Part shown: positions 1 to 45,534 of the stretch, in pieces
Position numbering within the stretch: the stretch's first letter is position 1
Layout: the number at the start of each line of letters is the position of its first letter
Assembly: GCA_012031965.1 (NCBI GenBank)
Contig: JAAUSC010000035.1
Location: 1-45,534 of the forward strand
Direction: 5' to 3'
DNA length: 45,534 nt
Source: Scytonema sp. RU_4_4
GTDB taxonomy: Bacteria; Cyanobacteriota; Cyanobacteriia; Cyanobacteriales; Nostocaceae
Made by a program: the position numbers and the translations under genes
The notes under the pieces: generated by a model
What the model was told of the DNA's origin: nothing
The model's database searches: none
Seen by the model: the letters and a program-made list of their open reading frames with translations, nothing else

Positions 1-427
1 TAATATTTTGTATCTTCTCGAACATTACTATATAAGTCAGATTGATAGAATTAACAAAAAATTGTCGAAATACGAAGGTAGTTTGAACTTTGGAGGATCT
101 TTTCAACGTAAAGCCAGCTATTTTCCCTAAAAAAAAATTGTTTTTTACTGCCAAAACATAACTGCAAGTTTTGAGCAGTACAGCAATTTATAAAAAGCCG
201 CGCCACCCCCCTATTTGGTCAATTTTGTTACCCGTGCAGGTGAAATACTTAAACCTGCATTCTATGGGGATCTTTATTGAGGCAGGTCAAAACAGTAGGG
301 AAGATATTGAATAAACACCAGAAGGGAGTAACTCGCTCACAATTATCTCGCTCTACCCAGTACAACTCCATCTTGCACCAGTTGCTTTCTTGCAATTTTT
401 GTAATTTTTGTAAGATGGGCACTGTTT

Positions 428-739
428 ACCCTATGGCTGACGCCACGGCTGCGCCTAACGGGGAAGACCTCCGGTCTCGCTGCGCTAACACCAGTCGCCT
501 ACGGAGGGAAACCCTCCTGCAGCGCTGGATTCACCATTCGCTCAAACCCTTATTTTTACGTTGTGTGCCGTTCCCACCCGATAGCCCTCCGGGGAAGACC
601 TCCGGTCTCGCTGCGAAGGGAGCCAGTCGCCTGCGGAGGAGCCAGTGCGGTCTTGGGGTCTCCCCAAGTAGAGCATCTGGCGTTGGAGACCCTCCCGCAG
701 CGCTGGACTCACCGTAAGGCGTGGCGTCAGCCATAGGGT
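428..739. repeat. 312-bp repeat element bounded by 20-bp perfect inverted repeats
   Basis: Bases 428-447 and 720-739 are perfect inverted copies of a 20-base sequence (ACCCTATGGCTGACGCCACG on the left). The interior is GC-richer than its surroundings and repeats itself: a 24-base block around 459-482 recurs around 592-615, and a block ending in a CAGCGCTGGA-type motif occurs twice. It also contains a copy (639-685) of a repeat found again at 23567 and 41898. An outer inverted pair (ATCTTGCACC at 370-379, complement at 750-759) may extend the structure. It encodes no recognisable protein. It is most likely a non-autonomous element or nested dispersed repeats. Confidence 0.6.
639..685. repeat. 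Dispersed repeat, copy 1 (CTTGGGG hairpin family)
   Basis: This 47-base block contains the hairpin CTTGGGGTCTCCCCAAG and the flanking words GAGCCAGTGCG and AGCATCTGGCG. Close copies lie at 23567-23614 and 41898-41944, so it is a dispersed repeat of this genome and not part of a gene. Confidence 0.6.
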
Positions 740-1222
740 TTTGAAAATGGGTGCAAGATCTCAGGTACAACCTGAATTCACAACAACCTCACGAAAATTA
801 CCTTTCTTTAGACGGATATATTACCCATTGGCTGTATGTACTAGCTAGTTGTTGAACTGAAACAATCACCTAATAAGAAAGCATCCTCCTTGAAAACATG
901 CTTTATTTGTTAAATCCGACTTCCCATTGTGTCAGTTCAAACCTGTAGAGGAAAGGTGCGCTTGTGAAGTTGTTGGTAGTCGCTCCTGCGCATACGCTCT
1001 ATTGATACCTGCGTAAAGGTGATAATGGCTTCCCCGTTTTTGTATTGAGGGAACTCTAGTAAAGAGTGCGAACTCATGCTTTTTGCTTGAAAATACGGAT
1101 GAATTGCCAACTATGACTACCATCAAAACTCACACTTAACGCATAATAGATAATCTGAGGTAAAGACATTACCTTTAGGTGGGTGTATACTGCTTACTTT
1201 CCATGGACTAACAATTTTGTAA

Positions 1223-2146
<924 letters not shown>

Positions 2147-2187
2147 AAGCCAATTAACAGTTAACAGTTAGCAGTATGTTGACTGAA

Positions 2188-2214
2188 TAACTGATAACTG
2201 ATAACTGATAACTG
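2188..2214. repeat. Heptamer tandem repeat TAACTGA
   Basis: Nearly four copies of TAACTGA lie between the converging hetR and the cysteine-repeat gene, preceded by related AACAGTT words. Short tandemly repeated heptamers of this kind are typical of spacers in heterocystous cyanobacteria. Confidence 0.85.
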
Positions 2215-2224
2215 TTAGTAGAGC

Positions 2225-2944
2225 TTATTTGCTGCTTGGATTTGTTGGACTTTGAGTCGGTGCAGCCGGAGTTTGAGAAGGCGCAGATGGCGCTGGAGTA
2301 GACTCAAAAGTTGGTCGAAATTCCGTAGGTTGCCTATTTGACGGTACAAAAGAAGGCAGAAAGCCACTTATTCTGTCGCTGGCGTCGATACAAGTTTCCA
2401 TTGCTTGAGTAGAGGCAAAATCGACTTCAGCACGCAAACCTACGACACATTGAGCAAAACGCACAGGTAACAAACTACGACCACAATAATTTAAAACCTC
2501 TGGGCTAACTGCTTCCCGAGTATACTTGTTGATGCCAACAACGCAACTCGCTACCTCTTCAGGACGCCGTGCTTGCCTACAAGTTGTCAGCGCATCTGAT
2601 GCGGCAATTTGTGTTTGTCGCCCAATTTTAATCACGCAGGTAGACAGATCCCCAGGACGTAGTGCAGCAGCACAAGCTTGTGATGCTGCATCCGCAGCTA
2701 TACCCACACTCAAAAGTCGTCCAGCACAAACACGAAAATCATTCCTGTATGTGGCAGTCACAGCCATACTAGATGAAGTCATCGCAAACCATCCAGCCAC
2801 TGCGAAAACTGGTGCGGCTAGCCCAGCAGAAGCTCTGAAAATAACTGCTTTTAAGGCGTCTGCGCTTCTTTCAAGACGCTGTACAGTCTGTTTAGCTCTT
2901 TGCCCAAGCCTATGGGTATCTTTGCTTTTTTTGTTGCCTAACAT
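2225..2944 (-). CDS. Membrane-anchored or exported protein with regular cysteine repeats, unknown function
   Basis: I do not recognise a named family. A basic N-terminus is followed by one hydrophobic segment, then a domain with eight cysteines at strictly alternating spacing (about 12, 19, 12, 20, 12, 19 residues), giving four related units of roughly 31 residues. A Pro/Ser/Thr-rich tail closes the protein. The layout suggests an anchored or secreted protein with paired disulfides or metal sites outside the cytoplasm. I chose the ATG at 2944 because GGAG lies about ten bases upstream; a GTG at 2965 would add seven residues. The gene converges with hetR, with only about 80 bases between the stop codons, mostly tandem repeats. 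Confidence 0.75.
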   Translation of the reverse strand: MLGNKKSKDTHRLGQRAKQTVQRLERSADALKAVIFRASAGLAAPVFAVAGWFAMTSSSMAVTATYRNDFRVCAGRLLSVGIAADAASQACAAALRPGDLSTCVIKIGRQTQIAASDALTTCRQARRPEEVASCVVGINKYTREAVSPEVLNYCGRSLLPVRFAQCVVGLRAEVDFASTQAMETCIDASDRISGFLPSFVPSNRQPTEFRPTFESTPAPSAPSQTPAAPTQSPTNPSSK

Positions 2945-3131
2945 TATTTTCCGTTCTCCAAACACCCAAGGGTATGCTACCTCATGATAAAAGCCCGCTT
3001 TGATGCTTGCAATACTACAGATGTGGGGAGATTCTAGAATGAATCCATGAATTGGAGAAAAAGATAGAACAAAGCGATTGCATCGTATAGCAATCCGGAA
3101 TCATTTGTAAGAAAATACAGAGCCTCAGAAA

Positions 3132-3161
3132 CCCGGTATCTGGGAGATACCGGGTTTTTTT
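3132..3161 (+). terminator. Rho-independent terminator-like hairpin
   Basis: A perfect nine-base stem (CCCGGTATC / GATACCGGG) with a five-base loop is followed by seven T on the plus strand. No plus-strand gene directly precedes it. It lies about 150 bases past the pcrA stop on the other strand, where the T run is only three. It may serve that gene weakly, end an antisense or small transcript, or be a dispersed repeat; a related hairpin occurs at 24654-24690. Confidence 0.6.
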
Positions 3162-3309
3162 ATCTCACGAATCATTTAGGAAGGCGCTATATCAAGTTAC
3201 GTTCTCGTGTTGGGCAAGTCTGAGGACATCGCCCATTTCAGTTCTCTTGGAAATTAGCAAGAAGTTTTGGCTCGGATGTAAAGCTTCGTAGTGGATCTTG
3301 AATTGCTTC

Positions 3310-5649
3310 TCACTTCGCTCGTTGCAACTGTGCAACCCTTGGATCGATAATTTTTTGCCCCAAACTGTCAAACTTAATTGCCAAAGAAACTTTATTTCCC
3401 GAACCAAAAATGTGAGTAATTTCTCCAACGCCAAAGATTTTGTGCAGAACTTTTTCGCCGACTTGCCAAGTTTCAGCAGTTCCTTGCTTTCGGTAACTTC
3501 CACGCTGCGATGAACTCCCATCAGCACCTTTTGTATAAGCAATGCTTTTATGTCGAGTCATTAATAATTCTTCGGGTAATTCGTCGAGAAATTGCGATCG
3601 CATGGCTGGTTCCCTTGAACCGTAAAGGCGGCGTTCGCGGGCGTGGGTTATGTACAATCGTTCTTGAGCGCGAGTAATTCCTACATAACACAGGCGGCGT
3701 TCTTCTTCCAAAGCGGCTGGATCGTTCATTGAACGATAATTGGGAAATAGCCCTTGTTCCATCCCCACCAAGAACACGACCGGAAACTCTAGCCCTTTTG
3801 AGGCGTGTAAAGTCAACAGTGAAACTGCTGTTTCTCCTTCTTTTAAATTGTCTAAATCAGAACTCAGTGCCGTATTAGCAAGGAAAGCTTGCAGGTTCAC
3901 ATCATCGTTCTCTTCTTCAAATTGCAGCACTGCGTTGAATAATTCTTGGACGTTTTGCAATCTGTCTTCTGCTTCATCTGTACTCTGTGTTTGCAAGTCT
4001 TTGATGTATCCAGAGTCTTCCAACACTCCTTGCACAAGTTCAGAAACTGGAACCGTTTCTATTTGTTCTTGCCAATTCCGAATCATCTGAGCAAAGCCAT
4101 TGACAGCTTTTGCAGAACGTCCAGCCAATGAATTGACTGCTGTCTCATCACTCAGTATTTCCCACAAAGTTGTGCCTAATTCTCTCGCAGCATTATTCAA
4201 CGCGTCGATGGTCGCTTTACCAATACCACGCCGGGGAGTATTAATCACTCGTGATAAACTGAGTGTATCGGCTGGGTTGGCGATCGCCCGTAAGTAAGCC
4301 AAAATATCTTTAATTTCTTTGCGATCGTAAAACTTGATTCCTCCCACAACTGTGTAGGGAATTCCCAATCGCACCAGTAATTCTTCAAACGGTCGAGATT
4401 GGGCATTCGTACGATAAAGTATGGCAAAACTTCCCCAATTTATCTCTGGATGCTGGTTTTCCAAAGAACGAATTTGGTTGATCACAAAATCTGCTTCCGC
4501 AATTTCATCATCTGCTTTGTAACAAAAAATCTCCTCACCTGCACCCCTTGTTGCTTTGAGGATTTTATCAATACGTTGGGTGTTGTTTTCAATCAGTTCG
4601 TTTGCTGCTTGTAGAATATTTTCGCAAGAGCGATAATTCTCCTCCAACTTCACCATTGTGCGGGTATCTTCATCCGGTAAACCGTCACCAAAATCTTGCT
4701 GAAAGTCCAACAAAATGGTAAAGTCCGCCATTCTAAAAGAATAGATAGATTGATCAGCATCACCTACCACAAAAACAGAACGATTTGTCCAGTCCCAATC
4801 ACTCTTTTTAGTTTCGTTATTCGTTGTCAAAAGGCGGATGAGTTCGTATTGAGTGCGGTTAGTATCTTGATATTCATCTACCAGAATGTGACGAAACTTG
4901 TTATGCCAATAACCTAAGACTTGCTCGTTCTGCTGAAATAATCTCACAGGAACGAGGATGAGATCATCAAAGTCGAGGGCGTTGTTCTCTGCAAGTCGGC
5001 TTTGATAGTGATTGTAAACTTCTGCAATCACCCGTCCGCGATAATTGGGTTGTTCTATTTCAAATTCTTTGGGTGATAAGCCTTGGTTTTTGGCATTACT
5101 GATGGCGTAGCGGACAGAACGGGGTTCAAACTTTTTATTATCCAGGCTAAGCTGTTTGGTAACGATTTCTTTTACAAGACTTTGGGCATCGGACTCGTCA
5201 AAAATGGAAAAATTCCGTGTCCACTGGCGTCCTTTTTCGTCTTGGTATTTATCGATATCAAAGCGGAGAACGCGAGAAAGGAGACTGTGGAAAGTACCAC
5301 ACCACATCTCTTTAATATAAGTTTTCCAGACTTTCGATCTCAACTTAGTTTGGTCATATTCGGGCAACAAATCAAACCGCTCATTGTATTCTGTTATTGC
5401 CAATCGTTCAGCAAATAACTTTTGAATACGTTCTTTCATTTCCCGTGCAGCTTTGTTCGTGAAGGTGACCGCTAGGATATTTTCTGGATCGACACGGTGT
5501 TGCAAAATAAGATTAGCAATGCGATAAGTCAGCGCTCGTGTTTTGCCGGAACCCGCACCAGCAACAACGAGCAGGGGACCGCAGTGATGTTCAACAGCAC
5601 GGCGTTGACTGGGGTTGAGATGACTGAGGAAGTCTGTGGTTGTTGTCAT
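3310..5649 (-). CDS. pcrA: ATP-dependent DNA helicase, PcrA/UvrD type (superfamily 1A)
   Basis: This 779-residue 3'-5' DNA helicase would act in nucleotide excision repair, replication restart and removal of obstacles from DNA. Superfamily 1 motifs appear in order: Walker A GAGSGKT near residue 32, the DEYQDTN Walker B type motif, GDADQSIYSFR (motif III), LTLHASKGLEFP (motif V) and YVGITRAQERLY (motif VI). The C-terminal 60 residues (GEKVLHKIFGVGEI onward) form the Tudor-like segment that binds RNA polymerase in PcrA/UvrD proteins. Length matches the family. The ATG at 5649 leaves a normal distance to motif I. The gene is monocistronic on the minus strand. UvrD is an equally fair name. Confidence 0.95.
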   Translation of the reverse strand: MTTTTDFLSHLNPSQRRAVEHHCGPLLVVAGAGSGKTRALTYRIANLILQHRVDPENILAVTFTNKAAREMKERIQKLFAERLAITEYNERFDLLPEYDQTKLRSKVWKTYIKEMWCGTFHSLLSRVLRFDIDKYQDEKGRQWTRNFSIFDESDAQSLVKEIVTKQLSLDNKKFEPRSVRYAISNAKNQGLSPKEFEIEQPNYRGRVIAEVYNHYQSRLAENNALDFDDLILVPVRLFQQNEQVLGYWHNKFRHILVDEYQDTNRTQYELIRLLTTNNETKKSDWDWTNRSVFVVGDADQSIYSFRMADFTILLDFQQDFGDGLPDEDTRTMVKLEENYRSCENILQAANELIENNTQRIDKILKATRGAGEEIFCYKADDEIAEADFVINQIRSLENQHPEINWGSFAILYRTNAQSRPFEELLVRLGIPYTVVGGIKFYDRKEIKDILAYLRAIANPADTLSLSRVINTPRRGIGKATIDALNNAARELGTTLWEILSDETAVNSLAGRSAKAVNGFAQMIRNWQEQIETVPVSELVQGVLEDSGYIKDLQTQSTDEAEDRLQNVQELFNAVLQFEEENDDVNLQAFLANTALSSDLDNLKEGETAVSLLTLHASKGLEFPVVFLVGMEQGLFPNYRSMNDPAALEEERRLCYVGITRAQERLYITHARERRLYGSREPAMRSQFLDELPEELLMTRHKSIAYTKGADGSSSQRGSYRKQGTAETWQVGEKVLHKIFGVGEITHIFGSGNKVSLAIKFDSLGQKIIDPRVAQLQRAK

Positions 5650-5850
5650 GAGTGTGAGGGAGCAGCACGTATCGCTTAGAGTCAGATTATATAGATAGTA
5701 GCTATTGCTAAGGCTACACTATCCTAACGAAACTCAGTCAATATATATATTTAAGGATATAGAATGGCACTGAACTTGGTCAGAAAGCAACGAAACATCA
5801 GGAAAAGCCATCAGCATTAAGAAAGTTACTCAAGTTGCTTTCAATATTAA

Positions 5851-6045
5851 CTAAATGCGCCGACTGCGAATCCCTGCCAGAATTCCTGAACCAACTGACA
5901 ACAGCACTAAAGCCCAAATGACTTCTTTGGGAATGTTCTTCAACACTCCAAAAGCTTGTAGTAAAAGAACAGCAGCCAAAATGACCAGCAGAATACCAGC
6001 GATGTACAAGAAAATAGTGACGCCAAGGTTAGGGGGTCGATTCAT
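5851..6045 (-). CDS. Small two-helix membrane protein, unknown function
   Basis: The 64-residue product is almost entirely two hydrophobic helices (about residues 8-30 and 42-58) with a short charged link (KNIPKE) and a basic C-terminus (GIRSRRI). The start is well supported by GAGGAG eight bases before the ATG. It resembles short conserved membrane proteins of cyanobacteria, but I cannot name a function. It lies on the same strand as the upstream face of pcrA, about 200 bases away. Confidence 0.7.
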   Translation of the reverse strand: MNRPPNLGVTIFLYIAGILLVILAAVLLLQAFGVLKNIPKEVIWALVLLSVGSGILAGIRSRRI

Positions 6046-6974
6046 GAGCTTTACTCCTCACTGTAAGTAACAACTCGCAGTCCTTATTGTGGCATGGGAC
6101 GCGAACCACTTATCCCTGTATGGTACACTCAACTATAGAATTCACTACTTGAGTGTTTGCACATCGGGATAGTATGAACTTTCCTAGTCATGAACACTTA
6201 CAAACCATTACCAATTAAAATCAAAGGTGCCCAATAAAAGGGATGACTCAGACGATTAGCGACTTTTGCTGATAGCTTCTCGCGTGTAGATTTAAGAATT
6301 CCTCTATTTTGGTCTTGAGTTATCTCTGAATAGTCGCCTGTCATCATCGCGACTTACGCCTGATGTAAAGATTCAGCCTTACTCATTTTCCCTTGATTTA
6401 AAAATGTGTAAAAGCATTCATTAAAGCTTGTGTTCCGCCATCACTGACAGACCATAAAGATGTGATCGCAGTTCTTGCTCCTGTATGCTGTACTTGATAG
6501 AAGAGTTTGGACGGGGAATAAATTCCTCTACGGGCTTATCCCCATAAATAGAATGATGTTGTTGGTCAATTCGTGTGCGGTGATACCCCTCATAAGCTCG
6601 TTTCCAGCCTGAGGCTGGAAATGCAGGCGACGAGGCTCTAGTCGGTTGATGTAAATTTTCTTAAAATAGGTAGACGGTTTTGTCAGGCGGTTTGTCAGTA
6701 AATGTCTGGCTTTGTCCAGATAATAGTCTACTAGGACATTGCTCTTTTCAATCTAAGTACTGGAGGCGGAGCCTCTTAGTAGTGCATTCCCTGGCTGAGC
6801 CAGGGAACAAGAAGCTTGGGGGGTGTGATCCCTCATTTATTTGCCAACAACATCATATAATTTAGGAGCTTGCGCCCTCCGATTTCCGGTCAAACTGCGG
6901 TTAGGATAACAATTATCTGTAAAAAATTCATTTGAAAGTTATTTTTCTAAAATTTTGCAAATCCTTCATCACAA
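6046..6974. other. 930-bp spacer with a gene relic and dispersed hairpins
   Basis: No intact gene is seen. The spacer contains a minus-strand gene relic (6421-6660, separate entry), the palindrome TTTCCAGCCTGAGGCTGGAAA region at 6601-6621 (complementary arms TTTCCAGCCT/AGGCTGGAAA), and another hairpin of TCCCTGGCTGAGCCAGGGA type near 6787. The latter two look like dispersed repeats. Confidence 0.5.
6421..6660 (-). pseudogene. C-terminal relic of an unknown gene
   Basis: An open frame of 79 codons between two stops lacks any ATG, GTG or TTG near its start, yet its sequence looks protein-like (RAYEGYHRTRIDQQ, then IYGDKPVEEFIPRP, then a Leu/Val-rich end). The palindromic repeat at 6601-6621 lies inside the frame, suggesting the 5' part was disrupted by repeat insertion. 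I cannot assign the family with confidence. It could also be a chance open frame. Confidence 0.35.
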
Positions 6975-7046
6975 AGCCGATGGCGGGATTTGAACCCGCG
7001 ACCGCTCGATTACGAATCGAGTGCTCTACCACTGAGCCACATCGGC
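6975..7046 (-). tRNA. tRNA-Thr (anticodon CGU)
   Basis: The minus strand folds into a complete 72-nt cloverleaf. The acceptor stem GCCGATG pairs perfectly with CATCGGC. The D arm contains GGCTCAGTGGTAGAGC, the anticodon arm is CTCGA-TTCGTAA-TCGAG with anticodon CGT reading ACG (Thr), and the T arm contains GCGGGTTCAAATCCCGC. The discriminator is U and CCA is not encoded. Confidence 0.95.
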
Positions 7047-7070
7047 ACACTTTTTTGAAGATTATAGCTT

Positions 7071-7331
7071 ATGACAGAACAAAATAACAAAAATCGTATG
7101 AAATCAGAACAATACGCCCGTCTTAGAGCAGAAGCAGCAGCCCCCTATCGGGGCTTACGGCAATTTATCTACATAGCTTGTGGTGCTTCTGGTTTTATCG
7201 GCGTACTCATCTTTCTTTCTGGGCTACTTGCAGGACGTGATGTTGAAAGCGCTTTGCCAAACTTAGCACTTCAAATAGGAGTCGTCGCGTTAATGGTTTT
7301 TCTTTGGCGTTGGGATTCGCGTAGACGCTGA
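7071..7331 (+). CDS. DUF3493 / LPA1-like small membrane protein
   Basis: The 86-residue protein has the cyanobacterial and plastid DUF3493 pattern: a charged N-terminus, the signature RLRAEAAAPYRGLRQF at about residues 18-33, and two hydrophobic helices (about 34-54 and 63-79). The plant relative LPA1/Rep27 helps photosystem II assembly in the thylakoid membrane. A similar role here is inference. The ATG at 7071 lies 25 bases beyond the edge of the oppositely oriented tRNA-Thr, with only a weak GAAG ribosome site. Confidence 0.85.
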   Translation: MTEQNNKNRMKSEQYARLRAEAAAPYRGLRQFIYIACGASGFIGVLIFLSGLLAGRDVESALPNLALQIGVVALMVFLWRWDSRRR

Positions 7332-7400
7332 CTAAATTGTTAATTCTCTAAATATTTCCTGGAAATCTACCAAACCAAACACAAGATATTTAGTTGCAGC

Positions 7401-8324
7401 TTAAGTTTCTCCTGTTCCTCCTGTATGTCCTCCTTGAGTACGTCTAATTCTTTTCATTGCCATTTCTAAACTTAACTTCATGCGTTTAAAAGCTTTGGCA
7501 AGATTACCAATCTCATCATTAGAAATCTGATCAAAATCAACTTCTAGATGCCCTGTGCTAACTTCTTCAGCTACACGAGTTATACGCTTGAGGGGAATAA
7601 TAACTTGTCGCTGCAAAAAGACATTGACTAGAAAAATGACCACTATAAAAACAGCAGATACAATTCCCACTATCAGTAGAGAAGATTGATAGGCTTTTTC
7701 GATGACTTTGCTCGCTGGTAGTGAAACAAATTGAGCCGCTACAATTTCATTCAAGTGCCATCCAAAGCCACCAACTGCGCCGAAACGCTCAATCATAGTT
7801 TTTGGTGCAGCCTCAGGAGTGCTATGACACTGAAGACAACTTTGTTGCTTAATTGCTAACGGACGAGCAATGTAAAATATTTCGCCCCCTGGGAGTGAGC
7901 GAAATCCACTCACCTGTTTTAAATCTTTTTCTTTTCGGAAACGCTCAAAAACTTTCGTCTCAAAAGGATCCGCTTTATCCCGAAGATTGGTAGGATTTAC
8001 CGCTGCTTCTTTATAGAAGAAGTCGCGATATTCTTGTCTTTTTCGTAGAATTTCAAAGACTTCTCGTGCTGAATATGCAGATACAACTTGAGGCAAAAAC
8101 TTTTCTTCCAGTTTATCAGCGAGTTCTGGATAGATTTGGGTAAGTGTGTACTCACGGAGAGAAGTCATTGTATCGATGAGTGTTAAAGCTCTTAAGGCAA
8201 TTTCATTTGTAGCATTCTGTCTGAGTAAAGCAGAAAGAGCCAACCCACTTACGCTCAAACCTACTACAAGAATGACAAGGAGCAGAACTGTAAATTTTTG
8301 TCTCAATTTTAAGTTTTTAAACAT
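7401..8324 (-). CDS. DUF3365 c-heme sensor receptor with HAMP domain and no output domain
   Basis: The 307-residue receptor has a first membrane helix (about 12-34), an extracytoplasmic DUF3365 (Tll0287-type) sensor with the c-type heme motif C163-LQ-C166-H167, a second helix (about 215-237) and a HAMP linker (about 238-290). Proteins of this build usually continue into a histidine kinase, cyclase or chemotaxis domain. Here the chain stops just after the HAMP with a short tail (GGHTGGTGET) encoded by a simple repetitive stretch. Either signalling passes through a partner protein, or the gene has lost its 3' part. No kinase gene follows on the same strand. The ATG at 8324 begins a typical charged-then-hydrophobic N-terminus. 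Confidence 0.88.
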   Translation of the reverse strand: MFKNLKLRQKFTVLLLVILVVGLSVSGLALSALLRQNATNEIALRALTLIDTMTSLREYTLTQIYPELADKLEEKFLPQVVSAYSAREVFEILRKRQEYRDFFYKEAAVNPTNLRDKADPFETKVFERFRKEKDLKQVSGFRSLPGGEIFYIARPLAIKQQSCLQCHSTPEAAPKTMIERFGAVGGFGWHLNEIVAAQFVSLPASKVIEKAYQSSLLIVGIVSAVFIVVIFLVNVFLQRQVIIPLKRITRVAEEVSTGHLEVDFDQISNDEIGNLAKAFKRMKLSLEMAMKRIRRTQGGHTGGTGET

Positions 8325-8941
8325 AACGCCAGAGCATGTGAAGATAAAAGTACAAGGAGCAAATCATTGAACTCATGTCTTATCGATTGCATAGACAGAC
8401 TCAAAGAAAATGACTGGTAACGTAGATTAGTTACAAAATAAATCTACAGCATCCCAGATTCTGTACATAAGTTTTTAAAAACAATCAATCAATAGAAATT
8501 TTGCCATATTTATTAATCAATTAAGACTTTTTTAGTCTTTCTTTTTCAAAGAGTATCTTTTTCTCAACTTGAAAAAATTTCCCTTCGTTACATGAAATTG
8601 TTGGATAAATTTTCTCCCTCAGTTTTATAATTAAAACATAACCCATCTTATCGTGATTTTTTGAAACAAATATTAAGATACTATCAATTAGCTAATAGCC
8701 TGCTTGTTGAGTTGAGTCAGATGACTGTTAATAGTGACAGAATAAGATTAGGGGACAAATCAGTTCAAAATATACCCTACGGGCACTCTACGCAGAGGGT
8801 GCAACATCTTCCTCAGGAAGCACAAAATCTTGAATCTCTGCCTTATCCCTTTTATCTTCTCCATCTGTCAATTTCCCGCTTTATCCTAACCCAGCTTTAA
8901 TACCGTGCCAAAATAAATAGCATAATGAAGTCATTAATCTA
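8325..8941. other. 617-bp spacer without a supported gene
   Basis: The spacer is AT-rich up to about 8750. Near 8778-8830 it contains a GC-richer repeat-like stretch (TACGGGCACTCTACGCAGAGGGTGC) resembling other dispersed repeats of the window. It separates the divergent heme-HAMP receptor and WD40 kinase genes, so both promoters should lie here, but I see no clear consensus. Confidence 0.4.
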
Positions 8942-10828
8942 ATGGTCTGGAATCCAGGACAGGCGTTGTTTGGGGGACGCTACATCATCGAAAGAAAGTT
9001 AGGCGAAGGTGGAATTGGTATCACCTATCTCGCCAAAAATGAACGAAATGAACTGCGGGTCATTAAAACCCTTAGAGAAGACATTCTTAATCACGATACC
9101 TGGAAACCGCATCAAACTAAATTAAAGCAAGACTTCCGCGATGAAGCCGTTCGGCTTGCCGTCTGTCGTCATCCTCACATAGTGCAAATAGAAAATATTT
9201 TTGATGAAGGCAATTTGCCTTGCATGGTAATAGAGTACATTGAGGGTGAAGACTTAGGCAACCGCCTTCAGCGTATGGGAGTGTTATCAGAAGTTGAAGC
9301 ACTTTTGTACATGCGGCAAATTGGTGACGCATTGAAGGTCATTCATAGTAAAGGTTTGCTGCATCGGGATATCAAACCACGTAACATTATGATCCGTGCT
9401 GGCAAATCAGAAGCTGTGCTGATTGACTTTGGTATTGCCAGAGAATTTATTCCCAATATTATCCAAAGGCATACAGTGTATCGTACTCCTGGTTTTGCTC
9501 CCCCAGAACAGTATGAATTGGAAGCACCACGGGGAGAATATATTGATGTGTATGCACTAGCTGCTACCTTGTATAGTTTAGTGACTGGAGTCACACCAAG
9601 AAGTGCTGAGGATAGACGACGGGGTAGCATTCCCCTAGAACCACCGAAGTCTCTTAATCCTAATATTAGTGATGAGGTCAATCAAGCAATTATGAGGGGT
9701 ATGAATTTGCAATCTCATCTGCGCCCCCAGTCCGTACAGGAGTGGCTGGATTTATTAGACGACGTTAAACTCAGCGAAACCCCTCCCACACAGGTGCTCA
9801 CACCTCACGCATCATCTCCCACTAATCACTCTCCACCCCACAAGCCACAACGACCCACAGCACCAGCACCTGTTGCAACTTTTCAAAGATGGCAATGCGT
9901 ACGTACCCTCAGAGGTCATTCCAGTATGGTTGTTGCTGTTGCTATTAGCTCAGATGGACGGGCGATCGCCAGTGGTAGCAATGATAATACAATTAAACTA
10001 TGGCGACTAGAAACTGGTAAACTCCTGCGTACCCTTGGTGGTTGGTTTTCTGGTCATTCCAGTATTGTTCATACTGTCGCTTTTAGCCCCGATGGACAGT
10101 TGCTTGCTAGTGGGAGCTGGGATGAAACCATTAAACTGTGGCAAGTGAGTAGAGGAAAAGAAATTCGTACATTGACTAGCGATGGCAACTGGATCAATTC
10201 TGTAGCCTTTAGTCCAATACTCCCGAACCTCTTTTATCAACAACAGAAAGCTTACATGCGAGGATGGATGTTAGCAAGTGGTAGTGCAGATAGCACAATC
10301 AAGCTTTGGCAAGTCAACACAGGCATAGAAATCAACACTTTCACAGGTCATTTGGACTCGGTATGGTCAGTTGCTTTTAGTCCGGATGGACAACTTCTAG
10401 CGAGTGGTAGCGCTGACAGTACAATCAAGCTTTGGCAAGTGAATACAGGTAAAGAAATTCACAGCTTAATAGGTCATTCCTTCTTTGTTAAATCTGTTAC
10501 CTTCAGTCCGGATGGACGACTTTTGGCAAGTGGCAGTGATGATAGTACAATCAAGCTTTGGCAAGTCAGCACAGGAGAAGAAATTCGCAGCTTCACGGGT
10601 CATTCCGATGCGGTATGTTCAGTGGCTTTTAGCCCGAATGCACAGTTTCTTGCTAGCGGTAGTTGGGACAAAACTATTAAAATCTGGCAGATAAGTACAG
10701 GTACTGAACTCTGCACTCTTCATGGTCATTCCAATTACGTCAGGTCAGTTGCCTTTAGTCCAGATGGGCAAACCATTGTGAGTGGTAGTGATGACGATAC
10801 TATCAAAATTTGGCGGCGCCAGCCCTGA
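8942..10828 (+). CDS. Ser/Thr protein kinase with seven WD40 repeats
   Basis: The 628-residue cytoplasmic signalling protein consists of an N-terminal Hanks-type kinase (about 10-275), a Pro/Thr-rich linker (about 280-312) and a C-terminal beta-propeller. Kinase motifs are canonical: glycine loop GEGGIG (21-26), Lys42 in VIKTL, catalytic HRDIKPRN (141-148), DFG (162-164) and the activation-segment end APPEQYE. Seven WD40 units follow, most with GH near the start and (S/A)xDxTIKLW at the end; the third is longer because of an insertion (about residues 425-440). The propeller is probably a protein-binding platform; the substrate is unknown. WD40 kinases of this build are typical of filamentous cyanobacteria. 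The near-identical DNA of repeats 3-6 invites copy-number change. Confidence 0.95.
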
Positions 10829-10894
10829 TTTCGGCAATGCACGTATTTCTTTGTATTAATTATTGCAGCAATATACTGACATGATGAGGTAAGC

Positions 10895-11028
10895 ATATAG
10901 CGCTTCTGGTGTTGCGTGTAATACACAAGTGTAGAGACGTAGCCCTAGTGGGAACGGCCACGCCTTACTCACATGCACTTTCACATTATTCGTGTTGGTG
11001 TATGTGATTCAAATGAGAACCGCTATAT
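10895..11028. mobile_element. MITE-like element, copy A
   Basis: This 134-bp element has terminal inverted repeats: ATATAGCGCTTCTGG at the left and, on the other strand, ATATAGCGGTTCTCATTTG at the right. The left interior (GGTGTTGCGTGTAATACA) resembles copy B at 39730-39839. It has no coding capacity and ends in TA at both sides, so it looks like a non-autonomous element mobilised by a TA-targeting transposase (inference). It fills most of the gap between the WD40 kinase and infC. Confidence 0.7.
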
Positions 11029-11120
11029 CTTCACGGGCTTCCATGCATCCGCCCCTTTTTATGATGAGGAAGAGGATGGAGGAAGGCGCTCGCAATTCCT
11101 TCATTGAGGAACTTCTTAAT

Positions 11121-11612
11121 TTAGGCAGGAATAACTTGAACAATCAGTGACCGTTTATCAAGCGACTGGACTTTACTCACTCCAGTGAGATCAGTAACAA
11201 TCCGGTCTAACAGTTTTCCCGCATAATCGCGATTTTGACGTTCCCGACCTCGTAAACGAATGACAAACTTTACTGAATCGCCTTTACTCAACCACTGAAC
11301 GGCTTGATTGATACGTAAATCGTAATCAGCCGCGCCTACGTTTGGACGAAGCCGAACTTCCTTGACTGTGGGTCTAGCACTTTGGCTTTGACGTTTTTTC
11401 TTTTGATATTGAAGCTTGCCATAGTTAAGAATCTTTGCAACTGGAGCGTCTTTGCCTTCCGAGACTAGAACTAGGTCAAGCTCTACGCTCTGTGCTAGCT
11501 GTAGAGCTTCATAGGTGTCGGTCAGACCACGATTGTTATTCTCATGATCAATCAAGAATACTTGAGGATACTTGATTTGCGAGTTAATGAGTTGCTTTTG
11601 AATTACGATAAT
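11121..11612 (-). CDS. infC: Translation initiation factor IF-3 with a non-canonical AUU/AUC start
   Basis: The product has the IF-3 fold order: an N-terminal domain (INSQIKYPQVFLID, EALQLAQSVELDLVLVSEGKDAPVAKILNYGK), a lysine-rich linker (YQKKKRQSQ) and a C-terminal domain (VKEVRLRPNVGAADYDLRI, GDSVKFVIRLRGRE). It would bind the 30S subunit and police start-codon choice. The only conventional start (TTG at 11555) would cut off a conserved N-terminal segment. The frame is open upstream to a TAA at 11622-11624 and holds no ATG, GTG or TTG there. An ATT at 11612, followed by ATC, sits five bases after GAGG, so translation most likely begins at AUU (or the next AUC), as in E. coli infC where the rare start gives autoregulation by IF-3. 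The sequence is divergent from the other IF-3 type I know from cyanobacteria, so a second infC elsewhere is possible. Confidence 0.92.
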   Translation of the reverse strand: MIVIQKQLINSQIKYPQVFLIDHENNNRGLTDTYEALQLAQSVELDLVLVSEGKDAPVAKILNYGKLQYQKKKRQSQSARPTVKEVRLRPNVGAADYDLRINQAVQWLSKGDSVKFVIRLRGRERQNRDYAGKLLDRIVTDLTGVSKVQSLDKRSLIVQVIPA

Positions 11613-11822
11613 AACTTCCTCTTAATTGTTTAACACTTTACTTTGCGCGTAATGTCAAGGTAACATAATTGGCTCTGGTTGCGCTTGGTTTTGTCTTGCC
11701 AAGAACTGCCAAATCCTTGTCCAGACCTGAAACTATTTGATAATGAGAAGATTCGTTTTTGTTTTTCTGTAAATTCACCTCATACCAGAAGACAAGGATG
11801 AGAGCAGACATGGGAATTCATC

Positions 11823-12237
11823 TTAATCACTGTTTAGACGCTTAATACAGAAAGTAAGATACCGTTCTGCTGACGGACAATCGTAATTAGCGATTGAATT
11901 GAGCATGTTAATCATCTTTAAACTTAAACTCGCGTCTATAGCTCTTTTTCGTAAATCCTTAAGCTGTTCGGGTGTGGCTGGAGGCGGTTCGCGCCTTTCC
12001 TTTGGGTACACATTTTTACTCTCAAAGCTTAATCCTATCTTTAATATCAATTCCTTTGTGCCGCTTGTTGTGGTATTGTCCTAGCCCATACTTATTATTG
12101 TTGTGGTCATCAATGGCTAGCTGGTGTGTTTTGACCCAATCTCCTATCGCCTGTCTGTTGCATCCTGAAACTTGACTTAGAGTCGTTACCTCAATGTACC
12201 AATTATCATGGTACGAGAAAATGATGATGGAACGCAA
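11823..12237 (-). pseudogene. Small HTH-like gene split by a +1 frameshift at CUU-UGA
   Basis: Two overlapping minus-strand frames (12237-12022 and 12050-11823) read like one protein of about 137 residues. The first half includes a helix-turn-helix-like stretch (LSQVSGCNRQAIGDWVK). The second half continues ESKNVYPKERREPPPATPEQL and a helical C-terminus. The first frame ends in CTT TGA (12027-12022), and skipping one base there joins it in frame to the second half. This is the same slippery codon-stop pair used by bacterial prfB. Neither half has a good start of its own (both only TTG), and the 5' end has a stop two codons before the TTG. It is therefore either a decaying gene or a programmed frameshift. 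Function is unknown. Confidence 0.45.
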
Positions 12238-12605
12238 ACCTCATTGACTATACCTAACCACTCTTATATTAAAGGTTCAACATTGAGATCCATATGTACT
12301 CAAGCAAGTATCTCGCGAGAGGAATTTTTAACTGCCTATGAGCAAATTTGAAACATTGTAAAATTACCTTGACAGTAAATCATAACCCTCCCTAGAACTC
12401 AATCTCTCCTTAGCACCTAGTGCGGTTCAATCCTTATAACTCTCTAGATAGACTCAATATTTCTCAAAAATTGAAACAATGAGGAGAGTCACCCTGATTT
12501 TGGCAATCTCTTCTTAACTGACACGCTTTTATACAAAGCAAGCAGATAGGATGCTTGTCTAAGTTAGGCAATTAATTTTAATTGTGTTTTAACTTTGAAT
12601 TGCAT
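12238..12605. other. 368-bp spacer, nothing recognised
   Basis: AT-rich sequence between the split HTH-like gene and the protease gene. I see no ORF, tRNA or clear hairpin. It should carry the protease promoter. Confidence 0.4.
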
Positions 12606-13505
12606 ATGGGCTTTGGTATAGGAGATTTATTCTGGATTTTCCTCCTTCTTTCTTCGCTACAACCCTTGTGGCAAAGACGTCAGATAGAGTTTCGGCGCTT
12701 TCGTGCTTTACAAGAATTTCAGCAACAACGCAAAAGCCGAGTCATTTTGCTCATTCACCGCCAAGAGTCTATCAGCTTTTTGGGAATTCCTGTATCGCGT
12801 TATATCACCATTGAAGACTCAGAACAGATTCTGCGGGCAATTCGCCTCACTCCACCAGATGTCCCCATTGACTTGATTTTACACACTCCCGGTGGTTTGG
12901 TTTTAGCAACAGAACAAATAGCTAGAGCTTTAATTCGTCATCCTTCCAAAGTGAGCGTCTTTGTCCCCCACTACGCCATGAGTGGGGGTACAATGCTTGC
13001 CCTAGCTGCTGATGAAATCATTATGGATGCTAACGCGGTTCTTGGACCTGTTGATCCACAACTGGGTAACTTCCCTGCAGCTAGCATCCTGAAAGTCGTT
13101 GAACAAAAGCCCATTGGTGAAGTTGACGACCAGACTTTGATTATGGCAGATCTCTCGCGCAAAGCCATCGACCAAGTACAGCGCTTTGTACGGACTCTGC
13201 TGAAAGATACAGTACCTAAACAAAAAGTCCAGCCAGAGAACATTGAGAATATAATCAATGCGCTCACAACTGGGCGCGTAACTCACGACTACCCAATCAC
13301 CATTGAAGAAGCAACGGAAATGGGGTTACCTGTCACAGTTGGACTACCCAATGTTATTTACGACCTTATGGATTTATACCCACAACCACAAGGCGGACGC
13401 CCCACCGTACAGTACATTCCTATGCCTTACGATGACCGCCGCCCTATTTTACCGACTCCTAAGGGTAGACCCTTAGAAGAACCTAACCCAAGTCAGATGA
13501 GTTAA
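12606..13505 (+). CDS. Membrane-anchored serine protease/peptidase of the SDH (ClpP-crotonase) family
   Basis: The product (299 residues from this start) begins with a hydrophobic N-terminal anchor (GIGDLFWIFLLLSSL) and has a ClpP-like fold related to SppA and the SDH_sah family. Visible motifs are LILHTPGGLVLATEQIA (oxyanion-hole region), the nucleophile region HYAMSGGTMLALAADEI with the probable catalytic Ser in MSGGT, and GPVDPQLG. These enzymes act as Ser/Lys peptidases on membrane or signal-peptide substrates; the substrate here is unknown. The C-terminus is Pro-rich and may be flexible. I prefer the ATG at 12606; a TTG at 12582 would add eight residues. It stands alone and is convergent with the next gene. 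Confidence 0.87.
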   Translation: MGFGIGDLFWIFLLLSSLQPLWQRRQIEFRRFRALQEFQQQRKSRVILLIHRQESISFLGIPVSRYITIEDSEQILRAIRLTPPDVPIDLILHTPGGLVLATEQIARALIRHPSKVSVFVPHYAMSGGTMLALAADEIIMDANAVLGPVDPQLGNFPAASILKVVEQKPIGEVDDQTLIMADLSRKAIDQVQRFVRTLLKDTVPKQKVQPENIENIINALTTGRVTHDYPITIEEATEMGLPVTVGLPNVIYDLMDLYPQPQGGRPTVQYIPMPYDDRRPILPTPKGRPLEEPNPSQMS

Positions 13506-13514
13506 GGCAATTCA

Positions 13515-14257
13515 CTAATTTCTCGGTGTTGGTGTAGGCGTTGCTGTCGGTGATACTCCAGGTGTAGACGTAGGAGTCACTGTAGGTAACGCCTCTGGTG
13601 TAGACGTAGGCGTTGCTGTAGGTAGCACCTCTGGTGTAGATGTAGGCGTTGTGGTTGGTTTTGCTGTTGGGGTCGTTCTAGGTGTAGACGTAGGCGTTTT
13701 AGTTGGTTTTGCTGTTGGTGTTGGCTGAGCTGTCGGTGAGGTTGTTGGTTTTGGTGACGGCTTTGTTGTTGGCGCAGATGTTGGCTCTTTCTTGATTTCC
13801 TGTGCTTCTTCGTTGAGTTTTTGTCTGAGTGCTAAGTCAGCAATTCCAGTTTCTTTTAAACCTAGTTTTTTCTGATATTGCTTAACTGCTGCTTCTGTTT
13901 GAGGACCGTAATATTGATTACCGGGCAAAAGAGGATTGGGCTTAGTTACCAAGTTTAAATTTGTTTGCAAAACTTCAACTATTTTGCAGCAGAATCTTGA
14001 GTTTTTGCTCCTGCTGTCCCGTCAGCAGGTTTTATTTTATACCCTTTTTGAAATTCTTGAATTGCTTTTTTAGCATCTGCTGCTGTCAAAGGTGTATCTG
14101 ATACCTTGACGTTGTAGCCTAATCCCCGCAACACAGCACGAAATTGCTGTGGTGTATAGATTCGTGCAGCAAAAGCGACATCTGAAATTACGACACTAGC
14201 TGTTATTAGACAGGCAGTCGCAACAGTAACGTTTGATTTTCCAAACCCACACCACAT
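13515..14257 (-). pseudogene. Exported peptidoglycan-binding protein, frameshifted
   Basis: The upstream part (14257-13979) has a strong ribosome site (AGGAG), a signal peptide (about residues 8-30, ending near AFA) and a peptidoglycan-binding domain (YTPQQFRAVLRGLGYNVKV, AIQEFQKGYKI). It stops at TAG (13979-13981) right after GCAAAA. The downstream part (13970-13515) continues the same fold (IVEVLQTNLNLV after one added base, then YYGPQTEAAVKQYQKKLGL) and ends in a long TPTSTP-type Thr/Pro repeat tail. One missing A in the GCAAAAT run explains the break. It may be a true mutation, a sequencing error in a homopolymer, or transcript slippage. The intact protein would be a cell-wall-associated protein of about 246 residues with two repeat-type PG-binding halves. 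Confidence 0.75.
13540..13760. repeat. Coding minisatellite for Thr-Pro tail
   Basis: Degenerate repeats built on GGTGTAGACGTAGGCGTT-like words encode the TPTSTP tail of the adjacent protein on the minus strand. The near-identical units suggest recent expansion or contraction. Confidence 0.7.
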
Positions 14258-14495
14258 AACTACAACTCCTCTTAGTCAAATCCACTGGAATATTGATGTT
14301 GACAGATGCATTTTAAGTTTCAGTAACGTCTTTTTTCTGCTTTATTAATGATTTTTGATAAGTTTAAGTGATATTGGTTACTTTTTAAAATTTTCGTAAA
14401 AATATTTTTTGTCATCCATCTATAGATAGACTTTTAAAGGCAGTAGGTATAGGTTGACAAGACCCAAAACCACGTAATTTAGAAATGTTGTAGAA

Positions 14496-15992
14496 ATGTT
14501 GTATTCAAAATCTGTACCTTACTTAATTGAAAAGCCAATGGCTAACGTAAAACTCTTAACAAAGCGAAATATATGGTTTGAGCGATTGATGGCAATTATT
14601 GCCTCTGTGAATTTATGCCTAGCTTTATTTGATTTAAGTTATGTTCCTTGGCGAGACTTTTACATACGACATTTTCCCCAAATGACTCAGATATATGACC
14701 CAATTAAAAGTATTGAACCCCATCGAGAAACAGAAAACTATTTGGAAACAGTAGACGAACTGACAGAACAGGTGAGTCAAACAGGGTTGCAATCACCTCA
14801 GGTGGCAAAAAAACTAGAAGAACTCAGCCGTCTTAGTACTGAGATGATTAATAGCAACCCATTTGCGGCTGCTAACAAAAGTGGTACCTTGGAAAAAATC
14901 AAAAATCGAATGCGCAATCGCGTAGGCGCAAAATCTTCCTCCAAGCAAGCCTTTTCTGTATTCTGGAGTCAGGCGTATCTCTCAAAACGTGGTTGGAACC
15001 AAGAAATTGATTTTTTCGACGAGAGAATTCGTCCTCTAATAATCGTCAACTACTACCGAAGTATTGGAGAAAATGGCGAATTTCTTGATAAGTTTTGGAG
15101 AATTGACTTACCATTTGTGATTTTATTTGGTGTAGAGTTACTAGCGCGTAGCTTCTATATCAAACGTCAGCACCCTGGTTTTAGCTTTTTCAATGCGATT
15201 TTCTGGCGCTGGTATGACCTGTTTTTACTGCTACCATTTTGGCGATCTTTACGAATCATACCTGTTGTGATTCGCCTAGACCATGCACAAATATTGAATC
15301 TTCATCCACTACGCCAGCAAATTCATCAAGGAATTATCGCGAATTTTGCCGAAGAAATCACAGAAATTGTCGTCGTTCGGGTCATTAACCAAATTCAAGG
15401 GTCAATTCAACGGGGTGAACTGAAACATTGGCTGTCACAAAATGAAAACGTGCGCTCCTATATAGATATCAACAATATCAATGAAGTAGAAGCAATTGGA
15501 GCCATTTTAGTAAAAACAATTGTTTACCAAGTGCTGCCAAAAATCCAACCCGAAGTCGCTGCCGTTTTGCGCCACAATATTGAAAGCATTATCAGACAAG
15601 CTCCCATTTATCGTAACCTGCAAAGCTTACCCGGTCTAAATGCGATGCAAACTCAACTGAGTGAGCAACTAGCAACCCAAATCACAACTCACCTTTATAG
15701 TGCGGTTGTGAGCGCAACAGAAGACCCTGTTGGAGCAAAACTTTCTAGTCAACTTGTGCAACGCTTTAGCGAAGCCCTGGGAACACAAATGCAGGAAAAA
15801 CACGTTCTCTTAGAAATTCAGAATTTACTCATTGACTTTTTAGAGGAAATCAAGCTCAATTACGTCCAACGCCTGTCACAAGAGGATATGTGGAAAGTTC
15901 TAGAGCAAACCAAGCAGCTACGAACACAGCTGTCAGTTCAGCCTGTACTAGACAAAAACTCTACCGTGCTGATGCGTAGAGAAAGAAGTTGA
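14496..15992 (+). CDS. Conserved membrane protein of unknown function
   Basis: The 498-residue protein has hydrophobic segments near residues 30-47, 204-222 and 235-255, the last region rich in aromatic residues (FFNAIFWRWYDLFLLLPFW). A charged region lies between the first and second segments. A long soluble C-terminal half (about 265-498) is helical, with repeated EI/VL-rich stretches that look able to form coiled coils or amphipathic helices. I recognise no catalytic motif. The arrangement (N-terminal helix, helical pair, long cytoplasmic tail) vaguely recalls the voltage-sensor part of ion channels, but that is speculation. The start could instead be the ATG at 14538 (MANVKLL). The gene is divergent from the frameshifted peptidoglycan-binding gene, with a 238-base AT-rich gap. 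Confidence 0.75.
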   Translation: MLYSKSVPYLIEKPMANVKLLTKRNIWFERLMAIIASVNLCLALFDLSYVPWRDFYIRHFPQMTQIYDPIKSIEPHRETENYLETVDELTEQVSQTGLQSPQVAKKLEELSRLSTEMINSNPFAAANKSGTLEKIKNRMRNRVGAKSSSKQAFSVFWSQAYLSKRGWNQEIDFFDERIRPLIIVNYYRSIGENGEFLDKFWRIDLPFVILFGVELLARSFYIKRQHPGFSFFNAIFWRWYDLFLLLPFWRSLRIIPVVIRLDHAQILNLHPLRQQIHQGIIANFAEEITEIVVVRVINQIQGSIQRGELKHWLSQNENVRSYIDINNINEVEAIGAILVKTIVYQVLPKIQPEVAAVLRHNIESIIRQAPIYRNLQSLPGLNAMQTQLSEQLATQITTHLYSAVVSATEDPVGAKLSSQLVQRFSEALGTQMQEKHVLLEIQNLLIDFLEEIKLNYVQRLSQEDMWKVLEQTKQLRTQLSVQPVLDKNSTVLMRRERS

Positions 15993-16130
15993 TTGTTAGT
16001 TTGCGAGAGCAGTTGAAAATGCACAAGAGGAGGAATTTTCATCACCTTGTGGGGTGAATTTGCCAGAAGCCTTGATTTCAAATCAGTTTTTGCTTCTCCC
16101 TCTAAAAAAATACGCTAAACTTAGATCAAA

Positions 16131-16152
16131 GGCGAACCTAAACAGGTTCGCC
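16131..16152 (+). other. Perfect hairpin in the rimP leader
   Basis: GGCGAACCT and AGGTTCGCC form a nine-base stem with a four-base loop and no T run after it. It lies 34 bases before the terminator hairpin that precedes rimP and may take part in folding of the leader. Confidence 0.5.
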
Positions 16153-16185
16153 TGAAGACTTCTTGGAAGATATCCCTATCGCAGG

Positions 16186-16210
16186 AAGTGGGTAATAACC
16201 CACTTTTTTT
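16186..16210 (+). terminator. Rho-independent terminator in the rimP leader
   Basis: AAGTGGGT (16186-16193), loop AATA and ACCCACTT (16198-16205) form a perfect stem running into a seven-T tract. It ends only 14 bases before the rimP start codon. It may end transcription from upstream, or act as an attenuator controlling the rimP-nusA-ylxR-infB operon. Confidence 0.75.
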
Positions 16211-16224
16211 GTTGGAATAGCCGC

Positions 16225-16683
16225 ATGACTCACCCTCTCGTCCCACAAATTATTGAATTGGCGACACCAGTGGCAGAAAAACTGGGATTGGAAGTTGTTG
16301 GCGTGGTTTTTCACACCAACCAACGTCCGCCAGTTTTGCGCTTAGACATTCGCAATCTTCAACAGGACACTGGGTTAGATGACTGTGAGCGAATGAGTCG
16401 TGCTATTGAAGCTACCTTAGATGCGGCGGAAATCATTCCAGATGCTTATGTGTTGGAAGTGTCCAGTCCTGGTATTTCGCGACAATTGACAACCGACCGA
16501 GAGTTTATTTCCTTCAAAGGATTTCCTGTTATTGTCCAGACTGCTCCATCTTATGAAGGACAGCAAGAGTGGATTGGTCAATTGATTCGCCGGGATGAGA
16601 CAGCAGTTTATTTAAATCAAAAAGGTCGTGTCGTTCAAATTCCTCGCTCCCTAATTACTAGGGTAGAGCTGGATGAGCAGTGA
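16225..16683 (+). CDS. rimP: Ribosome maturation factor RimP
   Basis: The 152-residue protein helps 30S subunit maturation in the cytoplasm. The family pattern is complete: [24 protein letters not shown] at the N-terminus, [24 protein letters not shown], the signature [14 protein letters not shown] (about 76-89), and a C-terminal SH3-like domain ending [10 protein letters not shown]. It is the first gene of the conserved rimP-nusA-ylxR-infB order. The ATG at 16225 has GGAA ten bases upstream and begins 14 bases after the leader terminator. No anomaly is seen. Confidence 0.95.
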
Positions 16684-16909
16684 TAGAAAAGCTATCAGCA
16701 TTCAACGTGTGTGAGTACCGAGTGATGAAGAGTCACTGTGTCCTTGGAAGGTTTATCCGTTAAAGCAAGCGGCGCGACTGAGCCAAGTTTTAGACAATTC
16801 TACAAATCACTCATGACACTCTCCGGGAAGCTGTCCTCCGGGGTCTACAGCACTTAGCACCGTCTTTATGCTGACCATTTTTTGCATAGCCATATAAGGA
16901 GATTTGTTT

Positions 16910-18199
16910 ATGTCAATGGTTACTTTACCAGGATTAAAAGATTTAATTGAAAATATAAGTCGTGAACGTAATTTACCTCGTGTTGCAGTTCAATCAGCTA
17001 TAAGAGAAGCACTATTGAAAGGTTACGAACGTTATCGTCGTGCCCAAAACTTGGAGCGAAGACAGTTCGATGAAGATTATTTTGATAATTTTGATGTCCA
17101 ACTAGACGTTGAAGACGAAGGTTTTCGTGTTGTTGCTACCAAAACTATCGTGGAAGCTGTGAGCAACTCGGATCATGAGATTGCGCTCCAACAAGTTCAA
17201 GAGATGGGAGGAGACGAAGCGCAATTAGGACAGGAAGTCGTGCTGGATGTGACGCCCGATCAAGGAGAATTTGGTCGTATGGCAGCAATGCAAACCAAGC
17301 AGGTATTAGCGCAAAAACTGCGGGATCAACAGCGCCAGATGGTACAAGAAGAGTTCCAAGACCTAGAAGGAACGGTTTTACAAGCAAGAGTTCTGCGGTT
17401 TGAAAGACAATCGGTCATTATGGCTGTCAACAGTGGTTTTGGTCAGCCAGAGGTAGAAGCCGAATTGCCCAAGCGTGAACAACTGCCTAATGATAATTAT
17501 CGGGCAAATGCCACCTTTAAGATCTATCTCAAAAAAGTTTCTCAAGGTCAGCAACGAGGACCTCAGTTACTGGTATCACGATCTGATGCTGGTTTGGTGG
17601 TTTATTTGTTTGCCAACGAAGTGCCAGAAATTGAGGATGAAGTCGTGCGGATTGTCGCTGTAGCGCGGGAGGCAAATCCCCCTTCGCGTCATGTTGGACC
17701 TCGGACGAAAATTGCTGTCGATACTCTTGATCGCGACGTAGACCCCGTTGGTGCTTGTATTGGAGCGCGGGGATCACGGATTCAAGTTGTCGTCAACGAA
17801 TTGCGTGGCGAAAAAATAGATGTGATTCGCTGGTCTCCAGACCCCGCGACTTACATTGCTAACGCTCTGAGTCCTGCACGAGTTGATGAAGTTCGTCTGA
17901 TGGACCCTGAAACCAGACAAACTCACGTACTGGTAGCAGAAGATCAATTAAGTCTGGCGATCGGTAAAGAAGGACAAAATGTTCGTTTGGCAGCTCGTCT
18001 GACAGGTTGGAAAATTGATATTAAAGATAAAGCTAAGTATGACCACGCAGCAGAAGATGCTAAGTTTGCAGATGTGAGAGCACAATACACATCCGAAGTA
18101 GATGATTCCGACGATGAGGACTTAGAGGATAAGAATCAGGAAGATTTGTTTGGGGATAAAAATTTTGACGAAAATGAAGAAGAGTTAAACTATCAGTAA
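16910..18199 (+). CDS. nusA: Transcription termination/antitermination factor NusA
   Basis: NusA binds RNA polymerase and nascent RNA and modulates pausing, termination and antitermination. The protein shows an N-terminal polymerase-binding domain (about 1-130), an S1 domain (about 135-205) and two KH domains (GPRTKIAVDTLDRDVDPVGACIGARGSRI; LSLAIGKEGQNVRLAARLTGW). A short acidic tail rich in Asp/Glu follows. It lacks the C-terminal acidic repeats of E. coli NusA, as expected for cyanobacteria. The ATG at 16910 is chosen because AAGGAG precedes it by about nine bases; a TTG two codons earlier has no support. It is the second gene of the rimP operon, 226 bases after rimP. Confidence 0.96.
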   Translation: MSMVTLPGLKDLIENISRERNLPRVAVQSAIREALLKGYERYRRAQNLERRQFDEDYFDNFDVQLDVEDEGFRVVATKTIVEAVSNSDHEIALQQVQEMGGDEAQLGQEVVLDVTPDQGEFGRMAAMQTKQVLAQKLRDQQRQMVQEEFQDLEGTVLQARVLRFERQSVIMAVNSGFGQPEVEAELPKREQLPNDNYRANATFKIYLKKVSQGQQRGPQLLVSRSDAGLVVYLFANEVPEIEDEVVRIVAVAREANPPSRHVGPRTKIAVDTLDRDVDPVGACIGARGSRIQVVVNELRGEKIDVIRWSPDPATYIANALSPARVDEVRLMDPETRQTHVLVAEDQLSLAIGKEGQNVRLAARLTGWKIDIKDKAKYDHAAEDAKFADVRAQYTSEVDDSDDEDLEDKNQEDLFGDKNFDENEEELNYQ

Positions 18200-18663
18200 G
18201 AATAGTCCTGAATACCAAGTTCTCAGGAACTTTTTGTCTGGGGAGGTTCCATACCAGTCCCCAGCTTACGCTCACCGCAGCGCTGAGTGTTTTGTTGTAA
18301 ATACACTCTTCGGCTTTCCGTAAGGATGGTGCTTGATAGCGCTGATGAGAAATGCTAGTCCACAAGGGTGGAGAAATCCTCCGTATGCCCTCCGGGTACA
18401 CTTCGTCTTCGCGCAGCGTGCCGTAGGCATATAAAGCAGCGTCTCCCAAACAGACTCATACCATTTCATGAAATTGGTGATACAAATCTTTATCTCTCCG
18501 GCTCTTGAGTTCTCCTGCTCCAGATCGGTCTAATTGTATCAACCTTAAAGTGAAACGTCTGACGTGAGTGTGCAAGCGCAGAGCATAGTTTGGAGCTTCG
18601 CTTTGTGTTTACGGATAACTCTTAGAATGCGACTGGCTCCTCAGAATTCAAAACCCAGCACTT
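18200..18663. other. 464-bp spacer within the nusA-ylxR-infB cluster, repeat-rich
   Basis: No gene is supported. The spacer contains GC-rich repeat-like blocks (around 18260-18300 and 18375-18430, including CGCGCAGCGTGCCGTAGGCATA) related to one at 23393-23417. Repeat insertion probably stretched an originally tight operon. Confidence 0.5.
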
Positions 18664-18933
18664 ATGAAACCACATTATCGGCGTTGTATTAGTTGTCGAA
18701 AAATTGGATTAAAACAAGAGTTCTGGCGAATTGTCCGCGTGTTTCCTTCAGGACAGGTACAATTAGATGAGGGCATGGGGCGTTCTGCCTATATTTGTCC
18801 GCAACAGAGCTGTTTTTTGGCGGCTCAGAAAAAAAATAGATTAGGGCGAGCCCTACGTGCATCAGTGCCAGAAGCACTGTACCACACATTGTTGCAGCGC
18901 TTATACCAAAGCAGTAGCCAAAAACAAACTTAA
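18664..18933 (+). CDS. ylxR: YlxR family RNA-binding protein (DUF448)
   Basis: The 89-residue basic protein carries the YlxR signature: RRCISCRKIGLKQEFWRIVR at the N-terminus, the strongly conserved GRSAYICPQQSC at about residues 39-50, and a basic end (KKNRLGRALRASVP). YlxR proteins bind RNA or RNase P and often sit between nusA and infB, as here. The exact cellular role in cyanobacteria is unsettled. The ATG start fits the family N-terminus. Confidence 0.93.
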   Translation: MKPHYRRCISCRKIGLKQEFWRIVRVFPSGQVQLDEGMGRSAYICPQQSCFLAAQKKNRLGRALRASVPEALYHTLLQRLYQSSSQKQT

Positions 18934-19361
18934 TAAAAGCTACGTTGTAGCGGTCATTCCTAAAGGAATTGTGCTGACAGCCGAACAAATTGTGCTATCA
19001 ACACACTCTGTTTTATCGCTCATGTAGTGCCAAAATAGTAAAAGGGTGTCGTTAGCATTGCTCTTGGTTATCCAAAGGGGCGAAGCAAGACTCCTAATAA
19101 GTTTTAATCGATGTGTCGTGGAAGACTCAGAATCAACAAAACAACACAATACAGAATGGCAACCTGGTAGCGCCCAAGCGCAGTTCGGCGTCAACCATCA
19201 TTCCTGGTGGGGATGCCAGCAATAAACCGAAACATCTCTCTTTCCTGAATGGAGGCACCGGCATTCACTAGCAGTGGCAACCTAACACAGTAATCGAAGG
19301 ATGGAGATGTCGCCAACCAGGCAACCATCCGCTAAAACTGTAAATTAAAGGGGAAGAGTGG
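18934..19361. other. 428-bp spacer between ylxR and infB
   Basis: No ORF with coding character is seen; short open frames here have no family look. It probably holds part of the infB leader. No terminator-type hairpin was seen, so read-through from ylxR is plausible. Confidence 0.4.
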
Positions 19362-22300
19362 ATGAACAACGGCAAAGTTAGAATTTACGAATTATCAAAG
19401 GAATTGAATTTGGATAACAAAGAGCTATTAGCAATTTGCGACCAGCTCAATATTGCGGTCAAAAGCCATAGCAGCACGATTACAGAATCCGAGGCGGAAC
19501 GCATTCGGACTCAAGCAGAAAAAGTAGCTCAGACAAGTGTGACGCCGAAAATGGGGAATGGCACCAATAGCCATAGACCACATTCATCACAAGCTGGTAC
19601 CCGAAACCGACCTGCTGCACCTAATAAACAACAAATTTTGGAGATTCGCAAACCTACAGTTTTGAAAAACCCCATCTCTAACGCCCCAGAGGCGTCGGTT
19701 GCTACCAATATAGTTGCTTCTGAAGTCAATCCTCCTTCACCCCCTAAGTCCTTAGCCCCCCCTGTCTCACCCATGAAGCCGACGGCACCAATTCGACCTG
19801 TACCCCGGAATCAGTCTGAGACCACACCTGAACAACCAGCAGTGACAGACGCGGATAAAGATATAGCACCCAATACAAACCAGTCGGTTGAAAAAGTAGC
19901 AGCGGAAAAACCGGACAAACCGCCAAAACCAAAACCGGACAAACCGCCAAAACCACAACTGACTGCCCCGCCCACAAGACCTGCTGAGGAGAAGCCGGAT
20001 TCTCCAGCAGCAGATCCCCAACCGACTGTGAGCGAGAAACCGATTTTAAAACGCGATCGCGACCAAAAACGTGATGCTCCTGAAGGGAAACTGACTCGGA
20101 GTGATGGCGCAGAGCGTTCATCCCACAGAGGTGATGCTCCTGAAGGGAGAGCCACTCGGGGTGAACGCGACCAAGCCAAGCAGCAAAGGGCCCACAAAAC
20201 GGCAACAGGGGAAACAGCACAGGCTGCTTTGCCGCAAAAATCTGAAAAACCTGTGCGTTCTACTCCATCACCACTCAAACCTGAGCAGAGAGGGAATAAA
20301 CCTTCTGCACCTGTACAAGTCGGAGAATCACAACGACCTAGTAGACCAATCGTACGTCCTGCTGATCAGCCAGCAGCTACGGTACCAGTTGCTACGCCTC
20401 CAAAACCAATGCTAGTCTCACTGACAAAGCCGCAGACTGGGGAAGAGGATGAGGATGATGCAGCAACAACGACTACTGACGAAGTTATCGAACTGAAACG
20501 CCCAACACCGCCACGTCAAGTGAAAGGCGGTAAGAAGTGGCAGGAAGAAGAAATAGAAGAGATTAAAGAGTCAGCCAAGCCCGGAAAGGGAGTTGTTAAA
20601 GGCAAACGTCTCAAGCCGATAGTTGATGACTTTGAGGATGATGAAGACCTCCTAGATGAAGAAGGACTGGACATACCAGCTGCCATCCAAGTCAGCCTCT
20701 CTATCGCCCGTCCACCAAAACCCAAGTCTTCCAAGCCAACACAACCTGTAGTAGCTACAGCTCTTGCGCCAGCTGCTAAAGCGAAAAAGCCTGCTTCTTC
20801 CTCTCGCGAGCAAAACCGACGTAACGAAACGGAGCAAAAGCAGGAGCGTCCAGAAATCCTGGAAGTAACAGGTCCGATGACAGTGCAAGAACTGGCTGAG
20901 GCTTTGGTAGTTGCTGATACAGAAATTGTGAAAATTCTGTTCATGAAAGGCATGGCGGTGAGTATCACGCAAAATTTGGATATTCCCACAATTACACTGA
21001 TAGGAAACGAGTTAGAAGTACCAGTCGAAACCGTCGAACCAGAAGCAGAAGCCCGCAAAGTCACCGAAATGATCGACGTGGCAGATTTGGAACACCTGCA
21101 TCGCCGTCCGCCAGTTGTGACAATCATGGGTCACGTAGACCACGGGAAAACTACGCTGCTTGACTCGATTCGCAAAACAAAAGTGGCATCTGGCGAAGCG
21201 GGTGGTATTACCCAGCATATTGGTGCTTACCACGTAGATGTAGAACACGATGGTAAAGAACAGCAAGTGGTCTTCTTAGATACCCCTGGTCACGAAGCCT
21301 TTACAGCTATGCGGGCGCGTGGGGCGCGAGTCACTGACATTGCTATTTTGGTTGTCGCTGCGGATGATGGCGTCCGTCCTCAAACCATTGAAGCAATTAG
21401 CCACGCTAAAGCGGCTGAAGTTCCCATCATAGTAGCCATCAACAAAATCGATAAACCAGAGGCGCAGCCTGACCGTGTGAAGCAAGAATTAACGGAATAT
21501 GCTTTGGTGCCAGAAGAGTGGGGCGGTGACACAATTATGGTTCCCGTCAGCGCCATTAAGGGTGAAAACTTAGATACACTCCTAGAAATGATTCTGCTGG
21601 TCGCAGAAATAGGAGAACTCTCTGCTAACCCAGATCGACTTTCCAAAGGAACCGTGATTGAAGCTCACCTGGATAAGGCAAAGGGACCTGTTGCAACCCT
21701 GCTCATTCAAAACGGTAGTCTGCACGTAGGCGATTTGTTGGTAGCTGGCTCAGCCTTCGGTAAAGTCCGGGCAATGGTAGATGATAGAGGTAAAAGAGTC
21801 GAAGCGGCTACTCCCTCCTTCGCCGTTGAGGTCCTGGGTTTAAGTGATGTACCCGCAGCAGGCGACGAGTTTGAGGTCTTCAACAACGAAAAACAAGCAC
21901 GGTCAATTGCAGCCGAACGCGCCGAAAAACTCCGTCAATCCCGTCTCATGCAGGGACGCGTTACCCTAACCAGTCTCTCGGCTCAAGCTCAGGAAGGCGA
22001 GTTGAAAGAACTCAACCTCATCTTGAAAGCAGATGTACAAGGTTCACTGGAAGCTATTGTGGGATCACTCAGGCAAATTCCGCAAAACGAGGTACAAATC
22101 CGCTTGTTGTTGTCAGCTGCTGGTGAAATTACCCAGACTGATATCGACTTAGCCGCAGCCAGTGGAGCCGTCATCGTTGGCTTTAACACCACTTACGCCA
22201 GTGGCGCAAGACACGCCGCCGATGAAGCTGGTGTAGATGTGCGGGAATACAACATCATCTACAAACTCATAGAGGACATCCAAGGAGCCTTGGAAGGTCT

Positions 22301-22643
22301 ATTGGAGCCAGAGTTGGTGGAAGAACACTTGGGTCAAGCCGAAGTGCGTGCTGTTTTCCCCGTTGGTCGTGGTTCCGTTGCAGGTTGTTACGTACAGTCT
22401 GGTAAGCTCATCCGCAACTGTAAAGTGCGGGTGCGTCGTAACGGTAAGGTGATTAATGAAGCTGTCCTTGATTCGCTCAAGCGAATGAAAGAAGACGCCC
22501 GCGAAGTTAACGCAGGTTACGAATGCGGTGTCGGCATTGACAGATACAATGACTGGGATCAAGGTGACATCATCGAAGCCTTCCAGATGGTAACCAAGCG
22601 CCGCACTCTCTCATTGACAAGATCAGGAGTCGGTAACAGGTGA
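19362..22643 (+). CDS. infB: Translation initiation factor IF-2
   Basis: IF-2 is the GTPase that brings initiator tRNA to the ribosome. The 1093-residue protein has an IF2_N domain at the start ([20 protein letters not shown]), a very long disordered Pro/Lys/Ala/Glu-rich region (about 60-500), a second IF2_N domain (about 505-555, [20 protein letters not shown]) and the GTPase core with G1 GHVDHGKT, G3 DTPGHEAF and G4 NKID, then domains II-IV to the end. Length is normal for cyanobacteria. The N-terminal linker has internal repeats ([15 protein letters not shown] and a similar copy). The start has AGGGGAAGAG close upstream. The stop codon lies inside a heptamer tandem repeat. Confidence 0.97.
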
Positions 22644-22674
22644 TAGGTGATAGGTGACAGGTGACAGGTGATAG
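22638..22674. repeat. Heptamer tandem repeat AGGTGAT/AGGTGAC overlapping the infB stop
   Basis: Five copies of AGGTGAT or AGGTGAC start at 22638. The TGA of the first copy is the infB stop codon. Downstream sequence holds no clear terminator. Confidence 0.85.
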
Positions 22675-23008
22675 ATAAGTTTTATTTCCCTGCACTCTGT
22701 CTCCCTTCTATACCCTATACTTTGTACCGCTTCTAAATTTGTGAGAGCGATTGTTCATGAAGAATCCAACCCTTATACTAGTTTCGTTGAAAGATGGTAC
22801 TCTAAGATGTGGGAAAGAGGTTAAACAACGAAGGCGATCGCCCCATTCTGAAAATTCAATCTTTATAAGCTTTGTCAAACAAAAGTTTCAGGATTGTTAA
22901 GAAAAATGTGACTAATGGATAGCTTCTAGTGGGGAGAGTGTTGTTTGCGATTCTAGAGGTAGAATAAAAAAATTTAATTGACAAAAGTTAAAAAATATTA
23001 AAAATTAT

Positions 23009-23194
23009 TTAGTTTAAGGTTAAGCAAGAATGATAAAGTGAGTTCCACTTAATTAGCTTGGCGGTAAGTCCATTGTTTAGTTGATTCTTTAGTAGTGAGA
23101 TTAGCAGTTCGAGCTTTTTTGCTACACTTTCTCGGGCTATGATCGTGAGTATGACTCCAGTTTTAGTGTCCAATAAGACAGAATTCGCTGCCAT
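23009..23194 (-). CDS. Possible small protein, unknown function
   Basis: The 61-residue frame starts at ATG (MAANSVLLDTKTGVILTIIA) and has a plausible alternation of hydrophobic and charged residues in its first 40 residues. The end (NSLYHSCLTLN) looks less protein-like. A weak AAGGG lies upstream inside the direct repeats. I recognise no family. It may be a small gene or the start of a broken one. Confidence 0.3.
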   Translation of the reverse strand: MAANSVLLDTKTGVILTIIARESVAKKLELLISLLKNQLNNGLTAKLIKWNSLYHSCLTLN

Positions 23195-23229
23195 AGAGAT
23201 ATTACCCTTAATAGAGATATTACCCTTAA
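23194..23229. repeat. Two 18-bp direct repeats
   Basis: TAGAGATATTACCCTTAA occurs twice head to tail (23194-23211 and 23212-23229), just upstream of the possible small minus-strand gene. Confidence 0.8.
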
Positions 23230-23566
23230 TAGAATTAGTAAAATGTACGGTCTTAGAAGTGCAGCTTAGTCAGCACCCCTGCCTAAAGGCTAGGGGCTTC
23301 TAGCCTCAAGCCGATAGGATTAGTTGACCAGACTCAGTACTTTGGGTACTACGTTAACGGTAAGTGTTTAAGTTCCTACCTTGGAATGCGTTCGCGCAGC
23401 GTGCCGTTAGGCATAGCTAGTTCCAGGCTCTAGAAATCAAGGATTAAACAGGTTTAGAGGGTTAAGCCAGTGTCTTTGATATAGTTACCGACCGTTAAAC
23501 ATTGTCAAAGCTAACTTTACTCCCGTAAGGGAAGGCTCTACGGAGCAAAACCGTTATGCGTACAGG

Positions 23567-23614
23567 GGAGCCAGTGCGGTCTTGGGGTTTCCCCAAGTAG
23601 AGCACCTGGCGTTG
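23567..23614. repeat. Dispersed repeat, copy 2 (CTTGGGG hairpin family)
   Basis: Close to identical to 639-685, with the hairpin CTTGGGGTTTCCCCAAG and the flanking words GAGCCAGTGCGG and AGCACCTGGCGTTG. Confidence 0.6.
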
Positions 23615-23888
23615 AACGATTTGAGATGGTAATTGTCCCATTGAAAGTGCAATACAATAGCACCCCGAATTAAGTAACCCCAAGGCGGTAATGGTATCCA
23701 CAGATATTTGAACGGCTAATAAATTAGCCGTAGAGAGCGTTTGCGCAGCGCCCCCTCCGGGGCTAGCGAGTATCGTGTTTCCTCCGTGGTCTAAAGACAC
23801 ACGGTTTCCACACTCCCGCGAGGTCAGCATGAAAGTTGACTCTAAATACTCATATTTGCTCATATTTGAAACTAAGGAACAAGGAACT

Positions 23889-24086
23889 ATGGCTCAAATT
23901 CAAACTTCTAGAGATTACCAATTTACTGCTGACACTGAGATTTGGGATAACTTAAAATGCGCGATCGCAACAAGTTCCGGTTTCCAACGTTGGTTACTAG
24001 AACGCGATGCACAATTTCAAAAGCTACGCCTTGAAGAACAAGTACAACGCTATTTGCGGGAGACATTAGAAACATTAGCTTACTAG
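23889..24086 (+). CDS. Small conserved cyanobacterial protein, unknown function
   Basis: The 65-residue soluble protein begins MAQIQTSRDYQF and continues with a compact helical pattern (WDNLKCAIATSSGFQRWLLERD, then LEEQVQRYLRETLETLAY). The ATG at 23889 is preceded by AAGGAACAAGGAACT, a good ribosome site; a longer frame from 23775 runs through repeat DNA and is not favoured. It has the look of a conserved cyanobacterial hypothetical protein, but I cannot name a function. Confidence 0.7.
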   Translation: MAQIQTSRDYQFTADTEIWDNLKCAIATSSGFQRWLLERDAQFQKLRLEEQVQRYLRETLETLAY

Positions 24087-24383
24087 TTATAAGTCTTGGT
24101 TAAAGACAAACAGACACATAACTGATAAGCCAGACTCATGACTAAAAACCAAGCAAATATTGTAAATTTCCTTGTAAGCGGCGGAGTTGGTGATAAGCGC
24201 TTATCCAACCTTTCCCCGTTAACTTCGACTTCCAACAATTGGGTAATTTTGAATGATTTCTATCAGTGTCATTATGCTCATCTTTGCTTTTTTGAAAGTA
24301 TGAAGGCAGAGCGTAAAGCTTGTCAGTGTGCTTTCCTTGAGGGTGTATGAATAACTCTTGCAAGTTGGTCTAAAATAGCTTAA

Positions 24384-24417
24384 CAGTTATCAGTTATCAG
24401 TTATCAGTTATCAGTTA
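24384..24417. repeat. Heptamer tandem repeat CAGTTAT
   Basis: Nearly five copies of CAGTTAT lie head to tail. The unit is the reverse complement of a rotation of the TAACTGA repeat at 2188-2214, so it is the same repeat family in the opposite orientation. Confidence 0.85.
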
Positions 24418-24653
24418 ATCCCCATAACTAAAGTTAGGGGATTTAAATAAGGACGCCTTGTATCTCGTGCTATGTATCAAGGGTACAATTCAAGGGTAGA
24501 ATTATTTTTCTTTCTCCATGTTTAAAAACAGGGGTAAGGAAGCTATATTTTCTTACTGATAACTGTTCACTGATTCGGTTACCAACTGTGCTGTTGAGTA
24601 CCTTGTCCAAAATCACCCTTACGGGTATGTCCTAAGTCCTATACCGACCCTCC

Positions 24654-24690
24654 GAAAACCCGGTTTCTCAAAGAGACCGGTTTTCTTTTT
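24654..24690 (+). terminator. Terminator-like hairpin with T-rich tail
   Basis: GAAAACCCGGTTTCTC (24654-24669) pairs, with one bulge, to GAGACCGGTTTTC (24673-24685), followed by TTTTT. It resembles the hairpin at 3132-3161 and may be a dispersed repeat that also works as a terminator. Confidence 0.55.
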
Positions 24691-24962
24691 GAGTTGTATA
24701 CGGATGAGTGGTATTGAGTCTAGAAGAAGGGTTTAGGAAGAGTTCGCTCGGTGTAGAGAAGCCGGAAATATTCTTACACCGCAAAATTCGCGTCGATATG
24801 CAAACGAGATGTGAAAGAGTGTAACAAATTCTGTTTTTCACGTAGGAACCCAGATGCCAATATGCTGGTCTTCAGCTATAGTTTGCATGAGTTTTACAGC
24901 AAGTTTGCTGTTATAGACAGCTTATTCAACTAACACTATTTCTGCACATCATTGATAATAAA

Positions 24963-26657
24963 ATGACACATCAGGGATTTGATACTCCACAAAAGCAAAA
25001 TTTTCGCATTCAAACTGGTAAACGCCTTGCATTTACCTTATCTTTACCAACAGGACTAACCGCTTTATTTTTAGTTTCTGGTGGGTTTATACTACCAAGT
25101 TCTGAGGTGAATGCTGGTGCTATCCACACCCAAGGTATCGCCTCAACTGTTACGGCGCAAGCTCCTACAGCAGCAACCGTCATTTACGTAAATCCACAAA
25201 CTGGTACAGACAGTGCGGGTGCTGCTAACTCAGAAGCAACGCCATACAAAAGCATCACGTACGCTCTTAATCAAGCTCAAAGCGGTACAGTTATCCAACT
25301 GGCTCCTGGTACTTATAATCAAGAAAGTGGAGAAACTTTTCCACTTTTTATCAAACAAGGTGTGACATTGCGCGGTGATGAATCGACTAAAGGTCAAGCA
25401 GTATTAATTACAGGTAGTGGCATTTACATCAGTCCCACCTTTGCCCGTCAGAATATGACTATTCGTGCTGATAAAGATAGTATTATCACAGGAATAACAG
25501 TCACTAACCCAGAAAACCGTGGTACTGGTATATGGGTAGAATCGACTAATCCTATCATCACAAATAGTACCTTTACCAATAGTATACGAGATGGTATTTT
25601 TGTTACGGGTCAAGGTAATCCGAAAATAGAAAATAATGTCTTTGTTCAAAACAAAGGCAACGGAATTTCAGTTGCTAAATCGGCGAAAGGAGAGATTCGG
25701 AACAATCTGTTTCAGGACACAGGTTTTGGTTTAGCAATAGGTGGTAATTCCACACCCTTAGTAGAAGGAAACCAGATTATCGAAAACCAAGATGGTCTAT
25801 TTATCTCCGAATCAGCGAAGCCAGTACTCCGTAAAAATGTCATCCAAAAGAACAAGCGTGATGGCATAGTCGTGATCACTAATGCTTCACCTGACCTTGG
25901 CACCACTGAGAGTCCTGGTGGTAACTTGATCCGCAGTAACACCCGCCATGACGTGAATAACAGCAAGGGTAATAATACTATTGTCGCTATCGGCAATGAT
26001 ATTGATCCTAAGCGCATTGTTGGTCAAGTCGAATTTGTCGCCGCCACAGTTGAACCACCAGCAGGTGGTCCAGTTGCGTTTAAAGATGTCCCAGCAAATT
26101 ATTGGGCAAAAAGCTATATCGAAACTCTAGCCTCTAAGAATATTCTTGCTGGATTTCCTGATGGGACTTTTAAACCCAATGAACCTGTCACCCGTGCCCA
26201 ATTTGCTGCTATTGTGACCAAAGCTTTTGCACCCACAGCTAAGCGCGAAGTCATTAACTTCGGCGATGTCACTCGCAATTTCTGGGCTTTCCAAGTCATT
26301 CAATCTGCGTACCAAGGTGGCTTTGTTTCTGGGTATCCTGACCGTACTTTTAAACCACAGCAACAAATTCCACGAGTACAGGTACTAGTCTCCTTAGCAA
26401 GCGGTTTGGGCTTATCTGCGAATAATCAGAACGTTCTTTCTATATATAGCGATGCTTCCCAGATTCCCAATTATGCTACCAATTCAGTCGCAGCAGCCAC
26501 TGCACGACAACTCGTGGTGAATTACCCCACAGTTGGGCAATTAAATCCCAATCGTCAAGCGACTAGGGCAGAAGTTGCTGCTTTTGTTTATCAAGCACTG
26601 GTTAGTAGAGGAAGTGCTCAAGCAATTCCTTCACCGTATTTGGTAAGAGTTCCGTAA
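24963..26657 (+). CDS. Exported parallel beta-helix (DUF1565) protein with SLH domains
   Basis: The 564-residue protein has an N-terminal export signal (hydrophobic about 25-47), then DUF1565 (IYVNPQTGTDSAG, TPYKSITYALNQAQSGTVIQLAPGTYN) leading into a right-handed beta-helix with repeating N-x-F/I and G-I/L-x-V rungs (about 170-340). Three S-layer homology repeats (about 372-420, 432-482 and 494-548) follow, each with a DV/DA...A.....F/Y-type core (for example DVPANYWAKSYIETLASKNI and GFPDGTFKPNEPVTRAQFA). It probably sits at the cell surface, held to the wall polymer by the SLH repeats, with the helix exposed for carbohydrate or protein binding. Enzymatic activity cannot be inferred. A dyad of AAAGCGCCA/TGGCGCTTT follows the stop. 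Confidence 0.93.
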   Translation: MTHQGFDTPQKQNFRIQTGKRLAFTLSLPTGLTALFLVSGGFILPSSEVNAGAIHTQGIASTVTAQAPTAATVIYVNPQTGTDSAGAANSEATPYKSITYALNQAQSGTVIQLAPGTYNQESGETFPLFIKQGVTLRGDESTKGQAVLITGSGIYISPTFARQNMTIRADKDSIITGITVTNPENRGTGIWVESTNPIITNSTFTNSIRDGIFVTGQGNPKIENNVFVQNKGNGISVAKSAKGEIRNNLFQDTGFGLAIGGNSTPLVEGNQIIENQDGLFISESAKPVLRKNVIQKNKRDGIVVITNASPDLGTTESPGGNLIRSNTRHDVNNSKGNNTIVAIGNDIDPKRIVGQVEFVAATVEPPAGGPVAFKDVPANYWAKSYIETLASKNILAGFPDGTFKPNEPVTRAQFAAIVTKAFAPTAKREVINFGDVTRNFWAFQVIQSAYQGGFVSGYPDRTFKPQQQIPRVQVLVSLASGLGLSANNQNVLSIYSDASQIPNYATNSVAAATARQLVVNYPTVGQLNPNRQATRAEVAAFVYQALVSRGSAQAIPSPYLVRVP

Positions 26658-27146
26658 ATTGAAAGTTAAAAGCGCCATGACTAACAAGTTGTTCGTCTGG
26701 CGCTTTGAATATTGTCATTTCAATTAACAATAGGGTCTTTAAATCTATAATTTGACCCTCTTCCAAAAAGAATTTTAGCTTTATATTCAGGGTCTTTATA
26801 TAAGCTGACCCCGTTTGAACAATATTTAGTTTCTCAGTAAATCCGCCGAGTTTTAAATTTCCTAATATTATTTTTATTTTTTCTCGCTTTATATTTCGTA
26901 AGATGAATAAATATTAATTTTCTTCATTCTGAAGAACACTGTCCAGGGATTGTTTTCTCGTACCCAATGGGTTTGAAGGTATTCTGATGTGTTGAAGACT
27001 TTATGCGGCGAGTTTATGAGTCCCACGGGTTTGAGGAAGTGCGGATCGCTCCTTCAGGGGCGATCGCATAGCACGCCTAGTAGACCATACCTGGGGTCTT
27101 ATAGTCGCTACCAGATGTCAGAGTTGGCAGAAAATCCTATCAACAC
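26658..27146. other. 489-bp spacer with hairpins, no gene
   Basis: It contains the hairpin AAAGCGCCA/TGGCGCTTT (26669-26706) just after the SLH gene, which may end both that transcript and, less likely, the opposing kinase transcript. A dyad of AGGGTC/GACCCT type (26732-26758) also occurs. The last 150 bases carry GC-rich repeat-like sequence with a HIP1 octamer. Confidence 0.45.
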
Positions 27147-28412
27147 TCATGAAAATAAGTGTTTTCTAAATTCAAAAGCTGCTGATGCATCTGGAATTTC
27201 CCTTGCCAAAAATTCAACAAATTGGTAGTGCGAGATGTGAGGAGTTTCCGCCAGGGTTTCTTCCACAACTAGACTGGCTATTGGTCCAATGTAGTAAGCT
27301 AACTCTTGCTGACAACGTTGTATGAAAGCTGAATTGAGTGAGGATTGTTGTGGTTGTGGCTGTGGTTGTGGCTGTGGTTTAACGACAGGGAATTGCTGCT
27401 GACTAGACGAACTTCTAGCTGAACTAACTGTAGTCTCTGGATATTGGTTGGGTGGCTGCCTCATTGTAACTCCACGCTGAGCTTCCTCCTCTATAACGGT
27501 TGGAAGATCAAGAACAGTTGATTGTGACGTCACTTGAAACTGTCCAAAATGCTCTAAGTCTGCTAGAACTTCCTTTGAGGATTGGTATCGTTGTCTCGGC
27601 GTATCTGCTAGCAATTTATCGAGTACTCTAGCAAAATCATTGCTGATATTGGTGTAAGAACGCCATCTCCACTCTAAAGAGTACTGATCCATAAGAAAGG
27701 CTGGATCTCTACCTGTTAATAAGACAACTGCAGTCACGCCCAAAGCATAAAGGTCACTGCTAGGAGAACACAACCCCAAGCTGATTTGTTCGCGGGGAGC
27801 ATATCCTACTTTGCCTACAAGTGACATTTTGCCAACAAAACTCATGTGGTAAGCCGTGGTTCCTTCATTCAGGTTAGCTATCTGCTTTCCCACACCAAAA
27901 TCAATCAGCACTGGCAAATTTTTGCCGTCAGGTAACATGATGTTGTCAGGAGAAATATCTCGATGGATGATGTTGTGCTGGTGAACATATTCCAAGATAG
28001 GTAACAGATTCTTTAGCCACTGTATAACTTCAATTTCAGTAAAAGTTCGTCCCAAGCTTTGTCGTTCTCGTAAAAGAGCTGAATATGTTTTACCATCAAC
28101 AAATTCCTGTACTAAAAAAAGCCGACCATCTCCTTCAAAACAAGCCAAAAAACGAGGAATTTGAGGGTGTTCCAACTGATGAAGAATTTTTGCTTCTCTT
28201 TTAAATAAATTGCGACATTTTTCTAAGGCATTCTCCCCTGAACCTGTGGGTGCAAATTCTTTTAGGACGCATGCTTCGTTAAAGCGACGAGTATCAAACG
28301 CCAAGTATGTTCTTCCTAATCCCCCCTGTCCCAACAGTTTTTGAATAATATAACGATTATCAATCATCGTCCCAGAAGGGATTTCTGCTTTTACTATGGG
28401 AGACTGAGACAT
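27147..28412 (-). CDS. Ser/Thr protein kinase with HRDIS catalytic loop
   Basis: The 421-residue cytoplasmic kinase has a glycine loop GQGGLG (28-33), Lys51 in VLKEF, the catalytic loop HRDISPDN (150-157), DFG (171-173) and the segment VGYAPREQ. The loop carries Ser instead of the usual Lys two residues after the catalytic Asp. This variant occurs in a group of cyanobacterial kinases, so activity is not excluded. A linker with a PQ repeat (encoded by a GGCTGT-type hexamer repeat) leads to a conserved helical C-terminal domain (about 355-420). The ATG is supported by AGGAG eight bases upstream. It heads the same strand as the PhnD-like lipoprotein gene and lies beside the FHA-ABC transporter, which may be a phospho-dependent partner. 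Confidence 0.93.
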   Translation of the reverse strand: MSQSPIVKAEIPSGTMIDNRYIIQKLLGQGGLGRTYLAFDTRRFNEACVLKEFAPTGSGENALEKCRNLFKREAKILHQLEHPQIPRFLACFEGDGRLFLVQEFVDGKTYSALLRERQSLGRTFTEIEVIQWLKNLLPILEYVHQHNIIHRDISPDNIMLPDGKNLPVLIDFGVGKQIANLNEGTTAYHMSFVGKMSLVGKVGYAPREQISLGLCSPSSDLYALGVTAVVLLTGRDPAFLMDQYSLEWRWRSYTNISNDFARVLDKLLADTPRQRYQSSKEVLADLEHFGQFQVTSQSTVLDLPTVIEEEAQRGVTMRQPPNQYPETTVSSARSSSSQQQFPVVKPQPQPQPQPQQSSLNSAFIQRCQQELAYYIGPIASLVVEETLAETPHISHYQFVEFLAREIPDASAAFEFRKHLFS

Positions 28413-28714
28413 AACACCGCACTCCTAGCTATCTTCGCTCTTTTCTTTATGAATAATTTGGTATTTTTAAGGGGAAAAAACTCTATTAGATCAAAAATTT
28501 AATAGATTGATTGCCTCTGGGCTGTCTATCATAACTACAAAACAACACACTGTATTTCCAGCAATAGGAGTTTGTCACAGGATAGACTACATATACTATA
28601 TAAGTTACTATATAAGTTTATTCATCGTTACTCCAATATCTTGAGAATTTAATAATATATCGGCATAATTTTCCAAAAAAACGCCAAGAAATGATTAATT
28701 TTTATGAAGTTGTC
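28413..28714. other. 302-bp AT-rich spacer, promoter region of the kinase
   Basis: No ORF or strong hairpin. A TACTATATAAGTT-type word is repeated around 28594-28620. Confidence 0.4.
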
Positions 28715-29632
28715 TTAGTTAACCACTGGTCTACCAACCTTCTGTTGACTGGTAGATTTTTGATTGAGCAAGACAGCGGGTGTTTTCTTGACTTGCGCTT
28801 CAAGAGGTCTGACTTTATCTATTAATTTAATAAATTGCTCGTAGTTAGGTACTCCTGCCGCAGGGATGTAACCAGCATCTGCTACGATATCTCCGGGTGC
28901 TTGGTTCATTGCTTTTTGAATCTGTTGCTGTTGATTGCGTTCCACAGTTGGTGCTAGTAAAACAACCGCTGGAGGAATTGATCGGCTAGTGTGTAAAATC
29001 CTGAACTTGGTTGTACTAAACTCTCGCTGATAAAGCTCAAAATCCGTTTGGGATAATGCGCCAGCATCAACGCTATCTTCACTGAGCCACTGTAATACTG
29101 TTTTGGGAGTGGGAGCAAAACGGATTTGAGCAAGGGTTAAACCGTACAAATCGTACAGAGGAACATAATAGCCAGTAGCAGAACCCACTATTCCCAAAGC
29201 AACGGTTTTATTAGCTAAATCTGCGATTTTTTTTATTGGTTTATCATCTCGAACGATAAGTAGAGAGCGTTGTCTACGACTTGTTCCCTCCATAGAGAAT
29301 AAAGGAGTGTAGAGTTCTTTGCTGATCGCTATTGCTGCTAAACCTGGAGGCGCAAAAACAATTTCCCAATTTTTGCGCTGAATTTGCTCTAAAGCTTGCA
29401 ATTCGTTGTAAGCTGGCTCCAGTTCTACAATTGAGTGAGTTTGTTTTGCTATATAGTCTTTGAAGCGCTCGTACTTATCTATAGAAACGGCTCCTTCTCC
29501 ATAACTGACCACACCTACAGTCAGTTTTTCGGAGTTGATGTCTTCTTGTTTGCTACTGCATCCAGTTCCGAGTAACCCCATAAGTACTAGGAAATGAATG
29601 ACCCAAAAACATCGTAAAATAATGATTTTCAT
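28715..29632 (-). CDS. PhnD-like periplasmic binding lipoprotein
   Basis: The 305-residue protein has a lipoprotein signal with lipobox LGTGC (Cys25). A type 2 periplasmic-binding fold of the phosphate/phosphite/phosphonate (PhnD) group follows: KLTVGVVSYGEG, YERFKDYIAKQT, the hinge-region motif NKTVALGIVGSATGYYVPLYDLYG, and SVDAGALSQTDFELY. Normally such proteins feed a PhnCE permease. No such permease is adjacent; the neighbours are a Ser/Thr kinase on the same strand and an FHA-ABC transporter on the other. It may be a ligand sensor for that system. The true ligand is unknown. Starts at the ATG giving a short, typical signal peptide. Confidence 0.87.
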   Translation of the reverse strand: MKIIILRCFWVIHFLVLMGLLGTGCSSKQEDINSEKLTVGVVSYGEGAVSIDKYERFKDYIAKQTHSIVELEPAYNELQALEQIQRKNWEIVFAPPGLAAIAISKELYTPLFSMEGTSRRQRSLLIVRDDKPIKKIADLANKTVALGIVGSATGYYVPLYDLYGLTLAQIRFAPTPKTVLQWLSEDSVDAGALSQTDFELYQREFSTTKFRILHTSRSIPPAVVLLAPTVERNQQQQIQKAMNQAPGDIVADAGYIPAAGVPNYEQFIKLIDKVRPLEAQVKKTPAVLLNQKSTSQQKVGRPVVN

Positions 29633-29822
29633 TAGCTAATGACACTTTAAGGAAATTTCTATAAGATAGAGATATTTTGATTATCGCTATTTCAAGTGCT
29701 TTATATAGCAATTCATAATAAAATTATTTTTATAAAGCTTATGTTGCCATTTGAAAATATTAGTTGACGAACATACATTGTTTCTGAGCATCATTAGAAA
29801 CAACACTTCATCAACCAATTGA

Positions 29823-32252
29823 ATGAATGGTAGATTTGAACAAGCCACGCTTGTTGCTCCTCAACCTTATTTAGAACTAAATAGTCAAGGTCTAACCCTT
29901 CGACTCAAACTCGATAAAGATGTCCATCGTTTGGGTCGCGGTCGAGACTGGGCAGATTTAGAAATTCCAGTAGGCTGGGAAGTCTGCTCTAGAAAGCAGG
30001 CAATCTTACGAAAAGAAGGAAAAGACTATAGAATTTACGATGGTGATGGTAATGGTCCTAGTCGCAATGGGATATTTATCCATCAAACTCGAATAGATGC
30101 CTCTGAAGGCTATCTCCTCAGACACGGAGTTCAGCTCGAAATTGGGCAATCTCCTACCAACAGAATATTGTTAACTTACTGTAATCCAGATAGCCCTGTT
30201 GGTAATCACTTGGTGATACCTAGCAACCGTCGTCTGGATTTGAAAAGTTTGAAGGATTGGCCCGTGCAACTGGGTCGCGCTCCAGGGAGCGATCGCTATT
30301 CTACAATGCAGTTAGATGCGCCTACTGTTTCCCGCCTACACGCCACAATTTATCCTGATAGTCAAGGCGGACACTCTCTCAATGACCACAGTACTAACGG
30401 GATTTTTGTCGATGGTATAAGGATTTCAAAACGTGTCCATCTCGAAGATGGCAGTAAGATTCAGATTGGTCCTTTTAGCTTACTTTATCGTCTTGACTGC
30501 CTAGAATTACTGAATACTGGCAGTCAAATTCGCCTTGATGTTTGCCAACTGGTACGTAAGGTGAAAGATAAGGAGGGAAAGGAAAAAGCTATCCTCAACG
30601 ATGTGTCTTTAGTCATTCAACCAGGACAGTTAGTGGCGTTAGTTGGGGGTAGTGGCGCTGGTAAGTCCACCCTGATGAAATCTCTTTTGGGTATAGAGCC
30701 AGTGACCTCTGGTACAGTATATCTCAATGGGGACAACTTGCGGCAAAACTGGGCGGTGTATCGTTCGCAAATTGGTTATGTTCCTCAAGATGACATTGTG
30801 CATCCCGACTTGACAGTTGAAGAGGTCATTTCTTACGCTTGCAAGTTGCGACTACCGCCAGATACAAATGTTAAGCAAATTGTTGAGACAACTCTAGAGC
30901 AAATAAAGTTGAGTCACGTCAGACATAACTTTATCCACAATCTCAGTGGTGGACAGCGTAAACGCGTTAGCATTGGTGTGGAATTATTAGCAGATCCCAA
31001 GCTGTTCTTCCTCGACGAACCGACTTCTGGTCTTGATCCCGGCTTAGACAAAGAAATGATGAGGTTATTGCGGGAATTAGCAGACCAAGGACGAACAGTC
31101 GTACTGGTGACTCATGCTACAGCAAATATTGAAGTGTGCGATCGCATTACTTTTCTGGGTCGAGGTGGTAAACTGTGCTACTTTGGACCACCCCAGAACG
31201 CGCTGCATTTCTTTGAAATGCCTTCTGAGGATTTGAAATACTTTTCAGATATTTATATCAAGCTAGACCAAGGCGGTACCATATCAGAAGTCCTATTGAC
31301 AGTTGACCACTGGGCACAGAAATACCAACATTCGCCGGAATATCAAAATTACGTCCAAACACTTCTAAGTCCAGGTAGAAATACAAAAGCTAAGACTGAT
31401 AACGCCAAGCATCATACGGGGATGTCTCCATTTAAACAACTGTGGTTACTGAGTCAGCGGTATCTCCAGTTGGTATTGAGAGACCGCGCCAGTTGGATTT
31501 TTTCTTTGATATCAGGTCCCATTGCGATTGGTCTTACAGCTTGGATATTACAAGGTGAAACTCCTCTGTTGAAACTTGATCCCGCTCAACTGAGCCAAAA
31601 TTCTTTAGCACTCAAGGTACTTTTCATTTTCAGTTGTATTGGAATTTGGATTGGACTTTCTAGTTCTGTTGGTGAAATTGTTAAGGAATCAGCAATTTAT
31701 GCCAGAGAAAGACTTATTAATTTAGGCTTATTTCCTTATTTAGGTTCTAAAGTTTTGATACGTTCTGGTTTAACTCTTCTTCAAACTCTGTTGATTATTT
31801 TAGCAGTTGTCATCGGCTTCAAATCACCAGTTTATAATCTTATACCTTGGTATTTGGGCTTGGGAATAACAACTTTTTTAACGCTGCTAGCAAGTGTCAG
31901 CCTCAGCTTAATGATTTCAGCGTTTGTTAAAAATGAAAACGAAGCTAATAGTATTCTTCCTTTGATTATGATTCCCCAGATTATTTTGTCAGGGGTACTT
32001 TTTGAACTCAAAGGATTACCAGGTAAACTAGGGTGGCTGACGATTAGTAGATGGTCTATGGGAGCTTATGGAGCTTTAGTTAATGTTAATAAAATGATTC
32101 CGGCAAATACTCCAGAGGATATTGTGAAAGTGTCTTCTGTCTATGATGCTACATGGAATAATCTTGGCTTAAATTGGGGAATTCTCGGTGTGCATACTTT
32201 AGTTTGTTTAGTGGTGGCGTTGATATTGCAAAAACGCAAGGATATTGTGTGA
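29823..32252 (+). CDS. Double-FHA ABC transporter (ABCG-like half-transporter fused to FHA domains)
   Basis: The 809-residue inner-membrane protein has two N-terminal FHA domains (about 36-100, RLGRGRDWADLEI; about 150-215, LGRAPGSD, TVSRLHA, STNGIFVDG) for binding phosphothreonine proteins. An ABC ATPase (about 240-455) follows, with Walker A GGSGAGKST, signature LSGGQRKR and Walker B LFFLDEPTSGLD, then an ABC2-type membrane domain with about six helices (about 545-805). Domain order matches ABCG/Pdr-type half-transporters, usually exporters that dimerise. The FHA domains suggest phospho-dependent control, and a Ser/Thr kinase gene lies on the other side of the lipoprotein gene. The substrate is unknown. 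The divergent 190-base gap to the lipoprotein gene likely holds both promoters. Confidence 0.94.
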   Translation: MNGRFEQATLVAPQPYLELNSQGLTLRLKLDKDVHRLGRGRDWADLEIPVGWEVCSRKQAILRKEGKDYRIYDGDGNGPSRNGIFIHQTRIDASEGYLLRHGVQLEIGQSPTNRILLTYCNPDSPVGNHLVIPSNRRLDLKSLKDWPVQLGRAPGSDRYSTMQLDAPTVSRLHATIYPDSQGGHSLNDHSTNGIFVDGIRISKRVHLEDGSKIQIGPFSLLYRLDCLELLNTGSQIRLDVCQLVRKVKDKEGKEKAILNDVSLVIQPGQLVALVGGSGAGKSTLMKSLLGIEPVTSGTVYLNGDNLRQNWAVYRSQIGYVPQDDIVHPDLTVEEVISYACKLRLPPDTNVKQIVETTLEQIKLSHVRHNFIHNLSGGQRKRVSIGVELLADPKLFFLDEPTSGLDPGLDKEMMRLLRELADQGRTVVLVTHATANIEVCDRITFLGRGGKLCYFGPPQNALHFFEMPSEDLKYFSDIYIKLDQGGTISEVLLTVDHWAQKYQHSPEYQNYVQTLLSPGRNTKAKTDNAKHHTGMSPFKQLWLLSQRYLQLVLRDRASWIFSLISGPIAIGLTAWILQGETPLLKLDPAQLSQNSLALKVLFIFSCIGIWIGLSSSVGEIVKESAIYARERLINLGLFPYLGSKVLIRSGLTLLQTLLIILAVVIGFKSPVYNLIPWYLGLGITTFLTLLASVSLSLMISAFVKNENEANSILPLIMIPQIILSGVLFELKGLPGKLGWLTISRWSMGAYGALVNVNKMIPANTPEDIVKVSSVYDATWNNLGLNWGILGVHTLVCLVVALILQKRKDIV

Positions 32253-32430
32253 GCTAGATTGTTTTTAAACTTCGCGCTTTTGCATCTTGGCGCGAAATTC
32301 TTCTTGGCAACTTGCATGAAGTTTAAAAGTTTAAATGAGCCTTTGATCACTCAAAGTGGAATTTTGAAGCAACATGTGGAAAGACCGAGCTTTTGATGAG
32401 CCAGCACGTACTATTTAAATGGTAAATCAA

Positions 32431-32502
<72 letters not shown>

Positions 32503-33833
32503 AATTTCGCCTAGAATAACATAAGTAGCAGTAAATTCCAAGGTACAAGAACGAAATGAAGACATAAGTATTTTCAGGATTTACAGTTGCATGACCGTAT
32601 GTACAAAGTATCTCAAAGTGGTTTGGCACAAGGCGCAAAAGAGAAAAAAATTGTCAGGGGTTTGATTTGTTAAGTCTTGTGTTCACCTCAAGCAAAAACC
32701 GCTATGATAAGAAACTTCCAGGGACATGGCTGTTTGTGTCGAGTCCGATGTTTATCTAGCCCATAAACACTACGATCAAGCTGACCAAGCCTTGGTATTG
32801 GCGATCGCCCTAGAGGAGCGGCTCTTTTGGAGCATCACCCTTGTTTGCCCAGAAGGTTCCCTCTAGGAATCTCTCCTCAAATCGAAGATACCAGGTAACC
32901 AAGAGAAGTTTGGTTGGAGCATAGGGCGTGATACGCGATGCTCCCTCTGGGAGTGACGCAAAACACGATCGCCAAGAGTGACCCCAGACCTCAATTAAAA
33001 ACTCGCACAAGATTTACTCAGCAGTGCCCAAGAACGCGTTGAACACATTATGCTAGTAGATTTAGAATGCAATGATTTAGGGCGAGTGTGTGAATGGGGA
33101 GCTGTTGCTGCGGATGAATTGCTAATAATTGAAGGTTACCGCCACGTTATGCACCTTGTCAGCAACATCAAAGGTAGCTTAAGATCTGATTGCAACGCCG
33201 TTGACTTGAGTCGCCCCATGTTAAACGGTAGCACAATCATAGGTTCCCCTAAAGTCCGCTGCATGGAAACAATTGATGAACTAGAACCAATGCGGCGTAG
33301 TTTGTTTTATGCTTCCTACAGCTATTGAGATTGGCAGGGTCACTTACATTTAAATCTCTTGAGCCGTACTTTCTTACTAACTCCCTCTACAGAGGAGGAC
33401 CAGGCGACAAGAATAACAATAAGGAACTCTCTTGCGTTTGCCAATCTCACCACTCCCCCTTCCGTACGGACGCAACATCTTGCACTCCCATAGCTCGCAT
33501 TTTCTATTTCAGAGCTATTCACGAGATGCACGGTAGTTTGTCCACTCTGGGAAACCCAACGAACACTTGCAACAAGAGCAGCGCGACGCCGACGCCCGTC
33601 GCTATCCTACCGAATCGCTCCACTTCCTGAGGAGCCTACAGGAAACCACCCTAATCTGCTGCAAGCTGCTTGGCGTCTACAGTCGTTTACAACCGCGATC
33701 CCTGGATGCGCTGCTTTCTCCTAATTTTGGGGTTTTTAGGATTTTTAGCAAAAGTTTTGGCGAAATCCATCCTTTGTCGTCAAAATTTTCTCTTCAACTG
33801 CAAAAATATTATATATTCATCCCTCTGTATTAA
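32503..33833. other. 1.3-kb decayed region upstream of pipX
   Basis: No intact gene. It holds the chorismate-enzyme relic (32999-33391). A short protein-like frame from about 32726 (MAVCVESDVYLAHKHYDQAD, broken after about 35 codons) may be another relic. The 32850-32960 part has repeat-like GC-rich sequence. The last 200 bases before pipX are AT-rich and probably contain its promoter. Confidence 0.5.
32999..33391 (+). pseudogene. Relic of anthranilate synthase/aminodeoxychorismate synthase component I
   Basis: The translation KLAQDLLSSAQERVEHIMLV, then DLECNDLGRVCEWG, HVMHLVSN and GSPKVRCMETIDELEP, matches the C-terminal chorismate-binding domain of TrpE/PabB-type enzymes (LVDLERNDLGRV, HVMHLVS and GxPK motifs). 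Only about 130 codons remain. A TAA precedes the fragment, an in-frame TGA (33326-33328) interrupts it, and homology continues beyond with DWQGHLHLNLLSRT before decaying. The conserved FPGGTITG region has become LNGSTIIG. The N-terminal two thirds are missing. A functional copy should lie elsewhere. Whether the ancestor was TrpE or PabB is not certain. Confidence 0.8.
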
Positions 33834-34115
33834 ATGAACTTAGACAACTCGGAAACTTACATCAATCATCCAACTTGGGGTTTGCTCTATAGGATTTGTA
33901 TGGTAGACGAGAACCAAGAGTTGTTCACAACACTGTATGCCCAACGCTTATTCTTTTTAGTAACAACGACTAATGTCAAAAATGTGAAATTTCAGCCAAT
34001 TGGACGTACTGAGGCTAGAATGATGATTGAAAATCGCCTGCGTAGTCTGCGTCGTACAGGACAATCTCAGGAGTACGATCAGCTTCAGAGTGTTTTCCAA
34101 CGCACCTTCCAATGA
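33834..34115 (+). CDS. pipX: PipX, PII-interacting co-activator of NtcA
   Basis: The 93-residue protein follows the PipX family closely: YINHPTWGLLYRICMVDENQELFTTLYAQRLFFLV at the N-terminal Tudor-like domain and IGRTEARMMIENRLRSLRRTGQSQEY in the C-terminal helices. PipX binds NtcA with 2-oxoglutarate to activate nitrogen genes and is sequestered by PII when nitrogen is plentiful. The stop overlaps the start of pipY by four bases (ATGA), so the two are translationally coupled. The N-terminus is slightly longer than in unicellular cyanobacteria. Confidence 0.96.
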   Translation: MNLDNSETYINHPTWGLLYRICMVDENQELFTTLYAQRLFFLVTTTNVKNVKFQPIGRTEARMMIENRLRSLRRTGQSQEYDQLQSVFQRTFQ

Positions 34116-34783
34116 GCAGTTCGATTAGCGAACGTATTATTACCATTCGTTCCTCTCTACCAGATTCAGTCCGGTTGATTGCTGTGACTAAGCAAGTCTC
34201 TGCCGAAATCATACGCTGTGCTTACGCTGTAGGAATTCGGGATTTTGGCGAGAGTCGCATCCAAGAAACAGCTAGCAAACAAGTTCAGTTGCAAGACTTA
34301 ACCGACATCACCTGGCATTTTATTGGACATTTGCAAAGCAACAAAGCCAAAAAAGCCATTGAACAATTTCAGTGGATTCACTCCGTAGATAATTTACAGC
34401 TTGCTCAACGCTTAAACCAATTGGTACAACAGTTAAAAATGAGTCCCCAGGTTTGTCTGCAAGTCAAAATACTACCCGATCCAAACAAGTCGGGTTGGAG
34501 CACATCACAACTTTTGGCTGACTTACCTGCTCTAGCTCAGTGCAAAAATTTACAAATTCAGGGCTTAATGACAATTCCGCCTTTAGGATTAAATGATTCA
34601 GAGATACTCAATGTATTTAATCGTACCAGTGATTTAGCAAAAGAAATCCAAGCACAAAACTGGTCTCATATTCAAATGCAGCACCTCTCAATGGGTATGT
34701 CAGGGGATTATAAGCTGGCAGTGCAAGCAGGTGCAACAATGGTCAGATTAGGAACCATCTTGTTTGGAGAGCGTTCTGTCTAA
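34112..34783 (+). CDS. pipY: PipY, YggS-family PLP-binding protein
   Basis: The 223-residue protein has the PLPBP/YggS fold: the PLP lysine in RLIAVTKQVS (Lys27), FGESRIQE, WHFIGHLQSNKAKK, SVDNLQLAQRLN, and LSMGMSGDYKLAVQAGATMVRLGTILFGER at the end. These proteins maintain pyridoxal phosphate and amino-acid balance rather than catalyse a reaction. It overlaps pipX and is followed by a clear terminator, so pipXY forms a two-gene operon. Confidence 0.96.
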   Translation: MSSSISERIITIRSSLPDSVRLIAVTKQVSAEIIRCAYAVGIRDFGESRIQETASKQVQLQDLTDITWHFIGHLQSNKAKKAIEQFQWIHSVDNLQLAQRLNQLVQQLKMSPQVCLQVKILPDPNKSGWSTSQLLADLPALAQCKNLQIQGLMTIPPLGLNDSEILNVFNRTSDLAKEIQAQNWSHIQMQHLSMGMSGDYKLAVQAGATMVRLGTILFGERSV

Positions 34784-34792
34784 TATTAATGC

Positions 34793-34825
34793 AAGAGCAG
34801 GTTTTACGTATGACTGCTCTTTTTT
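34793..34825 (+). terminator. Rho-independent terminator of pipXY
   Basis: AGAGCAG and CTGCTCT pair around a 13-base loop and run into a T tract at 34820-34825, starting about ten bases after the pipY stop. Confidence 0.8.
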
Positions 34826-35197
34826 AGCTTTAAAAACTACAGACAATACTGAAAATATCAACTTCTAAACTCTTCGGAAAATTTTGTAGAGAAAAACTTC
34901 ATGACACACTGGTTTAATCGGTGACAAAGGATATAGTATTGACAAAAGTAAAAATCAATGGGATTTCAGAGAAAAACAACTTCCCCAAACCAACGGGTTA
35001 AGCTATAATCTTGACTCATTAGTTACCTAAAAAACATATACAGACCTTCTAGAAGCGTTTGTTCAAACCAAATCCTTTAGTAGATAGAACAAATAGCGAT
35101 AGAACGACTGAATTCTCTGCCCTTTACAAGGGTAAAAATTGATGAAATCAGTTTTTGCCATATCGGTTAAAGTTAAGCGGCCCTAGGAGCGTAAACC
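34826..35197. other. 372-bp spacer upstream of sepF
   Basis: No gene. AT-rich, with the sepF promoter presumably inside; TATAAT occurs near 35003 but lacks a good partner at the -35 position, so I do not call it. Confidence 0.4.
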
Positions 35198-35791
35198 ATG
35201 AATAATATATTTTCCAAACTGAGAGATTTCGTAGGTCTAAATGAGCCAGTAGAATACGAGTACTATGAAGAAGAACCAGATACACAAAGTTACCAAAATC
35301 TGTATCAGGAACAAAACACTCAACAACCAGCACCACAAGAACCTCCAGCTCAAAATCGCCGCTGGCGCGAACCCATGAATACAATGGGAGGAGATGTAAC
35401 AGCAGGGTCAAAGCCCATGAGTAATGTTATTGGTATGCCAGGAGCAATAAATGGAATCTCTGAAGTGTTGGTGCTAGAACCACGCACCTTTGAAGAAATG
35501 CCCCAGGCGATTCAAGCATTGCGAGAACGTAAATCAGTTGTATTAAATTTAACAATAATGGATCCAGATCAAGCGCAACGAGCAGTAGATTTTGTAGCAG
35601 GTGGTACTTACGCGCTTGATGGACACCAAGAACGTATCGGCGAAAGTATATTTTTGTTTACACCAAGCTGTGTGCAAGTCAGCACTCAGTCTGGAGTTCT
35701 TCATGAAGTCCCTCAACACCCAGCACGTCCCTCACGTCCTGTAGGACCAAATCCAGCTTGGGGAAATGAAGTTAACAGAATGGTACAATAA
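35198..35791 (+). CDS. sepF: SepF (Cdv2) cell division protein
   Basis: The 197-residue protein has an N-terminal amphipathic membrane-targeting helix ([14 protein letters not shown]), an acidic and Gln/Pro-rich linker, and the C-terminal SepF domain (about 90-170: [35 protein letters not shown], then [14 protein letters not shown]). It anchors and organises FtsZ at the division site. AGGAGC precedes the ATG by nine bases. Its position between pipY and proC is a common cyanobacterial gene order. Confidence 0.96.
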
Positions 35792-35808
35792 ACGTAAATT
35801 AGTGATTA

Positions 35809-35858
35809 GTCAAGAGTCAAGAGTCAAGAGTCCAAAGATATTGACTCTTGACTCTTGA
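35809..35858. repeat. Tandem and inverted repeat GTCAAGA / TCTTGAC
   Basis: Three copies of a GTCAAGA-type heptamer are followed by their inverted copies, giving a long imperfect hairpin about 20 bases downstream of sepF. It may act in transcript ending but lacks a T tract. Confidence 0.75.
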
Positions 35859-35982
35859 ACGGCAGTTTGGATGCACGAAGGGGAAACTCAACGCCAGAAC
35901 TGGTACAAGAGAAACCTTTGTGGAGCTTACGTTCCGCAGAGTACTGCCTTCTGTTAACTCTTTGACTCTTGACTTATGACTA

Positions 35983-36795
35983 ATGACTACTAAATTCGGC
36001 TTGATTGGTGGCGGGGTAATGGGAGAAGCACTCTTATCCCGCCTTATTGCTCGTAAAATTTATCAACCATCACAAGTGCTAGTCAGCGAACCACAAACCT
36101 CACGCCAAGGTTTTCTAGAAGACCAATACGGTGTTAATGTGACAGCTGATAATCGTCTGGTTTTCACACCAACAACGGAAGTCGTGTTTTTGGCGGTGAA
36201 ACCTCAAGTGTTTAGTGCGATCGCCCAAGAATTGGCAGATGTGATCACTACAGTTTCAAAACCACTGGTGATATCCATCTTGGCAGGCGTGACATTAAAT
36301 CAGTTGGAAGCCGCTTTTCCTCACTTCCCAGTCATTCGAGCAATGCCTAACACTCCAGCAACTGTAGGAGCAGGAATGACCGCTATATGCCTAGGTGCAT
36401 ACACCAAAGCAAACCATCACGAAACAGCAAAGCTACTTTTTTCAGCGGTGGGAGAAGTTGTGGAAGTTTCAGAAAACCTGATGGATGCGGTGACAGGACT
36501 ATCAGGATCTGGTCCAGCATACGTCGCACTGCTTGTAGAAGCACTTGCAGATGGGGGAGTTGCAGCAGGTTTACCTAGGACAATTGCCAATCAACTCGCC
36601 TTGCAAACTGTATTAGGAACAGTCAAGCTCCTTCATGAAACAAAAATACACCCAGCAGAACTCAAAGACCGCGTGACCAGTCCAGGTGGCACTACAATTG
36701 CTGGTGTTGCTCAATTAGAACGAGCAGGATTTCGCTCAGCTTTAATTGAAGCAGTCAAAGCAGCAACAGCCCGCTCACAAGAATTGGGAAAATAG
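35983..36795 (+). CDS. proC: Pyrroline-5-carboxylate reductase
   Basis: The 270-residue enzyme makes proline from pyrroline-5-carboxylate with NAD(P)H. It shows the N-terminal dinucleotide motif LIGGGVMGEALL, VFLAVKPQ, the substrate-loop motif RAMPNTPATVGAG, the SGSGPAYV segment and the C-terminal RVTSPGGTTIAGV. Length is normal. The start codon lies inside a heptamer repeat (ATGACTA), with another ATG seven bases upstream that opens a five-codon frame overlapping the start. No good ribosome site is visible. It stands 190 bases after sepF. Confidence 0.96.
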   Translation: MTTKFGLIGGGVMGEALLSRLIARKIYQPSQVLVSEPQTSRQGFLEDQYGVNVTADNRLVFTPTTEVVFLAVKPQVFSAIAQELADVITTVSKPLVISILAGVTLNQLEAAFPHFPVIRAMPNTPATVGAGMTAICLGAYTKANHHETAKLLFSAVGEVVEVSENLMDAVTGLSGSGPAYVALLVEALADGGVAAGLPRTIANQLALQTVLGTVKLLHETKIHPAELKDRVTSPGGTTIAGVAQLERAGFRSALIEAVKAATARSQELGK

Positions 36796-36815
36796 TCATT
36801 TGTCCTTTGTTAAGA

Positions 36816-36850
36816 ACTAATGACTAATGACTAATGACTAATGACTAATG
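36816..36850. repeat. Heptamer tandem repeat ACTAATG, five copies
   Basis: Five perfect head-to-tail copies lie just downstream of proC. The same words occur around the proC start codon. Confidence 0.9.
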
Positions 36851-36916
36851 ACTCATAACTAAGTTGACAAAAGAGTCGTTAATATAGTAAACAGTTTTGG
36901 TTGCAAATGTGATTGA

Positions 36917-39586
36917 GTGAATTACCCTGCGCTGTCTCCAGAACTTGAACCAAGTTCGATGTTCCCTTTTGAATTGGATCAGTTCCAGAAGGATGCGATC
37001 GCTTCGTTGAATGCTGGACATTCCGTTGTTGTGTGTGCGCCTACAGGTTCAGGCAAAACATTGGTGGGAGAATACGCCATATATCGTGCCCTATCGCATG
37101 GAAAAAGAGTATTTTACACCACTCCCCTAAAGGCGCTCTCTAATCAGAAACTACGTGACTTTCGCGAAAAATTTGGCTTTGACAATGTTGGACTCTTAAC
37201 TGGAGATGCCTCCATTAATCGAGATGCATCAATTTTGGTGATGACCACAGAAATTTTTCGGAATATGCTCTATGGCACACCTATCGGGCAAATTGGCATT
37301 TCATTAGTAGACGTTGAGGCAGTGGTGCTGGATGAGTGCCACTATATGAATGATCGCCAACGGGGAACAGTTTGGGAAGAGTCCATCATCTATTGTCCCC
37401 GTGAAGTTCAACTTGTCGCTCTCTCAGCGACTGTTGCCAATAGTGATGAACTGACAGATTGGTTCAATCAAGTTCATGGTCCTACCGACCTTATATACTC
37501 TGACCATCGCCCAGTCCCTTTAGAATTTCATTTTGGCAACATCAAAGGGTTATTTCCCCTGCTCAATGATGACAAAACCCAAATTAACCAGCGCTTGCTG
37601 AGGAAGAGGAAAAAAGGAGATAAAGAAAAGAGCAAAGCTCATGTGAAAGCGGAAGCCCCCAGCATGATTCAGGTTTTGATCGAGCTACAAGAACGGGATA
37701 TGCTCCCAGCAATTTACTTCATCTTCAGTCGCCGGGGGTGTGATAAAGCGGTGACGGAGGTAAGCGATATGTGGCTAGTGAATCAGGAAGAAGCACAGCA
37801 ATTGCGTTGGCAAATTGACGAATTTTTAACCCGTAATCCAGAAGCCGGACGTTCTGGACACATTGGACCGCTTTACCGAGGAATCGCCGCGCACCATGCT
37901 GGAATTTTGCCTGCGTGGAAAGTGCTTGTCGAAGAACTCTTTCAGCAGGGCTTGATTAAGGTGGTATTTGCTACCGAAACCTTGGCAGCAGGAATTAATA
38001 TGCCAGCGCGGACAACGGTCATTTCCACCCTTTCTAAGCGTACTGACACCGGACATCGCCTGTTGAATGCTTCCGAGTTTCTACAAATGGCAGGTAGAGC
38101 CGGTCGCCGGGGAATGGATGAACGGGGTCATGTTGTGACGCTGCAAACTCCTTTTGAGGGAGCCAAAGAAGCAGCGTACTTAGGAACATCCCAAGCAGAT
38201 CCCCTTGTCAGTCAATTTACGCCAAGTTACGGCATGGTGCTGAACTTACTGCAAACCCACACTTTGGAAGAAGCCAAAGAACTCATAGAACGTAGCTTTG
38301 GGCAGTACTTGGCAAACTTGCACCTACGACCGCAGCACGAGTACATAACTGAGTTACAAACACAACTTGCTCAACTTCAAGCGCAAATCGCTGCTATTGA
38401 CGAAAGGGAACTAGCTGTTTACGAGAAATTACGGCAACGCTTGCGAGTAGAACGCCAGCTTTTGAAAACGCTGCAAGAGCAGGCACAAGAAGCCCGACAA
38501 AAAGAATTGGGGATGATGTTGGACTTCGCAGTGTCGGGAACACTTTTGAGTCTCAAGAGTAAAAACTTTACAATGCCTGCACCCATAACAGCAGTGTTAG
38601 TGGGGAAAATGTTAGGTTCTAGTCAAACTTGTTACTTGGTATGCTTGGGGCGAGATAACCGTTGGTATGTAGCGACAGCCTCTGATATCGTGGATTTATT
38701 TGCAGAACTACCGCGAATTGATCTGCCTGCTGAGTTGCTACCACCAGAAATACCCTTGAAACGTGGACAGTCGCTTCTTGGTAATGAGGAAACAGCAGCG
38801 ATAACCCAACAAATTCCCGAACCAAGCGAAGCTGTCTTTATGGCTCCAGAAGTTGTAGAACAACTTCGTCGCGTTACTGCTCTTGCAGAGCAATTAGAGA
38901 CTCATCCCCTGCATCAATCAGGCAATGGTGCCAATATTTTCAAACGCAGAACACAGGTTGCTGAACTGGAAGCCGAAATTCAACAAATACAGGCACAAGT
39001 AGAGCAACAGTCTCAACGCCATTGGGAAGAGTTTCTCAATCTTATTACAATTTTGCAGTACTTTGAATGTTTGGATAATCTTGTTCCCACGCGACTGGGA
39101 CAAATTGCCGCAGCCATTCGAGGGGAAAATGAGTTGTGGCTAGGTTTAGCACTTGACCGTGGAGAATTGGACAACTTAGATCCACACCACTTAGCAGCGG
39201 CGATCGCCGCTTTGGTAACAGAAACTCCACGTCCAGATAGCATGGTTCGCTTTGAACTGAGTGAAGAAGTAGCAGAAGCTTTATCAAAATTGCGAGGGAT
39301 TCGTCGTAAAATATTCCAACTGCAACGTCGTTATGATGTCGCTTTACCAATATGGTTAGAGTTTGAGTTAATCGCCCTAGTGGAAAAGTGGGCGCTGGGT
39401 ATGGAGTGGATAGAACTTTGTGAAAATACAAGTTTGGATGAAGGTGATGTGGTGCGAATTTTACGCCGGACGTTAGATTTACTATCGCAAATTCCCCACG
39501 TACCCCATCTATCAGAATCCTTGCAGCGCAATGCCCAACGCGCTATGCAGCTCATTGATAGGTTCCCTGTTAACGAGGTAGCATGA
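36917..39586 (+). CDS. Ski2/ISE2-type DExH-box RNA helicase
   Basis: The 889-residue helicase has Walker A APTGSGKT (about 41-48), the box motif DECHYMND, ALSATVAN, a long insertion in the second RecA domain, and QMAGRAGRRGMD (motif VI). A coiled-coil region (about 475-540) and a C-terminal DSHCT-like domain (about 710-885) follow. It resembles eukaryotic Ski2/Mtr4 and the plastid ISE2, and probably unwinds structured RNA for processing or decay. It starts at GTG (36917), chosen because the conserved MFPFELDQFQ segment follows shortly after; the ATG at 36959 is an alternative. Stands alone. Confidence 0.93.
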   Translation: MNYPALSPELEPSSMFPFELDQFQKDAIASLNAGHSVVVCAPTGSGKTLVGEYAIYRALSHGKRVFYTTPLKALSNQKLRDFREKFGFDNVGLLTGDASINRDASILVMTTEIFRNMLYGTPIGQIGISLVDVEAVVLDECHYMNDRQRGTVWEESIIYCPREVQLVALSATVANSDELTDWFNQVHGPTDLIYSDHRPVPLEFHFGNIKGLFPLLNDDKTQINQRLLRKRKKGDKEKSKAHVKAEAPSMIQVLIELQERDMLPAIYFIFSRRGCDKAVTEVSDMWLVNQEEAQQLRWQIDEFLTRNPEAGRSGHIGPLYRGIAAHHAGILPAWKVLVEELFQQGLIKVVFATETLAAGINMPARTTVISTLSKRTDTGHRLLNASEFLQMAGRAGRRGMDERGHVVTLQTPFEGAKEAAYLGTSQADPLVSQFTPSYGMVLNLLQTHTLEEAKELIERSFGQYLANLHLRPQHEYITELQTQLAQLQAQIAAIDERELAVYEKLRQRLRVERQLLKTLQEQAQEARQKELGMMLDFAVSGTLLSLKSKNFTMPAPITAVLVGKMLGSSQTCYLVCLGRDNRWYVATASDIVDLFAELPRIDLPAELLPPEIPLKRGQSLLGNEETAAITQQIPEPSEAVFMAPEVVEQLRRVTALAEQLETHPLHQSGNGANIFKRRTQVAELEAEIQQIQAQVEQQSQRHWEEFLNLITILQYFECLDNLVPTRLGQIAAAIRGENELWLGLALDRGELDNLDPHHLAAAIAALVTETPRPDSMVRFELSEEVAEALSKLRGIRRKIFQLQRRYDVALPIWLEFELIALVEKWALGMEWIELCENTSLDEGDVVRILRRTLDLLSQIPHVPHLSESLQRNAQRAMQLIDRFPVNEVA

Positions 39587-39630
39587 GATCACTCAAGAGT
39601 TAGGAGTTGGGAGCTTGAAGTCGTGACACT

Positions 39631-39659
39631 CCTACACCTCTCTACCTTGTAGGTGTAGG
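39631..39659. repeat. Nine-base-stem hairpin after the helicase gene
   Basis: CCTACACCT pairs with AGGTGTAGG around an 11-base loop. It lacks a T tract and may be a dispersed repeat or part of an element end. Confidence 0.55.
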
Positions 39660-39729
39660 CTTCTGGCAGATTTTATCTTTCAGTGAACTTCGTTCGTGGT
39701 ACTCCAATTGTTTCCCACTACCACAATTT

Positions 39730-39839
39730 ATATAGCGGTTCTGGTGTTGAGTGCAATACATCAAAGAGTTAAGGAACCGCACCCTTCACGCTGATGCACG
39801 CTGATGAAAATGTACTTCATCCGAATGAGAACCGCTATA
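39730..39839. mobile_element. MITE-like element, copy B
   Basis: The 110-bp element has perfect 12-bp terminal inverted repeats TATAGCGGTTCT, no coding capacity, and an interior similar to copy A (10895-11028), including the words GGTGTTG near the left end and AATGAGAACCGCTATA at the right. Confidence 0.75.
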
Positions 39840-39897
39840 GTCAGGTACGTGTCCTGCCCGACTTGAATGATTGAAAACCATTCCCCTACGTTCCTTT

Positions 39898-39979
39898 GAG
39901 TGCAATACATTAAAGAATGAAAAAACCGCACCCTCGACGCAGATAAATTTGTACTTGATTCAAATGAGAAGCGCTATAT
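39898..39979. mobile_element. MITE-like element, partial copy C
   Basis: About 82 bases match the interior and right end of copy B (GAGTGCAATACAT, AACCGCACCCT, then CAAATGAGAAGCGCTATAT), but the left terminus is missing. It lies 59 bases after copy B in the same orientation. Confidence 0.65.
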
Positions 39980-40397
39980 TTATACAGGTCTCACCGTTTG
40001 TGTGGATTAATCGCTGCGTATCAGCAGCATGGGCAGGATGGATAGCTGCTAGCATAGACATTAGCGATACAAAAATAGAGGAGCTAGACAGTTAGTTAAG
40101 TATAAATTTTCTGTTCATGGGTTTCTTAAACAAATTTTACTGACCGCTAAGATAATCTAATTACTTATTACAGGTTTATAGAGTTTTTATCAGGAATACC
40201 AAGAATTGTTCATATTCTTTTTAGTTAATAAGTGTATAATTACACTATTTCAATCGTTTATAAAAGTTATACTAGTTTTTAGGTTCTACCTGGGAATTAC
40301 TTAGAAGTGGCTTTGCCACTTCTTTTTCTAATAGGTAATGTAAAGATAATCCTCTCAAAAATGAAGTCTGTCGCCGACACTCTAAAGGACACAGCTA

Positions 40398-40436
40398 CAC
40401 CCACGAAGTCCACCCACAAAGTCCACCCACGAAGGC
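40398..40436. repeat. Three 13-bp tandem repeats
   Basis: CACCCACGAAGTC is repeated three times with single-base changes, about 60 bases before the structured RNA of the IsrB element. Confidence 0.85.
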
Positions 40437-40494
40437 TAGGAGAAATTTGCTCTTTGAGAGCCTGTGTAGACAAGCTTTGTATATGAGTCAACTA

Positions 40495-40711
40495 CCCACA
40501 CTGATCTGAGTACAGATACAGTGTGGGCTTGAAAGAACCAGCTTTCAACGCAAGAGATGACTAGCCCCACCAGACTTGTTTTGTTACAGACTTCCGAATG
40601 TTTCCTTAGTTCGGATTATCTCTAAGCCTACTGGTTGTAGGCGCTTGTAGAAAGGACATGCTAGACAAGTTGGGCTAAGGGACTTATTACTTTCTCGTAA
40701 GGATTGTCTCC
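40495..40711 (+). ncRNA. Putative omega RNA of the IsrB element
   Basis: The 217 bases directly before the isrB ATG are not coding and can fold into an ordered set of stems: CCCACACTG/CAGTGTGGG (40495-40527) with inner stem ATCTG/CAGAT; TTGAAAG/CTTTCAA (40529-40548); a long-range pairing TAGCCC with GGGCTA plus GACTTGT with ACAAGTT (40562-40579 with 40664-40677); and inside it TCCGAA/TTCGGA (40593-40615) and GCCTAC/GTAGGC (40626-40642). IscB/IsrB omega RNAs lie just upstream of the protein gene, carry the guide at their 5' end and have this kind of multi-stem scaffold. The guide would then be the roughly 16 bases before 40495. Exact ends are not known. Confidence 0.7.
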
Positions 40712-41809
40712 ATGCAACGAGTACCAGTGTTAGATAAAGACGGCAAGCCGCTTATGCCAACCAAACCCAGTCGGGCTAGACGTTGGCTTCAAGAAGGCAA
40801 AGCCAAGATTGTACGCAATGACCTGAATGTTTTTTGTATTCAGCTATTAGTAGAACCATCTGGATGTGGCACTCAACCAATAGCTTTGGGATTAGACCCA
40901 GGTAAAAGATTTACTGGTGTTGGTGTCCAATCTGCCAAGTTCACTTTGTTCATGGCACATCTAATTCTTCCTTTTTCTGATGTGACAAAAAAGATGTCAG
41001 GAAGGCTGATTTTGCGACGTGCCAGACGAGGTAGACGCATCAACCGTAAGGTTGCATTCAACAAAAGAGCGCATCATCAAAAACGGTTTGATAACCGTAA
41101 GCAGAACAAATTGCCACCTAGTATTCGGGCTAATAAAGAACTGGAATTACGAGTTACCAAAGAATTGGTAAAACTGTTTCCTGTTACTCAAATCACTTAT
41201 GAATATGTCAAAGCCAAAGGTGATAAAAGATTTAGCCCAGTGATGGTTGGTCAAAAAGTGATGTTGCAATGGTTGGAAAAGATTGCACCAACCAAAATCC
41301 AAGAAGGTTGGCAGACTTCAATACTCAGGCAGCAACTAGGTTTAGCTAAAGACAAAAAAGATAAATCTAGGCAAAGTCCTGAAACTCATGCTCATGATGG
41401 AGTGGCGTTGGCTGCAAGCAACTTCATGAAGTTTGAGAAATTTCAGACTGCAAATAGTCGTGGTCATCGCTGGAGAGGAGGAATCACAGTCACATCTGCG
41501 CCATTTCGAGTGATTGCTCGTCCTAATCTGTTTCGTCGCCAACTTCATTTTGAGAATCCTGTGAAAGATGCACCAGGTAATAGAAAACGTAAAGGTGGGA
41601 CAGTAACACCTTTTGGTTTTCGCTCTGGCGATTTAGTCAGGGCTGAAAAAGCGGGTAAGTCGTATTTTGGATGGGTTGGTGGATATACTCAAACACCCAA
41701 AACCAAGAATATTTCGGTCTATAACCACAATTGGCACAGGCTTGGACAGTTCAGCCCGTCAAAGGTGCAATTAATCAAACGGAGTACGAGATTATGCGTA
41801 GCATCCTAA
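40712..41809 (+). CDS. isrB: IsrB-like RNA-guided nuclease (IscB family without HNH)
   Basis: The 365-residue protein begins with the PLMP domain typical of the IscB superfamily (VPVLDKDGKPLMPTKPSRAR; the RRXRR domain in protein databases). RuvC-I is LGLDPGKRFTGVGV (Asp about 61), followed by an Arg-rich bridge-like helix (LRRARRGRRINRKVAF). RuvC-II is ITYEYVKAKG with the acidic Glu, and RuvC-III is ETHAHDGVALAAS. Between RuvC-II and RuvC-III there are only about 65 residues and no Cys/His-rich HNH, so it matches IsrB (about 350 residues, RNA-guided nickase) rather than IscB. The C-terminal part (GGTVTPFGFRSGDLVRAEK, YDHNW-like YNHNWHRLGQF) is the usual target-interaction region. No TnpA transposase lies nearby. 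The RuvC acidic residues look intact. Confidence 0.88.
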   Translation: MQRVPVLDKDGKPLMPTKPSRARRWLQEGKAKIVRNDLNVFCIQLLVEPSGCGTQPIALGLDPGKRFTGVGVQSAKFTLFMAHLILPFSDVTKKMSGRLILRRARRGRRINRKVAFNKRAHHQKRFDNRKQNKLPPSIRANKELELRVTKELVKLFPVTQITYEYVKAKGDKRFSPVMVGQKVMLQWLEKIAPTKIQEGWQTSILRQQLGLAKDKKDKSRQSPETHAHDGVALAASNFMKFEKFQTANSRGHRWRGGITVTSAPFRVIARPNLFRRQLHFENPVKDAPGNRKRKGGTVTPFGFRSGDLVRAEKAGKSYFGWVGGYTQTPKTKNISVYNHNWHRLGQFSPSKVQLIKRSTRLCVAS

Positions 41810-41814
41810 GAGAT

Positions 41815-41887
41815 AGTTTGATTTGTTGCTGCTCTCCTTCCTCTCCTTACTACGTGAGAAGCTGGTCGCAGAACGCAACAAATCAAA
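41815..41887. repeat. 14-bp inverted repeat just after isrB, possible element right end
   Basis: GTTTGATTTGTTGC (41815-41828) and GCAACAAATCAAAC (41874-41887) are perfect inverted copies around a 45-base loop that starts six bases after the isrB stop. It may be the transcript end or the hairpin-type right end of the mobile element. Confidence 0.65.
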
Positions 41888-41897
41888 CCCGCAATTC

Positions 41898-41944
41898 CTG
41901 AGCCAGTGCGTTGGGCGGGTTCCCCGACTTGTAGCATCTGGCGT
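41898..41944. repeat. Dispersed repeat, copy 3 (divergent)
   Basis: Shares the words GAGCCAGTGCG and TAGCATCTGGCGT with copies at 639 and 23567, but the central hairpin is altered (GGCGGGTTCCCCG). Confidence 0.5.
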
Positions 41945-42175
41945 CCCGACACCGAATCATAGATTACGGTGTGGGACTCCTTGCGGGACTAGGGCGTCGG
42001 TCAAGTACTCGTAATTGACGGAATGCGATGTTTGTGCATATCCAATTTTTTCTAGAATTGGGCGGATGACAAGCAAGTCCGTTAGGTGACTAAAACCACA
42101 AAAGCTCTAAAACAGATTGTGTCTGTATTGTCAACTATTATTTCTTGACCGGCGCTCTAGTTGATAATAACTTTG

Positions 42176-42331
42176 ATGTTTGCATTCTTACTGTTGTTTA
42201 TCACATCTCCCTTTGCTACTCTTGCAAGCCTGATGCTCCTGTTGTTAGGCACAGCTTTTTTCTTTTTGCTATGGAATATTTTCCAAGCAATTATTGGTAG
42301 CAGTGATATCGACTCTAATTCCTCAAATTGA
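42176..42331 (+). CDS. Possible 51-residue membrane protein
   Basis: ATG TTT GCA opens a 51-codon frame ending at TGA (42329-42331). It encodes a hydrophobic helix pair (about 3-10 and 16-33, LMLLLLGTAFFFLLWNIF) and a polar Ser/Asn/Asp tail. No clear ribosome site is seen (only TTG-rich sequence upstream). It lies ten bases from the convergent end of the hybrid kinase gene. Family unknown; it could be a chance hydrophobic frame. Confidence 0.4.
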   Translation: MFAFLLLFITSPFATLASLMLLLLGTAFFFLLWNIFQAIIGSSDIDSNSSN

Positions 42332-42340
42332 TTGGGTCGT

Positions 42341-45300
42341 TTATCTTCGCTGAATCAGCTTTACGTTTAGAAGACTTATAATAACTTGCACTAGCTGATC
42401 GGGATCAACTGGCTTGGCGATATGGTGTTGAAACCCTGCAGCAAGCGCCTGCTGCTGATTGATTTCCCCAGCGTAAGCAGTGAGAGCGATCGCCTTCGGT
42501 ACAGCTTCACTAAACGCCAAAACCTTGCTTGTTTGCGCGCTTTGCATTGCTCGGATTTGTCGCATGAGCATGTAGCCGTCCATGTCGGGCATCCCAATGT
42601 CACTTAAGAGTAAATCGGGTTTAGTTTGTTTTAAGACTTGGAGTGCTTCGAGTGCAGAGGCTGCTGTTGTGACGCTTGCACCACACTGTTCTAATATGAA
42701 AGCAATTAACTCTCTTGTGTCCGCCTCATCATCGACCACAAGCACCCGTATGCCAGTCAATGGTGATGCGTCAGGTGTGGGAGGTAAGGAGTTATTTTCA
42801 TCTTTTCTGCTTTTGTCTTTCTTTAAAAGCGGTAAAGAGACAGTGAAAGTCGCTCCTTGTTCTTCCCCTAGACTTTCGGCTCGAACAGTACCGCCATGCA
42901 GCTCAACCAAGTGACGGGCGATCGCCAACCCTAACCCTAGTCCGCCAAACTTCCTAGTTGTCGTCGCATCCGCCTGACGGAAATACTCAAATACATACGG
43001 TAGAAACTCAGAATGAATGCCTTTACCTGTGTCACTCACTTGAATTTGAGCTTGCGAGTCAATGCACTCTAGGCAAATTTCGACTTGTCCGCCTGACTCA
43101 GTGAATTTAACGGCGTTGCTCAGCAGGTTCCAAATCACTTGCTGTAACCGAGCGCAATCTCCCAAAACCTTTGGGAGATTTGGATCAAGCACTGTCTGAA
43201 TTTGAATCGATTTGGCTTGAGCCGCTAACTGCACGGTTTCAATAGCCGCCTCAATCGTCGATACTAAATTCACAGGAGTCATATTTAGACTGAGTTTACC
43301 ACGCAGAATGCGGGAGACATCCAACAAATCCTCAATCAGTTGCGCTTGAAGTTTGGCATTGCGCTCGATTGTTTGTAGCGCCTGAATCGTTTTTGTTGCA
43401 TCCAACTTGCCATTCAGGAGCAACTTAGACCAACCCAGGATAGGATTGAGTGGCGATCGCAATTCATGAGACAGCACAGCCAAAAACTCATCTTTGATTC
43501 GATTTGCGGTTTCAGCCTGCTCTCGTGCTGTTTGCGCACGGACAAGCAATTGTTCGCGTTCGACTTCGGCTTGTTTGCGATCAGTGATGTCGATTGAAAT
43601 GCCGATTGCCCGCGTTGGTTGTCCATCTGTGTCGTAAAAGATTTGACTGCGAGAAGCAAACCATCTTACGCCCTGCACGGGATGACGAATACGAAACTCA
43701 AAGTTGAGTATTGTTTGTTGCTGCTCCAATGCTTTGCGCACCACTTGATCAGCTTGCTCTCGGTCCTCTTCCAAAACCGTAACTAACCAGTTCTCATAGG
43801 TGGATGGTGTTACCGGATCGAGTCCATACAGGACGTAGTATTCTTCTGACCAAAATACATGACCCGTCGCCACGTTCCAATCCCAAGTTCCGGTTTTGGC
43901 AGCCAATTGAGAAATCTTTAATCGCTCCTCACTTTCCCGTAAGGCTTTCTCAGCCAACTTGCGATCGGTGACATCTAGGGTGATACCAGACATTTGTATC
44001 GGCTGTCCATCTGCGTTGTAGAAAGTTTGACCGATCGCGTTTAGCCACCGCACCCCTCGCACTGGATGCTGCACTCGAAATTCAAGATTCAGTTCAGTTC
44101 GTTGCTCGATTGTTTGGCGGATTTGTTGATCAACCCGCTCTTGATCTTCCTCCAAAATTGCCGCCATCCAACGGTCATAAGTCAAAGGCGGTTCCGGATC
44201 AAACCCATGCAAATCGTAATATCCTTCTGAGCAAACTGCCACATCGTTCACCATATCCCAGTCCCAAATTCCGGCGTGTGCGGCATGTTGGGCAAATTTC
44301 AGCCGAGCTTCACTCCAAAGGAGTGAAGCTTCAACTTGTTTCTGGCTCTCAATATCTACTGCATAACCTACCCAACGTACTGAGGCTTGTTGCTCATCAC
44401 GAGTTAGCACAGCACGGCTAATACACCAGTGGTAACTTCCATCTGCTCGTTTGATGCGATGGGTGATTTCATACGGTTGACCCGTTTGCATGGCATGAGT
44501 CCAACGCTCCAGAGTTTCGATGAAATCATCAGGATGAATCAGATCCTGCCATCCCTCCTGAGTTATCGCCTCAAGTGTCATACCGGTATAGTCGATCCAC
44601 GGCTGACTGACAAAATCCATTGTCCCATCAGGGAGCGCCGTCCACAGCAGCACAGGAACGGTATTTGTCAAATTCTGCCAAAACTGTTCTTGTTCACGTA
44701 GTGCTGCTTCTGTCTGTTTGCGCTCAGTAATTTCTGCAATAAAAATTGACATGCCATCGGCAGACGGATAAACGCGGTTCTCAAACCAGCGCTGCCAGCG
44801 GGGGTAGAAATATTCAAACTGGACAATTGTTTGCTCTGCTACAGCTCGATGCACTTCTGTGTAGAGCAGGCTGTCTACAGTATCTGGGAACAACTCCCAA
44901 ATACTCTTGCCAAGGATTTCTTCCTTGGGCATCCCAACAACTTCTGACACTCGGTCATTAACGTAGACATAGCGCCATTCGCAGTCTAGTGCTAAAAACT
45001 GGTCGTCAATCCGTGTCAGAATACTTTCCAGTTCTTGTTTTGCTGCTTGAGCCTCAACTCGTAATGCGTGTTCTCGACGGGCAGCTTCTTGCCGCATTTG
45101 CGCCATTTTCAAATTGCCTTCAACTCGCGCCAGCAGTTCACGGGCAGAAAAAGGCTTGACGAGGTAATCGTCGGCTCCCGCTTGGAGTCCTTCCACACGG
45201 GACTCTTCACCTGCACGCGCAGACAGCAGAATTATGGGGATTTCTCTAGTGTGTGGCTCCCGGCGCAACTGTCGCAGTAACTCAAATCCGTCCATCCCTG

Positions 45301-45534
45301 GCATCATTACATCTGTCAACACGAGATCCGGCGGATGCTGACGGATAGCAGCAAGGGCTGTGATACCATCAGGAACAGTTTCTACGTAATAATATTTATT
45401 TAATAGACGCTTGACATAATCGCGCATATCTGCATTGTCGTCAGCCAGGAGAATGCGAGCACCTGAATGAGTGGGAGAGTGGGAGAGTGGGAGAGTGGGA
45501 GAATTTTGGAAATACTTCCCCCCCTCCCCCTGTC
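42341..45534 (-). CDS. Hybrid sensor histidine kinase with REC, four PAS domains, kinase core and REC (5' end outside window)
   Basis: The frame is open through the right edge, so the true start is outside. Visible order from the N-terminal side: a receiver domain (ARILLADDNADMRDYV, phospho-acceptor Asp in VLTDVMMPGMDG), a short coiled linker, and four PAS/PAC units each followed by a TERKQTEA/DRKLAEKA-type linker. The kinase core has HisKA H-box SHELRSPLNPILGW, N-box NLLSNAVKF, DTGKGI and GLGLGLAIARHL, and a C-terminal receiver follows (LVVDDEAD, LLLSDIGMPDMDG, AKPVD). It is cytoplasmic as far as seen. The segment before the first receiver contains an in-frame octamer repeat coding SPTLPLSHSPT, which looks like an interdomain linker, so the full protein probably has a further N-terminal module. 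Signal and target are unknown. Confidence 0.94.
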   Translation of the reverse strand, partial: QGEGGKYFQNSPTLPLSHSPTHSGARILLADDNADMRDYVKRLLNKYYYVETVPDGITALAAIRQHPPDLVLTDVMMPGMDGFELLRQLRREPHTREIPIILLSARAGEESRVEGLQAGADDYLVKPFSARELLARVEGNLKMAQMRQEAARREHALRVEAQAAKQELESILTRIDDQFLALDCEWRYVYVNDRVSEVVGMPKEEILGKSIWELFPDTVDSLLYTEVHRAVAEQTIVQFEYFYPRWQRWFENRVYPSADGMSIFIAEITERKQTEAALREQEQFWQNLTNTVPVLLWTALPDGTMDFVSQPWIDYTGMTLEAITQEGWQDLIHPDDFIETLERWTHAMQTGQPYEITHRIKRADGSYHWCISRAVLTRDEQQASVRWVGYAVDIESQKQVEASLLWSEARLKFAQHAAHAGIWDWDMVNDVAVCSEGYYDLHGFDPEPPLTYDRWMAAILEEDQERVDQQIRQTIEQRTELNLEFRVQHPVRGVRWLNAIGQTFYNADGQPIQMSGITLDVTDRKLAEKALRESEERLKISQLAAKTGTWDWNVATGHVFWSEEYYVLYGLDPVTPSTYENWLVTVLEEDREQADQVVRKALEQQQTILNFEFRIRHPVQGVRWFASRSQIFYDTDGQPTRAIGISIDITDRKQAEVEREQLLVRAQTAREQAETANRIKDEFLAVLSHELRSPLNPILGWSKLLLNGKLDATKTIQALQTIERNAKLQAQLIEDLLDVSRILRGKLSLNMTPVNLVSTIEAAIETVQLAAQAKSIQIQTVLDPNLPKVLGDCARLQQVIWNLLSNAVKFTESGGQVEICLECIDSQAQIQVSDTGKGIHSEFLPYVFEYFRQADATTTRKFGGLGLGLAIARHLVELHGGTVRAESLGEEQGATFTVSLPLLKKDKSRKDENNSLPPTPDASPLTGIRVLVVDDEADTRELIAFILEQCGASVTTAASALEALQVLKQTKPDLLLSDIGMPDMDGYMLMRQIRAMQSAQTSKVLAFSEAVPKAIALTAYAGEINQQQALAAGFQHHIAKPVDPDQLVQVIISLLNVKLIQRR
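45471..45502. repeat. Octamer tandem repeat GTGGGAGA inside the hybrid kinase gene
   Basis: Four perfect 8-base copies lie in frame in the linker before the first visible receiver domain. A gain or loss of one or two copies would shift the frame; three copies together restore it. Confidence 0.85.

What the first reader, a model, noticed from the sequence alone, without database searches (positions are those of the whole stretch)
40495..41809. IsrB-type RNA-guided nuclease with its own structured upstream RNA
Seen: a 365-residue ORF with the PLMP start, split RuvC with intact acidic residues, an Arg-rich helix, and no HNH insertion, directly preceded by 217 non-coding bases that fold into at least five well-paired stems. 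Known: IscB and IsrB are TnpB/Cas9-related RNA-guided DNA enzymes using omega RNAs encoded upstream; IsrB lacks HNH and nicks. Inference: this is an autonomous IsrB/omega RNA unit, or one domesticated after loss of its transposase, since no TnpA is adjacent.
Basis: partly seen in the sequence, partly recalled or inferred. Interest (0 to 1): 0.8.

Follow-up and report, generated by a model that had tools for sequence, protein, structure and literature searches.

The report
Cyanobacterial IsrB nickase with guide RNA
This is an ordinary but intact copy of a known mobile gene (IsrB, a small relative of Cas9) together with the guide RNA it uses, in a filamentous cyanobacterium; the side observation worth following is that the same kind of guide RNA also occurs alone, often directly in front of host genes.

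Summary
ORF 40712-41809 (365 aa) is an IsrB: the best solved relative by sequence and by fold is DtIsrB; RuvC D62/E164/H226/D229 are invariant in 30 aligned IsrBs, the window's included; no HNH. For a sister copy in the same genome, two of eight relatives show an empty site with insertion exactly between the guide-side flank and TTGA, the motif published for DtIsrB. No TnpA was found beside 43 IsrB loci, so its absence here is no sign of domestication. This copy's right flank was swapped by a rearrangement; it is probably immobile. New member of a known kind. By-product: of the 100 best of 146 IsrB-type omega RNA hits, 31 stand alone (two in this genome); 29 share an added 3' module, and 12 of 29 lie directly before an ORF of at least 100 aa.

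The parts
40467..40486 (+). predicted guide segment (20 nt of left flank directly 5' of the omega RNA scaffold)
   Evidence: Inferred: the conserved left end begins at 40487 and the left flanks differ among the 26 copies whose flank was printed; 20-nt 5' guide in DtIsrB (PMC9581776, passages). Length and use not tested.
40487..40711 (+). omega RNA scaffold and leader to the start codon
   Evidence: HEARO RF02033 36.7 bits, E 2.1e-5 over 2401 bases, below the gathering score of 83; model R1 184.6 bits at 40487-40684 (the model contains this sequence); 56 of 56 family pairs; covariation.
40712..41809 (+). IsrB protein, 365 aa (PLMP, RuvC-I, Arg-rich bridge helix, RuvC-II, RuvC-III, TAM-interacting domain; domain names by analogy with DtIsrB)
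40895..40897 (+). RuvC-I Asp62 codon
   Evidence: invariant in 30 of 30
41201..41203 (+). RuvC-II Glu164 codon
   Evidence: invariant in 30 of 30
41387..41398 (+). RuvC-III His226 to Asp229 codons
   Evidence: His226 and Asp229 invariant in 30 of 30
41738..41749 (+). Arg343 and Gln346 codons, equivalents of the TAM-reading Arg323 and Gln326 of DtIsrB
   Evidence: alignment to 8dmb, my own numbering of the chain; role from PMC9581776 (passages)
41810..41992 (+). right end of the element (terminus GGACTCCTTGCGGGACTAG)
   Evidence: the same kind of terminus in other copies is followed by TTGA; here by GGCG
41990..42160 (.). foreign right flank; in G002 the homologous place lies downstream of a ferredoxin-like ORF; junction at a shared TAG
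   Evidence: homologous to loci of five same-genus genomes from 41989/41990 on

Best explanation
The stretch is a mobile element of the OMEGA class, IS200/IS605-like in its ends: an IsrB nickase with its omega RNA. Transcription from or through the left flank makes an RNA whose first ~20 nt (host sequence beside the element) are the guide and whose next ~200 nt fold into the scaffold; IsrB binds it and its RuvC domain nicks the non-target strand of DNA that matches the guide and is followed by (N)TGA, most likely TTGA. The natural target is the site without the element, so nicking favours retention or spread of the element to empty copies, moved by a TnpA supplied in trans. Shown here: protein family and intact active site, RNA structure by covariation, insertion between flank and TTGA for a sister copy. 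Taken from published IsrB work: nicking, 20-nt guide, motif reading. Inferred: RNA processing in this host, TnpA in trans, the retention role. This particular copy has lost its TTGA flank through a rearrangement and is probably stuck.
For: DtIsrB (8dmb) is the best PDB match, residues 2-360, E 3.7e-54; IscBs match the N-terminal part. AlphaFold model (pLDDT 83.8) matches 8dmb first, TM 0.76/0.84. RuvC residues invariant in 30. Omega RNA: HEARO end to end; over 27 sequences 44 of 56 pairs have changes on both sides and 88.0% of cells pair, against 33.6-46.4% when slid, adaptor and nexus pseudoknots included. 64 of 197 genomes searched (own included) carry an IsrB at E 1e-60 or better. Empty site of the C320 copy: G006 and G003 read ...TTAGCACAGCA|TTGA, the occupied site ...TTAGCACAGCA|element|TTGA. 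Right ends followed by TTGA in 10 of 13 close copies by a motif search without a control. dN/dS 0.04-0.08 against nine homologues. One 88% relative lies on a Scytonema plasmid.
Against: No expression or activity data. The window copy has no NTGA at its right end, and G006, which shares its left flank, reads ATGA then GTAAAC at the corresponding place, so guide plus motif could not be shown for this copy. In the C320 empty-site test 2 of 8 relatives have TTGA at the site; four read TTAA, TTAG, TTAA or GTAA and two do not align to the last base. HEARO score is below the curated threshold. dS above 1 makes the ratios rough.
Confidence: 0.94

Rival explanations
1. A stranded and decaying remnant: still an IsrB locus, but cut off from its right flank by a rearrangement and no longer expressed or used. 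(Compatible with the family assignment above; a rival only as to function.)
For: Right terminus lacks TTGA and continues into DNA of another locus; the gene that follows the left-flank locus in G006 lies on contig C70 in the own genome with other neighbours.
Against: ORF and active site intact, 56 of 56 RNA pairs kept; nicking does not need the right end.
Confidence: 0.3
2. A domesticated IsrB kept for a host function, for instance guided gene regulation or defence.
For: Probably immobilised position; strong family-wide purifying selection.
Against: The left-flank locus of six same-genus genomes and one same-family genome (G001-G006, G011) shows no homology to the element; selection at family level is equally explained by mobility; TnpA absence is the norm.
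Confidence: 0.05
3. An IscB that lost its HNH domain recently.
For: NCBIfam's only hit is guided_IscB, over residues 6-167, below its cut-off (107.7 against 175).
Against: Full-length match to DtIsrB; 29 relatives of 50-88% identity align without an HNH-sized insertion; the genome's eight longer RRXRR ORFs, which I take for IscBs without having tested their HNH, match at 27-33% in the N-terminal half only.
Confidence: 0.02

Closest known systems
DtIsrB (Desulfovirgula thermocuniculi IsrB, PDB 8dmb; PMC9581776, passages read)
   Same: fold, RuvC residues, TAM-reading Arg and Gln, no HNH, upstream omega RNA with adaptor and nexus pseudoknots, TTGA beside the insertion site of a sister copy
   Different: 36% identity in the fold alignment; scaffold of about 200-225 nt against 262 nt; host is a cyanobacterium
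DsIsrB and CwIsrB (Dolichospermum, Crocosphaera; PMC9581776, passages read)
   Same: cyanobacterial IsrBs with group B2 omega RNAs and an NTG TAM by assay
   Different: their sequences were not compared here
HEARO RNA, Rfam RF02033 (IscB-type omega RNA)
   Same: same overall architecture, end-to-end alignment
   Different: 36.7 bits, below the 83-bit threshold; has the adaptor pseudoknot that PMC9581776 describes as kept in IsrB and degenerated in IscB RNAs

Membership tests
IsrB (OMEGA nickase) | PLMP domain and split RuvC with intact catalytic residues | tested here: met
IsrB (OMEGA nickase) | about 350 aa and no HNH domain | tested here: met
   365 aa; no HNH match in Pfam or NCBIfam; 62 residues from Glu164 to His226
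IsrB (OMEGA nickase) | structured omega RNA directly upstream with two pseudoknots | tested here: met
IsrB (OMEGA nickase) | NTGA/TTGA target-adjacent motif 3' of the guide-side flank | tested here: inconclusive
   met for the sister copy C320 in two relatives and at 10 of 13 right ends; not met at the window copy, whose right flank is rearranged
IsrB (OMEGA nickase) | RNA-guided nicking of the non-target strand | not testable with these tools
   needs biochemistry
IscB | HNH domain inserted in RuvC | tested here: not met
HEARO RF02033 | score at or above the gathering threshold of 83 bits | tested here: not met
   36.7 bits
Autonomous IS200/IS605 element | own TnpA (Y1) transposase | tested here: not met
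   no match to the genome's four TnpAs in the window or in 43 IsrB loci; the four lie elsewhere

The most novel reading that the evidence does not exclude
IsrB in these cyanobacteria works in trans with a dispersed family of stand-alone IsrB-type omega RNAs. These are short mobile units (scaffold, an added 3' hairpin, right end) that lack the nuclease gene, insert 5' of ATGA and so often come to lie directly before start codons (leuB-, miaB- and prfB-like ORFs by my reading of their starts); their guides are the leader sequences of those genes. A resident IsrB would nick empty alleles on the many chromosome copies and drive the units to fixation, or bind and influence the host gene. Two such RNAs are in this genome (C67, C2).
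Probability: 0.4. Interest if true: 0.6.

Novelty: new member of a known kind. Interest (0 to 1): 0.33.

Why it matters
The gene itself adds one more IsrB to a family already solved and assayed, cyanobacterial members included. It matters as an anchor: a sister copy gives natural empty sites that place flank and TTGA at single-base resolution without an assay, and its omega RNA model finds stand-alone IsrB-type guide RNAs; of the two in this genome Rfam's HEARO model lists one, at 53.5 bits against a threshold of 83, and not the other. If those RNAs work in trans, a guided nickase with scattered guide genes would be a natural multi-guide system in cyanobacteria.

Tried and rejected
Empty site of the window copy itself: the left flank was found in six same-genus genomes, but the right flank comes from another locus, so no clean empty site exists; I used the C320 copy instead. 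Self-target search with the last 15 nt of the guide plus NTGA, up to two mismatches, in the own genome: the element's own flank (one mismatch, no NTGA) and two sites with two mismatches, which I do not take for targets; reversed-pattern control none. The stand-alone pair L207/L208 is too similar (left flank 99.5%, RNA 98.9%, right end 98.7%) to test constraint on the RNA; the fall to 70.8% further downstream was not explained. RNAalifold on the plain alignment gave a poor consensus because of insertions; I named the structure from one relative (L050) instead, so control (b) leans to it; in control (a) the count of further pair types was the weakest measure (98 against 88.8, 1 of 500 shuffles as high). 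The adaptor-pseudoknot columns pair in 56.5% of cells in stand-alone RNAs against 75.3% in linked ones; by eye the pairing is kept in a shifted register, which I did not score. Stand-alone count: I took the 100 best of the 146 hits (108.6 bits or more; 46 weaker ones were not examined). 43 of the 100 had no IsrB within 700 nt; of these 8 have IsrB fragments, 2 end at contig edges and 2 have an IsrB more than 2 kb on, leaving 31; two of these (L168, L170) lack the 3' module and L170 keeps the first codons of an IsrB by eye. The start-codon control (492 ATGA sites) counts sites inside genes and the right-end sites themselves, which makes it conservative.

Literature: in the listings (searches show 15 of 58 and 10 of 47 papers) I saw no title or abstract start about stand-alone IsrB omega RNAs; the omega sign cannot be searched. 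PMC9581776 (passages) mentions stand-alone omega RNAs that work with IscB. PMC10097598 was looked into (passages) and not used. Altae-Tran 2021 and Weinberg 2009, where such RNAs and HEARO come from, are recalled only.

Full report
Observation. The ORF at 40712-41809 is there, 365 codons from an ATG. It carries Pfam RRXRR at 162.6 bits. Against PDB sequences the best match is DtIsrB (8dmb), residues 2-360, E 3.7e-54; IscB structures match the N-terminal part. An AlphaFold model from 30 aligned IsrBs (pLDDT 83.8, pTM 0.82) finds 8dmb first in the PDB (E 2.7e-31, TM 0.76 by query, 0.84 by target). No HNH family was matched. In the alignment of 30 sequences, the window's included, D62, E164, H226 and D229 are invariant. 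Arg323 and Gln326 of DtIsrB, which read the target-adjacent motif (PMC9581776, passages), correspond to Arg343 and Gln346 here by the alignment and my own numbering.

The RNA. A permissive Rfam scan gives HEARO at 40487-40690, 36.7 bits, E 2.1e-5 for 2401 bases, model positions 1-211 of 211, below the gathering score of 83. I aligned 27 upstream regions from IsrB loci; of 31 loci prepared, L003, L055, L061 and L071 were left out because the left end was unclear, divergent or replaced. A named structure of 56 pairs with two pseudoknots gives 88.0% paired cells (shuffled 70.5), 44 pairs with changes on both sides (shuffled 31.2) and covariation 0.515 (shuffled 0.196, none of 500 as high); sliding the partners drops pairing to 33.6-46.4%. 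The window RNA makes 56 of 56 pairs, 11 of 11 in the pseudoknots. Two such pseudoknots, adaptor and nexus, are described for IsrB (PMC9581776, passages).

Mobility and target motif. The own genome (7.33 Mb, 400 contigs) has two more IsrBs, C320 (87% identical) and C277 (49%). The BLAST alignment of the window copy with C320 runs from 40525 to 41809, the stop codon; the left end GTCAACTACCC at 40487 is shared by eye. The left flanks differ in the 26 copies whose flank was printed. The C320 copy sits at the 3' end of a gene that looks like a FAD-dependent hydroxylase (by eye). Of eight relatives examined, six align up to the insertion point, G005 to within 2 nt and G023 to within 11 nt; G006 and G003 continue with TTGA, G004 and G002 with TTAA, G001 with TTAG, G011 with GTAA. 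The occupied site has TTGA after the right end. So the element went in between its left flank and TTGA, the motif DtIsrB prefers at 60 C (PMC9581776). A motif search, without a control, found a right end followed by TTGA in 10 of 13 close copies; the misses are the window copy, L053 and L052, and by eye L052 does end in TTGA.

This copy. Its right end reads to ACTAG and then GGCG, not TTGA. From 41989/41990 the DNA is homologous to a place that lies elsewhere in five same-genus genomes; in G002 it is downstream of a ferredoxin-like ORF (by eye). The gene that follows the left-flank locus in G006 is on contig C70 in the own genome. I read this as a rearrangement at a shared TAG after insertion; an assembly error cannot be excluded. 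In G006 the corresponding empty place reads ATGA then GTAAAC, so the target motif of this copy is not shown.

Transposase. The genome's four TnpA proteins have no match (tblastn, E 0.01) in the window or in 43 IsrB loci with flanks of up to 1.5-2.5 kb, shorter at contig ends (several loci are one place held under two ids; other TnpA types could be missed). Lack of TnpA is thus the rule here, not a sign of domestication.

Host. G003 and G006, classed as same genus, have contigs of the same lengths as records of Brasilonema bromeliae SPC951 and Brasilonema sp. UFV-L1 that carry the same matches, so the window is probably from Brasilonema (inference). An IsrB at E 1e-60 or better occurs in 64 of 197 genomes, own included, and one 88% relative lies on a Scytonema plasmid. 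Pairwise dN/dS to nine homologues is 0.04-0.08 with dS above 1.

Stand-alone RNAs. A covariance model from 20 of the 27 RNAs finds five places in the own genome: three with IsrB, and C67 and C2 without. Over 119 genomes, own included, it gives 146 hits at E 1e-6 or better. I examined the 100 best (108.6 bits or more): 57 have an IsrB within 700 nt by the list, 43 do not. All 43 were fetched: 8 show IsrB fragments, 2 end at contig edges, 2 have an IsrB more than 2 kb on; 31 remain. 29 of these share a 3' part that I do not see in the 27 IsrB-linked RNAs (by eye): GCTGGTT..GGATTATATCC..AACCAGC, interrupted by an insertion in L171, with modest covariation (9 cells changed on both sides, shuffled 2.2; 4 pairs). 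In the 31, core helices pair as in linked RNAs (98.8% and 98.9% for S3/4 and SL4, linked 98.1%), the adaptor pseudoknot less so by columns (56.5 against 75.3%). All 29 have an ATGA near the right end by a pattern that asks for ATGA; 12 of 29 open a frame of at least 100 aa against 11.4% of 492 ATGA sites in the same loci (binomial 4e-5; 12 of 28 if one of the twin loci L207/L208 is dropped). By reading the starts, L188 looks like leuB, L206 like miaB and L209 (25 codons, not among the 12) like prfB with its frameshift; these names are recalled, not searched. Placement before start codons may reflect both the ATGA target and tolerance. Whether IsrB uses these RNAs is unknown; G120 and G030 carry them and are not among the 64 genomes with an IsrB at 1e-60.

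Verdict. Interest lies mainly in the by-product.

Noticed in passing
window 23269-23520 (+): A strong IscB-type HEARO omega RNA (131.5 bits) with no RRXRR ORF near it. The own genome has 22 HEARO hits; by coordinates 7 lie beside one of its 8 longer RRXRR ORFs, one (C67) is IsrB-type, 14 have none, a few of them at contig ends.
   Followed up: partly
L173 (own genome C67:20840-21028) and L193 (C2:19440-19629): Stand-alone IsrB-type omega RNAs with a right end 104 and 132 nt on and no nuclease gene; the C2 one lies upstream of an ORF that looks like IF-3 (by eye).
   Followed up: yes
L191 and L055 (G158:C31:15411-19075): The omega RNA and its IsrB are 2.4 kb apart; the stretch just before the IsrB looks like the end of a group II intron with an HNH-type ORF (by eye).
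   Followed up: no
window 39623-39981: The left flank carries pieces repeated elsewhere in the genome (C91, C219, C303, C310), 85-95% alike.
   Followed up: no
window 41990-42325: The right flank is a mosaic: 41990-42160 and 42161-42325 match two different loci of relatives; 42110-42160 recurs with 51 of 51 identities on own contig C205.
   Followed up: partly
L012 (own genome C378:14841-15290): A 274-codon frame matching only IsrB residues 173-345 at 35%; not identified.
   Followed up: no
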